Below, piece after piece: positions 1 to 64,000 of a stretch of DNA of 64,000 bases (its first letter is position 1; every line of letters starts with the position of its first letter). This DNA is from Phycisphaerales bacterium. Its GTDB lineage: Bacteria; Planctomycetota; Phycisphaerae; Phycisphaerales; SM1A02. A program made the translations under genes and the position numbers. The notes beneath the pieces were generated by a model. It worked only from the letters and a program-made list of their open reading frames with translations. It did not search any database and was not told where the DNA came from. The DNA is taken from the NCBI GenBank assembly GCA_022446885.1, contig JAKVBU010000006.1:1-64000 (forward strand). The letters are read 5' to 3'.

Positions 1-1
1 A

Positions 2-421
2 CTTCTTGGCTGGCTTGGCCGAGTTGCCCCCACGCTCGAGCCGGGGCTTGAAGACCTTCCCCAGATCGCCGCCGTGCTTCGCCCTGGCCCCTGGATGCAC
101 CGCGAAGAGGCCGACGTGGCACTGGAATCACCCGCGTCATTCCCCCCCATCGAGCGCGACATCTCTGCAATCGTGCCTGAAGACGTCTCTTGGACAGCGC
201 TATCCGACGCATTGGTCTCGCTCGATCTGCCCATGCTCGAAGACATCGGCTTCGTGACAGTTTGGCGAGGCAAGGGTGTGCCCGATGGGCACAAGTCAGT
301 CACCCTGCGACTTCGCTTTCGAGCCCATGATCGAACCCTGACACGTGACGAGGTGGATGCCCCTGTTGCTGGGGCCATCGAAGCGTTGCAGCGGTCGCTG
401 GGCGCGGAGGTTCGTTCGTGA
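2..421 (+). CDS. pheT: Phenylalanyl-tRNA synthetase beta subunit, C-terminal end (partial)
   Basis: The reading frame is open from base 2, so the 5' part lies outside the window. The roughly 139 visible residues end in a ferredoxin-fold anticodon-binding (FDX-ACB) domain: FPPIERDISAIV, then a central segment with GKSVTLRLRF-like spacing (here DGHKSVTLRLRF), and the typical ending RTLTRDEVDAPVAGAIEALQ. PheT pairs with PheS to charge tRNA-Phe in the cytoplasm. The stop TGA overlaps the GTG start of the next gene (GTGA), which indicates translational coupling. Confidence 0.92.
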   Translation, partial: LLGWLGRVAPTLEPGLEDLPQIAAVLRPGPWMHREEADVALESPASFPPIERDISAIVPEDVSWTALSDALVSLDLPMLEDIGFVTVWRGKGVPDGHKSVTLRLRFRAHDRTLTRDEVDAPVAGAIEALQRSLGAEVRS

Positions 422-987
422 GCAGCTCGTTCAGCGATTTGCATCTCAGCGCGTTCATCGAGTCACTCGGGGCGAAGACGCCTGCACCCGGTGGCGGCGC
501 TGCAGCCTGCGTCTCTGCGGCCACCGGCATGGCGCTCGCCCGCATGGTGCTCGCCTACAGCATCGACAAGAAATCGCTGGCCGAACACGCCGAGGCAAAC
601 CAAGCTGACGAGACAGCCCTCGGCGACCTGGCAGCGCACGCGCTCGCATTGGCCGATGTTGACGCGAACGCCTACGCCACGCTCAATGATCTATGGAAGA
701 AGCCCGAGAGCGATCCGGCCCGTCTAAGCGGGTGGGACGACGCTGTTGCAGCGGCCATCGACGCCCCCATGCGGCTGATGCACGCCTGCATCGACGCCCT
801 TGATCGCTGCGAGGCCATGCGTGAGCGAACGAACATCATGCTGCACAGCGACCTGACGGGCGCTATTCACCTGCTGGTGGCGGCGCTGCATGCAGCTGGC
901 GAAACGGCACGCGTGAATCTGCCCTCAGTTCGAGACGACGCACGTCGATCTGAACTCGAAGCTCAGATCTCAGCAATGCTTGACTGA
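418..987 (+). CDS. fchA: Cyclodeaminase/methenyltetrahydrofolate cyclohydrolase family protein (FchA-like)
   Basis: This 189-residue protein matches the C-terminal cyclodeaminase domain of formiminotransferase-cyclodeaminase as a stand-alone unit. The N-terminal signature TPAPGGGAAA (near residues 20-29) is the family's glycine-rich folate-binding motif, and the rest is predicted all-helical, as expected. Members either deaminate formimino-THF or hydrolyse methenyl-THF, feeding one-carbon folate metabolism. The GTG start at 418 overlaps the pheT stop by 4 nt. No formiminotransferase is visible beside it, so the cyclohydrolase role is the safer guess. The last codons lie inside a short tandem repeat. 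Confidence 0.85.
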   Translation: MSSSFSDLHLSAFIESLGAKTPAPGGGAAACVSAATGMALARMVLAYSIDKKSLAEHAEANQADETALGDLAAHALALADVDANAYATLNDLWKKPESDPARLSGWDDAVAAAIDAPMRLMHACIDALDRCEAMRERTNIMLHSDLTGAIHLLVAALHAAGETARVNLPSVRDDARRSELEAQISAMLD

Positions 988-1037
988 TTGCGCAGCGCCT
1001 GACTGATTACGCAGTGCCTGACTGATTACGCAGTGCC
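981..1037. repeat. Three tandem 19-bp repeats over the fchA stop codon
   Basis: Three head-to-tail copies of TGACTGATTACGCAGTGCC lie at 981-999, 1000-1018 and 1019-1037. The last two are identical and the first differs at two positions. Degenerate traces (TGACAGATTGCTC...) follow. The first unit contains the fchA stop codon, so the array grew out of the gene end. It fills most of the gap to the convergent ilvE gene. Confidence 0.9.
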
Positions 1038-1048
1038 TGACAGATTGC

Positions 1049-1933
1049 TCAAACTGCTGACGATTGCTCGCAGGCGCTGCTCACCATCAAACGGAACTGC
1101 TCGACCAGTTGCAAGGTCACGGGGCCCACGACCCCGGAGCCGATGGGCTTGCCATTAATGGAACTCACGCCGATCACTTCGGCGGCAGTGCCGGTGAGGA
1201 AGATCTCATCGGCCTCAAAGAGCTCCTCTTTCTCAACGGTTCGCGCCTCAACGCTGTAACCGCAGGCGGGCGCCACTTCCTCAATCACGAATCGACGGGT
1301 GATGCCGTGCAGCATGCCCGCAGAGGTGTCGGGTGTGATGATGGAGCCATCCTTCACGAGAAAGATGTTGTCGCCAGTGCACTCAGCCACGTGCCCTTGC
1401 GTGTTGAGCATGATCGCCTCGAGCACACCCGCCTCGATCGCTTCGACCTTGGCGAGGATGTTGTTGAGGTAGTTCAGGCTCTTGATCTGCGGGTCAAGAC
1501 ACTCGATCGGTACACGCGGGCGATCCGCGATGATCACCGCCATCCCGTCGCGATACATCGACTCGGGATAGAGCGAGATGGTGTCGGCGATGATGATGCA
1601 ACTGGGCGTCTCGCACGTGAAGGGGTTGAGCCCCAGCGAGCCTTTGCCACGGGTGTAGACCACGCGGACATAGCCGTCTTCAATGCGATTGGCCTCGACC
1701 GTCTGCTCGATGGCGTCGGAGAGCTCCTGATCCGTGCAGGGAGGCTCAAGATAGATTCGCCGGGCCGAGGCCTGCATGCGTTCGACGTGCGCCTTGAGCT
1801 TGAAGACATTGCCGCCGTAGACGCGGATTCCCTCAAAACAGCCGTCGCCATAGAGCAGCCCGTGATCGAAAACGCTGACTGTCGCGTCTTCGGGGGCGAC
1901 GAGGGAACCATTCATCCAGATGCTGCGGGTCAT
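1049..1933 (-). CDS. ilvE: Branched-chain amino acid aminotransferase
   Basis: This 294-residue PLP fold-type IV enzyme carries the last step of Leu/Ile/Val synthesis, transferring the amino group from glutamate. Visible signatures are the N-terminal WMNGSLVAPEDA and VFDHGLLYGDGCFEGIRVY, the PLP lysine in IKSLNYLNNILAK (K151), and the phosphate-binding EC.GDNIF region near residue 185. Length is normal for the family. A TACAAT box and an AGGAGG site lie upstream of the ATG, so this is a conventional leadered gene, divergent from mqnC. Confidence 0.95.
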   Translation of the reverse strand: MTRSIWMNGSLVAPEDATVSVFDHGLLYGDGCFEGIRVYGGNVFKLKAHVERMQASARRIYLEPPCTDQELSDAIEQTVEANRIEDGYVRVVYTRGKGSLGLNPFTCETPSCIIIADTISLYPESMYRDGMAVIIADRPRVPIECLDPQIKSLNYLNNILAKVEAIEAGVLEAIMLNTQGHVAECTGDNIFLVKDGSIITPDTSAGMLHGITRRFVIEEVAPACGYSVEARTVEKEELFEADEIFLTGTAAEVIGVSSINGKPIGSGVVGPVTLQLVEQFRLMVSSACEQSSAV

Positions 1934-1948
1934 CGGGCCTCCTGCCTG

Positions 1949-1976
1949 TTGGACAGGGCATTGTAGCCCCTATCAT
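1949..1976 (+). promoter_or_regulatory. Likely mqnC promoter giving a leaderless transcript
   Basis: TTGGAC (1949-1954) and TATCAT (1971-1976) are 16 bp apart, a reasonable sigma-70 spacing. The box ends only 8 nt before the mqnC ATG at 1985, so transcription would start at or next to the start codon. There is no Shine-Dalgarno sequence. Confidence 0.5.
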
Positions 1977-1984
1977 CACCGGAC

Positions 1985-3433
1985 ATGGCTCCCGAACCCC
2001 TCCACATCACGTCCCCCCGCGCTGCCCTGAACCCAGCGGCAGACCCCTTCGATTCGGGCTTTTTGCAGGCCCTTGTTGGTGGAGAAGTTCGATTGAGCCC
2101 AAAGCAGGCACTCGCGTTGCACCGTGAGATGCCGCTGATCGAATTGGGCCGCTGGGCGGATGCCCGCTGCCGGGCTCTGCACGGCGATTCAATCCGCACC
2201 TACGTCATCGACCGCAACATCAACTACACCAACGTCTGTACGGCCAAGTGCACCTTCTGTGCCTTTCGCCGAGACGAAGAAGATGACGACGCCTACGTTC
2301 TGGAGCAGAGCGAGATTCACGCCAAGATCCGCGAACTGGTTGACATCGGCGGCACGCAGATTCTCATGCAGGGCGGCATGCACCCGGGCCTGCCGCTGGA
2401 CTGGTACGAAGACCTCCTCGGCTCCATCCGTCAGGCGTTCCCAGATCTGCACATTCACGCGTTCAGTCCACCGGAGATGGTGGAGTTCGTGCACTTCTTC
2501 AACCCGCCCGGGGAGTCCTTCGAAGCCAAGGTGCGATGGGTACTCACCCGACTGCAACAGTGGGGCCTGCACTCGTTGCCTGGTGGCGGAGGTGAGATCT
2601 TTGCCGACGCCGTGCGCCGCAAGATTGGCCTTGGAAAGTGTGACGCCGAGTCGTGGTTGACCGTGATGCGCGTTGCCCATGAACTGGGCATGAACACATC
2701 GGCCACCATGATGTTTGGGCACATAGAGGGGATTGCTGATCGCATCCATCACATGGATCTGGTTCGCACTTGGCAAGACCGCTCCATCGACGACTTCTCC
2801 ACCAATGGCGGTGGGCGATACATGGCGTTCATTTCCTGGCCTTTCCAGCGAGAGAACACGCCGCTGGGGCGAGCCAAGCACTGGGGCGATGGACCGGGCG
2901 ATGATCTCTCTCAGCCGTTCCCAGGCGATGTCGTCGCCACACTTGATGGCACGGGCAGCAAGGGCGACCACCCCGAGTTCGGCCGCCGAGTTCGCATGGC
3001 CGGAGCAAGTGAGTACCTGCGCACCCAGGCCATCAGCCGTCTGTATCTGGACAACATCTGGTCGATCGGTGCTTCGTGGGTCACCATGGGGCCGCACATC
3101 GGACAGGTGGCGCTGGCATTCGGCGCCAGTGACATGGGCTCAGTGATGATGGAAGAGAACGTCGTCAGCGCTGCCGGCACGACCTACTGCCTGAGCGAAG
3201 AAGTGATCTGTCACCTCATCCGCGACGCGGGCTTCCTGCCCGCCCAACGTGACAACGCCTACGACCTGCTGCGGGTGCACGACGCACCCACGTCGCCTGA
3301 TCTGGCGGTAGACGACTGGTCGAAACTGCGAACGAGCAAACTGCACGTTCAGCGTGCGGCCGCTGCCCCGGCCCCCGGTGCCACCGTCGAATTGGGCTGG
3401 GAACAGGCCCAAGAGGGCTGCAAAGGCCCCTGA
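1985..3433 (+). CDS. mqnC: Cyclic dehypoxanthinyl futalosine synthase (radical SAM)
   Basis: MqnC cyclises dehypoxanthine futalosine in the futalosine route to menaquinone. The 4Fe-4S motif is NYTNVCTAKCTFCAF (C85, C89, C92). Family blocks include GGTQILMQGGMHP, LPGGGGEIFADAVRRKI, TATMMFGH-like SATMMFGHIE, ASWVTMGPHIGQVAL and MMEENVVSAAGT. These fit MqnC better than MqnE or CofH. At 482 residues it is about 100 longer than usual. The extra length is a roughly 75-residue N-terminal extension, a 40-residue insertion around residues 300-340 between the barrel and the EYLR helix, and a C-terminal tail. No other menaquinone gene is in the window. Confidence 0.9.
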   Translation: MAPEPLHITSPRAALNPAADPFDSGFLQALVGGEVRLSPKQALALHREMPLIELGRWADARCRALHGDSIRTYVIDRNINYTNVCTAKCTFCAFRRDEEDDDAYVLEQSEIHAKIRELVDIGGTQILMQGGMHPGLPLDWYEDLLGSIRQAFPDLHIHAFSPPEMVEFVHFFNPPGESFEAKVRWVLTRLQQWGLHSLPGGGGEIFADAVRRKIGLGKCDAESWLTVMRVAHELGMNTSATMMFGHIEGIADRIHHMDLVRTWQDRSIDDFSTNGGGRYMAFISWPFQRENTPLGRAKHWGDGPGDDLSQPFPGDVVATLDGTGSKGDHPEFGRRVRMAGASEYLRTQAISRLYLDNIWSIGASWVTMGPHIGQVALAFGASDMGSVMMEENVVSAAGTTYCLSEEVICHLIRDAGFLPAQRDNAYDLLRVHDAPTSPDLAVDDWSKLRTSKLHVQRAAAAPAPGATVELGWEQAQEGCKGP

Positions 3434-3492
3434 GGGCATCAGTTTCGGCGTTGAACTCGCCTTGGCGCGGGGGTTGGGTCGATACACCCTGC

Positions 3493-4191
3493 ATGCCCAA
3501 ACTTCGCACCCGTCTTGCCCTGACCCTCTCGTGCATCGTCGCCGGCGCCGCCGTCACTTGGTGGGTCATGACCGACATGGCCCAGCAGCGCATCGCCGCG
3601 TTGGAGGCCGAGCAGGCCCGCATGGAAGCGGAGTTGGCGGCCTTTGACGAAATGCTGGAGCGACTGAGTCGCTCACGACGGCTGGGCCGCATTGAAGTGC
3701 TTGATCAACTGGTGGATGAACCCACCGGCGAGGTGCTCAACACGTCGGTCCGGTTTGTCGAACTCGATGACCGAGGTCGCTCGATCGGCGAGCAGGACAT
3801 TGATCTTCCCGGCGACGTCATTCACGTCGATACACAGACGATCCGCTTCCCGCACGATCAGGTCGCAGCCGGTCACCCGCTACGTGGCAACACGCTTGTG
3901 CTGCTCAGGCGCATCTACTCCGAGTGCATCGCGCCGCAGGATGGCGTGCCTCTTGATGTGCCCGGCGCCGTACCTCCGGGCTATGCGGATGCCGAGGGCC
4001 GCACCAATGAGTGGGAGCAGGGCCTGTGGTCCTCCTTCTGGCGATTGGCCCGCGATCCCGATTTCGCCCGCGCCGCGGGGGTTCGAGTGGCGCAGGGTGA
4101 AGTGGTCTATCAGCGCATGGCCCCAGGCCAGGTGTGGCAACTGGATGTGGATGCAGCCGGAGGCATCACGCTGATGGCTGCCGTGGACTGA
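3493..4191 (+). CDS. Membrane-anchored protein of unknown function
   Basis: I do not recognise a family. Starting from the ATG at 3493 (232 residues), the protein has a basic N-terminus, one hydrophobic segment (about residues 7-25) and then a coiled coil of about 40 residues rich in Glu, Ala and Arg. The rest is a soluble domain with repeated beta-like segments (VRFVELDDRGR, TLVLLRRIYSEC), probably periplasmic. A start 14 codons earlier is possible but adds only unlikely residues. It lies 59 nt after mqnC on the same strand and could be cotranscribed. Confidence 0.75.
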   Translation: MPKLRTRLALTLSCIVAGAAVTWWVMTDMAQQRIAALEAEQARMEAELAAFDEMLERLSRSRRLGRIEVLDQLVDEPTGEVLNTSVRFVELDDRGRSIGEQDIDLPGDVIHVDTQTIRFPHDQVAAGHPLRGNTLVLLRRIYSECIAPQDGVPLDVPGAVPPGYADAEGRTNEWEQGLWSSFWRLARDPDFARAAGVRVAQGEVVYQRMAPGQVWQLDVDAAGGITLMAAVD

Positions 4192-4248
4192 CCAGTGGGC
4201 GGCGTTGGGGGAATTGGCTTCGAGCACTGACTGGCGTGCGCAGCCGCC

Positions 4249-4938
4249 TCAGTTCAAACTGATCCGCCCATCATCTTCTCGCGGCTGCAGCGCCGCCAAA
4301 CGCAGCAGTCGCTCGAGTTCCCGCAGTTCCTGCAGCACCATTTCAGCCCGGACACAGGCGTCGGGCTCGGCCAGCAGGCTGTAACGCTGATCGGAATTGC
4401 CCAGCACGGCTGATCCAGCCAGATCGACCAGTGGACCAGTAGGCACCTCATCGAGATCAAACCAGTTGGCGACGGTTTCCAGGCGATCCATGGGCTGCAG
4501 CGCCCGAGCCCGCAATATCGACCGGATCGCTCCGCGGGCCTGATCAAGCCCGTGCTCATCTCGGCCAGGTGACTCCAGGGGGCGAATCACAGCGCGTCGG
4601 TACATGCTGGCATCATCAGCGTCCATGAGCCGAGCAATGCGACCTCGGCAGAGCCCGTGCAGCAACACTTGGTACCCCGACTGCACTCGTTCATGCTGCA
4701 CCACCTGCCCCAGGCAGACGATGTCTCGCAAAGGCCGTTCGCCTACAACCTCGGGCGATAGATCTGCCCACGTGGCCACTGCAATCTGCCCACGACCATC
4801 GAGTTCCTCATCGATCATCTGGATGTACCGAGGCTCAAAGATGTGCAGCGGCTGAATGCCGTGAGGCAACAACATCGTCTCAGGCAAGGGGAAGACAGGA
4901 AACTCTCGGCGGAAGTCCACCGCGATCGTCTCGAACAT
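4249..4938 (-). CDS. LON substrate-binding domain protein
   Basis: The 229-residue protein matches the stand-alone Lon N-terminal domain: EFPVFPLPETMLLPHGIQPLHIFEPRYIQMI near the start, then GQIAVAT and the DIVCLGQVVQHE block. It has no ATPase or protease domain. Such proteins bind substrates or act as adaptors, but their role in bacteria is not established. The start at 4938 is chosen because the domain begins within 15 residues; longer forms add low-complexity residues. A TAGGCT box sits 7 nt before the ATG. Confidence 0.85.
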   Translation of the reverse strand: MFETIAVDFRREFPVFPLPETMLLPHGIQPLHIFEPRYIQMIDEELDGRGQIAVATWADLSPEVVGERPLRDIVCLGQVVQHERVQSGYQVLLHGLCRGRIARLMDADDASMYRRAVIRPLESPGRDEHGLDQARGAIRSILRARALQPMDRLETVANWFDLDEVPTGPLVDLAGSAVLGNSDQRYSLLAEPDACVRAEMVLQELRELERLLRLAALQPREDDGRISLN

Positions 4939-5077
4939 GATTGCAAGCCTACCCGCTGGTGCCACGCAAGGCAGCGTGCAGATGCCATTGAGCCCCCCAC
5001 CAGAAGGGAGAGGGGCCGATGTAGGAACTAGGAGAGGAGGCGAGGCGGGAAGCGGCGACAACTGGGTCTACCGAATC

Positions 5078-5758
5078 TCACGCCAACGCGCTGCGACGGG
5101 CCCGAACCATGAAGGCCTGCAAAGAGCGACCGGGGCATGCCGTTGCCGCCATCTCCTGATGGGTCGCCACGCGGCCAACAGGCACCTTGTATTGCTTCAT
5201 GCTCGCCTGAATGAACTGCACCAACGCCTTCTGCTGGGCAGCGTTCACCGACTGCTTGTCGTAATTCCCAAGCAGCACGATGCCCAGATTTCCCGAGTTC
5301 TGTCGCCGCACGTGGGCCCCCTGCCAAGAGAGGGGGCGGCACTGCCACACCCGACCCGCGGGGTCAATCGCAAAGTGGTATCCGATGTCGCCGAATGGCT
5401 CAGGGCTTCGTCGCAAGTGGGCCCGCCGAATGGTCTCCAGCCTCGAAGCCGTGTCGTTGTACGCCTTGGACTGATAAGCCGACATGCCATCGTGGTGCAC
5501 GGTGATTCGCTGGACGGGCCGCATCCGATTCATGCGGGCCGGGATCGGGCTGCCCTTGGCCCACTTGGAGCGAGCCACCACGCCCGAAGGCGTCGAGGTG
5601 CTGGGTGCATCTGACTCAGTGCCAGGATCGGGGGCGTCCCCTCCCCAGACCATCCCGGGCAACATGGTCGAACTCGACCGACCGGCCGTTGAACAGCCCC
5701 CGATAAAGAGGGCTGAACCCAGCAGAAAGAGCCGACGACTGTGTCCAGAATCATGCAT
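5078..5758 (-). CDS. Lipoprotein N-acetylmuramoyl-L-alanine amidase (Amidase_2/PGRP fold)
   Basis: This 226-residue exported enzyme should cleave the amide between MurNAc and the stem peptide. A lipoprotein signal ends in ALFIGGC (lipidated C22), followed by a Ser/Thr/Pro-rich linker to about residue 62. The catalytic domain shows TVHHDG (H88/H89), DIGYHFAID (Y127, H128), GNLGIVLLGNY, and THQEMAATACPG (H200, C208), the usual Zn ligands. A GGAGGAGG site precedes the ATG. It may recycle or remodel peptidoglycan. Confidence 0.9.
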   Translation of the reverse strand: MHDSGHSRRLFLLGSALFIGGCSTAGRSSSTMLPGMVWGGDAPDPGTESDAPSTSTPSGVVARSKWAKGSPIPARMNRMRPVQRITVHHDGMSAYQSKAYNDTASRLETIRRAHLRRSPEPFGDIGYHFAIDPAGRVWQCRPLSWQGAHVRRQNSGNLGIVLLGNYDKQSVNAAQQKALVQFIQASMKQYKVPVGRVATHQEMAATACPGRSLQAFMVRARRSALA

Positions 5759-5941
5759 TGGGCAGACGGGGCCTCCTCCAGCGGCACGGCTCGTTCAGAA
5801 GCATCGGCAACTGGATGCAAGCCGCTGGAGTATACGGCTCGTTCGCCGCCCTGAGCGGGCTCTGGAACCCCTGAAAACAAACCACTTGAAGGCTGCAACG
5901 CAAGGGCATGAAACCGGCCGGACGGCATCGAAATCGGCTAG

Positions 5942-8500
<2,559 letters not shown>

Positions 8501-8520
8501 CCCCGTCTCGCCAGGTGTGC

Positions 8521-8572
8521 CCCTCTGGATTCACCCCCGGGATTCACCCTCTGGAACCACCCCCGGGGCTCA
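8521..8572. repeat. Tandem duplication of a 26-bp unit at the end of the lipoprotein gene
   Basis: The units at 8521-8546 and 8547-8572 match at about 22 of 26 positions (CCCTCTGGA..CACCCCCGG pattern). The duplication fills the gap between the convergent gyrB and lipoprotein genes and includes the latter's stop codon. Confidence 0.8.
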
Positions 8573-9121
8573 CCAGCCGAAGTCTTCCTTCGTGGCAAAT
8601 GACGATCGCAGCGCCTTCAAGCGGGCTGTAAAGGGCGCAACCGTGCTTGGCGATGCAATCTGAGGGAATGCCTCGCCCAGCCAAGCCTTGAGTGGGGCTG
8701 CGGCTGCAGAATTCCAGTCAAGCGGCAGTTCGATGCCGGCCGCGACGAGCACCTGCTTGACCAACAACTGCGTCTGCGAACGCCACTGCATTTTCACGGC
8801 CTCAGGTGCAACGATTCGCCCCCAGAACTGCTCACGGAGGGCCAGGCCCACCGGGCGGCCCTGCTCATCTTCAACCAGCGACAACGTCAGCAGAGAAGAC
8901 TCGGCGGCAAGAAAGGCCTCGATGCGATGCCTGATCTCCTCAGCGGACATCTCGGGCGTGATCGACTCGTAAAACACTGCAGCATCAGCGATCAACCGCC
9001 CTCCGCACTGCTGCACCCACTTCTTGGCTTGGGCCCCGGAAAATCGCTGCGGGCGCTCACAGGCGCCGACAATCGCCGCCGCCACGAGCAACACCCCAAT
9101 GCTGATTGCCCGAGTGATCAT
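8570..9121 (-). CDS. Putative lipoprotein of unknown function
   Basis: The 183-residue product has a lipoprotein signal (hydrophobic stretch then AAAIVGAC, lipidated C21). The mature part is helical, with an EIRHRIEAFLAAE segment and a MQWRSQTQLLVKQVL segment; I know no family for it. It is the last gene of a cbpA-queC-lipoprotein run, overlapping queC by 4 nt (ATGA), and shares no obvious function with them. Confidence 0.75.
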   Translation of the reverse strand: MITRAISIGVLLVAAAIVGACERPQRFSGAQAKKWVQQCGGRLIADAAVFYESITPEMSAEEIRHRIEAFLAAESSLLTLSLVEDEQGRPVGLALREQFWGRIVAPEAVKMQWRSQTQLLVKQVLVAAGIELPLDWNSAAAAPLKAWLGEAFPQIASPSTVAPFTARLKALRSSFATKEDFGW

Positions 9122-9792
9122 CGCCTCGGATCCTCGACGCCGGCAGCCTTGAAACCGGCGCTGCGAATTGTGCAGGAGTCACACGCGCCACACGCCCTGC
9201 CTTGCGGATCAGGGTCGTAGCAACTGTTGGTCAAGGAGAAGTCCACGCCCAACTCAAGCCCAAGGGTGATGATGTCGGCCTTGGGCAGATCCAGCAACGG
9301 AGCGCATACCTTCAATGGAGCCCCCTCCACACCTGCTCGAGTGGCCAGATTGGCCGCCTGCTCGAAGGCGTCGAGAAAGACACCCCTGCAGTCTGGATAG
9401 CCGCTGTAGTCCACCGCATTGGCGCCGATGTACACATGGTGGGCACCTGCCGTCTCGGCGATCGCCGTGGCATGGGCCAACATGACGAGGTTGCGTGCCG
9501 GCACATAGGTGTCGGGAATGCCCGTGCCGATGTCGGCTTCACTTCGCCCGCGCGGCACATCGCCGCACCCAGTGAGGGCCGAACCGGCAAGAGCGGCTGC
9601 GTCGATCTGAACCACCCGATGATCAAGCACTGAAGCGCGAGCCGCCACCGCCGCTGCGCAGCTCAACTCGATGCGATGCCGCTGGCCGTAGTCGAAACTC
9701 AGCGCAATGCACGCATGGCCGTCCCGGGCCGCGACGGCCAACGTCACTGCCGAATCGAGACCGCCAGACACCAGCACCACGGCGACACTCAT
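9118..9792 (-). CDS. queC: 7-cyano-7-deazaguanine synthase
   Basis: QueC converts 7-carboxy-7-deazaguanine to preQ0 with ATP and ammonia, on the route to queuosine in tRNA. The 224-residue protein has the PP-loop SGGLDS (residues 9-14), SFDYGQRH, YVPARNLVMLA, and the C-terminal zinc site C191, C201, C204 and C207 in NSCYDPDPQGRACGACDSC. Length is normal. It overlaps both neighbours by 4 nt. No queD, queE or queF is visible here. Confidence 0.95.
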   Translation of the reverse strand: MSVAVVLVSGGLDSAVTLAVAARDGHACIALSFDYGQRHRIELSCAAAVAARASVLDHRVVQIDAAALAGSALTGCGDVPRGRSEADIGTGIPDTYVPARNLVMLAHATAIAETAGAHHVYIGANAVDYSGYPDCRGVFLDAFEQAANLATRAGVEGAPLKVCAPLLDLPKADIITLGLELGVDFSLTNSCYDPDPQGRACGACDSCTIRSAGFKAAGVEDPRR

Positions 9793-10733
9793 GTGCTTGC
9801 CGTCTCAAGGCCATCGATGGATGCACGTGGATCAGGCAACACCTCGGCAAGCCGCTCAGCCGCTTCCTGCACAACTTCACCCATGCTGGCATCTTCCGAG
9901 TGGACCTCAGGCGCCACGATCTGCACCACCGCGTAGAAGTCGCCGGTGCGATCCGACTGCCCCTTGATGCCCTGCCCAGGAACACGGAGCCTCGCGCCGG
10001 ATGAAGTCCCCGGTGGAATCCGCAGTTCAAGCGACCCTTGAAGCAGCTGTACCTCAACCGTCACGCCGGACACCGCTTCAGCAATATTGATGGGCAGATC
10101 TACGAGCAGGTCCAGCCCCTCGCGGCGAAACAGCGGATGGGCGCCGACTCGAACCGTGACCAGCAGATCCCCGTCAGGGCCGCCAGCCTGACCGGGGCCA
10201 CCGCGACCACGCAGACGTAGCACCCCGCCATCCTCGATACCTGCGGGAATTCGCAGTTGCACTGAGGAACCATCATCAAACTTCACCGGTTCCACGCCAC
10301 CTCGGGCCGCAGTGAGAAAGGTCACATGCAGGTCACGTCGCTGATCAACGCCCTGACGTGGTGAAGGACCACGTGTGGCACGCGAGCCTCGGCCGCGACC
10401 TGCACCAGCACCCCCACCGAACATTTCTTCGAAGATCTCGGAGAACTGCCCGGCATCCACATGCACCCCGCCAGCAGAAGAACCGGCCCCCCACCCTTGG
10501 CCCGGGTGGGCCTGCCCAGGCCCCACATGACCAAACCGGTCGTACTGCGCCTTCTTCTCAGGATCGGACAGAATCTCCCAGGCCTGCTGCACCTGAGCGA
10601 ACCGCTCCTGTGCATCGGACTCAGTGCTGACGTCCGGGTGGTACTTACGAGCAGCCGATCGATAGGCGGTTCGCAGCTGATCCTCGGTGGCGTCCTTGCC
10701 GACGCCCAGCACCTCATAGGGGTCCCGGTCCAT
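9789..10733 (-). CDS. cbpA: DnaJ-class co-chaperone (CbpA type, no zinc finger)
   Basis: The 314-residue protein has a J domain (YEVLGVGKDATEDQLRTAYRSAARKYHPD; HPD near residue 34), a Gly-rich linker with EIFEEMFGGG, and two C-terminal substrate-binding beta domains (LRIPAGIEDGGVLRLRGRGGPG, DLPINIAEAVSGVTVEV, LRIPPGTSSGARLRVPGQG). The CxxCxGxG zinc repeats of DnaJ are absent. It stimulates DnaK ATPase and may bind DNA. It heads the cbpA-queC-lipoprotein run. TACCAT lies 6 nt before the ATG and no Shine-Dalgarno is seen, suggesting a leaderless transcript. Confidence 0.9.
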   Translation of the reverse strand: MDRDPYEVLGVGKDATEDQLRTAYRSAARKYHPDVSTESDAQERFAQVQQAWEILSDPEKKAQYDRFGHVGPGQAHPGQGWGAGSSAGGVHVDAGQFSEIFEEMFGGGAGAGRGRGSRATRGPSPRQGVDQRRDLHVTFLTAARGGVEPVKFDDGSSVQLRIPAGIEDGGVLRLRGRGGPGQAGGPDGDLLVTVRVGAHPLFRREGLDLLVDLPINIAEAVSGVTVEVQLLQGSLELRIPPGTSSGARLRVPGQGIKGQSDRTGDFYAVVQIVAPEVHSEDASMGEVVQEAAERLAEVLPDPRASIDGLETAST

Positions 10734-10739
10734 GTGTGC

Positions 10740-10770
10740 ATGGTAGGCACCGGGCGGGTTTCAGTACCCT
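10740..10770. promoter_or_regulatory. Divergent -10 boxes of cbpA and tatC, each 6 nt from its ATG
   Basis: On the minus strand TACCAT (10740-10745) lies 6 nt before the cbpA ATG (10733). On the plus strand TACCCT (10765-10770) lies 6 nt before the tatC ATG (10777). The whole divergent gap is 43 bp, too short for untranslated leaders. Neither gene has a clear -35 box. Confidence 0.45.
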
Positions 10771-10776
10771 GCCCGG

Positions 10777-11757
10777 ATGCCGCTGCCATCGGACCCCCGC
10801 AAATACACCATGGGCTTGGGCGATCACATCGAGGATCTCCGCAAGCGGGTCATCGCGGCGCTGATTCTGCCGCTGCCGCTTGCGATCGCCCTCTTCTTCG
10901 TGGCCGACTGGCTGCTGGCGTGGCTGATCCTGCCGCTACAGAAGGTGCAACTGGCCGGTGGCTGGAATCCGACGCTGCAGGTGCTCAGCCCGCCGGAGTT
11001 CCTCCTGCTGGAGATGAAACTGTCCATCGTGGTGGCGCTGGTGCTCGCTCTGCCCTGGATTCTCTGGCAGGCATGGCGGTTCATCGCTCCGGGGCTGTAT
11101 CCCCATGAGCGGCGGTTCGTGTACCTGCTGGTGCCAGGCTCCTTCGTGCTGGTGATCGCGGGCTTGAGTCTGCTGTTCTACGTGATGCTGCCGCTGATCC
11201 TGCAGGTGCTCATGCTCTTTGCCAGTGGTATCGAGACGCCGCAAGTGCTGATGCCGCTGGCCGACGCAACCCAAAGCGCCGTGACCGCCTTCCCTTCCGG
11301 CCGCCCTGAGCATGCCGCAATCGGTCAGGCGTGGCTGGCCGATGACGGACGCTCAATCGAGGTAGCCGTGACCTCAACCAAGGAGGGCATGGCCCAGATC
11401 CTGACCATGCCGCTGGAAGGTCGAAACGCCATCTCGCAGGTGTATCGCCTGAGCAGTTACGTCGACTTTGTGCTGGCCCTCTCGCTTGGCATCGCGGTGG
11501 CTTTCCAACTGCCCTTGGCGGTGCTGCTGCTGAGTTGGATCGGCATCGTGAATGTTGACATGCTCCGTAAGCGGCGGAGCTGGGCCCTGCTCATCTGCGC
11601 CGTTGTCGCGGCGCTGACGACGCCCTCTGACGTCTTCTCCATGCTGATCATGCTCATACCGCTGTACTTGCTGTACGAACTGGGCATTCTGCTGGCCAAG
11701 TGGCTGCCGGCATCGCGACTGGCCGGAAGCCAGACCGACGGCGAGGCCGAGGCCTGA
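10777..11757 (+). CDS. tatC: Sec-independent translocase subunit TatC
   Basis: TatC is the membrane receptor for twin-arginine signal peptides. The N-terminal MGLGDHIEDLRKRVI matches the family's HLxELRxR block, and SPPEFLLLEMKLSIVVALVLALPWILWQAWRF and SSYVDFVLALSLGIAVAFQLP are typical membrane segments. At 326 residues it is about 75 longer than usual. The extra part is a hydrophilic insertion at about residues 151-225 between TM3 and TM4, on the periplasmic side. A Tat substrate (multicopper oxidase at 33 kb) is in the window. Confidence 0.93.
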   Translation: MPLPSDPRKYTMGLGDHIEDLRKRVIAALILPLPLAIALFFVADWLLAWLILPLQKVQLAGGWNPTLQVLSPPEFLLLEMKLSIVVALVLALPWILWQAWRFIAPGLYPHERRFVYLLVPGSFVLVIAGLSLLFYVMLPLILQVLMLFASGIETPQVLMPLADATQSAVTAFPSGRPEHAAIGQAWLADDGRSIEVAVTSTKEGMAQILTMPLEGRNAISQVYRLSSYVDFVLALSLGIAVAFQLPLAVLLLSWIGIVNVDMLRKRRSWALLICAVVAALTTPSDVFSMLIMLIPLYLLYELGILLAKWLPASRLAGSQTDGEAEA

Positions 11758-11760
11758 TTC

Positions 11761-12234
11761 ATGGTGCTTGAGACGCCGCCCGACGAGGCCATGATGGATG
11801 AGGCCCTGGCGCTGGCCCGCGCTGCCGCTGCAGACGGCGAGATTCCGGTGGGCGCTGTCATCTACCACGGCGAAACGATCGTGGGCCGCGGCGGCAATCG
11901 GCGAGAAGTCGACTCAGACCCAACCGCCCACGCCGAGATCGTCGCTCTGCGTGAGGCGGGACAGGCACTCAAGACATGGCGACTGGACGAGTGCACTCTT
12001 GTCGTCACACTCGAACCGTGCCCGATGTGTGCCGGTGCGCTGGTAAATGCCCGAGTTGGACGATTGGTGTTTGGCGTGAGCGATCCCAAGGCAGGTGCTG
12101 CAGGCACGCTGTACGAGATTCCCTCCGATGAACGCCTGAATCACCGGCTCCCCGTGACAGGCGGCGTGCAAGCAGATGCCTGTCTGAACCTGCTGCAGAC
12201 GTTCTTTCGCAGTCGCCGCGGCTCAACCCGTTGA
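11761..12234 (+). CDS. tadA: tRNA adenosine-34 deaminase
   Basis: TadA converts A34 to inosine in tRNA-Arg(ACG). The 157-residue protein has the zinc deaminase motifs HAEIVALREA (Zn His and catalytic Glu) and PCPMCAGALVNARV (two Zn Cys), followed by FGVSDPKAGAAGT and the C-terminal RLNHRLPVTGGVQADACLNLL typical of TadA rather than of free cytidine deaminases. It starts 3 nt after the tatC stop and is probably cotranscribed. It converges on truD with a 12-nt gap. Confidence 0.93.
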   Translation: MVLETPPDEAMMDEALALARAAAADGEIPVGAVIYHGETIVGRGGNRREVDSDPTAHAEIVALREAGQALKTWRLDECTLVVTLEPCPMCAGALVNARVGRLVFGVSDPKAGAAGTLYEIPSDERLNHRLPVTGGVQADACLNLLQTFFRSRRGSTR

Positions 12235-12246
12235 GTCCACATTGGC

Positions 12247-13422
12247 TCATGCCCCCCGGGCGGCCGTAACCGCATCGCCGTACCCCAACTCCGCCAACAC
12301 GGTGGTGGCATAGGCTCCCTTGGGCAATGAGAAGTCGAAGCGGAGATAGTTGCCACGCTCATCCACACCAGACTCAGCCCCGGCTCGAAGCACCGGCACG
12401 ATGAGCGGCCGGCGAGCGCCACCAGGGGCGTTCGCGCCACCGCCGAATGTCCGTCGGTCGAGCCCACACGCCTGCAACACTTCATCTTCGACCGATGCCA
12501 CTGATGATCCTGGCGATCGCATTCGCCGGCCAAAGAGCGGGCCGGTGGGAACACGGGTTGGCCCCTCATCATCGCCGAGCAGCTCATGGAAGTTCTCAAA
12601 GACGGTGACAATGTCGTCAGGCCCGACCTCCTTGTGCGTGCCATCCCTCTGGCGACGCTCAAGCACGGCATTGAAGACCTCCGCCTGCAGCGCATCGACC
12701 CAGAGCCGCTTGACCCGAACCGGAACGGCGTTGAGGGCTTCATCCATGCTGCCACAACGCTGCATGGCGTTCAGGGCCGCCCGCTCAGGCTTCCATCGCG
12801 GCGGCCACCCCGCAGCGGCCTCATCGAACCGACCTTGATCGAAGAGGCGTCTTCGATCCTGCTCCATGTCCGGCCACGGCGGACCTTCCTGCCCAAGCCA
12901 GGCTCGAAGGACACGCTCATGATCACCCGCCAGCAGGTGTCGCCCCAACAAAGCGTTGGCCCCCCGATGGCCGAATCGCTGGGGGCCGAATCGATTCGGC
13001 AGCCCCGATGATGCGATCTCCTTGAGCCGCGGCATGGCCGACAGCAGCTGGGCAGGATCCACACCACGCAGCGTGATGCGAAACCGATTGCCCATGAGCT
13101 GGCCCGGGCGGCGACTTCGCTCGCACCGAAGGGCCTGCACAATTCGGAGCGAGGCGTCGTCGATCGATGCTGCTGCGCGTTTGGTTCGAATGGTGACCCA
13201 CTGCCGGGTGATGGCGTGGCGGTCTTTCATACCAGCCCAGCCCACATCACGGCGATCCGCACCATGGGCCGCGGCCAGACGCTCAACCATGCCCCAGTGA
13301 TCAAGACCGGAGGCCTCTACCTGCAACAGAAGGTGGTCACCGCCCTCAGACGGTTCCACATGTGCGAGTTCCTCGACGATGAAGTCCTCAGGGCGTTCTC
13401 TCAGTCGGGGTTGATCACTCAC
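12247..13422 (-). CDS. truD: tRNA pseudouridine-13 synthase
   Basis: The 391-residue protein is TruD-like. It has PEDFIVEELAHVEPSEGGDHLLLQVE near the N-terminus, GWAGMKDRHAITRQW with the catalytic Asp (D67), GNRFRITLRGV and LPNRFGPQRFGHRGAN, followed by the inserted TRUD domain with PTGPLFGRRM and the ending LRFDFSLPKGAYATTVL. It makes pseudouridine at position 13 of some tRNAs. It overlaps the upstream bifunctional-nuclease-domain gene by 4 nt (ATGA). Confidence 0.94.
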   Translation of the reverse strand: MSDQPRLRERPEDFIVEELAHVEPSEGGDHLLLQVEASGLDHWGMVERLAAAHGADRRDVGWAGMKDRHAITRQWVTIRTKRAAASIDDASLRIVQALRCERSRRPGQLMGNRFRITLRGVDPAQLLSAMPRLKEIASSGLPNRFGPQRFGHRGANALLGRHLLAGDHERVLRAWLGQEGPPWPDMEQDRRRLFDQGRFDEAAAGWPPRWKPERAALNAMQRCGSMDEALNAVPVRVKRLWVDALQAEVFNAVLERRQRDGTHKEVGPDDIVTVFENFHELLGDDEGPTRVPTGPLFGRRMRSPGSSVASVEDEVLQACGLDRRTFGGGANAPGGARRPLIVPVLRAGAESGVDERGNYLRFDFSLPKGAYATTVLAELGYGDAVTAARGA

Positions 13423-13856
13423 TCGAAATCGTCGCTCTCATCCAGACCCGTGATGTCATCCTGATGCTGCACCTCATCCAGCACACTGTCACTGACAAAG
13501 ATGGGGGTGTTGTCGGCCACCGCCAGAGCGATTGCGTCCGAAGGCCTTGCATCCACCAGTCGTTCGCCATCGGGTGTCTCGATACAGAGCACGGCGTAGA
13601 AGGTGCCCTCGCTGAGTTCGTGAATCAGCACGCGGTCGAGCCTGCCCGACAACGTGCGAATGATGCCCCCCATGAGGTCGTGGGTCATGGGCCGAGGCAC
13701 TTCCACGCCCCGAAGCCGTCGCTCAATGGCCATCGCCTCAGGGAGCCCCACCACGATGGGAAAGGACCGAGGCCCATCGATCTCGTGGAGTTCGATGACC
13801 TGTACGTCTGACAGTTCTCGAATGAGAATCCGCGAGAGTTCGACCTGAACGTCCAT
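13419..13856 (-). CDS. Bifunctional nuclease (BFN/DUF151) domain protein
   Basis: The 145-residue protein matches the BFN domain: VIELHEIDGPRSFPIVVGLPEAMAIERRL, then TFYAVLCIETPDGERLVDARPSDAIALAV, the hallmark block. Homologues include an Arabidopsis dual DNase/RNase; the bacterial role is unknown. It leads a two-gene run with truD. TATCAT lies exactly 6 nt before the ATG with no Shine-Dalgarno, so the message is probably leaderless. Confidence 0.88.
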   Translation of the reverse strand: MDVQVELSRILIRELSDVQVIELHEIDGPRSFPIVVGLPEAMAIERRLRGVEVPRPMTHDLMGGIIRTLSGRLDRVLIHELSEGTFYAVLCIETPDGERLVDARPSDAIALAVADNTPIFVSDSVLDEVQHQDDITGLDESDDFE

Positions 13857-13862
13857 ACCTCG

Positions 13863-13911
13863 ATGATAGGAACAAGCAGATCAACCGACCGCCCCCAGCC
13901 TTCGATACAAT
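13863..13911. promoter_or_regulatory. Divergent -10 boxes for the BFN gene and metK
   Basis: Minus-strand TATCAT (13863-13868) is 6 nt from the BFN-gene ATG. Plus-strand TACAAT (13906-13911) is 9 nt from the metK ATG. The 64-bp gap leaves no room for a SAM riboswitch, so metK control must differ from that of riboswitch-bearing bacteria. Confidence 0.5.
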
Positions 13912-13920
13912 GCCTCGATC

Positions 13921-15117
13921 ATGTCCAGAAGCCACCAGTTCACCTCAGAGTCCGTATCCATGGGGCACCCCGACAAGGTGTCCGATCAGATTTCCGACGC
14001 CATCCTCGACGCGATGCTGGCAGTGGATCCGCAGTCGCGGGTCGCCTGCGAGACGCTCTGCACCACCGGGCTGGTCGTGGTGTCCGGCGAGATCACATGC
14101 GATGGGTACGTTGACATTGCCGACGTCGTGCGACGCACGATCCGCCGCATCGGCTACAACGACGGCGCGATGCGATTCGATGCCGAATCGTGCGCCGTCA
14201 TGGTGACGCTCGACAAGCAGTCTCCTGATATCGCCCAAGGCGTGAACGAGGGCGATGGCAAGCACGAAGAACAGGGCGCCGGCGACCAGGGCATCATGTT
14301 CGGGTTCGCATGCCGCGAAACTGATTCGCTGATGCCTCTGCCCATCGACCTCTCACACAAACTCGTTGCGGTACACGCCGAGGTTCGTGAGTCCAACAAG
14401 GTGCCCCACCTGCGCCCTGACGCCAAGTCGCAGGTCACCGTTCGATACGACGACAACGGCATGCCTGCCGAAGTCGAGACGGTCGTGCTGTCCACACAGC
14501 ACGGACCAGAGTGGAACGACGATCAAAGCGGCCTGCACGAAGCGATCGTCGAGCATGTCATCAAGCCCGTGCTGGGCGACTGGTGGCATGAGGGCATCAC
14601 TGTGCACGTCAACCCCACCGGCGTCTTTGAGATCGGCGGCCCCCACGGAGACTGCGGCCTGACCGGACGCAAGATCATCGTCGACACCTACGGCGGGCGA
14701 GGACGCCACGGCGGTGGCGCCTTCTCGGGCAAGGATCCATCCAAGGTCGATCGCAGCGCGGCATACATGGCCCGCTACATCGCCAAGACGGTCGTAGCCG
14801 CAGAATTGGCCGACGCCTGCGAAGTGCAACTCAGTTACGCAATCGGGGTGGCTGAGCCCACGTCGGTTTACGTTGATTGCCAAGGCACGGCAAAGGTGCC
14901 CGAAGCCGCGATCGAGTCGGCAATCTGCGAGGTCTTCCCCCTGACCCCCAAAGGCATCATCGACACGCTGGGGCTCAAGCGGCCCATCTACGAATGCACG
15001 GCCTACCACGGCCACTTTGGCCGAACGCCCGGCGATGACGGCAGCTTCTCCTGGGAGCGGCTGGATCGCGTCGATGCGTTGAAGGCCGCTGCGACGGCCG
15101 ATGCCGCGACCTCCTGA
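13921..15117 (+). CDS. metK: S-adenosylmethionine synthetase
   Basis: MetK makes SAM from methionine and ATP. The 398-residue protein has [51 protein letters not shown], the [21 protein letters not shown] block and [26 protein letters not shown], all diagnostic. Length is normal. The last 17 nt overlap the start of rsmB. Confidence 0.97.
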
Positions 15118-16411
15118 GTCCGCCCGGGCTGCGGCCCACGCACATCTGGCCAAACGATGCGCAGACTTCCCCCGGCTGCATCCGGAGGGAGTAGACGTAG
15201 AGGGTCTGGATCAACGCGATGGCATGCTGGCCCGAGCCATCGACCGGGCAGTCGTGATTCGCTGGTCACTTCTGCAGGGACTGTTGGAGCGAAGGCTCAA
15301 AGGTCCGTGGCACACGCAGCATCATGAAGTCCAAGCGATCCTGTTGGCTGGCGCGGCCCAGTTGCTCCTGCTTGACCGAGTGCCCGACCACGCGGTGCTC
15401 AATGAGGCGGTCGAAGCGGCCAAGACCTCTGCGAAACCCAGAGCCGCCGGCATGGTCAACGCAGTGTTGCGTCGGATCGCCGAACTTCGTCTGGAGCGAT
15501 TGGAGAACGCACCGCACGACGCCGACGATGTGCTGGTGCTCGCCGATGGTTCCGGGTGGAGATTGAGTGAGCCCCTACCCGGCCGAGATGACCTGAGCCG
15601 TCTCGCGGCCCAGGGGGGCATGCACGTGAGCGTGCTTGAGCGGTGGGCCGCCATGGATGGGCTCGATGTCGCACGGCAGCGGGCCCTGCACTCGATCGTT
15701 GAACCACCCGTGATCATTCGGGGTGAGGGCATCGAAGGCACGCCTCACGATGAGCCTGGCTTCACCCTGATCGAACCTGGCACTGACATCGCTGCCCTGC
15801 TGCACGACCACCCGGATGCCGCCGTACAAGACCCGGCCTCCGCCTCGGCCGTCGCGTCAACCGCAGGCCTCTCTCCGGCACTCATCATCGACCCCTGCGC
15901 CGGGCGTGGCACCAAGAGCATTCAACTAGCCACACTGCACCCCGACGCCACTGTGCTGGCGGCCGATGTACATCCGGGGCGGGCCCAAGACCTGCTGGCA
16001 GCCGCCCAGCATCAGACGAATCTCAGCGTGGCTGCGTTCAAAGCACTGGGCAAGCACGCCCAGGAGGCAGATCTGCTTCTGCTCGATGTGCCCTGCACGA
16101 ACACCGCCGTCCTGCCCAGGCGGCCTGAAGCCCGACACCGGCTCGACCGCAAGAACCGGCGAACGCTGCAGGAAAAACAGCGGCAGATTGCAGCCAACAC
16201 CATGGCCCTGCTGGCACCCGGAGGCCATCTGCTGTGGTCCACGTGCTCGCTCGATGCTCAAGAAAACCAACAACAGGTGGACTGGCTGATGCAGTATCAC
16301 CCGCTGGACGTGGTCTCCCAGACCCAACTTGAACCCAGAGGCCTGCCCGGAGACCCACCGACGACCTACCGCGATGGCGCCTTCCACGCCCTGCTCAAGA
16401 GACGCCCCTGA
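15101..16411 (+). CDS. rsmB: 16S rRNA m5C967-type methyltransferase (NusB domain plus RsmB/NSUN)
   Basis: The 436-residue protein has an N-terminal NusB-like RNA-binding domain ([48 protein letters not shown]) and a C-terminal SAM methyltransferase: [14 protein letters not shown] (motif I), [14 protein letters not shown] with motif IV Cys, and [13 protein letters not shown] with the catalytic motif VI Cys. It starts inside metK, which supplies its cofactor. Exact target is inferred from domain order. Confidence 0.9.
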
Positions 16412-16413
16412 CA

Positions 16414-16427
16414 GGTCTGCGCAGACC
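16414..16427. other. Perfect 14-bp palindrome after rsmB
   Basis: GGTCTGCGCAGACC begins 3 nt after the rsmB stop. It may be the stem of a weak terminator (a T-rich stretch follows about 10 nt later) or a dimer-protein site upstream of the next promoter. Confidence 0.5.
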
Positions 16428-16449
16428 ATCTGAAGCGTGTCCTTTCTCT

Positions 16450-16479
16450 TGTGAGGGCGAAAAGCGCCTCGCTACAATT
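16450..16479 (+). promoter_or_regulatory. Putative sigma-70 promoter for the PTS-IIA-like gene
   Basis: TTGTGA (16450-16455) and TACAAT (16474-16479) are separated by 18 bp. The predicted start near 16486 puts the whole C-rich tract in the 5' leader. Confidence 0.5.
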
Positions 16480-16488
16480 CTCCGCTTC

Positions 16489-16521
16489 CCCCTCCCCCCC
16501 CTCTCCCCCCCTTGCCCCCCC
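16489..16521. repeat. C-rich tract with four cytosine runs (5, 7, 7, 7)
   Basis: Runs of C at 16489-16493, 16495-16501, 16505-16511 and 16515-16521 are separated by 1-3 nt. The minus strand therefore has four G runs with short loops, a canonical G-quadruplex pattern. It lies between the promoter and start codon of the PTS-IIA-like gene. Confidence 0.9.
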
Positions 16522-16547
16522 TTTCGTCACCGCCGCTGGAGACACTC

Positions 16548-17012
16548 GTGGACGTCGCTTCACTCATCAAAGCGGACATCATCCGCACCCCGCTGCGGGC
16601 ACAAACCCGGATCACGGCTATCCGTGAACTCGTCGAAGTGCTCGGCGAAAGCGGGGCCGTGAGTGATGTTGATGCAGCCGTTGAACTCGTCTGGGCTCGG
16701 GAACAAGAACGCACAACTGGCATCGGCGAAGGGCTCGCCGTGCCCCATGCCCGCGTGCCAGGGCTCAAGGGTCTGCAGGTAGCCATCGGACGCGCCGCCA
16801 CCCCAATCGACTTCAATGCATTCGATCAAAAGCCCGTGCGACTGATCGTGCTTGTGCTGTCGCCGCCAGATCGAACCGCCGATCACATTCAGGTGCTCGG
16901 CTGGCTCAGTCGCCGACTCGCCGACCGCGTCACAAGACTGAGTGTGTACGACGCCCAGACGCCTGAGGCCATGGCTGACATGCTGCGTGGCGTTTGCTGC
17001 GAAGCCGAGTGA
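16548..17012 (+). CDS. PTS EIIA (PtsN/fructose-type) domain protein
   Basis: The 154-residue protein is a single EIIA domain: EQERTTGIGEGLAVPHAR holds the phosphorylated His, followed by PVRLIVLVLSPPDRTADHIQVLGWLSRRL. Stand-alone PtsN-like proteins act in regulation (nitrogen, potassium) rather than sugar uptake. The GTG at 16548 is chosen because GGAGA lies 5 nt before it; a TTG at 16512 would lie inside the C-rich tract. No EI or HPr gene is nearby. Confidence 0.85.
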   Translation: MDVASLIKADIIRTPLRAQTRITAIRELVEVLGESGAVSDVDAAVELVWAREQERTTGIGEGLAVPHARVPGLKGLQVAIGRAATPIDFNAFDQKPVRLIVLVLSPPDRTADHIQVLGWLSRRLADRVTRLSVYDAQTPEAMADMLRGVCCEAE

Positions 17013-17018
17013 GAAGCC

Positions 17019-18917
17019 TCACTCCTCACGCATCATCGCGTTGAACGCCTCGAGTTCGCGAGCCAGCGCCGCCTGTTGCTGGGGCGGCAGCGATCCACGA
17101 TCGTCAACTGCTCGCTGCATCTGGGCCACAGCCTGCTCGTGCTGCCCGAGCATCAGAAGCAACCGAGCCAGCGCCGAGCGAGCCAACACATCGGTTGGCA
17201 TGGCATCCACATACTCCTGCATCAACGGCAATGCCTCGATCGCACGACCCTCATTGAGCAACTCCATCGCACGGAGCATGATGCGCCGGGCATCCTCAAC
17301 CGACATGCGCTGCCCGGCCATGACAAGTGCATCGCTGGTGCGACCAGTTCGAGCCAGCCACTTCACGACATCACCTCGCAGGTGACCCCAGTCGGGATAC
17401 TCAATCAACACGGCCTCGGCCCAAGCCTGCGTCTCTTGCGGATCGCCGGTCGCATCACGCAGGGCGAAGGCGTCACGCCAGGGCAACTCTCTGGGGCGAG
17501 CCTCGCTTGTGACCAACTCCATCTGAGCTGCGGCCGTTTCCACTTCACCCAGCATCGCCAGCAGTTTGACGCGTTCGTATCGATCTCGCGAGCTCTCCCA
17601 CAAGGCAAGACCGCCATCGCCCAAGGACCGGGTTGGCCCCAACCGGGCCAACGCGATCTGTGCATCTGAGCGCATCTGCCCCTCGATCGGGCCAGCAGCC
17701 AGAGCGGCCCGAGCGGACACCGGCGTCAGTGCCCAGCCCGATCGCAGGGCAGCTCCCTGCACCAAGGCTGTCATCACGGACACGGCGACGAACGCTGCGC
17801 CCACACCGATCAGCAGAACTCCGCCGGGGCGCAGTCGGCCACCGAGCTTGAGTTGCATCTTGAGCCACTTGGCATTTGCGCTGCCGAACATGGTCACACA
17901 ACGCCACAGCAGCCAGATGCCACAGGCGGCAATACCCATGGCCATCAACAGCGGAATCACACCAAATGCGCCTCGCCAGATGAGCAGCAAGGCCAGCATG
18001 CCAAGGCCCATCACGATCTCCTGTGGCCAGGTGAGATCCCATGACCGCCGAGAACGCTTGGAGACGCCGGCCACCGGGCCGAGGCCAATTGACAGCGCGT
18101 CATTGGGGCAGGCCTCGATGCAGTCCATCGTTTTCATGCAGCCTGAGTCAACCACCATGCCGTGCGATGCAACCTCTTCGTGCACCCGCACGTTCGACGT
18201 GCACACTGCTGTGCACTCACCGCACCCCTGACAATTGTCATTGACGCGAACACGTACCGGAGCCACACGATCAAGCGGGGCAAAGAACCCGCCATAGGGG
18301 CAGCCATAGGTGCAGAACCCCTTCGAGCCAAGCATGAACACCGTCAGAACACCGCAGACGCCCAGGAACACGATGGCCACGGCAACACCCGGAAACGTCG
18401 CCCAGAAGTCTCGCACCAGAATGTGGCTGGTGAACCCAGGCCACTCCAGATCGATCCCCGTCAGCGGCGCCCAGATGAACCGGTAAAACAAGGGCCAGAC
18501 GAACATGTACAACGCCAACATCAATGGCGCCAGCATCAGAAGTCGGCTGCGAAACGCACGCGGGCGAATCTTGGCCTTCTTCAGCAACCATGTGCAGCCA
18601 TCCTGCAGCAGCAGCACATGACACCCCCACCCACAGAACCAGCGGCCCAAGACGGCCGTGCTCAGGAGCGCTGCCGCGAAGAAGATCGCCCCGGCATTGA
18701 TGATGCCCTCGGACACGGTCTCGATCGACTCACTGGGTTCGATTGGGCTGATCGTGTATCCACCGAACCAGCCGTAGTGCTGCGAGAGTGCCCACACAAC
18801 AACATGCGCGATGATCAGCATCTGCACTGTCAACAGCACCCACAGGCGCCGCCGTGCGATGGAACTCATGCGGGTTCGATCGACAACGGGTAACGAGACC
18901 TTGCTGACGGTGCTCAC
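17019..18917 (-). CDS. NapH/CcoG-like membrane ferredoxin fused to TPR repeats
   Basis: The 632-residue protein has four N-terminal membrane segments with FCGWGCH (C95, C99) and FCTYGCPYG (C202, C206), then a ferredoxin unit: C229, C232, C235, C239 in CQGCGECTAVC, and a second motif CMKTMDCIEACP (C260, C266, C270) in which the expected fourth cysteine (position 263) is Thr. Two or three more membrane segments follow (about 300-400), then a soluble TPR-like domain (about 420-632). Such proteins pass electrons across the membrane or assist copper-oxidase assembly. The GTG start is preceded by TACCAT at 6 nt, without a Shine-Dalgarno. Confidence 0.82.
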   Translation of the reverse strand: MSTVSKVSLPVVDRTRMSSIARRRLWVLLTVQMLIIAHVVVWALSQHYGWFGGYTISPIEPSESIETVSEGIINAGAIFFAAALLSTAVLGRWFCGWGCHVLLLQDGCTWLLKKAKIRPRAFRSRLLMLAPLMLALYMFVWPLFYRFIWAPLTGIDLEWPGFTSHILVRDFWATFPGVAVAIVFLGVCGVLTVFMLGSKGFCTYGCPYGGFFAPLDRVAPVRVRVNDNCQGCGECTAVCTSNVRVHEEVASHGMVVDSGCMKTMDCIEACPNDALSIGLGPVAGVSKRSRRSWDLTWPQEIVMGLGMLALLLIWRGAFGVIPLLMAMGIAACGIWLLWRCVTMFGSANAKWLKMQLKLGGRLRPGGVLLIGVGAAFVAVSVMTALVQGAALRSGWALTPVSARAALAAGPIEGQMRSDAQIALARLGPTRSLGDGGLALWESSRDRYERVKLLAMLGEVETAAAQMELVTSEARPRELPWRDAFALRDATGDPQETQAWAEAVLIEYPDWGHLRGDVVKWLARTGRTSDALVMAGQRMSVEDARRIMLRAMELLNEGRAIEALPLMQEYVDAMPTDVLARSALARLLLMLGQHEQAVAQMQRAVDDRGSLPPQQQAALARELEAFNAMMREE

Positions 18918-18947
18918 GTACCGATGGTATCGGGCCGAAAGCTCGAG

Positions 18948-19931
18948 TCAGTTGATCGAAACGGCGTTTCGCAGCTTGGCCAAGGCTCGATTCTGAATCT
19001 GCCGGACCCGTTCCTTGGTCAGACCAACCGCCCGACCAACCTGCGCCAGCGTCATGGGACCACCGTCGGGGCAGCCCGGATTGGCTTTGCCCAGGCCAAA
19101 TCTGTGGTGCAGGACGTCCTGCTCCAGATCGCTCAGATCGGCAGTGTTGTGCAGCACCATGAACCGCACCTCATCTGCCGACTCGCGCGTCTCGATCACT
19201 CGACGACCATCCGGCCAGTCGCTTTGTTCCATGGTCGGGTCGAATCGAGCGGGGAACCGATCGCGGTATCGAGACTGCTTCATTCCCCATCGGCTGAACG
19301 ACTTGAGAATTGCCTGACAGGCGTATGTACTGAACTTGAACCCCCGGTCGGCGTCAAATTTGTCGATGGCACGCAGCAGCGCCATGTTGCCCTCGGCGAT
19401 GAGATCTCCGTACTCGGCATCGCGAGGCCGCACACGCCGGGCCATGGCAAGCACGAGCGGGAGATTGATTTCGGCAATGTGCTCACGGGTTTCGAGCACA
19501 ATGCGATGCCACCGAATGAGCTCTCGCGCCTGCCGCGGGGTCAGCGCGCGACGTTCGTGCTTGTCGCGCAGCTGACCGGCCCGCAGGCGGGCGTAGTTGT
19601 ACTGATGAAAGATCACCTGTTCCTGAGCCCGTGTCAGCACGAGGGGGTCCTGCCGCGTGGTATCCGTATCGATCGCCGCAGGAGACACCGTCTCCATGTA
19701 GGGGCTGTACCAAGAGACGTCAGGACGACGGATCGGCTCAGGGGCATCCATCACGGCGTGTTCGGCGCCAGTCAGATGAAAAGTGTCGCTGTCTACAAAG
19801 CCCGGAGCAGCCTCAAGAGCGAACGCCAAGTCACGTCGCTCGCGGGCGTTGAGTGGCCCAGTGGCATGGCGCAATGACACCAGCGGCTGGTTGCCGCTGC
19901 GCAAGGATCGTGATGAAGAGGCGCGTGCCAT
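18948..19931 (-). CDS. RpoD-like RNA polymerase sigma factor (regions 2 and 4)
   Basis: The start at 19931 is set by AGGAGG 9 nt upstream, giving 327 residues. A region 1.2-like part leads to region 2: NLPLVLAMARRVRPRDAEYGDLIAEGNMALLRAIDKFD and GFKFSTYACQAILKSFSRWG (2.3-2.4). Region 4 is LTLAQVGRAVGLTKERVRQIQNRALAKLRNA (here MTLAQVG...). Region 3 is short and region 1.1 is lacking, so this is a group 2/3 type rather than the housekeeping sigma factor. Its strong leader contrasts with neighbouring leaderless genes. Confidence 0.88.
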   Translation of the reverse strand: MARASSSRSLRSGNQPLVSLRHATGPLNARERRDLAFALEAAPGFVDSDTFHLTGAEHAVMDAPEPIRRPDVSWYSPYMETVSPAAIDTDTTRQDPLVLTRAQEQVIFHQYNYARLRAGQLRDKHERRALTPRQARELIRWHRIVLETREHIAEINLPLVLAMARRVRPRDAEYGDLIAEGNMALLRAIDKFDADRGFKFSTYACQAILKSFSRWGMKQSRYRDRFPARFDPTMEQSDWPDGRRVIETRESADEVRFMVLHNTADLSDLEQDVLHHRFGLGKANPGCPDGGPMTLAQVGRAVGLTKERVRQIQNRALAKLRNAVSIN

Positions 19932-20083
19932 GGGCGGCATCCTCCTGATCACAGCAGGACGCACCAGAGCCGCCGGAAGTTCATGCCCTTCTGCGAATCG
20001 AGCCGCAGAGATGCAGAAATGAGCGGTCATGCCCGCTGAGCGGGCTGGTCAGTTCAATCTGGATTGAATTGAGGCCGGATGGC

Positions 20084-20560
20084 TCACTCGGGCTCGTCGC
20101 CAGAGCAGTCGTATACCCAGACCTCATTGGCCCGGTTCCAATCGAGAATCTCGCCCTCACCGAAGAAGAGCCCGGTCTCCTTGGCCGCCGCTTCGGGGCT
20201 GTCGGAGCCGTGGATGAGATTGAAGCTATTGGAGACGCCGAAGTCGCCGCGAATCGTGCCCGCGTCGGCCTTGGAGCCGAACGTGGCCCCCATCATGGAG
20301 CGGCAGATCGAGATCGCCCCGATGCCACGAATCGCCAGCACCAGCACCGGTGAGGAAGTCATGAAGCCCACCAGGCCGTCGTAGAAGGGCTTGCCCTTGT
20401 GATCGGCGTAGTGCTGCTCGGCCAGCGTGAGCGGGATCTGCATCATCTTGGCACCGCACACCTGCAGGCCCTTGTCTTCGAAGCGGGTGATGATGCGGCC
20501 CATGAGACCGCGCTGAACGGCATCGGGCTTGAGGATGATGAGAGTCGTTTCGGCGGCCAT
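20084..20560 (-). CDS. ndk: Nucleoside diphosphate kinase
   Basis: Ndk equalises NTP/NDP pools through a phospho-His. The 158-residue protein has TLIILKPDAVQRGLMGRIITRFE at the start and FNLIHGSDSPEAAAKE with the catalytic His (residue 117 in NLIHGSDS). Its C-terminus is slightly extended (EVWVYDCSGDEPE). AGGAG lies upstream of the ATG and a TAGAAT box at 20606-20611 (minus) is a likely promoter. Confidence 0.96.
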   Translation of the reverse strand: MAAETTLIILKPDAVQRGLMGRIITRFEDKGLQVCGAKMMQIPLTLAEQHYADHKGKPFYDGLVGFMTSSPVLVLAIRGIGAISICRSMMGATFGSKADAGTIRGDFGVSNSFNLIHGSDSPEAAAKETGLFFGEGEILDWNRANEVWVYDCSGDEPE

Positions 20561-20620
20561 CGGTGCAGTGCTCCTGAGGGGTCGTTTGGTCGATCGAGGG
20601 CGGGAATTCTAGCGAGTTCC

Positions 20621-20656
20621 GGGCCAAAAAACCCCTGCTGAAGAGGGGTCAGGCCC
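20621..20656 (-). terminator. Intrinsic terminator upstream of ndk, pointing toward ndk
   Basis: On the minus strand ACCCCT-7 nt-AGGGGT (20631-20649) is followed at once by TTTTTT, and the outer arms GGCCC/GGGCC (20652-20656, 20621-20625) can pair as well. It lies between top6B (plus strand) and the ndk promoter, so it would stop minus-strand transcripts coming from the top6 side before they enter ndk. Confidence 0.6.
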
Positions 20657-20733
20657 GTCGAGGGCATCGATCCGCTACCTTGCCCCACGGCGGGCATGAG
20701 GCCCGCCCACTGCCCCTTGGGAGATGGACCTCC

Positions 20734-22578
20734 GTGCCGCCGGCCGCAGCAGCAACACGCAAAAAGAAGTCCCGTAAGGCAGCCACCGCTGAGTCGATGG
20801 CCGCCATGCAACGGGAGATCTCCGTCAGCGAGTTCTTTGCCAAGAACCGCCATCTGCTGGGGTTCGACAACCCCCGCAAGGCGGTCTTGACCACCGTCAA
20901 GGAAGCCGTGGACAACGCCCTTGACGCCTGCGAGGAAGCAGGCATTCTGCCCGACATCTCGGTGCAGATGCTGCAACTCGACGAGACCCGCTTCAAGATC
21001 ACGATTCAGGACAACGGGCCGGGCATCGTGCGGCGTCAGATTGAGAACATCTTCGGCAAACTCCTCTACGGGTCGAAGTTTCACCGGATGAAGATGTCCC
21101 GCGGCCAGCAGGGCATCGGAATCTCGGCAGCCGGCATGTACGGCCTGATGACGACCGGCAAGCCGGTGCGGATCATCTCCAAGACGGGCAAACGCAAGCC
21201 CGCCCACGAGGTGGTACTCAAGATCGACACCTCGAAGAACAGAGCCGAGGTGGTCAGCGACACCGAGCACCCCGAAGATGACAAGCACTTCCCCGACGGA
21301 CACGGCACCATCGTCGCCATCGAACTCGAAGGGAAGTATCAAAAGGGCCGCCAGAGCATCGACGAGTATCTCGAGCAGACGGCCATCGCCAACCCCCACG
21401 CTCGTATCACCTGGACGAGCCCGACGAATGAGACGGTCGAGTTCCCACGGGCCATGGACGAACTCCCGGCAGAGGCCAAGGAGATCAAGCCTCACCCCAA
21501 GGGCATCGAACTGGGCACGCTCATCCAGATGTTGGAGCGCACTGAGCCCACGAGTGTGAGTTCGTTCCTCCAGAACGAGTTTTCGCGGGTCGGCCAGCGC
21601 AAGGCATCAGACCTCATCAAGCTGGCCGACAAGAAGACCAGCAAGACGATCACGCCCCGTACCCGCATCAGCACCATGGGCCACGATGAGGCCGAAGCGC
21701 TCTACAAGGCCATTCAGGACACGTCGATCATGGCGCCGCCGACAGACTGCCTCGTGCCCATCGGGTCAAGAGCGCTGCTGGCTGGCCTCCTCAAGGAAGT
21801 GCAGGCGGAGTTCTTCGCCGCAGCGACGCGGCCCCCAGCTGTGTATCGCGGCAATCCCTTTCAGATGGAGGTCGCCATCGCGTTTGGAGGCGATCTGCCC
21901 CGCGACGACTCAGCTCGCATTCTCCGATTCGCCAATCGGGTTCCGCTCCTCTACCAACAGTCGGCCTGTTCGAGTTTCAAAGCGGTCCTGGAGACGGGCT
22001 GGAAGAATTACGGACTCTCGCAGCCCAGAGGATCACTGCCAACTGGGCCGCTCGTGGTCATGGTGCACATGGCGAGCGTCTGGGTGCCCTTCACCAGCGA
22101 GTCAAAGGAGGCCATTGCCGACTACGACGAGATCCGCAAGGAACTCCGGCTGGCCCTGCAGGAGTGTGGCCGCAAACTCGGCACCTATCTACGACGCCGC
22201 CAGAAGATGAAGAAAGAGGCCGAGCGGCGCAGCGTGTTTGAACGCTACATCGGCGAGATCGCCACGGCCTGCCACAACATCACCGGCACCGACGCCCGAG
22301 CGCTCTTCGTGGCCCTCAAGAAGATCGCCGCCCGCAAGACTGAAGAAGCCGATCAGACACTCGATCAAGACGGGAAGGTTGTGGACACCCGCGACCCCTT
22401 GGAGAAAGACGACGACGTCATCATTCTGCACGACCGAAGTGCCCACCCCGACGATGAGGCAGATGCCCTGTTCAAAGACGACATCCCCTCACGCAAGTTG
22501 CCCCGTCGAGGCTCAAAGGCCGCAAAGAGAACTGTGAGCCGCAAGAAGACTGGAAAGAAGGCGAGCCGTAAACGCTGA
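20734..22578 (+). CDS. top6B: Type IIB DNA topoisomerase (Topo VI) subunit B
   Basis: Top6B is the ATP-driven clamp of Topo VI. It opens with REISVSEFFAKNRHLLGFDN, the GHKL motifs TVKEAVDNALDACEEAG, IQDNGPGI and SRGQQGIGISAAGMYG, then the H2TH region with VGQRKASDLIKLADKK and the transducer with GNPFQMEVAIAFGGDL and NRVPLLYQQSACS. The C-terminal 30 residues are a basic tail (SKAAKRTVSRKKTGKKASRKR region). GTG 20734 has GGGAG 10 nt upstream (614 residues); ATG at 20797 is an alternative. The stop overlaps top6A by 1 nt. Topo VI is typical of archaea and plants and rare in bacteria. Confidence 0.93.
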   Translation: MPPAAAATRKKKSRKAATAESMAAMQREISVSEFFAKNRHLLGFDNPRKAVLTTVKEAVDNALDACEEAGILPDISVQMLQLDETRFKITIQDNGPGIVRRQIENIFGKLLYGSKFHRMKMSRGQQGIGISAAGMYGLMTTGKPVRIISKTGKRKPAHEVVLKIDTSKNRAEVVSDTEHPEDDKHFPDGHGTIVAIELEGKYQKGRQSIDEYLEQTAIANPHARITWTSPTNETVEFPRAMDELPAEAKEIKPHPKGIELGTLIQMLERTEPTSVSSFLQNEFSRVGQRKASDLIKLADKKTSKTITPRTRISTMGHDEAEALYKAIQDTSIMAPPTDCLVPIGSRALLAGLLKEVQAEFFAAATRPPAVYRGNPFQMEVAIAFGGDLPRDDSARILRFANRVPLLYQQSACSSFKAVLETGWKNYGLSQPRGSLPTGPLVVMVHMASVWVPFTSESKEAIADYDEIRKELRLALQECGRKLGTYLRRRQKMKKEAERRSVFERYIGEIATACHNITGTDARALFVALKKIAARKTEEADQTLDQDGKVVDTRDPLEKDDDVIILHDRSAHPDDEADALFKDDIPSRKLPRRGSKAAKRTVSRKKTGKKASRKR

Positions 22579-23762
22579 TGGCCAAGAAGAAGACTTCCAA
22601 GAAAGCGACTACGAAGAAGGCGGCTCGAAAGAAAACGAGCCGACGCCGAGGCCCCGTAAGCGCCAAGCGTGACGCTGAGACGATTGCATCAATCGAGGGC
22701 CTTGCCGAGCAAGTCACCAAAGATGGGCTCAAGGGCCGCGATCCGAGCGTCGAGATTCCGCTTCGCACCGTATCCAACATGAATTGGAACAAGCGAAAGC
22801 GCATTCTGGAGATGGGCGACGCCACCCAGAGCCGCGAGCTGTTCAACGTGGGACAGGCCCGGAAGTTCATGCAGACCCTGCTGCTGGCCAAAGGCTGCAA
22901 GGATCTCATCGAAGCCCAGAAGACACTCAGCCTCCGTGGCATGTACTACATGTCGCTGCACACCATCGAAGGCACCAAGGAGAAGACGTTCAACGAGCAG
23001 TCGGAGTCCGACACCGTGCTCGAAGATCTCGAGGTTGGCCTGGGCGGCCTGCGCGAGGAACTCCACGTGTTCGCCAAGAAGCGCGGCACGATGGTCGGCA
23101 ACATCACCATTGAAGACAACGGCGACGAAATCGACTGCCGCCGCATGGGAACGGGCGGGTACGCCATTCCCAGCATCTGCGAACCCAGCGTGATCCAGTT
23201 CAAGCAGTGCGACGCCAAGTTCGTGCTGCATGTTGAGAAGGACACCGTCTGGAGCAGGTTCAACGAAGATCGCTTCTGGGAGAAGCACAACTGCATCCTC
23301 ACGGAAGGCTCAGGGCAGCCGCCACGAGGGGTGCGGCGGCTGCTGCATCGGCTCAACAAGGAATTGGGCCTGCCCATCTATTGCCTGCTCGATTGCGACC
23401 CCTGGGGGCATTACATCTACAGCGTGATCAAGCAGGGGTCGATCAATCTCGCCTTCGAAAGTGAACGCATGGCCATTCCGGATGCGAAGTTCATGGGCAT
23501 CCGGGCCGAAGACTATGACCGTTACGATCTCTCCTCCGATGTCCGCATCGCCCTCAATGATCGAGATGTCACACGAGCGAGGCAAATCGCCGACTACCCG
23601 TGGTTCAAGGACAAGAAGCCGTGGCAGAAGGAGATCAAGAAGCTTCTCTCCAATGGCTTCAAGATGGAAGTGGAATCGCTGATCACGAAGGACATCTCCT
23701 ACGTGACTGAGGTCTATGTGCCCGAGCGGCTCAAGGACAAGGGCAAGTACTTCCTCGATTGA
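22578..23762 (+). CDS. top6A: Type IIB DNA topoisomerase (Topo VI) subunit A, Spo11-like
   Basis: Top6A makes the double-strand break. The 394-residue protein has LSLRGMYYMSLHT with the likely nucleophile Y124 in the winged-helix domain, and a TOPRIM domain with HVEKDTVWSRF (E220) and CLLDCDPWGHYIY (D272, D274). GGYAIPSICEPS and MGIRAEDYDRYDL also fit the family. The first 30 residues are a Lys/Ala/Arg-rich tail (AKKKTSKKATTKKAARKK) not found in archaeal enzymes. With top6B it forms an A2B2 enzyme that relaxes and decatenates DNA. Confidence 0.93.
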   Translation: MAKKKTSKKATTKKAARKKTSRRRGPVSAKRDAETIASIEGLAEQVTKDGLKGRDPSVEIPLRTVSNMNWNKRKRILEMGDATQSRELFNVGQARKFMQTLLLAKGCKDLIEAQKTLSLRGMYYMSLHTIEGTKEKTFNEQSESDTVLEDLEVGLGGLREELHVFAKKRGTMVGNITIEDNGDEIDCRRMGTGGYAIPSICEPSVIQFKQCDAKFVLHVEKDTVWSRFNEDRFWEKHNCILTEGSGQPPRGVRRLLHRLNKELGLPIYCLLDCDPWGHYIYSVIKQGSINLAFESERMAIPDAKFMGIRAEDYDRYDLSSDVRIALNDRDVTRARQIADYPWFKDKKPWQKEIKKLLSNGFKMEVESLITKDISYVTEVYVPERLKDKGKYFLD

Positions 23763-24089
23763 CACCTGATGTTTGGCGAATGCCCTGAGTCAAACCTCAA
23801 CCCGCGTCCTGTTGATGCATCAATCGTAGATCGAGCCTTCTGCACGCTCCAGCCCCAGCGAGCGTGCGCTCAAGCGATCCAGTCGGCCCAAGATCTCCGA
23901 CCTGATGATCAAGACAAGCGCTGCTCACGCTGGAGATGGGGGCGTGAATCTCTCACATGCGATGCAGTCAGGCGTTGCCCAGACGCCTTGCTCGACTTTT
24001 TCTTCTGATTTGGTGACAGACATCACACGCCTCCTCGGAACCCCTTCAGATCCAACACCGTTGAAAGAAGGCCCCCAAGGAGGACCCCA
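23763..24089. other. Intergenic region after the topoisomerase VI genes
   Basis: No reading frame here looks coding. It holds a possible terminator (listed separately) and the AGGAGG site of the next gene just before 24090. I see nothing else. Confidence 0.6.
23970..24004 (+). terminator. Possible terminator of the top6BA transcript
   Basis: AGGCGT-TGCCCAG-ACGCCT (23970-23988) is a 6-bp hairpin followed after 7 nt by a T-rich run (CTTTTTCTT). The stem is short and the T run is displaced, so the call is tentative. Confidence 0.35.
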
Positions 24090-24761
24090 ATGACCCGCAT
24101 CATCTCACTCGCCGCTCTAGCAACTTCCACACTCTTGACCAGCGCTGCCTCGGCGTCCATCGTCGATCTTGCCCACAGTTCGTTCGACACCGACATCGAG
24201 AACTGGACGGTGCGTGACACGGTCAATGGGAACGTCACCTATTACGCCCCCGGTTGGAACGCCGCTGGCGGCCTTCCCGATGGCCATGTGGAGTTTGCCG
24301 ACATCACCCCTGGTGGATACGTGTTTGAAGAGAGCACAGAGTTCTCGGGCGACTTCTCCGCCGCACTGGTAACTGGCGGCGTGTCTTTCGACTGGATGGC
24401 AGACATGATCCAGGACGGCAAGCGGGCCAGCGTCATTCTCTGGAGCGGAAACACACGCTTGTTCAACAGCAGTGCGCCGGACCCGGCCGCAGGTGTCTGG
24501 CACAGTTTCAGTTTCATGTTCAACGTAGGCAACGGCTGGCAGATTGACAGCGGCAACGGCGCCCAGTTGGCCTCACTGTCCGATATCGACTCTGTCCTGC
24601 AAAGCGTCACCATGATGGAAATTACAGGCGAGACTTGGACCGGTATGAACGAAACCACCTGGCTGGACAATCCCCGCATCTGGGCCCGATCTGTGCCTGC
24701 ACCCGGCGCGCTTGCCCTGCTTGGCGTGGCCGCCATCACCGGGGCACGACGTCGCCGCTGA
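24090..24761 (+). CDS. Secreted PEP-CTERM-type surface protein
   Basis: The 223-residue protein has a Sec signal peptide (cleavage after about residue 22, SAASA), a beta-rich middle (WTVRDTVNGN, AALVTGGVSFDWMAD, WHSFSFMFNVGNGWQID) resembling carbohydrate-binding jelly-roll domains, and the C-terminal sorting signal VPAPGALALLGVAAITGARRRR shortened form: PAPGALALL, a membrane segment, then RRRR. Such proteins are processed by an exosortase, not seen here. AGGAGG precedes the ATG. Confidence 0.85.
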   Translation: MTRIISLAALATSTLLTSAASASIVDLAHSSFDTDIENWTVRDTVNGNVTYYAPGWNAAGGLPDGHVEFADITPGGYVFEESTEFSGDFSAALVTGGVSFDWMADMIQDGKRASVILWSGNTRLFNSSAPDPAAGVWHSFSFMFNVGNGWQIDSGNGAQLASLSDIDSVLQSVTMMEITGETWTGMNETTWLDNPRIWARSVPAPGALALLGVAAITGARRRR

Positions 24762-24799
24762 TTCGGCAGCAATCAACAAACTCCCACTCCCAAAGACTG

Positions 24800-24829
24800 C
24801 CGCCCGACTGTGCATGCACGCTCGGGCGG
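24800..24829. terminator. Strong hairpin after the PEP-CTERM gene
   Basis: CCGCCCGA (24800-24807) pairs with TCGGGCGG (24822-24829), and the loop itself contains the 10-bp palindrome GTGCATGCAC (24810-24819), so a long interrupted stem can form 38 nt after the stop. There is no T run, so termination would be inefficient or the hairpin protects the mRNA end. Confidence 0.5.
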
Positions 24830-25095
24830 CGGTGGTGGTTACTGATACGAGTGGGGCAAGCAGCATGGGGCCCCGCGATCCACCCGTTCTGAATTGAGGG
24901 TACCCCCCTGCTTGCCACCAGGTCAATACCCATTCAATCTCCCGCCGCAGGCACGGGCCTCTGACGCACATGTAACCAAAGGGAGCGCCCAAGGGGGTCT
25001 CTGCTCAGGCTGCAGATGTGGCCTGCACCTTTCCCGTCGAAGCCCCCTACACTCTCCATCTCACAGCCTCGGCCCCCGACTTTCGACTCTCACTC

Positions 25096-25692
25096 TTGTC
25101 CATCCCCCCCCATCCAGCCCGCGTCCTCATTGCCGACGACGAACACCTCGTCGCAGCAGGCATGCGCGCGGCGCTCGATGATCTGGGCTTCGAAGTGATC
25201 GGCCCAGCAAGTGATGGTGCACAAGCCATCGAGTTGTGCCGCACACACACGCCCGACATGGCCTTGCTGGACATTCGCATGCCCGGCACAGATGGCTTGG
25301 CAGCCGCAGCCGAGATTTTCGGCGAGCAGGGCATTCCCGTGATGATGCTCTCGGCCTACTCCGATCCGGAGTACGTCAGCGTCGGCAGCGAGATCGGCGT
25401 CTTCGGCTACTTGCTCAAACCAGTGAGCCGCGATCAACTACGCGTTGGCATCGAGGTCGCTTGGTCCCGATGGCTCGCCCACCTTGAACAGAGCGACGAG
25501 ATCGAGACGCTCAAGGAAAGGCTGGAGCAACGCAAGGTGATCGAGCAGGCCAAGTGGATCATCGTCAAGCGCAAGAGCGTCGATGAACCTGAGGCCATGC
25601 GCATGCTGCAAAAGCAGTCACGCAACTCACGCAAGGCGCTTATCGACGTCGCCCGCAGCGTGGTCGACAGCGAAGCACTCTTGGGCGAGTGA
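25096..25692 (+). CDS. ANTAR-type response regulator (antiterminator)
   Basis: A receiver domain (VLIADDEHLVAAGMRAAL with acidic pocket; phospho-Asp in MALLDIRMPGTDG; conserved Lys in YLLKPVSRDQL) is followed by a coiled coil and an ANTAR RNA-binding domain (RLEQRKVIEQAKWIIVKRK, then EAMRMLQKQSRNSRKALIDVA). ANTAR proteins bind paired hairpins in nascent RNA to prevent termination. The TTG at 25096 is suggested by a TACACT box at 25048-25053; a GTG at 25018 would add an unmatched 26-residue N-terminus. A histidine kinase converges from the other side. Confidence 0.85.
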   Translation: MSIPPHPARVLIADDEHLVAAGMRAALDDLGFEVIGPASDGAQAIELCRTHTPDMALLDIRMPGTDGLAAAAEIFGEQGIPVMMLSAYSDPEYVSVGSEIGVFGYLLKPVSRDQLRVGIEVAWSRWLAHLEQSDEIETLKERLEQRKVIEQAKWIIVKRKSVDEPEAMRMLQKQSRNSRKALIDVARSVVDSEALLGE

Positions 25693-25726
25693 CCCCCCTC
25701 ACGCCCCCCTTCACGCCCCGCTCACG
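25693..25726. repeat. Three short direct repeats between the regulator and kinase genes
   Basis: Three imperfect 11-12-bp units, CCCCCCTCACG, CCCCCCTTCACG and CCCCGCTCACG, start directly after the response-regulator stop codon. Confidence 0.75.
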
Positions 25727-25748
25727 ACGGCCTCAAGCGTGTGAAGAC

Positions 25749-26567
25749 TCAGCCCGGAACATCGGCAGCCATGTCCACCTTGGGCAGTTCGATGATGAAC
25801 TCGGTGCCCTTGCCCTCTTCGCTGGCAAGTTCCAATGATCCTCCGTGCTCTTCGATGATCCGTCTGGCGGTAGGCAGCCCAAGGCCAGTGCCACCTTTGC
25901 GGCCACTCACGTAGGGGTGGAAGATTGCATCCTGACGATCTGGCGCGATGCCGGGACCCGTGTCGATCACCTGCACCTGCACGCGATCGGCAAGCGCCTG
26001 CACGCGCAGCATGAGGTCGCCCCCTGACTCCTGCATCGCCTGCACGGCGTTGATCATCAGGTTGAGCAGGGCCTGCTTGAACAGCCCCTCGTCAACCGTC
26101 GCGTGCGCCTGCGACGGCGGCACTTGAACACGCAAGATCACGCCCGCCTGCTCGCACTGGGGGTTGTAGAAGTCGCCCAATCCCTCGACCAGCCCGCCGA
26201 TGTCGAGCGGTTGGGGATCCAGTCTCATGCGCCCCGCGAATTGCAGGAAGTCACCAAGGATGCCGCCGAGCCGTTCGACCTCGCGGCGCAGCGTCTCCAC
26301 CCGTCGGATCATGCGATCGGCTTCGTCGGTATCGAGTTGAGCGCTTCGCAAGTCCTCGATCAGCAGTTGCGCATTGAGGCCGACGGTCGAAAGTGGATTC
26401 TTGATCTCATGGGCCAGACCACTGGTCATGGAGCCCAACTCCGCCAGCCGCTGAGACCGACGGGCCTCCTCTTCGGCCCGGCGAGCCCGACGCAGCCACA
26501 CAAAAGCGATCGGTGCGGCGATCGCCAGAGCAATCGCCGCACCAATCAATAGATTCACAATGTCCAA
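25749..26567 (-). CDS. Sensor histidine kinase, NtrB-like
   Basis: The 272-residue protein has one N-terminal membrane segment (residues 5-25), a short coiled coil, a HisKA domain with GLAHEIKNPLSTVGLNAQLL (phospho-His H53), and a HATPase domain with NLMINAVQAM (N box), VIDTGPGIAPD (G1) and GGTGLGLPTARRIIEEHGG (G2). There is no sensor domain, so the signal probably comes through a partner or the membrane. Its convergence with the ANTAR regulator makes that the likely partner. Confidence 0.9.
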   Translation of the reverse strand: MDIVNLLIGAAIALAIAAPIAFVWLRRARRAEEEARRSQRLAELGSMTSGLAHEIKNPLSTVGLNAQLLIEDLRSAQLDTDEADRMIRRVETLRREVERLGGILGDFLQFAGRMRLDPQPLDIGGLVEGLGDFYNPQCEQAGVILRVQVPPSQAHATVDEGLFKQALLNLMINAVQAMQESGGDLMLRVQALADRVQVQVIDTGPGIAPDRQDAIFHPYVSGRKGGTGLGLPTARRIIEEHGGSLELASEEGKGTEFIIELPKVDMAADVPG

Positions 26568-26604
26568 GGGAGTGGCTCCCGTCAGGCTCTGTTCCAGCCT
26601 TCAG

Positions 26605-28869
26605 TCAAGAGGCCTCGGCGGGCTTGCGTCCGCCGCGACCTCGGCGACGACGCCTCTTGCCGTCGCCATCGCCATCTCCACCACCATCGCTGTCGGACGA
26701 ACCACCTTCAGGCTTGGGGGCATCGTCACCTTCCTCCGGCTCAAGCAGTGCCTTGCGGCTGAGCTTGATTCGCCCGGTGGGATCAACGTTGATGACCTTG
26801 ACCTTCACCATGTCGCCGATGCTCACGACGTCGGACACATTGGCCACGTAGCCGTGGGCCAGCTCCGAGATGTGGCACATGCCGTCGGTGCCGGTCGCGA
26901 TCTCAATGAAGGCACCAAAGTCCTTCGTCGAGACGACCTTGCCCTCGTACACGGTGCCCACCTTGATCTCTGCAGCCACTGCTTCGACCTCGGCCAAGGC
27001 CTGATCGCCGGAAGCCTGATCGGTAGAGGCAATGGTGACGGTGCCGTCGTCCTCGACATCCACGGTGGCGCCGGTCCGCTCGCAGATGCCACGGATCATC
27101 TTGCCACCAGGGCCGATGAGCTTGCCGATCTTGTCCGGATCGATCTTGATCTGGACAAGCTTGGGGGCGTACGGGCTCATCTCACTACGCGGCTCGGGGA
27201 GCACGGCTTCCATCTGCTCGATGATCTCGATGCGTCCTTTGCGGGCCTGCTCGAAGATGGACTTGATCTCGTCGAACCACAGGCCGCGGGCCTTGAGGTC
27301 GAGCTGGATACCTGTGATGCCTTCACGGGTACCACAGATCTTGAAGTCCATGTCGCCAAAGAAGTCCTCCTCACCAAGGATGTCGGTGACGTGGACGATC
27401 TTGTCGCCTGAGCTGAAGCGACCGACCGAGATGCCGGCACAGGTGGCCTTGATCGGCACGCCAGCATCCATGAGTGCCATGCAGCCGCCGCACACGGAGG
27501 CCATGGAGCTCGAGCCGTTCGACTCGGTGATGTCACTGACCAGACGAATGGTGTAGGCGAAGTCATCCACGTCGGGCAAGATGCCCAGCAGCGAACGCTC
27601 GGCCAAAGCACCGTGGCCGATCTCGCGGCGACCCGGGCCCATGATGCGACCGGCCTCGCCCACACAGAACGGCGGGAAGTTGTAGTGCAGGTAGAACTTC
27701 TTGGCGTACTCGGGCATCAGACCATCAACGATCTGCTCGGCCTTGGCCGTGCCCAGTGCACAGGTCAGAACGCCCTGCGTCTCGCCACGCTGGAAGAGGG
27801 CGCTACCGTGTGTGCGGGGGAAGAGACTGGTGTCGATGTCGAGCGGGCGAATCTCCTCGAAGGCACGGCCATCGGCGCGAATGCCCTCTTCGACGATCAG
27901 ACGACGCGTCGTCTTCTTCTCCCAGGTACGGAAGGCCTCGCGGGCCATGCCGGCACGCTTCTCGGCCGTCTTGTAGACGTCATAGGTAACGCCTTCGGGC
28001 ATCGAGAAGTGCTCGGTCAGCACCTTCTCACGCAACGCATCAACAGCGGCTGAGCGGTCAGCCTTGCCGGGAATTCGGCGGGCCTGCTCCATCTCTTCGC
28101 CACAGGCGTCGATGACCGTCTGCATGACGTCTTCGTCAGGCAGGTTCAGCGAGTTGATGACCGGCTCGGCGCCAACCTTGGCCTTGAGCTCTTCCTGCAT
28201 CTCCAGGATCGGCTTGCAGCCTTCTTCGTAGCCGAACTCAATGGCGGCCAGCACGTCTTCGTCGGGCACTTCTGCAGCGCCGACTTCAATCATGTTCACC
28301 CCGTCCTTGTGGCCCGACAGCACCAGATCAAGATCGCTGTACTCCATCTGGGCGTGCGTGGGATTGATGACGAACTGGGCGCCCTCGTCGGTCACGATGC
28401 GACCGATACGTACGGTGGCCACGGGCCCCTCGAAGGGTGCGTCCGTAATGGACAGAGCGGCCGAGGCACCTGTGCAGGCGATCACGTCGGCGTCGTTCTG
28501 ACCGTCATGGCTCATGACCCAGCACTGAATCTGGCACTCGTCGATGAAGCCGTCGGGGAAGAGCGGACGGATCGGGCGATCGATCATCCGCATGGTCAGA
28601 ACTTCTTTCTCGTTGGGGGCACCCTCACGCTTGCGGAAGCCACCGGGGAAGCGACCACCGGCGCTCAAACGCTCGCGGTAGTCGCACTGCAGGGGAAAGA
28701 AGTCCAGCCCGGGACGGGGGTTGGCACGCATGGCTGAGCACATGACGACAGTGTCGCCGTGTGACGCGATGACGCAGCCACTGGCCAGTTTGGCGATTCG
28801 GCCTGTTTCGAGCCGCATGATGCGACCGCCGACTTCGCGTTCTACGAAATGCACCTGGCTATCTGCCAT
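26605..28869 (-). CDS. pnp: Polyribonucleotide nucleotidyltransferase (PNPase)
   Basis: PNPase degrades RNA from the 3' end using phosphate. The 754-residue protein has two RNase PH-like domains (GDTVVMCSAM, FFPLQCDYRERLSAGGRFPGGF; later FQRGETQGVLTCALGT, FPPFCVGEAGRIMGPGRREIGHGALAERSL, DITESNGSSSMASVCGG), a KH domain (KIGKLIGPGGKMIRGI), an S1 domain (GTVYEGKVVSTKDFGAFIEI), and an Arg/Gly-rich tail (KRRRRRGRGGRK). The ATG at 28869 follows GAGG by 10 nt. It lies after rpsO, the classic arrangement. Confidence 0.96.
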   Translation of the reverse strand: MADSQVHFVEREVGGRIMRLETGRIAKLASGCVIASHGDTVVMCSAMRANPRPGLDFFPLQCDYRERLSAGGRFPGGFRKREGAPNEKEVLTMRMIDRPIRPLFPDGFIDECQIQCWVMSHDGQNDADVIACTGASAALSITDAPFEGPVATVRIGRIVTDEGAQFVINPTHAQMEYSDLDLVLSGHKDGVNMIEVGAAEVPDEDVLAAIEFGYEEGCKPILEMQEELKAKVGAEPVINSLNLPDEDVMQTVIDACGEEMEQARRIPGKADRSAAVDALREKVLTEHFSMPEGVTYDVYKTAEKRAGMAREAFRTWEKKTTRRLIVEEGIRADGRAFEEIRPLDIDTSLFPRTHGSALFQRGETQGVLTCALGTAKAEQIVDGLMPEYAKKFYLHYNFPPFCVGEAGRIMGPGRREIGHGALAERSLLGILPDVDDFAYTIRLVSDITESNGSSSMASVCGGCMALMDAGVPIKATCAGISVGRFSSGDKIVHVTDILGEEDFFGDMDFKICGTREGITGIQLDLKARGLWFDEIKSIFEQARKGRIEIIEQMEAVLPEPRSEMSPYAPKLVQIKIDPDKIGKLIGPGGKMIRGICERTGATVDVEDDGTVTIASTDQASGDQALAEVEAVAAEIKVGTVYEGKVVSTKDFGAFIEIATGTDGMCHISELAHGYVANVSDVVSIGDMVKVKVINVDPTGRIKLSRKALLEPEEGDDAPKPEGGSSDSDGGGDGDGDGKRRRRRGRGGRKPAEAS

Positions 28870-29004
28870 GGTTCGGGATCCTCTGTCGGCGCACGTTGCG
28901 CGCCGGACGGGTTGGGGATCCGGTGCTGGAGCCTGAGTGCAGGCTGGAAGGCAGAAGACCGGTGGCACTCGTCGAATGCCGCTGGTCCACTGCCACCCTG
29001 AGGC

Positions 29005-29039
29005 GACCGGATCCGGTCACCCCCCTTTTGCAAGAGGGG
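29005..29039 (-). promoter_or_regulatory. Two adjacent inverted repeats between rpsO and pnp
   Basis: On the minus strand, CCCCTCTTGCAAAAGGGG (stem CCCC/GGGG with partial extension) starts directly after the rpsO stop, followed by the perfect 14-bp palindrome GACCGGATCCGGTC (29005-29018). In E. coli the rpsO-pnp junction is an RNase III and autoregulation site. These hairpins occupy the same place; function is inference. Confidence 0.5.
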
Positions 29040-29309
29040 CTACTTGCGCAGACCAAGCCGCTGAATGAGCGTCTTGTATGCGTCGTTGTTCGTGCGAGCG
29101 AGATACCGCAGATGACGATTGCGCTTGCCCACGAGCTTGAGCAGACCCAGCCGTGCGGCGTGGTCCTTCTTGTTGCTCTTGAGGTGCTCGGTGATCTCCT
29201 GAATCCGTGTGGTCAGGAGCGCAATCTGAACCTCGGGCGAACCGGTGTCCGAATCACTGCGGCGGAAATCGCCGACGATGGAACTCTTTTGATTGAGTGT
29301 CAGGGCCAT
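29040..29309 (-). CDS. rpsO: 30S ribosomal protein S15
   Basis: The 89-residue S15 binds 16S rRNA in the platform and repressed its own mRNA in studied species. Signatures are DTGSPEVQIALLTTRIQEITEHLK, DHAARLGLLKLVGKRNRHLRYL and the ending LIQRLGLRK. A hairpin overlapping its ribosome-binding site lies upstream. Confidence 0.97.
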   Translation of the reverse strand: MALTLNQKSSIVGDFRRSDSDTGSPEVQIALLTTRIQEITEHLKSNKKDHAARLGLLKLVGKRNRHLRYLARTNNDAYKTLIQRLGLRK

Positions 29310-29320
29310 TGCTGCACTGA

Positions 29321-29346
29321 TCTCCCCGACGACACCACGTCGCCGG
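29321..29346 (-). promoter_or_regulatory. Candidate S15 leader hairpin overlapping the rpsO ribosome-binding site
   Basis: On the minus strand CCGGCGAC (29339-29346) pairs with GTCGTCGG (29326-29333) across a GTGGT loop: 8 pairs including one G-U. The 3' arm runs into GGGGAGA, the Shine-Dalgarno 11 nt before the rpsO ATG. A hairpin in this position is typical of S15 autoregulatory leaders. Confidence 0.5.
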
Positions 29347-29440
29347 CATTTGGTGAATCGAGGAGTCTAGTGGTTCCAAGGCCGTTTTTCCAGCCTCAGA
29401 CCCCCATGAAGCGGGGTGGGCCACCTACAGGGCCCGATAA

Positions 29441-30673
29441 TCAGCCCTGCAGAGCCTCCAACCAGTCATGCACCCGCCTGCAGCCCTCAGTGATCGACGC
29501 CTCGTCGGTGGCAAAGGACAGCCGAACATGATTGCCGCCGCACCCCAGGAACGACTCGCCGGGAACCACCGCCACGGATGCCTCCTCCAGCAGGGCCTCA
29601 GCAAAGGTCGCCGCTGACGCCAGTTTGCGGCCGCCAGGGCTCGTGCGACCAAAAGTGCTGCTGATATCCGGGAACACATAGAAGGCGCCTCCGGGCGGCG
29701 GGCACGTTACGTGTGGCCAAGCCGACACCTTCTCAAACATGAGGCGGCCGCGCTGCTCAAAGGCGCACCGCATAGCCTCGACCTCTTCGTCTGTACGAGT
29801 GCAGGCGGCAACGATGGCCGGATTGAGGAATCCTGTGATCGACGAACTGCTCTGACTCTGCAGCCGAGTCATGGCTTTGACCACTGCCCCGCCCTGCCCC
29901 GGCGCACATGCCCAACCCACACGCCAGCCTGTGGCCGCCCACGTCTTGCTCAGGCCATTGATCGTGATCGTGCGGTCGGCCACCTGCTCCAACGATCCCA
30001 GTGACAGGTGTTCACGGCCTCCGTAGACCAGCCGGTCATAGATTTCGTCCGACATGATCCATGCCCGATCATGGGCGGCGACCACATCGGCAAGCGCACG
30101 CACCTGCTCTGGGGCATACATCGTGCCGCAGGGGTTTGAAGGGCTGTTGATGATCACCAACTTGGTACGAGGTGTCATCGCCGCAGCGATGGCCTCAGGG
30201 GTCGCGAGGAAGTCGCTCTCAGGTCCTGTTTCAACCTCGACCAGCGTGCCTCCTGCCAACTCAACCATGGGCTTGTAACTCAGCCAGGCGGGGGTGGGCA
30301 GCACGACCTCGTCACCCGGGTCGATCAGCGCCTGAATGGCCAGAAAGCACGAGAATTTGCCGCCATTGGAGATGATGACGTCGTCACCGGTGCACGCGAT
30401 GCCGTTTCGGGTGCGCATGAGATCGGCCACGGCAGCGCGAGTTTCCGGGGCACCTGGCACCGGAACATAGTGCGTCATGCCGCCCTGCAGGGCCTCGATT
30501 GCGGCAGAGCAGACCGGCTCAGGGGTGGTGAAGTCCGGCTCACCGGCGCCGAATCCGATCACGTCCTGCCCCTCATCACGCAATGCCCGCACGCGAGCGG
30601 TCAAAGCGAGCGTGGCTGAGGGCGCGATGGCTGCGGCGCGGGCGGAAACAGCATCGATGCTCGTGGCGGTCAT
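29441..30673 (-). CDS. Class I aminotransferase, aspartate-type
   Basis: This PLP fold-type I enzyme (410 residues from ATG 30673) has VIGFGAGEPDFTTPEPV, INSPSNPCGTMY, WIMSDEIYDRLVYGG and the PLP lysine in NGLSKTWAATGWRVGW, all typical of the bacterial subgroup I-beta aspartate aminotransferases; prephenate specificity cannot be excluded. TAGACT lies 6 nt before the ATG without a Shine-Dalgarno. It is divergent from prfB. Confidence 0.9.
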   Translation of the reverse strand: MTATSIDAVSARAAAIAPSATLALTARVRALRDEGQDVIGFGAGEPDFTTPEPVCSAAIEALQGGMTHYVPVPGAPETRAAVADLMRTRNGIACTGDDVIISNGGKFSCFLAIQALIDPGDEVVLPTPAWLSYKPMVELAGGTLVEVETGPESDFLATPEAIAAAMTPRTKLVIINSPSNPCGTMYAPEQVRALADVVAAHDRAWIMSDEIYDRLVYGGREHLSLGSLEQVADRTITINGLSKTWAATGWRVGWACAPGQGGAVVKAMTRLQSQSSSSITGFLNPAIVAACTRTDEEVEAMRCAFEQRGRLMFEKVSAWPHVTCPPPGGAFYVFPDISSTFGRTSPGGRKLASAATFAEALLEEASVAVVPGESFLGCGGNHVRLSFATDEASITEGCRRVHDWLEALQG

Positions 30674-30679
30674 GGCCAA

Positions 30680-30737
30680 AGTCTAGCACCCTCGTCGCCT
30701 TTGGCCCGCAGTTTGAACCGGCTCGCGCCGCTACCAT
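30680..30737. promoter_or_regulatory. Divergent -10 boxes for the aminotransferase and prfB
   Basis: Minus-strand TAGACT (30680-30685) is 6 nt from the aminotransferase ATG. Plus-strand TACCAT (30732-30737) is 8 nt from the prfB ATG (30746). Neither gene has a recognisable Shine-Dalgarno. Confidence 0.45.
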
Positions 30738-30745
30738 TCCACCCC

Positions 30746-31850
30746 ATGCACTATGAAGCACACCAGCCGGTGCTCGACGATCTTGAGGCGCGGATCTTGA
30801 CCATCCGCGACTCTCTTTGACTTCGATGCAAAAGTTGAACAACGAGACGGCTTGCAGGAGAAGATGAACGACGCGTCGTTCTGGGATGACCAGACGAAGG
30901 CGCAAGCGGTCATCGCTGAGTTCAAGTTGCTCAAGGCCCAAACCGAAGGGCTCGAAGGCATCATCACCGACTTTGAAGATGCCCAGGTGGGTTATGAACT
31001 GGCCCGCGAAGCCGGCGATGACGAATTGCTGGCCGAAGTAGATGACACGCTGCATCGCTTGGTGAATCGCATGGAGCGGGTGGAACTGCAGTCATTGCTG
31101 TCGGGCAAGCACGATCATCGCGATTGCTTCGTCTCCATTCAGGCCGGCGATGGGGGCAACGATGCCGACGACTGGGCCACCATGCTCGATCGCATGTACA
31201 CCGCCTGGTGGGAGAAGCAGGGTTGGAAGGTGGAACAGATCGCCGTCGTCCACGGCTCCGAGGTGGGCATCTCGAGCGTGTCCTATCACATCAAGGGGCC
31301 GCTGGCGTATGGCTACATGTCGTGTGAGCGAGGCACGCACCGACTCGCTCGCGTTAGCCCGTTCAATTCTCAGGGCAAGCGGCAGACCTCGTTCTGCACC
31401 GTAGATGTCACGCCGGAGTTTGAAGAGAGCGACGTCGAGATCGACGAAAACGAGATCGAGCTGACCACGTACGCCCGCTCATCGGGCCCTGGCGGCCAGA
31501 ACGTGAACAAGGTGGCCTCGGCCGTACGCATCGTGCACAAGCCCACGGGCATCATGGTGGTGAGTTCGACGCACAAAGCCCAGCTCCAGAACCGAAAGCA
31601 GGCCATGCGGATTCTGCAGGCCAAACTGGACCAACTTGAAGAGGAGCGGCGCCAAGCCGAACTCGATGCCGCCACGGGCGGCAAGGTTGATCGAGGTTGG
31701 GGATCGCAGATTCGCTCCTACGTGCTGTACGACAATCGCGTGAAGGACCACCGAACCAACCACGAAGTTGGCAACCCACAGACCGTGCTTGATGGCGATC
31801 TCGACGGGTTCATCGACGCGGAACTCAAGCGTCGCCGCAGCGACGGCTGA
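30746..31850 (+). CDS. prfB: Peptide chain release factor 2 (programmed +1 frameshift)
   Basis: RF2 terminates at UGA and UAA. Translation starts at ATG 30746 and meets TGA at 30818-30820 in CTT TGA C. Skipping one base restores the frame: residues 1-24 come from 30746-30817 and the rest from 30819-31850, giving [24 protein letters not shown] across the join in two parts, with a total of 367 residues. The SPF recognition motif ([14 protein letters not shown]) and GGQ motif ([12 protein letters not shown]) are present. The G-rich sequence found 3 nt before CTT in E. coli is absent. The apparent break is a known autoregulatory device, not a mutation. Confidence 0.95.
30815..30821 (+). promoter_or_regulatory. 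RF2 programmed frameshift site CTTTGAC
   Basis: The heptamer CTTTGAC matches the universal RF2 recoding signal (slippery CTT, UGA, C). When RF2 is scarce the ribosome slips +1 and makes more RF2. The preceding bases ATCCGCGACT carry no AGGGGG-like stimulator. Confidence 0.9.
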
Positions 31851-32180
31851 GCACGCTGGATCATCCAATGTCCCGTGTGCTCAGGCGCCGCAGCCAAAAT
31901 CTGCAAGCACGCCGAGCAGGTGCCGTCGTCACACCACCCGTCACCCAGCCACGCCAACGGGGCGCAGTTGCCATTGCAATCGAGAATCTCGTTGTCGGCG
32001 CAGCCTTCGCCTCTGTCTCGCTCACGCGCCTCGTCGGCCTTCCCCTTGGGCGCGACAAAAGACCCGACCGGAGGCGGCATCCAAAAGATAGGCATCGCCC
32101 AAGTCAATCAGCATGGGTGTGCCATGTGCGTGCGACACCATCCAGATCATCAGAGCAATTGGCATGCAGATTGAACGCAT
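31718..32180 (-). pseudogene. Remnant of a small secreted Cys-rich protein
   Basis: The ATG at 32180 has a perfect GGAGGAG site 7 nt upstream and starts a signal-peptide-like sequence (MRSICMPIALMIWMVSHAHG). The frame stops at 32022. In the next frame the message continues as VAPKGKADEARERDRGEG and then GCADNEILDCNGNCAPLAW and GDGWCDDG, a Cys-rich motif common in planctomycete secreted proteins. Removing one base from the four-base run at 32057-32060 joins the two halves. After GDGWCDDG the usual repeat ending is lost and the frame runs antisense into the prfB 3' end. I call it a frameshifted, 3'-truncated gene. Confidence 0.6.
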
Positions 32181-32303
32181 CAGGCACTCCTCCCGTTTGT
32201 CGATCACGATTGCGATGCTACAGCCGGTCCGTCCTGCCCATGAACATCGGTCAACCAACCCCGGTTCTTCACCTCTCAGGCATGCCTTGCATCCGTCGAA
32301 GCG

Positions 32304-33848
32304 TCAGGGTTCGAGCCCAACCGGGTGCACCCCGTAGTGGAAGACTCGGGCCATGCCGGTCGCAAGGTGATAGAGATTGTGGCAGTGAAAGAACCAGTTG
32401 CCGGGGTTGTCGGCATAGAACTCGAAGTCCACCTGCTGCCCCGGACCCACACCGACGGTGTCCTTGATGATTGCGTTGCGCTGCCCCCAGTCGCCGGGCT
32501 TTGCCAGCAATCTGTAGAAGTGCCCGTGCAGATGCATGGGGTGCCACATCTTCGTCTTGTTTGTCAATCGAACACGCACACGCTGTCCATACTCAATGTT
32601 CAGCGGCTGGGCGTCGGCCACATCCTCGGGCACGTAGACCTCTGGATAGAACTCGCCTCCCATCGACCAGAGATAGCGAGACATGTCGCCGCCGAGGTCG
32701 AGTTCGATCGTGTTGATTGGCCCTTCTGGTGGAAGTGTGTCATGTGGTGAACGGAACAGGTCGTATCGCCCCATGCCTGCTGTTCGAGGGCCGAATCGAG
32801 GCCGGTCGAGATTCGGCTTTGCATCTCCATCGGCATTGATCACGCCCACCACCTGCTGGGCCTGCCCAAGTGCGCACCAGTGCAGCGTGAACGAACCCGT
32901 CTCCTTGATGGTGACGAGTACGTCATAGCGCTCCGCAACTGCCATGCAGATACTGTCGGCCTTTACTGGAACACACGGATTGCCGTCACACTGGATGATC
33001 TCCATCTCGTGCCCGTCGAGCGCCACGCGGAATGTTGCTGACGTCGCCCCGTTGATCAGCCGCAATCGCAGGCGATCCCCCTTGCGACAGTTGAAGACCC
33101 ACGGCTCGTCATTGCTGCGCCCGTTGAAGAGAAAGCCTGGGTAGTTGATGTCCACGTTGTAGGGCTCTTTGGCGCCAGGCAGGTTGTATCGATTGCCTCG
33201 GGGCACCTTGACTGCCTCGGTTGCCGGTTGTTGGCCACGAATCTGAGGAATGAGGTCGTCGGGGTTCTGGTTGACCCAATCGGTGCAGAAGCAGGTGACA
33301 TCGTGGTCGTAGCGGTACGGAGGCGTGCGCTCTTCAATGATGAACGGGCCGTGCAGGCCGATCTGCTCCTGAAGCCCAACGTGTGAGTGGTACCAATATG
33401 AACCCGTCTGCACGAGTGGGTACTCGACCAGAAACGACTGCCCCGCCGGAATCGGAATCTGCGTGATGTCAGGCACGCCGTCCATCCAGTTGGGCACGAT
33501 GAGCCCGTGCCAGTGCACCGTTGTGGGTGTGTCCAGTCGGTTCTGGAGCAGCACCCGGAACATGTCGCCTTCGCGATACCTGATTTCCGGCCCGGGGTCC
33601 TGACCATTGACCAGGATGCTGCCCGTAGGCGTTCCCAGCGGCGACGTGATGGCCGGCGCGATGTCGAACACATAGTCTGGCTTGCGCTGCAGAGCGCCCA
33701 CGCGGCGGTCAGCCGCTGTCGGATCGCCCTGATCCTGCCCTTCCAGCCCACTGGCTACAGCGATCGGCGCCAAGCTGGCGGCAGCACCGGCCGTAATCGC
33801 CGCCCTGCGGCTGAGCACGTTCTGTTCATTGCTGAAAGTCGACCTCAT
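32304..33848 (-). CDS. Multicopper oxidase, Tat-exported
   Basis: The 514-residue protein has a twin-arginine signal (LSRRAAITAGAAASLAPIAVA) and all four copper-binding blocks: TTVHWHGLIVP, GSYWYHSHVGLQEQ, HPMHLHGHFYRLLA and WFFHCHNLYHLATGM. The last lacks a run of Met, so a CueO-type cuprous oxidase is less likely than a laccase-like or copper-resistance (CopA-like) enzyme. It oxidises metal or phenolic substrates in the periplasm with O2. AGAGGGA lies upstream of the ATG. The two flanking intergenic regions both hold gene remnants. Confidence 0.92.
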   Translation of the reverse strand: MRSTFSNEQNVLSRRAAITAGAAASLAPIAVASGLEGQDQGDPTAADRRVGALQRKPDYVFDIAPAITSPLGTPTGSILVNGQDPGPEIRYREGDMFRVLLQNRLDTPTTVHWHGLIVPNWMDGVPDITQIPIPAGQSFLVEYPLVQTGSYWYHSHVGLQEQIGLHGPFIIEERTPPYRYDHDVTCFCTDWVNQNPDDLIPQIRGQQPATEAVKVPRGNRYNLPGAKEPYNVDINYPGFLFNGRSNDEPWVFNCRKGDRLRLRLINGATSATFRVALDGHEMEIIQCDGNPCVPVKADSICMAVAERYDVLVTIKETGSFTLHWCALGQAQQVVGVINADGDAKPNLDRPRFGPRTAGMGRYDLFRSPHDTLPPEGPINTIELDLGGDMSRYLWSMGGEFYPEVYVPEDVADAQPLNIEYGQRVRVRLTNKTKMWHPMHLHGHFYRLLAKPGDWGQRNAIIKDTVGVGPGQQVDFEFYADNPGNWFFHCHNLYHLATGMARVFHYGVHPVGLEP

Positions 33849-33908
33849 GTCGAGAATCCCTCTTGCTGAGTGCCGAATCTGAGTTGTAGCAGACGCTACT
33901 ATTTCGAA

Positions 33909-34203
33909 ATGCGACGTACCATCCCCTTCACTGTACTGACTCTCACTGCGACGGCCCTCGGGGAAGAAGCCTCACAGATGTCGGCTGATGGACGGCGATC
34001 CGGCCCACCGACTCACGGGCGATGGCAGTGCTGGCGCATCCGGAGGCTACGAGGCGTGTGTCGAACTGTACTACCTCGCCCAACTCACGCCCTGCCTGTA
34101 TGTGCAGCCCGGTATTGAGTGGATCGGCCATCCCGGCGGCGGTGACGAAGCACCGCTGGACAACGCGGTCGTGGGCTATTCGGTCGTTGGCGTCGAGTTC
34201 TGA
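33909..34203 (+). pseudogene. Remnant of an OprB-type carbohydrate porin
   Basis: The ATG at 33909, preceded by TACTAT at 6 nt, starts a signal-peptide-like sequence (MRRTIPFTVLTLTATALG). About 60 nt later the other frame encodes a typical OprB C-terminus: VELYYLAQLTPCLYVQPGIEW, then GHPGG, DNAVVGYSVVGVEF and stop. The 400 or so residues in between are gone and the two ends are out of frame. This looks like an internal deletion that left both gene ends. Confidence 0.6.
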
Positions 34204-34295
34204 ACGATCACGAGCAAGTTCCTTGTGGGGGCGACGGTCTGCAGCGCATCTGCCTTGCAGGCCGTCGTTGCTATCTGAGTCGCCACGAGCGGCCT

Positions 34296-35297
34296 CTACC
34301 AGGGCAGACTGTCGGGATCGACATTCCCGCCGCTGAGAATCAGTCCAACACGAGTGCCCGGCTCGATCGTGCCCGACCTTGCAAGCAGCGCTGCCAATGG
34401 GGTGGCGCCGCTTGGCTCCACAACCGTCTTGGCTCGCGTCATCAGCAATCGCATGGCCTCGATGACCGAGTCATCAGAGACAGTCAAGATCGTCTCAAGA
34501 TGGTCACGCAAAATGGGCCAATTCAGTTTGCCCAGACTGGTGAGCAGGCCATCGCAGATCGTGTCGGGGCTTTCTTGGGCAATCCACTCGCCGGCCTCCA
34601 GTGAGCGAGCAGCATCGTCGGCACCATCGGGCTCGACGCCGATGCACCGCACTGCAGGTGCAAGCGCCGCCGCCGCAAGGCAGGTGCCCGACATGAGCCC
34701 CCCGCCTCCGACCGGTGCCATGATGACATCGAGATCGGGAACCGCCTCCAGCAATTCCACCGCCGCGGTTGCCGCTCCGGCCACGATGCGAGCGTCATCG
34801 TAGGGATGGATGAACGTGGCCCCGGTGTCTTCCATCACCTGAGCAGCTGTATCTTCGCGAGCCTGAAGCGTCGGCTCACAGTCCACAACTGTGGCGCCGT
34901 ACCCCTCCACCGCCATGCGCTTCACACGAGGGGCCGAGGTGGGCATCACGATCCAGGCAGGCACGCCACGTTCCAGCGCTGCTCGCGCCAACGCCTGTGC
35001 ATGATTGCCGCTGGAGTGCGTACACACGCCTTTGGAGGCAAGCCCTTCGCTCAAGGATCGCACAGCATTACTGGCCCCGCGAAACTTGAACGCCCCTACA
35101 CCCTGCAGGTTCTCAGCCTTCATGAACACACGGCAGTTCGTAATGCGATCGATCGCTGCGCAGGTCAGCACCGGCGTTGGGTGAACCACCCCTGCGATGC
35201 GCTCATGCGCTTTGCGAATGTCCTCAATAGTCGGCGCTTCTGCCACGGCAGAAGTCAGGCTATCAGCGTCGGCGACGAGACGCCCCCATGCCTGCAA
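34296..35297 (-). CDS. Threonine dehydratase/serine racemase family enzyme
   Basis: This 333-residue PLP fold-type II enzyme has VHPTPVLTCAAID, VFMKAENLQGVGAFKFRGASNAV (PLP Lys K71), THSSGNHAQALA, APVGGGGLMSG (phosphate loop) and GLILSGGNVD at the end. There is no C-terminal ACT domain, so it is a catabolic or biodegradative threonine dehydratase or serine racemase rather than isoleucine-controlled IlvA. The start overlaps the end of the upstream PEP-CTERM gene by 35 nt. Confidence 0.88.
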   Translation of the reverse strand: MQAWGRLVADADSLTSAVAEAPTIEDIRKAHERIAGVVHPTPVLTCAAIDRITNCRVFMKAENLQGVGAFKFRGASNAVRSLSEGLASKGVCTHSSGNHAQALARAALERGVPAWIVMPTSAPRVKRMAVEGYGATVVDCEPTLQAREDTAAQVMEDTGATFIHPYDDARIVAGAATAAVELLEAVPDLDVIMAPVGGGGLMSGTCLAAAALAPAVRCIGVEPDGADDAARSLEAGEWIAQESPDTICDGLLTSLGKLNWPILRDHLETILTVSDDSVIEAMRLLMTRAKTVVEPSGATPLAALLARSGTIEPGTRVGLILSGGNVDPDSLPW

Positions 35298-35973
35298 TCA
35301 ACACCACGGCCAATGCACTCGGCGCGGGCACAAAGTCGAGATTGATCCGGATGCCCGACGACACGATGGAGCCATCAGGTGTGTATTCCCAGCAGATGCC
35401 CTGCAGATTCCAGGCAAGCATGGACGGGTCGGCGAGCCCCAGACGACTCTGATCGAGCGTCGAGGCATAGGTGCTGTCTACCCAATCATTGAATGCGGGA
35501 TTGGATTCGGCCCACAAGTCCCAGGCGGCAACATGATTTGAGGGCAGGTCTCCAAAGAGGGAAGCAGATGCGCCGGCGATGCCCAGATCTCCAAATTGCG
35601 AAAGCAGTTCGAAGCCATTGAAGCCTTCATTGGGCAGCAGATAAAAGACGCCCCACGTGGCGTCTGGATCGTGCAGAAACTGGCCTCGAAACGTGAGGTC
35701 GATCCAAGTGTCTCCGATGTCGACAGAGAGTTCCGACCAGCCCGCGTAGACAGGGTTGTCAGGATCGTCGTAGTTGTAGACATCATTGTGGTTTGACCAC
35801 TCGACATCGTTCGTCACGAGCACGTCTGAGAAGAGGACCTCATACCCACCATTGAAGGGGTTGTCATCCGACAAGAAGTTCAGATCGACCGTCTGGCCCA
35901 TGAGCCCGGCACCGGCCGATGCGGCCACGCCCAACGACGCACCCACTGCAATCACACCATGCTTCCAGCGCAT
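35263..35973 (-). CDS. Secreted PEP-CTERM-type protein
   Basis: The 236-residue protein has a signal peptide (MRWKHGVIAVGASLGVAASAGA) and a beta-rich, Asn/Asp-rich body with no known domain (DDNPFNGGYEVLFSDVLV, YAGWSELSVDIGDTWIDLTF). It ends in the sorting signal VPAPSALAVVLIAGMGASRRRR form: PAPSALAVV, membrane segment, RRRR. It is the second protein of this class here. GGAGGGAGAG precedes the ATG. Confidence 0.82.
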   Translation of the reverse strand: MRWKHGVIAVGASLGVAASAGAGLMGQTVDLNFLSDDNPFNGGYEVLFSDVLVTNDVEWSNHNDVYNYDDPDNPVYAGWSELSVDIGDTWIDLTFRGQFLHDPDATWGVFYLLPNEGFNGFELLSQFGDLGIAGASASLFGDLPSNHVAAWDLWAESNPAFNDWVDSTYASTLDQSRLGLADPSMLAWNLQGICWEYTPDGSIVSSGIRINLDFVPAPSALAVVLIAGMGASRRRR

Positions 35974-36113
35974 TTTTGCTCTCTCTCCCTCCGCCGAATG
36001 CCCTCAGCGGCCTGCACTTCCAAGGTAAGCACCAGCCAGCAGCAGGTCAATGACCGATCAGAGAACCGCTGTCCGCCAGCCGCAGGCCCAATCGGCAATG
36101 GGCGAGTTCAGGG

Positions 36114-36737
36114 CTAGGGAGCGTCTGGCCGCCGTAGATGCACGGCCCAAGCGGGCGGCAGGTTCATCATGACCAACTTCCGCTTGCCCGCCATGTCTCG
36201 TTCCAGACGCCGAACGAAGCGGGCATGCCAGGCCATGGCCCGCTTGACAGGCCTCGCCCCAATGCCGCTTCGAAGGTGCCGAATGGCCGCATATTCAAAG
36301 AACGAGAGCGTTCCGCCAGGGCGAATCAGGCTCACCAGCCGCCGCAAGATCGACCGGCTCAAGTGGGTCGGAAACGCGTTGTATGGCAGCCCGCACACCA
36401 CGGCGTCGTACCCAGCCTCGAGTTCAGCATCGATGATCGATCCCTCGTGCAGCGTGACGCCACCGGGCGCATCATGCAGCACGCGCTCACGCAGGTGGGT
36501 ACAGAAGGCAGCGTTGAGTTCGACGACGTCCAACTGATCGCCGTCTTCCATGGCATCAACCAACATCTGGGTAAAGACGCCTGTGCCCGCCCCGACCTCG
36601 AGCCACCGCCTCGGGCCAGGGCATGCACGAGCCGGCGCCGTGATGGCGCGGGCCAACCCCTTCGAAGATGGCGCGATGGCGCCGACCGACTCCCGGTCGT
36701 TCAGGAACGCTCGCAGGAAACCCCGACGAGACGCCAT
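36114..36737 (-). CDS. SAM-dependent methyltransferase, PmtA-like
   Basis: The 207-residue protein begins FLRAFLNDRESVGAIAPSSKGLARAI, a block shared by phospholipid N-methyltransferases and KsgA-like enzymes. It has motif I WLEVGAGTGVFTQML, DVVELNAAFCTHLRERV and AVVCGLPYNAFP. Phosphatidylethanolamine methylation is the best guess; rRNA methylation is less likely. It starts 9 nt after rplT and is probably in the rpmI-rplT operon. Confidence 0.8.
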   Translation of the reverse strand: MASRRGFLRAFLNDRESVGAIAPSSKGLARAITAPARACPGPRRWLEVGAGTGVFTQMLVDAMEDGDQLDVVELNAAFCTHLRERVLHDAPGGVTLHEGSIIDAELEAGYDAVVCGLPYNAFPTHLSRSILRRLVSLIRPGGTLSFFEYAAIRHLRSGIGARPVKRAMAWHARFVRRLERDMAGKRKLVMMNLPPAWAVHLRRPDAP

Positions 36738-36746
36738 GAGTCAGAG

Positions 36747-37118
36747 TCAGCCAGCGGCCTGGGCCGTCGTACACGCCTCAGCCTGTTCGACGAGCGCATC
36801 GAAGGTCGCCGGGTCGTTGATGGCGATCTCGCTGAGCATCTTGCGATTCAGGGAGATGCCGGCGCGGCCCAGCCCGTTGATGAATCGGCTGTAGCGCGTG
36901 CCCCGCATGCGGCAGGCAGCCGAGATACGGGTGATCCACAGGCGACGGAAGTCACGCTTACGGTTGCGACGATCGCGATATGCGAATTGACCGGCTCGCA
37001 GCAGGGCTACCTGTGCCTGCTGCTTGTGACGACGATTGGTGCCCTGATAGCCGCGAGCGGCGCGGAGAATGCGGTTGCGGGCCTTTGTTCGGGCGGCGCC
37101 CTTACGTGCGCGTGGCAT
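36747..37118 (-). CDS. rplT: 50S ribosomal protein L20
   Basis: The 123-residue L20 acts early in 50S assembly. It has ARGYQGTNRRHKQQAQVALLRAGQFAYRDRRNRKRDFRRLWITRI in pieces, then MLSEIAINDPATFDALV. It follows rpmI by about 100 nt. The usual infC is not upstream. Confidence 0.97.
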   Translation of the reverse strand: MPRARKGAARTKARNRILRAARGYQGTNRRHKQQAQVALLRAGQFAYRDRRNRKRDFRRLWITRISAACRMRGTRYSRFINGLGRAGISLNRKMLSEIAINDPATFDALVEQAEACTTAQAAG

Positions 37119-37224
37119 GGTCAGTTGCTCCTGGTTCGATCGGAGGGTGGAGGGGCCACCGCTTCAACCCGTCGAACACAAATCCGGTTGTCGTTTGTGC
37201 AGCTCGCCTCAGAGCGAGCGGCGG

Positions 37225-37566
37225 TCAATCTTCAGTTTGCGTTTCGTCGGATTCGACCGCAGCAGCTTCGACAGCCTCAACGGCCTCTTCGACAACGGCT
37301 GCTGGCACTTCAACCTGCGGGGCTGAGCACTCACAGGTGCAGCAGCCACGGCTGGCTCCACCAGCGGTGATCCGACGATGCAACATTGAGGCAACACGCC
37401 GCACATCAGAAGCGTGGGCGTAGGCCGAGTTGTGATACGAGCGGAGCAACTTGCCCGACTTGTGCGATCGCTTGTGCCGGCCAAAGGCGCGGCCATGCTT
37501 CACGCGCCCTGAGGCGGTGACGCGGATTCGCTTGAGGAGCCCCTTGTTGGGCTTGTTCTTGGGCAT
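37225..37566 (-). CDS. rpmI: 50S ribosomal protein L35 with acidic Cys-containing tail
   Basis: Residues 1-65 (start ATG 37566) match L35: MPKNKPNKGLLKRIRVTASGR and RSYHNSAYAHASDVRRVASML. A 45-residue tail follows, first with RGCCTCECSAP (C75, C76, C78, C80) and then an acidic Ala/Glu/Val-rich part. L35 is normally about 65 residues, so the tail is unusual. Four closely spaced Cys could bind zinc; the acidic part could be unstructured. Confidence 0.92.
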   Translation of the reverse strand: MPKNKPNKGLLKRIRVTASGRVKHGRAFGRHKRSHKSGKLLRSYHNSAYAHASDVRRVASMLHRRITAGGASRGCCTCECSAPQVEVPAAVVEEAVEAVEAAAVESDETQTED

Positions 37567-37733
37567 CGATGCTCCTGACTGACCCACCTAGACGTGGTGA
37601 GTCGAGCCGAGCAGGATAGCCGCTTGCGAGGCTTGCTTCAATCCCCCGTCGCCTTCAACAACCCTCAGGCGTCTCATCCGCCCCCCAATCCCTCCAGAGG
37701 CCGATTCCCTGTGTGCGAGCCCCCCCCTGACGG

Positions 37734-38648
37734 TCAGTGGGCCAGCAGCAGATCTTGCCCGGCGTGGGCCTGATCGACGTCCCAGACGTGATCGCCGGCC
37801 ACCAGCCCCTCACGGGCATCTTGCACATTGCCGTCGCCAAAGAGCACTGCCGGGTGGTCGGTGATCCGACGGGCGAATCGACGCTCCTCGATGGCCTCGA
37901 GGAAGGGTTTGCCGTCCATGAGACCCTGCAGCGCCGGATTGCGGTCGCCGATGAGCACCATGCCCGAGCCACCCAATTGGCTGCCGTTGACTGGCAGGAT
38001 CACGAACGAGAAGCCGTGGCGACCGATGCCCGGACGCCGTGGATTCCGCAGGCATGCGTCGTCGCAGTGCCCTGAGCGAGCGAGGCCGTGCACATCAAGT
38101 TGTTGCGCGTCGGAAGGCATGCCCTTGAGCCCCGTCACGCCTGTCGAGGCCTCTTTGGTGGGCAGCCGGCCCTCATTGTCCTTGGACCAATTGGCTACAC
38201 CAGCGTGCAGTTGAGAGAGATTGCGGTGCGTGCCAGCTGATACAGCGCGGTCCTTTGCCATGCGGGCGATGGGCAATGCCGCCCCGGCGACCATCGCGGC
38301 TACTGCAGCCACTGCGCCGAACTCGGCAAGACGGAACTTCAGACGGCCACTTCGGCCTGCGGCTTCGGCTGGCTGCAAGCGCATGCGATCCTGACGGGCC
38401 GACTCTTCGCGGTTGATCCGCGCCATGGTCGCGTGCACCAGCGTAGCGCGATCTTCGTCGTTCAACTCGCCTTCTGGATAGACATCGAGGCGGCCCAGCA
38501 ATGCGTGGGTCGCCTTCGCTCGTGCCCGTGCGTCGCCATCGAGCCCGTCGATACGGGCCGCGTCGAAGCCGTCTTCGGCAAGATGATCGACGGCGGCAAT
38601 GTCGGCAGGCGACAGATCTGGCGTCTTGTTCTGGTCGTCACGACTCAC
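37734..38648 (-). CDS. Membrane protein partnered with the ECF sigma factor (putative anti-sigma factor)
   Basis: The GTG at 38648 overlaps the sigma stop by 4 nt (GTGA) and gives 304 residues. The N-terminal cytoplasmic part (about 1-105) would bind the sigma factor; one membrane segment follows (AVAAVAAMVAGAALPIA, about 112-128). The outer part begins NLSQLHAGVANWSKDNEGRLP and ends HPAVLFGDGNVQDAREG, resembling planctomycete H-X9-DG pseudopilin-like domains. The anti-sigma role rests on gene order and topology. Confidence 0.7.
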   Translation of the reverse strand: MSRDDQNKTPDLSPADIAAVDHLAEDGFDAARIDGLDGDARARAKATHALLGRLDVYPEGELNDEDRATLVHATMARINREESARQDRMRLQPAEAAGRSGRLKFRLAEFGAVAAVAAMVAGAALPIARMAKDRAVSAGTHRNLSQLHAGVANWSKDNEGRLPTKEASTGVTGLKGMPSDAQQLDVHGLARSGHCDDACLRNPRRPGIGRHGFSFVILPVNGSQLGGSGMVLIGDRNPALQGLMDGKPFLEAIEERRFARRITDHPAVLFGDGNVQDAREGLVAGDHVWDVDQAHAGQDLLLAH

Positions 38649-39460
38649 GAATCGTCGTCCTTCCCTGCCCCGCACTCAACTTCCCAGGCTCGTGCGAACG
38701 CGGCGATGGCCGCGTGCAAACGGCTCTTGACCGTTCCCAGGGGAATGCGCAGGCTCTCTGCAATCTGGTTGTATGACATCTTTTGGAAGTAGCTCAGCAG
38801 GATGATCTCTCGCTGATGCTCCGGCATGGCATCGACGACCCGCTTGACCGCGTTGGCCTCCTCGAGGGCGGACAGTGGTGAGTCGGGCGTCTGTGTATCG
38901 GCGGCGAGCAGATCCACGAAGGCGTCGCGATCGTCATCACCGATCGATGCCGATAGTGAAAGAGCCCGACGCCGAGACTGACGACGGTGCCAATCACGCC
39001 CCTTGTTGACCGCGATGGTGTACATCCACGGACGGAATCGACGGGACAGATCGAATGTGTGGGCCGACTGGTGCACCTGCAGAAACGTCTCCTGGAAGAC
39101 GTCTTCAGCGGCAGCCCGTGAGCCGGTCAGGCGGGTCAGGAATGGCACCAATTCAACGCTGTAGCGATCGACGAGAGTCCGAAAGGCCTCGTCATCACCA
39201 GCCAGGTGGGCTTCAAGGAGCGCTTCGTCGCTGGGGGTGGTCACGGCCGCGGTCACAGGTCTCTGTGCCGCGGTGGCGGTGGATCCCGCCCGGGACGAGT
39301 TGGAACGCCCAAACTCGGCGACAGTCCTGCCCACGGCAGGGGCGATCATAGCCGAGGGCTGCTCTGGAGTCGCCCCAACCAGCCGCAGGGGGCCCCAGGG
39401 CCGCCTGAATGGCGCAGGGAGATCGCTTGGAACGCAGGGCAATGCCGCCATCGCGGTCAT
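38645..39460 (-). CDS. ECF-type RNA polymerase sigma factor
   Basis: Region 2 (DEAFRTLVDRYSVELVPFLTRLTGSRAAAEDVFQETFLQVH and RRFRPWMYTIAVNKGRDWHRRQ) and region 4 (MPEHQREIILLSYFQKMSYNQIAESLRIPLGTVKSRLHAAI) are clear. An Ala/Pro-rich N-terminal extension of about 80 residues precedes them. The start is uncertain: ATG 39460 (271 residues) or ATG 39349. It is cotranscribed with its membrane partner. Confidence 0.85.
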   Translation of the reverse strand: MTAMAALPCVPSDLPAPFRRPWGPLRLVGATPEQPSAMIAPAVGRTVAEFGRSNSSRAGSTATAAQRPVTAAVTTPSDEALLEAHLAGDDEAFRTLVDRYSVELVPFLTRLTGSRAAAEDVFQETFLQVHQSAHTFDLSRRFRPWMYTIAVNKGRDWHRRQSRRRALSLSASIGDDDRDAFVDLLAADTQTPDSPLSALEEANAVKRVVDAMPEHQREIILLSYFQKMSYNQIAESLRIPLGTVKSRLHAAIAAFARAWEVECGAGKDDDS

Positions 39461-39591
39461 ATGTCGCCCGAGGGGCTGTGGTTCGGTCAGGAACACGAGG
39501 ATTCGTACAAAAGAAGTCGGTGGTAGGGCCGCTGGGCTAGGATCCCCCGCTTGAGCCCCTGAATGGAGCAGGCAGCGGGCAGGAGCGACTC

Positions 39592-40758
39592 GTGGGCGTA
39601 CCCATCTCACAGATGTGGACTGTGGCCAGTTACGTGTTGAAGCAGAAGCTTCGCCGCCGCAAGCGATATCCGCTGGTCCTCATGCTGGAACCACTCTTTC
39701 GCTGCAATCTGGCCTGCGCGGGCTGTGGCAAGATCCAGTATCCGCCCCACATCCTCAAGCGTGACCTGTCACTGGAAGATGCCCTCGCCGCCGTCGATGC
39801 GTGCGGGGCTCCCATGGTGTCGATTCCAGGCGGCGAGCCGCTCATGTGGCCGCACATTCAAGCCTTCGTCGAGGCCCTCGTGGAGCGACGCAAGTACATC
39901 TACCTCTGCTCGAACGCCATCTTGCTCAAGGAGAAACTCGATGCGGGCTGGTTCAAGCCAAGCAAGTATCTGACCTTCTCCATTCACATGGACGGCCCCC
40001 GCGATGAGCATGACTTTGCCGTGTGCCGAGAGGGCACCTTTGACAAGGCGATGGAGGGCATGCGGCAAGCCGTGGACATGGGCTTCAGGGTCACGACCAA
40101 CACCACGCTCTTTGATGGCGCTGACCCCAACGCCGTTCGGCGCTTCTTTGACGAGATGATGGATCTGGGCGTCGAAGGCATGATGCTCAGCCCGGGCTAT
40201 GCCTATGACAAGGCGCCTGATCAGAAGAACTTCCTGCACAGGAAGCAGACCAACGAACTCTTCGACATGATCCTGTCGAATCGCAAGCGTCGATGGAGAT
40301 TCAATCAGTCGCCGCTGTTCCTTGAGTTTCTCATGGGCACTCGGGAGTACGACTGCACACCATGGGGTAATCCCACCTACAACATCTTCGGCTGGCAGAA
40401 GCCCTGCTACTTGCTGCAAGAGGGGTATGTAGACACCTTCGACGAGTTGATGAACGACACGCAGTGGAGCAACTACGGCGTTTCGTCTGGCAATCCAGCA
40501 TGCCGTGACTGCATGGTGCACTCCGGGTACGAAGCGACGGCAGTGGACCACACATTCAGTTCATTTGGTGGCATGTGGGGCACGATCAAGGCGATGGTGT
40601 TCAACCGCTACGCCTCCCCTTCCGCGGCCCGCAAGCTCATTGAGGAAGAGGGAAAGCCACATGGCCCCGAAGTGCATCTGGTGCAGTTGGGAGTTGATGT
40701 GTCAGCGCTGCGCGATGCCCGCGCCCGCCGTCGATCACAAGCGGGCCAGGTCGCATGA
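39592..40758 (+). CDS. hpnH: Adenosyl-hopene transferase HpnH (radical SAM)
   Basis: HpnH joins the adenosyl radical to diploptene, the first step to C35 hopanoids. The 388-residue protein has the 4Fe-4S motif FRCNLACAGCGKIQYP, VSIPGGEPLMW, YLCSNAILL, SIHMDGPRDEHD, MMLSPGYAYDKAP, and the C-terminal CxxC site NPACRDCMVHSGYEATAVDH. GTG 39592 follows AGGAG by 6 nt. The stop overlaps the next gene by 4 nt. Confidence 0.94.
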   Translation: MGVPISQMWTVASYVLKQKLRRRKRYPLVLMLEPLFRCNLACAGCGKIQYPPHILKRDLSLEDALAAVDACGAPMVSIPGGEPLMWPHIQAFVEALVERRKYIYLCSNAILLKEKLDAGWFKPSKYLTFSIHMDGPRDEHDFAVCREGTFDKAMEGMRQAVDMGFRVTTNTTLFDGADPNAVRRFFDEMMDLGVEGMMLSPGYAYDKAPDQKNFLHRKQTNELFDMILSNRKRRWRFNQSPLFLEFLMGTREYDCTPWGNPTYNIFGWQKPCYLLQEGYVDTFDELMNDTQWSNYGVSSGNPACRDCMVHSGYEATAVDHTFSSFGGMWGTIKAMVFNRYASPSAARKLIEEEGKPHGPEVHLVQLGVDVSALRDARARRRSQAGQVA

Positions 40759-41477
40759 GTCAGTGGTGGGGCCACCAGATCTACGCCGACTTTGGCGGTG
40801 GTGACGCAGGGACTGTCGCTGTTGTGTCATGGGCCGTGATTGTGATCGGTGCCATCACACTCCATGAGTTGGGGCACGGCTGGGCCGCCCTCTGGGAGGG
40901 AGACAACACACCACGTGAATACGGGCGGATGACGGCCAACCCCATCGTGCACATGGGCACGATGTCGCTGCTCATGTTCGCCATCATTGGTATTGCCTGG
41001 GGCCTGATGCCGGTGCGGCCGGATCGATTTCGACACGGCAACGCGGGTCGGGCCCTCGTAGCCTTCGCCGGCCCGGCAGTGAACCTGATTCTGTTTCTAT
41101 TGTTCGCGACCTGCTATGGACTCTTGTTGCGATCGGGGGCAACGGGAGACTTTGCCTCCAATCTGAAGATCTTCCTCACCCTGGGCGGCCTGCTCAACGG
41201 TGCGCTCCTGCTGTTCAATCTGCTGCCGCTGCCGCCACTGGATGGCTGGTGCATTCTGGAGAGCCTGCTGCGGCAGATTGCCTGGAGGCCTCGATCGGGC
41301 ATCACCAAAGCACTTCAACCACCGGCCGCAGGGCTGCTGGAGTTGAGCCGTCACCCCAATGCACCAATGGCCTCGCTCTTCGTGCTCTTTGCGCTCTTCT
41401 GGACCGGTGGATTCGGGTGGTTCTTCGCAGCCTCCGTCCAAGCCACCCATTGGTGGGCGAGGCTGATTGCAGGGTGA
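40755..41477 (+). CDS. Membrane metalloprotease, site-2-protease (M50) family
   Basis: The 240-residue membrane protein has HELGH near residue 38 (Zn and catalytic Glu) and NLLPLPPLDGWCILE with the third Zn ligand Asp, over five or six membrane segments. There is no PDZ domain. It is coupled to hpnH by ATGA overlap, but a role in hopanoid synthesis is not implied by sequence. It could cleave an anti-sigma factor. Confidence 0.88.
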   Translation: MSQWWGHQIYADFGGGDAGTVAVVSWAVIVIGAITLHELGHGWAALWEGDNTPREYGRMTANPIVHMGTMSLLMFAIIGIAWGLMPVRPDRFRHGNAGRALVAFAGPAVNLILFLLFATCYGLLLRSGATGDFASNLKIFLTLGGLLNGALLLFNLLPLPPLDGWCILESLLRQIAWRPRSGITKALQPPAAGLLELSRHPNAPMASLFVLFALFWTGGFGWFFAASVQATHWWARLIAG

Positions 41478-41495
41478 GATTGAAGGCGTTGGCGA

Positions 41496-42260
41496 TCAGC
41501 CCTCGCCGTGTTCGTGCCCATCCCCATGCCCATGATCATGATCGCCGTGACCGTGCTCATGGCCATGGTCGTGATCCCCGTGACCGTGTTCGTGCCCATG
41601 ATCATGATCGCCGTGACCGTGCTCATGGCCGTGATCGTGATCGCCGTGGCTGTGGCCACCGCGCTGCATGCGCACATAGTCAAGTTGCATCGACTTGAAC
41701 TCTTGCCCGTCTGGCCCGGTTGAGAACATCTCGGCTGTGAACGAATTGGGATCACTGAATGTCTCTGTGCCGCGCATGGACACCCGACCCTTGAGCGGAT
41801 CAGTGGCCTTGGCGTTCCAGTGGAAGACGTCACCCTTCATGACGCCCTCGCCCTGCATCATCGAAGTGGACATGTTGTCCATCCAGTTGAACTGCAGCCG
41901 CTGGGTCTTGTTGTCATACCCCGTCATGCCGATGCCCCGAAATGGTTGTCCGGCGAACGCACTCTCGTACACCTGGATCAGGAATCGGCCCCCCAACTCC
42001 ATGCGGAATTGCGCCTTGCCGGTGCTCTCCTGCGTAGGTGCCCCGGGGGCAGGCCAATGCCGCACCGTGACCGACCAGAGCCCCTGCCGCTTGGCGAGCA
42101 TCGCCTGATGCTCGCCGGGCGTGGCCAGTTCCTTCCAAGCCTCCATCATGGCCGGGTCCATGGCCCCCTCTTCAGCCGCGTGATCATCGATGGCAAGCCC
42201 TGCCGAGGTCAGCATGGTGATGGAAGCGGCCAAAGCAGCGATGGTGGTCGGGCGAGTCAT
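41496..42260 (-). CDS. DUF1579 protein with His-rich metal-binding tail
   Basis: The 254-residue exported protein has a signal peptide (residues 1-23) and a DUF1579 lipocalin-like body (GLWSVTVRHWPAPGAP, GRFLIQVYESAFAGQPFRGIGMTGYDN, ADPLKGRVSMRGTETF-like). From residue 203 it is almost only His, Gly, Asp and Glu: three HGDHDHGHEHG units plus a variant. The tail could store or sense Ni, Zn or Cu in the periplasm. AAGGAC precedes the ATG. Confidence 0.85.
   Translation of the reverse strand: MTRPTTIAALAASITMLTSAGLAIDDHAAEEGAMDPAMMEAWKELATPGEHQAMLAKRQGLWSVTVRHWPAPGAPTQESTGKAQFRMELGGRFLIQVYESAFAGQPFRGIGMTGYDNKTQRLQFNWMDNMSTSMMQGEGVMKGDVFHWNAKATDPLKGRVSMRGTETFSDPNSFTAEMFSTGPDGQEFKSMQLDYVRMQRGGHSHGDHDHGHEHGHGDHDHGHEHGHGDHDHGHEHGHGDHDHGHGDGHEHGEG
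41505..41648. repeat. 33-bp tandem repeats encoding HGDHDHGHEHG
   Basis: Three 33-bp units and a longer variant encode residues 205-252 of the DUF1579 protein. Synonymous differences between units show that the amino-acid pattern is retained. Confidence 0.9.
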
Positions 42261-42543
42261 GTTGAGGTCCTTGCTTGGTTGAGGCGGGTCTGTGAGGTCG
42301 ATTTCAGGGGCATGAACCTAGCAGGTGTCCCCTGTCAGACGCTCAAATCACCTTCATCAGTGCGTTGAGGCCCAGTTTGGGCTACCATGCCCCGTTCGTC
42401 CACGCGGCGAAGTTCGCTCCGCACGGCTGCCCCCTTTGGCTCGGAGGCAGTTCCCGGAGCGACCGGGCGCGACGGTCGGCATCGAGCCGACGGCGTACCG
42501 AGCCACGTGCAGTGCATGCACGATTCGTGCAAGGAGGAGCCAT

Positions 42544-42813
42544 ATGGTCGTTCTGCGACTGAAGCGCATGGGACGCCGGCACCGTCCCTTCTACCGCGTC
42601 AATGCCATGGACAAGCGAGCACCCCGCGATGGCCGAGTCATCGAGGAACTGGGTTGGTTCGACCCGCTCGCCAGTGATGACAAGCAGGTCAGCCTCAAAG
42701 CCGATCGCATCAAGTACTGGCTGAGCGTGGGCGCTCAGCCAAGTGAGACGGTGCGCAACCTGCTCAAGAAGTCGGACATCGATCCGACGCCGGGCCAGAA
42801 GCTCGAGAGCTGA
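42544..42813 (+). CDS. rpsP: 30S ribosomal protein S16
   Basis: The 89-residue S16 begins MVVLRLKRMGRRHRPFYRVNAMDKRAPRDGR in two recognisable blocks and includes IEELGWFDPLA. The ATG at 42544 has AAGGAGG 7 nt upstream, which rules out longer forms. The 283-bp leader region upstream (42261-42543) has a GCCCA/TGGGC hairpin followed by a TACCAT box (42383) but no gene. It leads the rpsP-trmD-rplS cluster. Confidence 0.96.
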   Translation: MVVLRLKRMGRRHRPFYRVNAMDKRAPRDGRVIEELGWFDPLASDDKQVSLKADRIKYWLSVGAQPSETVRNLLKKSDIDPTPGQKLES

Positions 42814-42832
42814 TTAGGCCCGGGGGTTCGCC

Positions 42833-43540
42833 ATGCGAATCGACATCCTGACCTTGTTTCCAGACATGTTCGATGCCCCGCTCCAAACGAGCATCATCGG
42901 ACGAGCCCGGAGCAGCGGCCTGCTCGAAGTTCATGTCCACGACATTCGTGACTGGACTTTGGACAAGCACAACAAGGTGGATGATCGTCCTTTCGGCGGC
43001 GGGCCTGGAATGGTGATGATGTGCCAGCCCCTGCATGATGCAGTGCTGGCGGTTGAAGAAACGGACACGCGGCGGGCGCACAGGATGCTGCTCTCGCCGC
43101 AAGGAAGGAGACTCACGCAGGACATCGTTGAGTCGTTGGCACAGCAGGAGCGACTGCTCCTGATCGCCGGACACTACGAAGGGATCGACGAACGCGTCAT
43201 CGACGCACTCGGCCCCGAAGAAGTGAGCATCGGCGACTACGTGCTCTCCGGTGGCGAACTGCCGGCCATGGTGCTGGTGGATGCCATTGCCCGACTGCTC
43301 CCAGGCGCACTGGGACATGAAGGCTCGGCCGCCGAAGACTCATTCTCCCTGAAAGATGACGACGGAAAGCCCCTGCTGGACACGCCGCACTACACCCGCC
43401 CCCGCGATTGGGACGGCCGAACAGTGCCCGACGTGCTACTCAGCGGAGACCACGGCGCCATCGCTCGCTGGAGACTCGAGCAACAACGAGACCGGACACG
43501 GCAAAGACGACCTGACCTTCGTGATGACCCGACAGGTTGA
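42833..43540 (+). CDS. trmD: tRNA (guanine-N1)-methyltransferase
   Basis: TrmD methylates G37 next to the anticodon. The 235-residue knotted (SPOUT) enzyme has ILTLFPDMFDAPLQTSIIGRA, VDDRPFGGGPGMVMMCQPL, LLIAGHYEGIDERV, and SIGDYVLSGGELPAMVLVDA. rimM, normally between rpsP and trmD, is absent. Confidence 0.97.
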   Translation: MRIDILTLFPDMFDAPLQTSIIGRARSSGLLEVHVHDIRDWTLDKHNKVDDRPFGGGPGMVMMCQPLHDAVLAVEETDTRRAHRMLLSPQGRRLTQDIVESLAQQERLLLIAGHYEGIDERVIDALGPEEVSIGDYVLSGGELPAMVLVDAIARLLPGALGHEGSAAEDSFSLKDDDGKPLLDTPHYTRPRDWDGRTVPDVLLSGDHGAIARWRLEQQRDRTRQRRPDLRDDPTG

Positions 43541-43542
43541 AG

Positions 43543-43582
43543 GCCCTGACAGGCTGATAGAACTGATAGAACCCATCAGGGC
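43543..43582 (+). promoter_or_regulatory. Hairpin with tandem CTGATAGAA in the rplS leader
   Basis: GCCCTGA (43543-43549) pairs perfectly with TCAGGGC (43576-43582). The loop holds two tandem copies of CTGATAGAA (43554-43571). It starts 2 nt after the trmD stop and ends 68 nt before rplS. It could be a ribosomal-protein leader for L19 control; that is inference. Confidence 0.45.
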
Positions 43583-43650
43583 AACCCCTGAGCACAGCGA
43601 CTCAAGTTGCCAAGGCCCGACGAGGCCTGAATCAGAGAGCGAGATTGAAC

Positions 43651-44028
43651 ATGAGCAAGCAAGCCATCATCGAAGGCGTCACGCAGGATCAACTCCGGCC
43701 CGAAGGTGACTTCCCAGCCTTTTCCGTCGGCGACACACTTGATGTCCACGTGCGGATCATTGAAGGCGACAAGGAACGGGTGCAGGTCTATCAAGGCGTT
43801 CTGATCGCCGAGAAGGGCCGAGGCATCAACCGCACGATCACGGTGCGGCGAATTGTCGCCAACGAAGGTGTGGAGCGAATTTTCCCGCTGCACTCACCTC
43901 GCATCGCCAAGATCGAGGTGGTTCGCCGCGGCGATGCCCGTCGGGCGAAGCTCTACTTCCTGCGCAACCGCGTGGGCAAATCGCGGCGTCTGCGTGATCA
44001 GCGTCGTGGTCTCAAGCACGTCAACTGA
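43651..44028 (+). CDS. rplS: 50S ribosomal protein L19
   Basis: The 125-residue L19 has PAFSVGDTLDVHVRIIEGDKERVQVYQGVLIAEKG in blocks and RIFPLHSPRIAKIEVVRRGDARRAKLYFLRNRVGK. ATG 43651 is used; the in-frame TTG two codons earlier is less likely. It closes the rpsP-trmD-rplS group. Confidence 0.97.
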   Translation: MSKQAIIEGVTQDQLRPEGDFPAFSVGDTLDVHVRIIEGDKERVQVYQGVLIAEKGRGINRTITVRRIVANEGVERIFPLHSPRIAKIEVVRRGDARRAKLYFLRNRVGKSRRLRDQRRGLKHVN

Positions 44029-44143
44029 CGCGCTGGACAAGCTCGAGCCAAACCAACTCAGCCCCAACCCAACACGACCGCGAGTCGATCTACCGATCGC
44101 CTCGCGGTCGTTGCTTCAACCCTTCCCGGTTGTGGGTGTTCGA

Positions 44144-44338
44144 TCAGCCGGCCCGTTTCATCCACCAGGGCATGTCGCTACGTCTGGTCGCCAACCTGCG
44201 AACAGACGTATCGCCCTGCTCGGCAGCCCGGTTGGTTCGAGCGGTTGTGATGTCGGCGTCGATGGAGGCGATCGCGCGGCGAACGTCTCTCAACTGGGCT
44301 TCGCTGAGGGTGTGCGTTTGTCGCTTGTCCTCGTGCAT
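44144..44338 (-). CDS. Possible small protein of unknown function
   Basis: A 64-residue frame (MHEDKRQTHTLSEAQLRDVR...) starts at an ATG with GAGGAG 8 nt upstream and has a helical, charged composition ending in WWMKRAG. I know no relative. It stands alone in the 450-bp gap between rplS and the SWIM-like gene; the remaining gap shows nothing else. Confidence 0.4.
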   Translation of the reverse strand: MHEDKRQTHTLSEAQLRDVRRAIASIDADITTARTNRAAEQGDTSVRRLATRRSDMPWWMKRAG

Positions 44339-44477
44339 GACGGGGGCTCCTCACGCCTCTCCAGGGCGTCAGAGCAGCCATCGGGCCATTACGAGGACCA
44401 CTTGAGTGCCTTGCGCGGTTTCTGCGGATTGAGCCGACGAGTCAGCCTGAGGCGAAAAAGTGCCCCCCCGGCAGGCC

Positions 44478-45338
44478 TCAATCGTCCTGCACCTTTCGGG
44501 CCTCGTCAGCGATCTCGTCGTAGATCGTGGCCAGCAGCCCACACAGGGGGAACTTGCCCCCAAGGCTGGAACTGCCAAGACGCCTGAGCAGGGCATGCTC
44601 AGGATGAGCGTCATGTGGCACATCAGGCAGATGGTGCGGACTTCGCCAGAAGTGGGCGGCTGCAGCGGTGATGGGCTCGCCCCGAGCCAGATCCGGATCG
44701 AGCTGAATGACTGGGTGGGCTTCAGACCCCTCGGCGCTTCGAAGCGTGCGGTGATGTCGCAGTCGCTCCAGAAGTGCCTCGGCGCTCAAGCCACGAACCG
44801 TCAGGATTTCAAGCGGTCGAAGGTGCAGCACCTCGGCCACAATCCAAGCCAGTGCCGCCGGGCGCCAATGCTGCTTTTGCACACGCTCATCAGCTTCGAC
44901 ACACAGGCCGTCATCCTTGGGCGGCACCAGAGACAAACCACGGCGATCAAACAACCCACCCAGATCAGGCGGCAACTTCCCTTCGAGCAGCCGGGCTGTG
45001 TAGAGCGCCTCATCGGCCATGTCGGCGACGAGGGCATTCCAGGTCGAGTCTTCGATGCGTGGCAGCGTGAACGCGATGCTGCGAGGTGCTTCGCCGTCGG
45101 CTTCTACCGGGCCGGCAATTCGACCAGCGGTCAGATCGACCCGGCGAACGGCGCCGTCTCGGGCAGCGAGGTGGCCGTCAGCCATCGCTTCTTCGCCAAG
45201 CAGAGCCGTGACAGTGTCGAGCCATGCCGATGCAAGAACGCTCTCGCGAAGAACGGTCTCTTCGGTCTTGAGCCGCATTCGCCGCCCGCGACGACGCGAT
45301 GGCCGCGGCGCCTTGGATTCACCATTACCGCGAATCAC
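44478..45338 (-). CDS. SWIM-type protein with lost zinc ligands, partner of the SNF2 helicase
   Basis: The 286-residue protein follows the SNF2 gene (4-nt overlap, ATGA), where bacteria usually carry a SWIM zinc-finger protein. The family blocks are visible (WNALVADMADEALYTARLLEGKLPPDLGGLF, LSLVPPKDDGL, then HLRPLEILTVRGLS). The CxC...CxH ligands are not: where CSCPDW...PCKH is expected, the text reads CVEADERVQKQHWRPAALA. A basic N-terminus (RPSRRRGRRMR) may bind DNA. Function is unknown. Confidence 0.65.
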   Translation of the reverse strand: MIRGNGESKAPRPSRRRGRRMRLKTEETVLRESVLASAWLDTVTALLGEEAMADGHLAARDGAVRRVDLTAGRIAGPVEADGEAPRSIAFTLPRIEDSTWNALVADMADEALYTARLLEGKLPPDLGGLFDRRGLSLVPPKDDGLCVEADERVQKQHWRPAALAWIVAEVLHLRPLEILTVRGLSAEALLERLRHHRTLRSAEGSEAHPVIQLDPDLARGEPITAAAAHFWRSPHHLPDVPHDAHPEHALLRRLGSSSLGGKFPLCGLLATIYDEIADEARKVQDD

Positions 45339-48300
45339 ACCTCCACCTCCTGGAATGCGTCTTCGCGCAGCGTCAACAGATCACGCAACTGGCCGGTAGA
45401 CATCTCGGTGATCCAGTCTTCGCCCGTGCCGATGATGCGCTCGGCCAGTTCAGTCTTCTCTTCAAGCATGCGGTCGATGCGTTCTTCCAATGTGCCGGTA
45501 CACACAAAGGGGTGCACATGCACTGTTCTCGTCTGGCCGATGCGGAATGCCCGGTCGGTGGCCTGCTTCTCCACTGCGGGATTCCACCAGCGGTCGAAGT
45601 GGAACACATGGTTTGCAGCGGTCAAGTTCAGGCCCAGGCCGCCAGCCTTGAGACTGAGTACAAAGACGGGTGCGTCACCTTCGGGGTTCTGGAAGGTCTC
45701 GATCATCTTTTCCCGCTTGGGAACTGGTGTGCCGCCGTGCAGGAAGAGCGTTCGAGACTCGAGTTGATGCTCGATCATCGAAGCCAGCAGTCGCCCCATG
45801 CGGCGGTACTGCGTGAAGACGAGCGCCCGCTCACCATTGGCCAGCACTTCCTCGAGCAGCTCGAGCATGCGAACCACTTTGCCGCTGCGACGGGCCAATG
45901 TCCCGGGGTCGCCTTCTGATACAGCCTGTGTGACGGCATCTTCACCCTTCACGGCCAGCACCGGGTGGTCGCAGATCTGCTTAAGCTTGCCCAGCAGCGC
46001 CAGAATCAGGCCACGGCGTTGGATGCCCTCAGACTGATCGACCGAGCCGAGCATCTCCTCAACAGCCTCGCGGTACAGCGTGGCCTGCTCGGCGGTGAGC
46101 ACGGCATGCTCGCGCGTTTCCACGCAATCGGGGAGGTCGTCAATCACGGTTCGGTCTGTCTTGAGGCGACGCAGAATGAAAGGCTGCACGAGGCGACGCA
46201 GGTCAGCAGCGGCACTGTCATCGCGATGACGCTCGATGGGCCTTGCAAAGCGGCGACGAAATTCACCCTGATCTCCGAGGAAGCCCGGGTTGCAGAAGTC
46301 CATGATCGACCACAGTTCGGTCAGCCGGTTCTCAACGGGCGTACCGGTCAGGGCCACACGCCGCGTGGAACTGAGTGCCCGAATCGCACCAGCCTGTTTG
46401 GTTGGGGGATTCTTGATCGACTGGGCCTCGTCGAGCACCACGCGGTGCCACTCGATGGGCTCAAGTGACTCTCGATCTCGGGCAACAAGGGCATAGGTGG
46501 TGATGACGACATCAGCGTCTGCAGCAATGGAAGCCAATGCATCGCCCAGAGGCCGCTCCGGCCCGTGCTGAATGTGCACCTCGAGTTCAGGGGCGAATCG
46601 CTCCAACTCGCGTCGCCAGTTGCCCACGACCGATGTGGGCACGACCAGCAGTGTTGGGCCAACGAGCCGCCCGGCCTGACGCTCCCACTGCAGCAATGCA
46701 ATGAGCTGCACCGTCTTGCCCAGACCCATGTCGTCGGCAAGGCAGGCGCCCAGACCGTGGCGGTCGAGGAATGAAAGCCAAGACAGGCCCGTCTTCTGAT
46801 ACGGACGCAGACTGCCGGTAAAGAGCTCTGGCTGCTGTACCTGCTCGAGTTTGGCGTCTTCGGGCGCATCCAGCAGCCCCTGCAACCAACCAGTTGCCTC
46901 AACACCCAGTACGGCCATGCCTGCCGTGCAGTCGTCGCCGCCGCCCGCCAGTCGCAGCGCTTCCAGCAGCGAGGCCTCGTTGTCTTCTTCGGCCTTGACC
47001 AGCTCGATGGCCGCAGCGAGTTGCTCTGGATTGATTTCGACCCAACGGTCTTCGACTCGAACAAGTCGCTCGCCTGACTGCTGCAGATTGAGCAGCTGAT
47101 CGAGCGTGAGCCGCTGCTCACCTACCGCCACGATCCAGCGATAGGCGACCCGGGTCTCAAGACCGTTGGGGGCGTCGTCGAGGGCGTCCAGTGACAGCCG
47201 CAGGCCCAGTTGTGACTCGACGTCACCCCACCACTCCGGCACCCGAATGACGACGCCTGCGTCTTCCAGCAGCGGGCGGTACTCCCCCAGAAACAGCCAG
47301 GCCTGTGCGGTCGAAAGCGAAACTGCCTCAGGCGTGGCCTCGCCCAGCAGTTGATCCAGAGCGGGCCAGATTCGGGCTGCGGCGCCCAACTCGGTGATGA
47401 GCACTTCCTGAGAATCGCTGTCACCGGCGGCCTGAACGACCTCGGGCGTCTCCGCCCAGATGTCGGCCGCTGGAAGCAACGTGTCGCTGTCGTGCCGTGG
47501 CACCAGACCAACCTGCACCATCCATGGCTGATCGGTCGAGTCGGGGGCCTCCAGATCGAGCCGCAGGCGGAGTTCAGCCAGCCCGGCCAGTTCATCGAGC
47601 CGGACCAGCCAGCCACGAACGTCGCGGAAGAGACGCACGGCGTCTTCACCCGTCACCGGCAGCGCAGAAGCGTCGCCCAGCAGGCCATGCAGCCACGCCA
47701 CGTGTGGGTCGTCGATCGTTCGGTCTTCGAGCGCATCCATGAAGTCTTCACGGATGAGCCGTTGCCGAACGATGGCATCGACCATGCCACCCAGCGCGTC
47801 TGAGAGGCGAGGCCAGGCATCTGGTCCGATGGCGTCATCTACCGCTCGGGCCGCCGGCGGCATGGTCATGAGCAGGCCGGCCAGACACTCAGCCCCCTCT
47901 TCATCGTGCAGCCATGGCCGCCATGAGGCGGTGAGTCGACCGTCGGCATCGAGCCGCATTGAGGGCAGCACCCGTTGATCGGCGACACGATCAACTGCGA
48001 AGCGGGCCACTTCGGCCAGAAAGCGAAGATCGTGCCCGAGTTCAAAGTCATCCGCATGCTGACCAGCGCGTACGGCCAGCAGCCACTTGACGGCCTCGCT
48101 CGCCGACAGTGACACCGTGGGCACCCGCACCGCACCTAGCCAAGGGTCGTCGGTGCGTTCGACGCGGGCCAGCGCCACCGCGAGTCGGTCGCTGGGGCAT
48201 GGCCCCAGAAGATCGCGTGGCAGATTCAAGGTGCACTGACTGGGCTGGCCTCCGACATCCGCAAGATGCTCGGCGAGATCCTGAGCAGGCAGGGCGAAGT

Positions 48301-48421
48301 CGTGGTCAACCACGCCAGCGTTTGAGGACGGCGTCGCGGCACGCTGTCGCCATCGCTGCGGGCATTCCGCCCAGCAGTGGAGGCGTCGGGAGGACCAGAG
48401 GGCGTGCAGAACGACGTGCAT
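45335..48421 (-). CDS. SNF2-family DNA-dependent ATPase
   Basis: The 1028-residue protein starts MHVVLHALWSSRRLHCWAE, the N-terminal form of the bacterial RapA/HepA-like SNF2 group. A large N-terminal domain of about 560 residues precedes the motor: LRPYQKTGLSWLSFL (Q/I), LADDMGLGKTVQLIALL (Walker A), VVLDEAQSIKN (Walker B), ALTGTPVENRLTELWS (III), and the second lobe with FTQYRRMG, FVLSLKAGGLGLNLTAANHVFHFDRWWNPAVE and ATDRAFRIGQTRTV. It moves along DNA and likely remodels protein-DNA complexes. Confidence 0.93.
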   Translation of the reverse strand: MHVVLHALWSSRRLHCWAECPQRWRQRAATPSSNAGVVDHDFALPAQDLAEHLADVGGQPSQCTLNLPRDLLGPCPSDRLAVALARVERTDDPWLGAVRVPTVSLSASEAVKWLLAVRAGQHADDFELGHDLRFLAEVARFAVDRVADQRVLPSMRLDADGRLTASWRPWLHDEEGAECLAGLLMTMPPAARAVDDAIGPDAWPRLSDALGGMVDAIVRQRLIREDFMDALEDRTIDDPHVAWLHGLLGDASALPVTGEDAVRLFRDVRGWLVRLDELAGLAELRLRLDLEAPDSTDQPWMVQVGLVPRHDSDTLLPAADIWAETPEVVQAAGDSDSQEVLITELGAAARIWPALDQLLGEATPEAVSLSTAQAWLFLGEYRPLLEDAGVVIRVPEWWGDVESQLGLRLSLDALDDAPNGLETRVAYRWIVAVGEQRLTLDQLLNLQQSGERLVRVEDRWVEINPEQLAAAIELVKAEEDNEASLLEALRLAGGGDDCTAGMAVLGVEATGWLQGLLDAPEDAKLEQVQQPELFTGSLRPYQKTGLSWLSFLDRHGLGACLADDMGLGKTVQLIALLQWERQAGRLVGPTLLVVPTSVVGNWRRELERFAPELEVHIQHGPERPLGDALASIAADADVVITTYALVARDRESLEPIEWHRVVLDEAQSIKNPPTKQAGAIRALSSTRRVALTGTPVENRLTELWSIMDFCNPGFLGDQGEFRRRFARPIERHRDDSAAADLRRLVQPFILRRLKTDRTVIDDLPDCVETREHAVLTAEQATLYREAVEEMLGSVDQSEGIQRRGLILALLGKLKQICDHPVLAVKGEDAVTQAVSEGDPGTLARRSGKVVRMLELLEEVLANGERALVFTQYRRMGRLLASMIEHQLESRTLFLHGGTPVPKREKMIETFQNPEGDAPVFVLSLKAGGLGLNLTAANHVFHFDRWWNPAVEKQATDRAFRIGQTRTVHVHPFVCTGTLEERIDRMLEEKTELAERIIGTGEDWITEMSTGQLRDLLTLREDAFQEVEV

Positions 48422-48504
48422 CAGGTCAGATCGGGCGAGCAAAGGGGAGCAGAAGGCGAGGGCCAATTCCCTCAGGAGACCAGTCCCCGGTATGGTCCGA
48501 GGAG

Positions 48505-48577
48505 TGATCGCGCTGGGGCTCGAACCCAGGACCTACCGCTTAAAAGGCGGTTGCTCTACCAACTGAGCTACGCGATC
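48505..48577 (-). tRNA. tRNA-Lys (anticodon TTT)
   Basis: The 73-nt minus-strand cloverleaf has a 7-bp acceptor (GATCGCG/CGCGATC), D stem GCTC/GAGC, anticodon stem ACCGC/GCGGT with loop CTTTTAA, T stem CTGGG/CCCAG with TTCGAGC, and discriminator A. CCA is not encoded. Confidence 0.97.
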
Positions 48578-49004
48578 GAGAAGCGAGCCAGTCTACTGGA
48601 ATCCCGACCCCCTCCGGAAGGCCCAAGTGCTTGCAATGGCCCGAATCAGGCCAGTTTTCAACCCTCGAGCAAAGCCGCCGAAATTCTTGTGCCCCAGAGC
48701 CGCCCCCGGTCGATGGAAGTTGTGCCGGCCCGAGCGTCGCGGGCTGAGTTCCAATCCGACCCACCTTCAAGGGACCGATCCGGCTTGCCGGAGAGGTCGT
48801 CATCGTGCCCGCACTGAATTGCCCATCCCGACCTGAACCGGCCTCCAATCGCTGCGGATTGCAATCGATCCGAGGTGCCTGGTCGCTCATTGAGGAAGTT
48901 GGGCTTGTAGGCGAAACGAATCGAGGGGGTTGCGGCTCCTCTTCCTGCACGGCGTTGCCCTCGGCTTCGCTTCAACAAGAAACAGACTGACTGCCCCACA
49001 GACC
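48578..49004. other. 427-bp intergenic region with no recognised gene
   Basis: Open frames on both strands here have no family resemblance, good start signal or coding-like composition. I see no RNA gene either. It separates tRNA-Lys from the recombinase gene. Confidence 0.6.
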
Positions 49005-50030
49005 ATGAACACCCCCGCCGATCGACCTGAATTGCGACTCCCCGTCATCAAGGCCTTCCTCGACCATCTGCTTGAGGAACGGGCGTTCAGCCCATACACG
49101 GCCCGCTGCTATGGCGTGGATCTGAGGCAGTACACCGCTTGGCTGGCTGAAGAAGCCGGTCTGATCGTGGACGAAGCCACCGAACAAACCGCTTGGACCA
49201 AGGCTCAGGCGCAGACCGACTCAGCCGTCGTGGGCTCGGTGACCCCGCCGACAATGACGGCTACGGTGCTGGGCGCCGACGTGGAACGCATCCGGCAGTT
49301 CCTCGCCCATCTGAGCGATCAGGGATACAGCGCCGCCACCATGGCCCGGAAGATCGCCACACTTCGGTCATTCCACAAGTGGCTGCAACGCTTCGGCGTG
49401 ATTTCTCAGAATCCGATGACGCTCATTCGAACGCCTCGGCAGACCAAGAGACTGCCCAAGGCGATCACGGTCAACGATGTCGAACGGCTGCTTGCCGCCC
49501 CTGACGCGGCCACGCCCCTGGGGGCCCGTGATCGGGCCATGCTCGAGACCCTCTACTCCACCGGCATTCGCGTGAGTGAATTGGTGGGCATCAATCTCGG
49601 TGACGTCGATGAACCTGGACAGGCCCTGATCGTGCGTGGAAAAGGCAAGCGAGAGCGAATCGTGCCACTGGGTTCTCACGCATTGCGAGCCATCAGTGAG
49701 TGGATCACGATGCGCGATCGCGTTGGCCGCGGCGGCGATACCGCTTCGCCACTGTTTATCAATCGTGACGGTGGACGCATTTCCACGCGATCCGTTCGCC
49801 GCAAATTGAGCAAGTACCTCGAGGAGGCCGGGCTTGATCCATCGATCTCGCCCCACACACTCCGGCACTCCTTTGCAACGCACCTGTTGGACAATGGCGC
49901 CGACTTGCGTGCCGTGCAGGAATTGCTGGGCCACAGATCGCTGTCTACGACGCAGGTGTACACCCATCTGACGACGGCGCGCATGCAGCAGGCCTACGAC
50001 GCCGCCCACCCGCGGGCGGAAGCCGGCTGA
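49005..50030 (+). CDS. Tyrosine recombinase of the XerC/XerD family
   Basis: The 341-residue protein resolves chromosome dimers with a second Xer protein at dif. The catalytic set is complete: R189 (TGIRVSEL), K213/K215 (RGKGKRER), H284 and R287 (SPHTLRHSFATHLL), H310 (LLGHRSLSTTQVYTH) and nucleophile Y319. The SAM-like DNA-binding N-domain (FLDHLLEERAFSPYTARCYGVDLRQY) carries a 40-residue Thr/Ala-rich insertion (about 52-92). Size, context and absence of nearby phage genes favour chromosomal Xer over an integrase. Confidence 0.9.
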   Translation: MNTPADRPELRLPVIKAFLDHLLEERAFSPYTARCYGVDLRQYTAWLAEEAGLIVDEATEQTAWTKAQAQTDSAVVGSVTPPTMTATVLGADVERIRQFLAHLSDQGYSAATMARKIATLRSFHKWLQRFGVISQNPMTLIRTPRQTKRLPKAITVNDVERLLAAPDAATPLGARDRAMLETLYSTGIRVSELVGINLGDVDEPGQALIVRGKGKRERIVPLGSHALRAISEWITMRDRVGRGGDTASPLFINRDGGRISTRSVRRKLSKYLEEAGLDPSISPHTLRHSFATHLLDNGADLRAVQELLGHRSLSTTQVYTHLTTARMQQAYDAAHPRAEAG

Positions 50031-50061
50031 CGCTCCCTGTGGGGGGCATGTGTGAAGAGTG

Positions 50062-50107
50062 ACGCCTCGGGCCGTGAGGGAAGTGGCCCGAGGCGTTGTT
50101 CGTTTTT
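50062..50107 (+). terminator. Strong intrinsic terminator after the recombinase gene
   Basis: ACGCCTCGGGCC (50062-50073) and GGCCCGAGGCGT (50085-50096) form a perfect 12-bp stem with an 11-nt loop, followed by TGTTCGTTTTT. It starts 31 nt after the stop codon. Confidence 0.9.
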
Positions 50108-50137
50108 GGGGGTCACATCTGACTCGATCGGCCACAT

Positions 50138-50491
50138 GTGCATGAGTCGCACACTCACCAGACACGCTCTGGGGTTGCCCAAGGTGACCCCCTGAACAGG
50201 CTTGCCAAAAGGGTAAAATCGAAGGCGAATGTTCTGATTGACGGCGCTCCATGGAAGTTGGCGGCGCCGCTCATGCACCATCCGGGGTTGGAGCTGTCTC
50301 TTCTGCTGAGAACTGCGTCGCCTGTTACCGAATCACATGCTTGGCCTGTCAGCCTGCTGCCCAACAAGTCTGGATCGAGATGGACTGTGATCTGGTGGCT
50401 CGCTGTCGGGCTACTGATCTCCGTACTTCTTGCGTCGATCGTCAGTCGTCCCCTGAGGCCCGTATCGGCCACCGAGCAGCAATCTCAATGA
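50138..50491 (+). CDS. Possible small membrane protein
   Basis: This 117-residue frame has one clear membrane segment near the C-terminus (VIWWLAVGLLISVLLASIV) and a short basic tail. ATG 50138 or ATG 50273 could start it; neither has a good ribosome-binding site. I know no relative. The rest of the 600-bp gap between the recombinase and SRPBCC genes holds only the terminator. Confidence 0.3.
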   Translation: MHESHTHQTRSGVAQGDPLNRLAKRVKSKANVLIDGAPWKLAAPLMHHPGLELSLLLRTASPVTESHAWPVSLLPNKSGSRWTVIWWLAVGLLISVLLASIVSRPLRPVSATEQQSQ

Positions 50492-50633
50492 GCATGCCTC
50501 GAGCCCTGACCTCAACTGATTAGGCCCGTGGGCTCTAAAGGCTCGACTGTGCCCAAGAGCGGTGACACCTCACGTTCGGCGGACGGAGTGCTGGCACGGC
50601 CCAACTGGATGTAGTCAACCGCCCGTGATTCGC

Positions 50634-51101
50634 TCAGCCGCTGGAGCCGTCTCGAACATCGGTGCCTTCTTCGCAAAAGGCCTTGAAGGCCTCCATGAAG
50701 ACCAGATGCTGCGACTGGAACTTCTTGCCCATCAGCATGCCCATGAACTTCATGCCTATCGAGTTGAGCGTGTAGGCACAGGTGAGTTCCCAACGCGTGT
50801 TGTCGGCATCCAACTCGATGAAGCGGTTGTCCACGGTGTTGAAGTTTCGGCCCCAGTCGTAGCGGCCATTCATCGCATCGGGCAGGCTGTTTTCCGTGAC
50901 CGTCTCGGTCATGTCGATCCGGCGGCCCCGGTGCTCAAACACCACTGCCGCTTTGGCGCCTGGCTCCCCCTGCTTGCCCTCGATGAGTGTCCAGGACACG
51001 AATCCTGGTTGCCACTTGGGAAGATTGTCCGGGTCATTGAATAGCTCAACGACCAAATCACGTGGCGCATCGATGTCTACCGACAGGGTGTAGGGCTTCA
51101 T
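50634..51101 (-). CDS. SRPBCC (START-like) fold protein
   Basis: The 155-residue protein begins with a typical polyketide-cyclase/START pattern (YTLSVDIDAPRDLVVELFNDPDNLPKWQPGFVSW in blocks) and ends in the long C-terminal helix (QHLVFMEAFKAFCEEG). The fold binds small hydrophobic ligands; the ligand is unknown. TACAAT (51111-51116) lies 9 nt before the ATG with no Shine-Dalgarno, another leaderless candidate. Confidence 0.85.
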   Translation of the reverse strand: MKPYTLSVDIDAPRDLVVELFNDPDNLPKWQPGFVSWTLIEGKQGEPGAKAAVVFEHRGRRIDMTETVTENSLPDAMNGRYDWGRNFNTVDNRFIELDADNTRWELTCAYTLNSIGMKFMGMLMGKKFQSQHLVFMEAFKAFCEEGTDVRDGSSG

Positions 51102-51250
51102 GGAGGGCGAATTGTAGTGAGATTCACGGGCGCTTTGGCGACGCTGGAGTCGCCTTCAATTGAGCAGGCGATTGGGACAAAAGCCCAATTGATCTGCCGC
51201 AGGCGGAGCGGTCTTTGGAGCGTAGTGAGCGTCGAATATTGAGCGCCGGC

Positions 51251-51350
51251 CGAGTCGAGAGTAGACAGTCGAAAGTAGACCGAAAGTCGAGAGTAGAGAG
51301 TTGACCGAGAGTCGCTCGTCTCCCCGCCTGCGGCGGGTCGACTCTCGACT
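51251..51350. repeat. Cluster of direct and inverted AGTCGAGAGT repeats
   Basis: AGTCGAGAGT occurs at 51253-51262 and 51286-51295 and its inverse ACTCTCGACT at 51341-51350, with degenerate copies (AGTCGAAAGT, CCGAGAGTCG) between. A CCGCC-TGC-GGCGG hairpin lies at the centre. The cluster can fold into several alternative stems, like REP/BIME elements. Confidence 0.75.
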
Positions 51351-51362
51351 ATCGACTCTCTC

Positions 51363-51470
<108 letters not shown>

Positions 51471-51526
51471 CTGAGGGCGAGCATCTTACTCGAATCCCGG
51501 TCCCAGCTCTGATTGGGGAACTTGCC

Positions 51527-51716
51527 TCAGGGACACGGGCCCCAGAGCGACAAGACGTGCAGTACCTCGTCTACGCCAACTGAGCCGTCTCCATTGATGT
51601 CCCAGCAAACCTCAGGGCAACCCTCGACCATGCAATCCGTTCCCAAGCCCAAGTGCGATCCGCCGACATAGGTGCACATCTCTTCGTCCAACATGACACA
51701 CATGTCATTTGTGCAA
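51527..51716 (-). pseudogene. C-terminal fragment of a dockerin-like secreted protein
   Basis: The visible piece reads KIGACCTNDMCVML, then CTYVGG, GTDCMVEGCPEVC and WDINGDGSVGVDEVLHVLSLWGPCP, a Cys-rich module plus one EF-hand/dockerin-like repeat found at the C-terminus of many Phycisphaerae secreted proteins. No start or N-terminal part exists; upstream sequence is a fragment of an unrelated gene on the other strand. Confidence 0.65.
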
Positions 51717-52097
51717 CAGGCGCCGATCTTTGGCCACGGCGCAGGATCGACGCGCGACGAACTGGCAAGCGCTGAACAGTCACTCCCTCCAATGTTGGCG
51801 GCTGGTGTAGACGGCTTCATCACTATCGACCCACACTCCAGCATTCTGGCGACGCTCTTTGAACAGGGCATCGTCGGGCTTGCGTTGATGCTCTCGGCCG
51901 TGGGCTGGGCGATCTGGAGTGTGCTGGGCGCCTGCAGGTGAGACAGCCAATACCTCGGCTTGCTTGGAGCCTGGTGCGTGCTGGTGGCCGGCGCAATTGT
52001 GCACACCCTTCAATTTTCGCCGTGGATGGCGAGTCTGGCCACGATGCTGATCGTCTTCAGCGCTTGGTCGCGACTCGATCGAAGCGAAGCCGCTTAG
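51717..52097 (+). pseudogene. C-terminal fragment of an O-antigen ligase-like gene
   Basis: From about 51717 the plus strand reads APIFGHGAGSTRDELAS, then DGFITIDPHSSILATLFEQGIVGLALML, the late region of Wzy/WaaL-type polysaccharide ligases. An in-frame TGA at 51939 interrupts it, and the frame goes on with LGAWCVLVAGAIVHTLQFSPW to TAG at 52095-52097. The N-terminal membrane segments are missing. It abuts the dockerin fragment head to head. Confidence 0.6.
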
Positions 52098-53254
52098 AGC
52101 TGCACTTTCTCACCGGCTCGAGCCGCCGCCAATGTGTGAGCATCGCCCTTCCAACGAATGCCCCCTCGCACAATCGCCAGCACCAGTGACCGCAGCAAGA
52201 TTGCCGCGGTCACAAGCGTCGAAACGGGCACCAGCAGCGCCCACCCCCGCGGCAGGGAGAACCGCAAGGCGACACTCAGGCACAACGCAACGGCAACCAG
52301 CCCGGTCGAAGCGGCGATGATGGCCGGCGCGATTGGCCACCATGCCCACAGCACGAAGGGCGCCAACTCCAACACCAACAGCAGCCACCACATGGCAAGC
52401 CCCAACATGAGCTTGGCCCGTGAACCGGCCTTGGCGCACCCCTTCTCCGTGCCACGGAGCAAGTCTCTCAGCGTTCGATACCAGCGGATCCACACCCCAT
52501 CTGGACACGTGGCCAATCTTGCCCGACCGCCAGCGTCAACCACGATCTGGGCCAGCCCTACATCGTCGGCAACCTCCATGCGCAATTGCTCCAGCCCACC
52601 GGCACGCTCCAGAGCCGCACGTCGCACCAGATTGAATGCCCCTACGCCCATCACCCTCGGCCGGTCATCACGATTCGCCTCCCAGAGCTTGAGCCCACCC
52701 AACAACATGCGCATGAGTGCTGTCACACCTGCACGCAGCATCCACGGCCCGTCAACGATTCGGGGTGTGAACGCAACGATGTCGGCCCGCTGCTCAATCG
52801 CCCACGCTTGAGCCACGGCCACAGTGCCCGGCTCAACGTGTGTATCGCCATCACTGAACAGGAGCCAGTCATGAGTGGCCAGATCCACACCACGTTGCTG
52901 CGCATGCACCTTGCCAAGCCAGCCTTCGGGGCAGTCCTCCAGATGAAGCACTTGAAGCCTGGAGTCCTCCTGGGCAAGGGCCTCGAGGATCGCGCCAGTG
53001 TCATCATCTGATCGATCGTCCACGGCGATGAACTCCAGTTGAGGCGACGCATCAGACAGGCGTGTGCCCATCGCCGCCTCGATCTCGTCACCCTCATCCC
53101 GAGCCGGGCAGATCACGCTCACGCCTTCGGTGAGTTCGATCGAGGGGTCGGGTGCCAGTCGCGGCACTGTGGCGACAGTCCGCATGAACGCCACGGTCTG
53201 CCACAGCCACCAGCAGGCCGAAGTGCAGGCGACAACCCACAGCGCGATCACCAT
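52094..53254 (-). CDS. Family 2 glycosyltransferase, membrane-bound (HpnB-like)
   Basis: The 386-residue protein has an N-terminal membrane segment, a GT-A domain (VSVICPARDEGDEIEAAM, FIAVDDRSDDDTGAIL, WLLFSDGDTHVEPG, and RMEVADDVGLAQ with the catalytic Asp pair) and three or four C-terminal membrane segments. It resembles hopene-associated HpnB and carotenoid glycosyltransferases. hpnH lies 11 kb away, so a link is possible but unproven. It overlaps the ligase remnant by 4 nt and the SDR by 1 nt. Confidence 0.82.
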   Translation of the reverse strand: MVIALWVVACTSACWWLWQTVAFMRTVATVPRLAPDPSIELTEGVSVICPARDEGDEIEAAMGTRLSDASPQLEFIAVDDRSDDDTGAILEALAQEDSRLQVLHLEDCPEGWLGKVHAQQRGVDLATHDWLLFSDGDTHVEPGTVAVAQAWAIEQRADIVAFTPRIVDGPWMLRAGVTALMRMLLGGLKLWEANRDDRPRVMGVGAFNLVRRAALERAGGLEQLRMEVADDVGLAQIVVDAGGRARLATCPDGVWIRWYRTLRDLLRGTEKGCAKAGSRAKLMLGLAMWWLLLVLELAPFVLWAWWPIAPAIIAASTGLVAVALCLSVALRFSLPRGWALLVPVSTLVTAAILLRSLVLAIVRGGIRWKGDAHTLAAARAGEKVQL

Positions 53255-53973
53255 CAGATGGACCGAGTCAGGCCGCCGTCCACTCGAAGCGACTCACCCG
53301 TGACGTAAGACGAACCCGCCCCGGACAACCACGCCACCGTCGATGCAATCTCATCGACGCTGGCCGATCGATCAAATGGAATCTGCTGCAGAATCTCGTC
53401 CGACACCTCGTATGAATCGACAAAGCCCGGCAGCACTGCATTGACTCGAACCTCCGGGGCCCACGCTCGAGCGGCCAGACGTACCCAGGCACCCAAGCCC
53501 GAACGCAGCACAGTTGAGATCGGAAAGGCCTCCATGACATCCTTCGCTGCCGCGCCGGATATGCAGGTCATGGCGCCGCCTCCGGAACGACGCATCGCCG
53601 GCACGGCGAACCGGGCAAGCCGCTGCACGCTCAACAACACCATGTCGAAGCCATGTCGCCAATCGTCGTCGGTGAGTTCCAAGAGATCGCCAACGGGAAG
53701 GTGCCCGCAATTCGCGACGACAGCATCAAGTCGTCCCCACCTGTCCATCGCGGTTGCAACCAGACGCTCCAGATCATCGACCTGAGTAATCGAACCACGC
53801 ATCGCCACGCCACCGATCGTGTCTGCGACTTCCATCGCCCCATCAGACCTGCTCATCAGCGCGACCTTCCAACCGTCCGCCGACAATCGACGCGCACAGG
53901 CGGCCCCAATGCCCTTTGAGGCAGCCGTCACGATGGCGACTCGTTCAGATACGGATGATCCTGACATGGACAC
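53254..53973 (-). CDS. Short-chain dehydrogenase/reductase with atypical active site
   Basis: The 239-residue Rossmann enzyme has VTAASKGIGAACARRL (NAD(P) binding, 15-30), VANCGHLPVG (NAG motif as NCG) and the C-terminal SSYVTGESLRVDGGL. The YxxxK catalytic pair is replaced: the segment reads ISTVLRSG, so the Tyr position is Ser153 and the Lys position is Arg157. GGAGG precedes the ATG. The substrate is unknown. Confidence 0.88.
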   Translation of the reverse strand: MSMSGSSVSERVAIVTAASKGIGAACARRLSADGWKVALMSRSDGAMEVADTIGGVAMRGSITQVDDLERLVATAMDRWGRLDAVVANCGHLPVGDLLELTDDDWRHGFDMVLLSVQRLARFAVPAMRRSGGGAMTCISGAAAKDVMEAFPISTVLRSGLGAWVRLAARAWAPEVRVNAVLPGFVDSYEVSDEILQQIPFDRSASVDEIASTVAWLSGAGSSYVTGESLRVDGGLTRSI

Positions 53974-54029
53974 GTCCTCCGCTGCAAACTGCAGATCGAG
54001 GCGCAGTGTACGCAGAGCGAGATGCCGAC

Positions 54030-54314
54030 TCAGTGAATGATCTTGAAGCCCGCCTCAGGCATGGGCAACACGCCGGGGGCGGATTCGTGGCGGTCATGTA
54101 CGAACTGATCCATGCGGGCTTCCACAGCCTCGATGAACCGGTCGAGCTCGTCCGAGCAGCCCGCAAGTTCACAGCGCACCGAGCCGTCAGACTCGTTGCG
54201 TACAGCCCCGCGAATCTGGAACCGACTCGCCACGCTGCAGGCCGCCATCCGGAATCCGACACCCTGCACACGGCCGCTCCACACGACCGCCCGCTGCGTC
54301 ACCTTGCTGCTCAT
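54030..54314 (-). CDS. Acylphosphatase
   Basis: The 94-residue protein has the family signature SGRVQGVGFRMAA (catalytic Arg) and GAVRNESDGSVRCELAG with the catalytic Asn. It hydrolyses acyl phosphates such as carbamoyl phosphate. ATG 54314 is preferred over an upstream start 11 codons earlier. It follows yebC by 29 nt. Confidence 0.87.
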   Translation of the reverse strand: MSSKVTQRAVVWSGRVQGVGFRMAACSVASRFQIRGAVRNESDGSVRCELAGCSDELDRFIEAVEARMDQFVHDRHESAPGVLPMPEAGFKIIH

Positions 54315-54343
54315 GCTCGTTGCCACACCCCCAGTGTGGCGAA

Positions 54344-55096
54344 TCATCCCAGCGATTCCAGAATCTCTTCTGAAATATTCGCGTTGGTGTACACCTTCTG
54401 CACGTCATCCTGCTCTTCGATGGCATCCACGAGCTTCAGAACCTTGCCCGCGAGATCGCTATCGCAGGCGACCGTGGTGTCAGGAATCATGGTGATTTCG
54501 GCGGAGGCCGTCTCGATTCCGGCAGCGTCAATGGCGTCCTTGACGGGAATGAACGACCCCGGCTCGGTCATGACCTCGAATCCGCCGTCCTGCTCAACGA
54601 TGTCATCTGCTCCCGCGTCAAGGGCGATCTCCATCAACTGATCCTCAGTGGCCTTTCCAGACTCGATCAGGATCACACCCCGTGAGTTGAATCCAAATGA
54701 CACGGCGCCGTTCTTTGCCATGTTTCCACCGTGCTTGTCGAAAGCATGCCGAATGATCGGCGCCGTTCGTTGCACGTTCTCGGTGAGGCAGTCAACGATG
54801 ATCGCTACACCGCCGGCGGCGTAGCCTTCGTATCGCACCTCTTGAAACGTCACCCCGTCAGCCCCGGCGCCAGCCGCCTTGTCGATCGCCTTGCGAATCG
54901 TGTCCTTGGGCATGTTGACGCTTTTGGCGTCTTCAATGGCATATCGGAGCTTCAGATTGGTATCAGGGTCTGGGTCGCCGCTGGCACGAACGGCAGCCAT
55001 GAGGGCACGAGAGCACTTGCTCCAGGCCTTGCCCTTGACGGCATCCTGACGCGCCTTTCGATGCTTGATGTTCGCCCACTTGCTGTGGCCAGCCAT
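54344..55096 (-). CDS. yebC: YebC/TACO1 family protein
   Basis: The 250-residue protein begins MAGHSKWANIKHRKARQDA and has MPKDTIRKAIDKAAGA, RYEGYAAGGVAIIVDCLTENVQRTA, FDKHGGNMAKNGAVSFGF and AGADDIVEQDGGFEV. Members are ribosome-associated (relief of stalling at proline stretches) or DNA-binding regulators. GAGGAG lies upstream of ATG 55096. Confidence 0.94.
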   Translation of the reverse strand: MAGHSKWANIKHRKARQDAVKGKAWSKCSRALMAAVRASGDPDPDTNLKLRYAIEDAKSVNMPKDTIRKAIDKAAGAGADGVTFQEVRYEGYAAGGVAIIVDCLTENVQRTAPIIRHAFDKHGGNMAKNGAVSFGFNSRGVILIESGKATEDQLMEIALDAGADDIVEQDGGFEVMTEPGSFIPVKDAIDAAGIETASAEITMIPDTTVACDSDLAGKVLKLVDAIEEQDDVQKVYTNANISEEILESLG

Positions 55097-55100
55097 CTCG

Positions 55101-56615
55101 TCACTCCTCGGGATTCGAAACACCGGGGGCAAACTCACCCGACAGGCGAGTTCGCAGGTCCCGTTCCAACTGTGCGAAACGAAGATCATACAGGTCCTCG
55201 GCACGCATCACCTCAAGGCCCCAGTCACGTCGTTGCATCGGAGCCTGCCGCGCCAGACGCCAGCGACCGATGTCACCGGTCAACTGTTCCAGCGCACGAG
55301 TCCACAAGATCCGGGCCTCGGCTTGGTTTCCTGCTGCAGCATGAGCATCACCTAGATGCGTCAGGATCTCGGGGTCCTCGACTTGGTCACCCGCGCCATC
55401 ACGCACCGGATCCGCCTGAGCGGCAATCTCGCGAGCCTGCATGAGAAGAGGTATCGCCTCAGCGGGCTTGCCTTGGCGCAATCGCAAGACGCCGATGCTG
55501 TCAAGTACAGCCGGATCATCTGGAGCCAACTCAACTGCCGCCTCCAGATGCTCCACCACGGTGTCAGTGGGGCCGCTCCGCTCAAGCAGCAACCACCCGA
55601 TGGCATTGTGAATGCGACCGTCTGCCGGAGCCAATGTCAGGGCCCGCTGCAGCAGGTCATGTGCGAGTTGGTCATTGCGCAACTGCAACGCAATGACGCC
55701 GGTGCGCCACAACGCTTCGGAAACTGGCGTCTCTGAGCGAATGAACGGAGACAGGCGAATGTGGCCATCGCGCTGCCCGGCCTCAAGAAGTGCCAGAACC
55801 TCGTCAGCATCAACACCCATCTTCGCCTGCATGACCAGCGCCGCAGCAAAGAACCTCGCAGCGGATGCACGAGCCCGCGCTCGTTCGACACCGCGGCGGT
55901 CTGGCTCACGTTCATCGGCATGTTGAGCCCGGGCTATCGCAGCCTCCACGCACGGGCGAAGCACGCCGACCTGGGCAGCTCGTTGCATCAAGAAGAGCCA
56001 ACGAGCGTCATTGCGATCGGTGGCCTCATCAATAATCGCCGCTGCGGGAAGCGCTGCAGAAAACTCGGCCCGCAGCTCGGATGCACCTTCGAGGTGGCCC
56101 AGTTCTTCGAGCGCCCCAATCAGGAGCAGATCGCGGGTCCATGCCAATGTCGAATCTTCAAGGCAGGCCTCGTAGTCTCGCCCCCGGCAGTTGAGCAGCA
56201 AGGCTGCCCCAGGCTCAAACTCGCCACCGAGCACGAGCCGTTCGCCTATGACGCCCTGAGCACGTGCATCATCCGGAACAAGATCCAGTCGCCTCTTCCA
56301 TGCGCTGGCAGCTGCATCACGCTGCCCCATCGCCTCACTGGAGAGCGCGATCCCACGCCACGCTGCGGCATTGGCCTGATCCAGCAAGACTGCATCTCGC
56401 CAAGCAGCCATGGCGCCACGATGATCCCCCCGGCTGCGAGCAGCTTGAGCGCTGATGTGGGCAGCCATGGAACCATCTACATCACGATCGGCCTGAGTGG
56501 CTACTGGCGGCGCAACCGGCCGTCGAAGCGATTGCATCAGCGCATCCAAGGCTGGGCCGGCACTGCAAGGGTGTGCCGCCACAGCAATGCCGCAGACCAG
56601 CGCAGCCGCTCGCAT
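55101..56615 (-). CDS. Exported TPR-repeat protein
   Basis: The 504-residue protein has a signal peptide (about residues 1-19) and two groups of TPR helices, around 55-120 (SRGDHRGAMAAWRDAVLLDQANAAAWRGIAL) and 300-470 (DLLQRALTLAPADGRIHNAIGWLLLE; VEHLEAAVELAPDDPAVLDSIGVLRLRQG). It likely scaffolds proteins in the periplasm. It overlaps the upstream gene by 1 nt. Confidence 0.82.
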   Translation of the reverse strand: MRAAALVCGIAVAAHPCSAGPALDALMQSLRRPVAPPVATQADRDVDGSMAAHISAQAARSRGDHRGAMAAWRDAVLLDQANAAAWRGIALSSEAMGQRDAAASAWKRRLDLVPDDARAQGVIGERLVLGGEFEPGAALLLNCRGRDYEACLEDSTLAWTRDLLLIGALEELGHLEGASELRAEFSAALPAAAIIDEATDRNDARWLFLMQRAAQVGVLRPCVEAAIARAQHADEREPDRRGVERARARASAARFFAAALVMQAKMGVDADEVLALLEAGQRDGHIRLSPFIRSETPVSEALWRTGVIALQLRNDQLAHDLLQRALTLAPADGRIHNAIGWLLLERSGPTDTVVEHLEAAVELAPDDPAVLDSIGVLRLRQGKPAEAIPLLMQAREIAAQADPVRDGAGDQVEDPEILTHLGDAHAAAGNQAEARILWTRALEQLTGDIGRWRLARQAPMQRRDWGLEVMRAEDLYDLRFAQLERDLRTRLSGEFAPGVSNPEE

Positions 56616-57796
56616 CAGCGCCGCGATGACTTCTTTCGAGTAGCAGTCCGCTTGGCGACCTTCTTCTTGGCAGTCTTCTTCTTGGTCGCCGTTCGCTTGG
56701 CAGCCTTCTTCTTGGCAGCCTTCTTCTTGGTTGCAGTCCGCTTGGCAACCTTCTTGGCAGTCTTCTTGGTTGGCTTCTTCTTGGTCGCCGTCCGCTTGGC
56801 AACCTTCTTGGCAGTCTTCTTGGTCGCCTTCTTCTTGGTCGCCTTCTTCTTGGTCGCTGTTCGCTTGGCGACCTTCTTGGCAGTCTTCTTGGTTGCCTTC
56901 TTCTTGGTCAAAGTCTTCTTGGCTGCCTTCTTTGTCGCTGCCTTCTTCTTGGTCGCGGCCTTGGAGGTCTTCTTCGCCGCCTTCTCCGCGGCCTTTGCCG
57001 TCAGTTTGGCCTCGGCCTCAGCCTTCTTGGCCGCCCTTTGGCGGGCCTTTTCCTCGGCAGCTGCCTTGGCGACTGCCATTGCTTTCGCCCTTTCGACCTG
57101 CCGAGCGGCTCGTTCCTTCTGAGACTGAGCCCGGCGCTTCTTTGCGGCTCGCCGGTTGGCCTGGGCTGTCTTCTTGCGCTCAGCCTGCATCTTGTCGTGC
57201 TGGGCATCTACCCATGCCTGAAGTCGGCTGTGCACATCGTGAACATCTTCGGGCTTCACCTGTTTGGTGATGAATGCACTGATGTCGTCCTCACTGGCGT
57301 CCTCGTGAACGGCGCCTTTCCCCAACAGCAACTCACGCACCTGGCTGTCGACGGGAACATGCGGCACATCGAAACACACGGTGAGCACGCGGGAAACTGC
57401 GTATGCCGGAAGCCCCTCCAGCGAGGCGATGATCGACTTGGCCTCGCGCTTGCGGCCGGCCATTTCCGGCTCGAGGGTGACTTCGTGGTGCCGCAGATAC
57501 ACCGCTCGGAGCGCCATCTTGAGACGGGTGGCCCGCTCCAGCGCCTCGGGCGACTTGTCGCCCGCGATCGACACGATCTCCTCGGGCATGCACACCCGAA
57601 GGTCATTCCAGTCAACCGTCTCCTCTCGTAGCCGTTCGTACATGGCGCGAGCCTTCTCGGTGGTCGACTCCCATGCCAAGACGGCAATGGTGAGCACCTC
57701 GATGGGATCGGTGTCCGCCTCGTGGGTTTCGGCCTTCTTCTTGAGGCCCTTAAGCACGGAGGTCAGTTTCTTGGCATGGGCGGCGGCGTTCTTCAC
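56615..57796 (-). CDS. Endonuclease III-like HhH protein with histone-H1-like tail, catalytic Lys missing
   Basis: Residues 28-200 follow the endonuclease III (HhH-GPD) fold: [19 protein letters not shown], the hairpin [17 protein letters not shown], and [12 protein letters not shown] with the catalytic Asp (D150). In Nth the hairpin reads LPGVGRKTA; here the Lys position is Ser135, so glycosylase/lyase activity is doubtful. There is no C-terminal 4Fe-4S cluster. Residues 205-393 are Lys/Ala/Thr-rich H1-like repeats ([19 protein letters not shown] type). It overlaps rbfA by 4 nt (ATGA). Confidence 0.75.
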
Positions 57797-58170
57797 GGCG
57801 TCGTCTCCTCGTTCGTACCGGCATCGCGATCACGAGCGCGGCCTTCATCTATGGCCCTGAGTACCTGGGCTTCCTTCTTGATCGAATCGTCCAACAGAAA
57901 GTGCAGGCGTGGCAGCCGGCGCATGCGGACGGTCTCTCCGAGTTCCTTGCGTATCTTGGCGGCGGCCGCCTGCAGACCATGGAGCGTGAGCTGGGCATGC
58001 GCCTCTGGCAGCACCGAGATCCAGACGCGAGCGTCCGCTCGATCTGGGCTCAGCGAGGTGCGCGTGACCGAAATCAGCCCACGAACCCGTGGGTCGGCCA
58101 ACCCCTTGGCCAGTCGTTTCTGCAGCGCCCGCTGCAGAACCTCGTCATTTCTTTCCTGACTGCGGCTCAC
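57793..58170 (-). CDS. rbfA: Ribosome-binding factor A
   Basis: RbfA helps mature the 16S rRNA 5' end. The 125-residue protein has RNDEVLQRALQKRLAKGLADPRVRGLISVTRTSLSPDRADARVWISVL in blocks and IRKELGETVRMRRLPRLHFLLDDS. GTG 58170 follows GGAGA by 6 nt. It lies 19 nt after infB, the standard order. Confidence 0.94.
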   Translation of the reverse strand: MSRSQERNDEVLQRALQKRLAKGLADPRVRGLISVTRTSLSPDRADARVWISVLPEAHAQLTLHGLQAAAAKIRKELGETVRMRRLPRLHFLLDDSIKKEAQVLRAIDEGRARDRDAGTNEETTP

Positions 58171-58189
58171 GCCGATTCTCCGGGCCTGA

Positions 58190-60937
58190 TCAGGAACCAG
58201 GCCGGACCTCCTGCGTGCGGTAGCACTCGAGCACGTCACCCACGTGGATGTCGTCATACCCGTCGATGAGCATGCCGCACTCCAGACCAGAACGGACTTC
58301 CTTGGCGTCGTCCTTGAACCGCTTGAGCTGCGCCAGACGACGGTCGTTCTCGACCACGATGTCCTCGCGTGTGACACGAATGAGGGCATTGCGCTCGATT
58401 GTTCCGTCGGTGACATAGCAGCCGGCGACCATGCCGACCTTGCTGACCCTGAACACCTCGCGAACCTCGGCGTGGCCGAGCACCTCGATGCGGTGCTCCG
58501 GATCCAGCAATCCCTGAATTGCCTTTTCGATGTCCTCGGTGATGTCGTAGATCACGTCGTAGTCACGAATGTCCACACCGGCTCGTTCGGCTGCCTTCCG
58601 CACCGATCCCGATGCAGTGGCGTTGAAGCCGATGATGACGGCGCCAGAGGCCTCGGCCAAGGTGACATCGGAAGCGCTGATGCCACCAACGGCAGAGTGC
58701 TTCACCACAACATTCACCTCGTCGGTACTCATGCGATCGAGAGAAGCCCTGATGGTCTCGACTGATCCCTGCACGTCGCACTTGAGAATGACCGGCAGTT
58801 CCTTTTTGCCGGCTTCGGCCATGTGCTCGAGGATGTTGTCGAGCGTGACCTTGTCTCGAGTGAGCGACTTCTCACGCTCGGCCTGGACACGTTCCTTGGC
58901 CGCGGCTTCAGCCTCACGCTGATTCTTGACGGTGAAGAACCGGTCACCTGCATCGGGAACCTCGTTGATGCCCGAGATCGCCACCGGCTGTGACGGACCT
59001 GCCGAGGCATCACGATTCCCACGATCATCGACGATGTCGCGGACACGTCCGTAGCCACGACCGACAACAATGTAGGCGCCCTTCTTGAGCTGCCCTTGCT
59101 GCACCAGCACGCTGGCGACGGCCCCGCGGCCCTCTTCCAGTCGGGCCTCGAGCACAGTGCCCTCAGCGGGCCCGCCGAAGTCGGCAGTCAGTTCAAGCAA
59201 CTGCGACTGCAGATCGATGATCTCCAGGAGATCCTGGATGCCCTCGCCCTTGATCGCGCTGGTACGCACGACTTCGATGTCGCCGCCCCACTCCACCGGA
59301 TTCAACTCCTGCTCAGCAAGCTGGCCGAGAATGCGTTGGATGTTGGCATCGGTCGCCTCGGGCTTGTCGATCTTGTTCAGTGCCACAACGATCGGTACGC
59401 CGGCCGCCTTCGCGTGAGCAATGGACTCAACCGTTTGCGGCATGACACCGTCGTCGGCAGCCACAACGAGCACCACGATGTCGGTCACCTGTGCACCACG
59501 AGCCCGCATCTCTGTGAATGCCTCGTGGCCGGGGGTATCGATGAAGGAGATCACGCGATCCTCGTCGCCCACTGTCAAGGGCACGCGGAAGGCGCTGGTG
59601 GCTTGCGTGATGCCTCCGGCCTCGCCATCTGCGACATTCGCGCTTCGGATCTGATCCAACAGCGACGTCTTGCCGTGATCGACATGGCCCAGAATGGTCA
59701 CGACAGGTGAGCGAGGCTGCTCATCGTGCATGTCGCGGTCTGCGAATGCCTTCTCCAACTTCTCTTCGGCAGTCTCATGGGCGACAACCTCCAGCTCGAT
59801 GCTGAAGTTGAGCATGCACTCGACGGCGACTTCATTGGGCACGTCGCTGTTGATGGTGTACATGTGCCCGTTGGACATCATCCAGCCGAGAATGTCACGG
59901 GTCTTCACGCCGCTTTCGGCGCTGAGCGCTTTGATGGAGATTGGCTCGGCGAGCTGAATGGCGCCGCCCTTGTCGAGCGCCGTTTGAGCACGCTGCCCCC
60001 CGCCTGACGTGGCCCGCTTCGTGCTGTCGCGGCGTACAGCGCGGAAGAACCCTCCACTGCGATTGAGCCGCATCTCACGCTCACGCAGATCCTGCTCACG
60101 CCAATTGCTCTGTCGCTGCTGGTCTTGCTGCTGTCGCCCTTCACGTGCACCCCCACGTTCGGCAGCGCCCCCGCGGCGACGGTTGTTTCGGCCACCTCGA
60201 CTCGATCGTCCAGCGTCACGGCCAGCGGGATCCATTGGCCCGGGCATGCCCGGACCGGGGCCTGGACCTTGTCCAGGACGAGGGCCCGGCCCACCTGATG
60301 GGCGACCTGGGCCAGTGCGTGGCCCGCGGGCTCGCGGTGGTGGAACGGCCTCGGGTTGCTCTACACGAATGATCCGCGGCCCAGACAGTTTGGTTTTCTT
60401 GGGCTCATCGAGCTTGCGGCCGATGGGCTTTATGTCTGCCGGGCGACTTGGCTCATTGGGCATGGACACGGCCTGGGACGGCGGAGCCTCATTTGAGGCG
60501 TCTGAATCCGGCCCCTCAGAAGTAATGAACTCTGTGGTGTCTGCTGCGGGTGCTACCGGTGGCTCAGCCTTGGCCTGGGCTTTGAGCGCATCGCCTGGTT
60601 CCACGGGTTGAACAGCGGGTGGCGCTTCTGGGGCTGCAGGCGTTGCGGCCTTCACGGCGGTTGCCTTGACTGCAGTTGCCTTGGCGGCCTTCTTGCGAGG
60701 CTTGGCCTTGACCTTCTTCAGATCAACCTTGGCAGCGGTCTCAACTGAGGTGGAACCGGCCTGGGCATCGCTGAACCAGTCACGAATCGTCGCAGCAAGG
60801 CCGGCGGACAACGCGGACATGTGGTTCGTAATGTCCGGGATGCCCTCCTCCTTGCATTTGGCCACGACGGCCTTGGAGGTCACGCCGAGGTCTTTGGCAA
60901 CCTGGTGAACTCGAATGGATGCGGTCTTCTTCGCCAC
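58190..60937 (-). CDS. infB: Translation initiation factor IF-2
   Basis: The 915-residue GTPase places fMet-tRNA in the P site. An IF2_N domain ([25 protein letters not shown]) is followed by a long low-complexity part (Lys/Ala-rich, then Pro/Gly/Arg-rich to about 310). The G domain has [12 protein letters not shown] (about 417), [17 protein letters not shown] and NKIDKPEA; the C-terminal domains end at [17 protein letters not shown] 60937 follows GGAG by 6 nt. It lies 51 nt after nusA. Confidence 0.95.
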
Positions 60938-60988
60938 GAGTGACTCCAGACGACCGGCCAACATCGTGGCCGATCGACGAAACAGACA

Positions 60989-62395
60989 TCACGACACGCC
61001 GGTCGATGCGTCCTCTGATGCTTCAGCGGGCGAGTCCATCTCGCCGCCAGATTCCGAACTCTCCGCCGCTGGGACGGCTTCCGAGGGTGCCCCGCCACCA
61101 AGAATCGAGTCCACAGCCGCTTCCGCCGACGGTTCGGTCGGCGCATCCGACCCCAACAGGGCATCAGCAGCCTCGGTCTCTTCGGCCTTGAGCCGTTCGG
61201 CTTCCTCACGCTCTTTCTGCTGCTGCTCGGCCAACTCCTTGGCCCGTTGAGCACAAGCAGTCACGACCAAGGCCGCGACATCTTCGGTCATACCCACCTC
61301 CGCCACCAGCACATCTGCGCCGACTTCCTCGACATCGAACACGCTGATCATGCCCAGCGCACCCATGCGATCGAGCATGGCATCCTCGATGCCGTTGAGC
61401 GGTTTGATTGTGTCCTCCAGTGCCTCCAGGCCCTTGGCGAACTCCTCCGGGGTGAGAATGTCAATATCCCAACCGGTCAGTCGGGCGGCTAGACGCACGT
61501 TCTGCCCGCGGCGTCCGATGGCCAGTGACAACTGGTCGTCGCGAACGATGATCGTGGCCCGGCCCAACTCGAAGCACAGACTGACGTCCTCGACCTCGGC
61601 TGGCTTGAGCGCATTGGCGATGAGCACCTGACTAGACTCATTCCACCGGACAATGTCGATCTTTTCACCACCGAGTTCATCGACGATGTTTCGAATTCGG
61701 CTGCCTCGAACACCGACGCAGGCGCCCACGGCGTCCACCTTGGAGTCGATCGAAGCCACTGCCACCTTCGTGCGGAATCCAGCCTCACGAGCCATGGCCT
61801 TGAGCTCGATGACGTGCTCGGATACCTCAGGCACTTCCGCCTCGAACAGGCGGCGAATGAAGTCTTCGTGGCGGCGGGAGAGGATGATCTTCACCCGGCT
61901 GCCCTCTTCGCGGACCTCCTTGATGAGGCATCGCACGCGGTCGCCCTGGTGGAACTGTTCTCCCGGAATCTGCTCGCTGCGAGGCATGAAGCCTTCCACG
62001 CGATCGATCTGCACGATGAGCGCTCCACCCTCATAGCGATGGGCCGAACCCGTGAGCACGTCACCAACCCGCTTGCCGTACTCATCGAGCAGGCTGACCT
62101 TCTCATTCTCGCGGAAGCGCTGGATCATCACCTGCTTGGCGGTCTGGGCGGGGATGCGGCCCAGATCCTCCATCGGGATGAGCTCCTGCGAACCGTCTTC
62201 TTCATTCACCCGCCAGAGCTGTATCGAGCCACGGGCTGGATCGATCGTGCAACCAAACGCCTCGGTGTCGAGCGAATTGAAGTGCTTTCGCGCAGCACTG
62301 ACCAGCGCCTGCTCAAGGTCTTGAAGCAATAGGTCGCGATCGACTCCGCGGTCGCGGGCGATGGCGTCGATGAATCGGATGAGGTCGGCACTCAT
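60989..62395 (-). CDS. nusA: Transcription elongation factor NusA
   Basis: The 468-residue protein has the NusA N-domain, an S1 domain (VGDVLTGSAHRYEGGALIVQIDRVEGFMPRSEQIPGE), two KH domains (VDAVGACVGVRGSRIRNIVDELGGEKIDIV and ELGRATIIVRDDQLSLAIGRRGQNVRLAARLTGWDIDI) and an acidic Ser/Glu/Ala-rich tail from about 400. It heads nusA-infB-rbfA. rimP, usually before nusA, is not present. Start ATG 62395. Confidence 0.96.
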   Translation of the reverse strand: MSADLIRFIDAIARDRGVDRDLLLQDLEQALVSAARKHFNSLDTEAFGCTIDPARGSIQLWRVNEEDGSQELIPMEDLGRIPAQTAKQVMIQRFRENEKVSLLDEYGKRVGDVLTGSAHRYEGGALIVQIDRVEGFMPRSEQIPGEQFHQGDRVRCLIKEVREEGSRVKIILSRRHEDFIRRLFEAEVPEVSEHVIELKAMAREAGFRTKVAVASIDSKVDAVGACVGVRGSRIRNIVDELGGEKIDIVRWNESSQVLIANALKPAEVEDVSLCFELGRATIIVRDDQLSLAIGRRGQNVRLAARLTGWDIDILTPEEFAKGLEALEDTIKPLNGIEDAMLDRMGALGMISVFDVEEVGADVLVAEVGMTEDVAALVVTACAQRAKELAEQQQKEREEAERLKAEETEAADALLGSDAPTEPSAEAAVDSILGGGAPSEAVPAAESSESGGEMDSPAEASEDASTGVS

Positions 62396-62900
62396 GGGGT
62401 CTGTCCTGAATCGCTTGGCCTGATTGAATCAACTGGCCTGAAATTGTCGCCGCCGTGTTCAGCGGCCTGGTTGTCTCCCCCGGACGGGGTCGGTGTTGTC
62501 GCCCGCCGAAAACGAGACGGCGGGCCGTGGCCCGTCAAAGGGCGCACACGACCCGCGCCGTGATGACTGGAGTCGCCCCTGATCATTCTGGGGGCGGTGG
62601 TCCAGACCCGATCGATCTGTGCGATCGACTTCAGGCCATGGGCCGGCTCCGGTCACGATCCGACACGGATCGCTCTGTCTCCCGAGCACACGCGGCTCGG
62701 GCAACGGGATGGAGTGCATCACTCCGCATGGGGGTCAAATTGTCGGTCAATCGACATGCAATCTTCTTCCATACTGGCGGCGGTCCTGGGCCAACCCGAA
62801 CGGGGAACAATATCCGCCACGGAAGGGGGCCGCAACCGACAATCCCATAGGCCTCGTACACTGGGCTGTTGGCCCCGCTCTGAGGGCCGGAGAACCCGGT
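62396..62900. other. 505-bp divergent region between nusA and the dsbD-like gene
   Basis: No frame on either strand looks coding. A 7-bp hairpin CCCGCCG-9 nt-CGGCGGG lies at 62502-62524, where it would form in the nusA leader RNA or as DNA. Nothing else is recognised. Confidence 0.55.
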
Positions 62901-64000
62901 TTGAGCACACTTGCTGCCCTGCTTCTGAGCACGCTGGCGACGACGCCGTTTGGCAACCCATTTGCCCAGCGATCACCCCACACCCAAGACGTGCCGGTGT
63001 TTCGCGACTCTCGCGATCGGGTGGATGTGTCCGTTGAGCAACAACGCAAGCGTGTTGCGCCCGGGCAAGACACCGCCATCGCCGTCATCTTCGATCACGA
63101 CCACGGCTGGCATGTTCATACGAACGACCCACAGGTGCCCGAGGAACTGGGCAGCGCCGACAACTACATCGCCACCCAGATCATCGTGGACCGTGTTGAA
63201 GATGCCCCACTACAAGTCTTCACCAACTTCATCCAGTGGCCAGAGGTGCACGAGGTCGAGGTCGCCTTCGCCGGCACACCTGTGCTCTACGGGGTCTGGG
63301 AAGGTAAGGCTGTCGCGTACGTGCCGATTCGCATCGATCCCGATGCGCCGCTGGGCAAAGCCAGCGTCAGGGTGCACACCGTCTTTCAGGCTTGCGACGA
63401 TCGACAGTGTGAAGCGCCAACACCTTCGCCACCTGGGCCTCGCAGTGAGCCGTCGGAGAAGTGGCTCGAGACAGGCATCGATGTGACGTTTGACATCGTC
63501 TCGCTGGAGACACTGGCTGCGACCCCGGGGGCTGAAGATGAACCGCGGGTGTTCAAGGACTTCGACGAGACTGTCTTCGGTCGCATGGTGCCGCCGTCAA
63601 GCCCTTGGCTGATCATGTTGCTTACGGCGTTGGTGGGAGGATTCCTGCTCAACCTGACGCCCTGCGTGCTGCCGGTGATCCCGTTGAAGATCATGGCGAT
63701 TGCAAACTCATCACACTCGGCGGCACGCACGCTCACGCTTGGTGTGTCCATGACGCTCGGGGTGATCGCGTTTTGGATCGGCATCGGGTTGGCGATCGCG
63801 CTCGTCACCGGATTTGGCGCGAGCAATCAGCTCTTCCAATACCCGTGGTTCACGATCGGCGTGGGGGTGATCATCGCCGCCATGGCGGTGGGCATGTGCG
63901 GGCTGTTCACAGTTCGGCTCCCGTCGGCGGTGTACATGGTGACACCCAAGCACGACACGCTGACGGGCTCATTCCTGTTCGGCATCATGACGGCGGTATT
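62901..64000 (+). CDS. dsbD: Thiol:disulfide interchange protein DsbD-like (partial, runs off the window)
   Basis: The open frame from TTG 62901 (GGAGA 8 nt upstream) has no stop before the window edge; 366 codons are visible. A signal peptide precedes a DsbD-alpha-type periplasmic domain (HDHGWHVHTNDPQVPEELG with FIQWPE, VFQACDDRQCEAP). From about residue 235 the CcdA/DsbD membrane domain starts: GGFLLNLTPCVLPVIPLKIM with the first redox Cys and AVGMCGLF with the likely second. It moves electrons from cytoplasmic thioredoxin to periplasmic disulfides. Confidence 0.88.
   Translation, partial: MSTLAALLLSTLATTPFGNPFAQRSPHTQDVPVFRDSRDRVDVSVEQQRKRVAPGQDTAIAVIFDHDHGWHVHTNDPQVPEELGSADNYIATQIIVDRVEDAPLQVFTNFIQWPEVHEVEVAFAGTPVLYGVWEGKAVAYVPIRIDPDAPLGKASVRVHTVFQACDDRQCEAPTPSPPGPRSEPSEKWLETGIDVTFDIVSLETLAATPGAEDEPRVFKDFDETVFGRMVPPSSPWLIMLLTALVGGFLLNLTPCVLPVIPLKIMAIANSSHSAARTLTLGVSMTLGVIAFWIGIGLAIALVTGFGASNQLFQYPWFTIGVGVIIAAMAVGMCGLFTVRLPSAVYMVTPKHDTLTGSFLFGIMTAV

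Follow-up and report, generated by a model that had tools for sequence, protein, structure and literature searches.

The window analysed here, i.e., the whole stretch of 64,000 nucleotides, corresponds to bases 1-64000 of contig C65 of a genome of 2.87 Mb (108 contigs, 97% complete, GC content about 62%). In named genomes the nearest relatives of its MqnC (about 70-74% identity) belong almost without exception to Phycisphaerales/Phycisphaerae MAGs, and the genome is therefore assigned to the class Phycisphaerae of Planctomycetota. An earlier note on this DNA had listed 11 genes of the window in which a TANNNT box stands 6-9 nt before the start codon. When the sequence was re-read all 11 boxes were present at the spacings listed, none of the 11 genes carried a Shine-Dalgarno sequence, as the note had also claimed, and the gene names of 10 of the 11 were upheld by Pfam/NCBIfam. 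The boxes are given below together with their counterparts in G124, the only genome of the same genus in our sample (sampled 161 kb, loci L244-L263); the spacer is the number of nucleotides between box and start codon.

1971..1976 (+), TATCAT box of mqnC, spacer 8, ATG at 1985; in G124 identical box and spacing
4946..4951 (-), TAGGCT box of a LON-domain gene, spacer 7, start 4938; in G124 TACGCT, spacer 6
10740..10745 (-), TACCAT box of cbpA (J-domain, DnaJ_C), spacer 6, start 10733; in G124 TACCAT, spacer 6
10765..10770 (+), TACCCT box of tatC, spacer 6, start 10777; in G124 TACCAT, spacer 11
13863..13868 (-), TATCAT box of a bifunctional nuclease (BFN) gene, spacer 6, start 13856; in G124 TATCAT, spacer 9
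13906..13911 (+), TACAAT box of metK, spacer 9, start 13921; in G124 TACAAT, spacer 9
18924..18929 (-), TACCAT box of a NapH-like ferredoxin/TPR gene, spacer 6, GTG start 18917; in G124 TACCAT, spacer 6, with ATG
30680..30685 (-), TAGACT box of an aminotransferase gene, spacer 6, start 30673; in G124 TAGAAT, spacer 6
30732..30737 (+), TACCAT box of prfB (identity by Pfam/NCBIfam), spacer 8, start 30746
33897..33902 (+), TACTAT box of a putative OprB remnant (name from the earlier note), spacer 6, ATG at 33909
51111..51116 (-), TACAAT box of an SRPBCC (Polyketide_cyc2) gene, spacer 9, start 51101; in G124 TACTCT, spacer 10

Two divergent gene pairs carry one box per strand within short intergenic regions, namely cbpA/tatC (43 bp, 10734-10776) and BFN/metK (64 bp, 13857-13920). 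The 24-codon opening frame of prfB (30746-30820, +), which would be read as leaderless, ends in CTT TGA C, which is the usual programmed frameshift site of RF2, and directly 5' of this site no obvious Shine-Dalgarno-like stimulator was seen. Shine-Dalgarno-like sequences were confirmed before nearby ribosomal genes (42544, 36747) and before signal-peptide-like genes (24090, 41496, 35263, 8570), where the earlier note had placed them.

For the genome-level analysis 876 genes were called in a sample of 1.05 Mb (37% of the genome) using a hexamer coding model that is blind to upstream sequence, and all gene starts are hence predicted starts. In the window the automatic caller missed four of the 11 boxed starts, choosing other starts for metK, the NapH-like gene and prfB and calling no gene at the OprB start. 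The null model consisted of dinucleotide shuffles of the 40 nt upstream of each start (100 runs for the 1.05 Mb, 300 runs for the window), and 6329 internal in-frame ATGs served as decoys. A reversed-pattern control (277 against 247 in the own genome) was dropped; since it was unmatched in dinucleotides and codon phase, the pattern TANNNT-N12-ATG (spacer 12), which keeps the codon phase of spacer 6, was used in its place for whole-genome counts.

The enrichment of the box over chance is confirmed. With automatic starts 7 of the 58 window genes were boxed against 0.36 expected from the shuffles (maximum 2 in 300 runs). The comparison with shuffled upstream sequence proposed as a check in the earlier note, run here on the 37% sample, gave a wide excess, with 128 of 873 genes boxed at 6-9 nt compared with 10.7 +/- 3.2 after shuffling (maximum 18 in 100 runs). 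Counted by position from the called starts, TANNNT preceded 64, 24, 24, and 16 genes at spacers of 6, 7, 8, and 9 nt, respectively, but only 3, 0, 2, 0, 3, and 1 genes at spacers of 0-5 nt, and on average 0.33% of genes per position at spacers of 30-79 nt. Such a lack of boxes at less than 6 nt would be expected if the start codon must lie inside the transcript. A spacer-6 box was found at 7.4% of called starts and at 0.08% of the decoy ATGs, and in the whole genome TANNNT-N6-ATG occurred 277 times compared with 78 times for TANNNT-N12-ATG.

The direct estimate of the share of genes concerned is (128-11)/873 = 13%. A further 52 genes with neither box nor Shine-Dalgarno sequence at the called start had a boxed alternative start nearby, compared with seven for the control spacing, and the estimate was therefore raised to about 19%. 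The leaderless mode thus appears to be used by about 13-19% of genes, roughly one in six.

Boxed genes differed from the remainder in several properties. Shine-Dalgarno sequences preceded 9 of the 128 boxed genes (7%) and 290 of the 748 others (39%; p = 1e-14), the value for decoy ATGs being 9%. ATG was the start codon in 113 of 128 (88%) and 543 of 748 (73%), respectively (p = 1e-4), and C occupied position -1 in 83 of the 128 boxed genes (65%) compared with 48% of the others. The box was found at 24% of divergent genes, which make up 70 of the 128 boxed genes, and at 4.7% of genes less than 20 nt from a co-directional neighbour. Relaxing T-12, A-11 or T-7 left almost no positional excess; the commonest hexamers were TAGGCT (23 of 128), TACACT, TACCAT, and TAGAAT, and there was a weak preference for G two bases 5' of the box.

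No enrichment of a TTGACA-like -35 element was detected 16-18 bp upstream of the box in the 128 boxed genes, which in this respect do not have classical -35/-10 sigma-70 promoters, and because no -35 element was found the strength of the promoters is unexplained. A domain search of the genome for a stand-alone CarD as a helper returned none; the only CarD-type domain match (G000:C98:134246-134422) lies inside an open frame of 1142 aa, which judging from its size is probably Mfd. Boxed genes with 120 bp or more before them had few further forward TANNNT hexamers at 10-119 nt (five, compared with 23 in reverse-complement orientation). Shine-Dalgarno genes whose upstream neighbour was 120 bp or more away showed a forward TANNNT excess 20-70 nt upstream, as expected of ordinary leadered promoters.

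Of 17 orthologues of boxed genes in G124, 14 had kept the box at 6-9 nt and two more had one at 10-11 nt, and of 54 orthologues of unboxed genes none had a box at 6-9 nt (p = 3e-12 for the contrast). Box and approximate spacing were kept between the two genomes while the flanking bases had diverged. The GC content of G124 (54.6% in the sampled 161 kb, compared with about 62% here) marks a large gap within one genus across which the boxes persist. For metK, TACAAT-N9-ATG is present in both species of the genus; in other families of the order metK mostly has no box and in several cases a GGGAGA-type sequence before the start, so that the mode changes gene by gene. The mqnC box is kept mainly in the nearest relatives, and beyond these the orthologues of mqnC and tatC are often without a box; there is therefore no order-wide conservation gene by gene. 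In many Phycisphaerae (loci L070, L075, L081, L089, L090, L096, L100, and others) an imperfect inverted repeat, CTTTCAG-N-CTGAAAG, possibly a regulator site, lies 20-40 nt before the mqnC start, and in the window mqnC has the TATCAT box in its place.

The explanation we consider very likely is that TANNNT is the -10 element of housekeeping sigma-70-type promoters with no detectable -35 element, set 6-9 nt before the start codon, a distance that places the transcription start on the codon itself, and that leaderless mRNAs arise in this way from the 13-19% of genes estimated above, beside a set of Shine-Dalgarno genes. A housekeeping sigma-70-type RNA polymerase would read the box and begin the transcript with the first nucleotide of the ATG or GTG codon, and the mRNA would then have neither a 5' leader nor a Shine-Dalgarno sequence; the 5'-terminal start codon would presumably be bound by the 70S ribosome, or by the 30S subunit with IF2. 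Users of this mode would mostly be first or divergent genes, and many other genes would be expressed from leadered mRNAs with Shine-Dalgarno sequences. We infer the exact start site, as well as the sigma factor identity and the ribosome route, the last two by analogy with the related systems named below. The earlier note's proposal of widespread leaderless transcription is supported by the 6-nt limit, the lack of Shine-Dalgarno sequences, the pyrimidine (Y) at -1, the preference for divergent and first genes, and the conservation in orthologues.

The boxes might alternatively be -10 promoters whose transcripts start a few nucleotides early, giving leaders of 1-5 nt at least at spacers 7-11. 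The spread of spacers, from 6 to 9 nt here and up to 11 nt in G124, speaks for such leaders, and a start site always 6 nt from the box would give half of the boxed genes leaders of 1-3 nt. The spacing is indeed not fully fixed: with a start site kept at 6-9 nt from the box, the G124 orthologues of tatC (11 nt) and of the SRPBCC gene (10 nt) would be left with short leaders. However, a pyrimidine at -1 was favoured at every spacer and was present in 63-81% of genes with spacers of 7, 8, and 9 nt, and only 12-25% of these genes showed a YR step 6 nt from the box, from which the first transcribed base is likely the start codon's own. We regard such early starts as unlikely, with about one chance in four left to them.

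A reading of the box not as a promoter but as a translation signal, i.e., a site for the ribosome or S1 that contains A and U and lies in a leadered mRNA, would fit its place near the start, where it stands in for the Shine-Dalgarno sequence, and S1 sites are one reading of the upstream AT bias in non-Shine-Dalgarno genes (PMC5397173). An S1 site would, however, be U-rich, whereas here only T-12, A-11, and T-7 matter and the remaining positions are GC-rich; the box is rare inside operons, where such a signal would serve equally; and the hard 6-nt limit and the scarcity of other promoter-like boxes upstream of boxed genes point the same way. In Deinococcus radiodurans, moreover, a ribosome binding site could not take the place of the motif, which reportedly binds RpoD (PMC12340547), and we consider a translation signal highly improbable. 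That the boxes arise artefactually from the calling of starts, from base composition or from the stop codons (TAG/TAA) of upstream genes, as the frequency of TAG-type boxes such as TAGGCT might suggest, is refuted and hardly deserves any credence, given that at the 70 divergent boxed genes no upstream gene ends on that strand, that starts were called without upstream data, that the shuffles and the spacer-12 control fell far below the observed counts, and that the box is kept in orthologues.

For the distribution of leaderless promoters of this kind across Planctomycetota, the spacer-12 pattern count was subtracted from the spacer-6 pattern count per Mb, with a cut-off of z = 5 outside the window's order; the test is weaker in AT-rich genomes, whose background is high, and absence there is less certain. 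Each of the 19 genomes sampled from the order showed an excess, of 26-76 per Mb with ratios of 1.4-5.2. Elsewhere in the class the cut-off was exceeded by 5 of 101 genomes, e.g., G062 (486 compared with 120) and G068 (285 compared with 66), and elsewhere in the phylum by 39 of 140 genomes, in families including f41, f45, f50, f59, and f79. The whole-genome pattern test detected no spacer-6 excess in families f47, f71, f54, f66, and others outside the class. Gene-level samples of G084, G102, G078, and G062 had a peak at 6-9 nt, although samples were small and counts low, and that of G004 was weak (5 boxed genes against about 3 expected, Shine-Dalgarno sequences in 42%; low counts). Leaderless expression from promoters lacking a -35 element, in this genome without a stand-alone CarD, is somewhat more probably than not a lineage trait within Planctomycetota, general in the order of the window, scattered in other families and near absent in many, which would have been gained or lost several times and in which genes such as metK switch between the leaderless and the Shine-Dalgarno mode among relatives.

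These results extend widespread leaderless mRNA to a further bacterial lineage, one that is large and mostly uncultured. With the trait patchy within one phylum, comparison can be used to test how an initiation mode is gained and lost. Gene finders that seek Shine-Dalgarno sequences will misplace starts in these genomes, and the box provides a simple correction rule.

The mechanism is a known one, that of the TANNNT leaderless genes of Deinococcus, and its occurrence in this host lineage appears to be new. In the openly accessible literature covered, supplementary figures aside (Planctomycetota may be among the groups in Fig. S7 of PMC12340547), we found no report for Phycisphaerae of leaderless transcription or of mapped start sites. 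A 2017 study of one Planctomycetes species described an upstream composition bias in non-Shine-Dalgarno genes, hinting at leaderless and/or S1-mediated initiation (PMC5397173); that work concerned composition only, with no box, spacing or gene list, whereas here a discrete box stands at a fixed place. A survey from 2011 described TA-led genes, in which TANNNT lies about 12 bp upstream in high-GC genomes of Actinobacteria and other groups and which were taken as leaderless, and names no Planctomycetes (PMC3160421). The genes described here are alike in having TANNNT about 12 bp before the start, far above chance, and the present analysis adds to that survey an orthologue-conservation test and a phylum-wide control in the same codon phase.

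There is a close likeness to Deinococcus-Thermus, where TANNNT lies about 6-7 bp before the open reading frame, bases 1, 2, and 6 are irreplaceable, no -35 element is required, and RpoD is implicated, its binding to the motif having been reported for D. radiodurans, in which TANNNT at like spacing constitutes proven promoters (PMC12340547). The leaderless genes of the two groups share the motif, the essential bases, the spacing, the lack of a -35 element, and the presence of a Shine-Dalgarno class beside them, and a menaquinone-pathway gene is among the examples in both, mqnE in Deinococcus-Thermus (PMC12340547) and mqnC here. They differ in phylum, in the fraction of genes concerned (about 13-19% of genes here compared with about 30% of open reading frames in Deinococcus-Thermus; PMC12340547), and in the spread of the spacing up to 9 nt, which with the predicted starts used here is more even than in Deinococcus-Thermus (PMC12340547).
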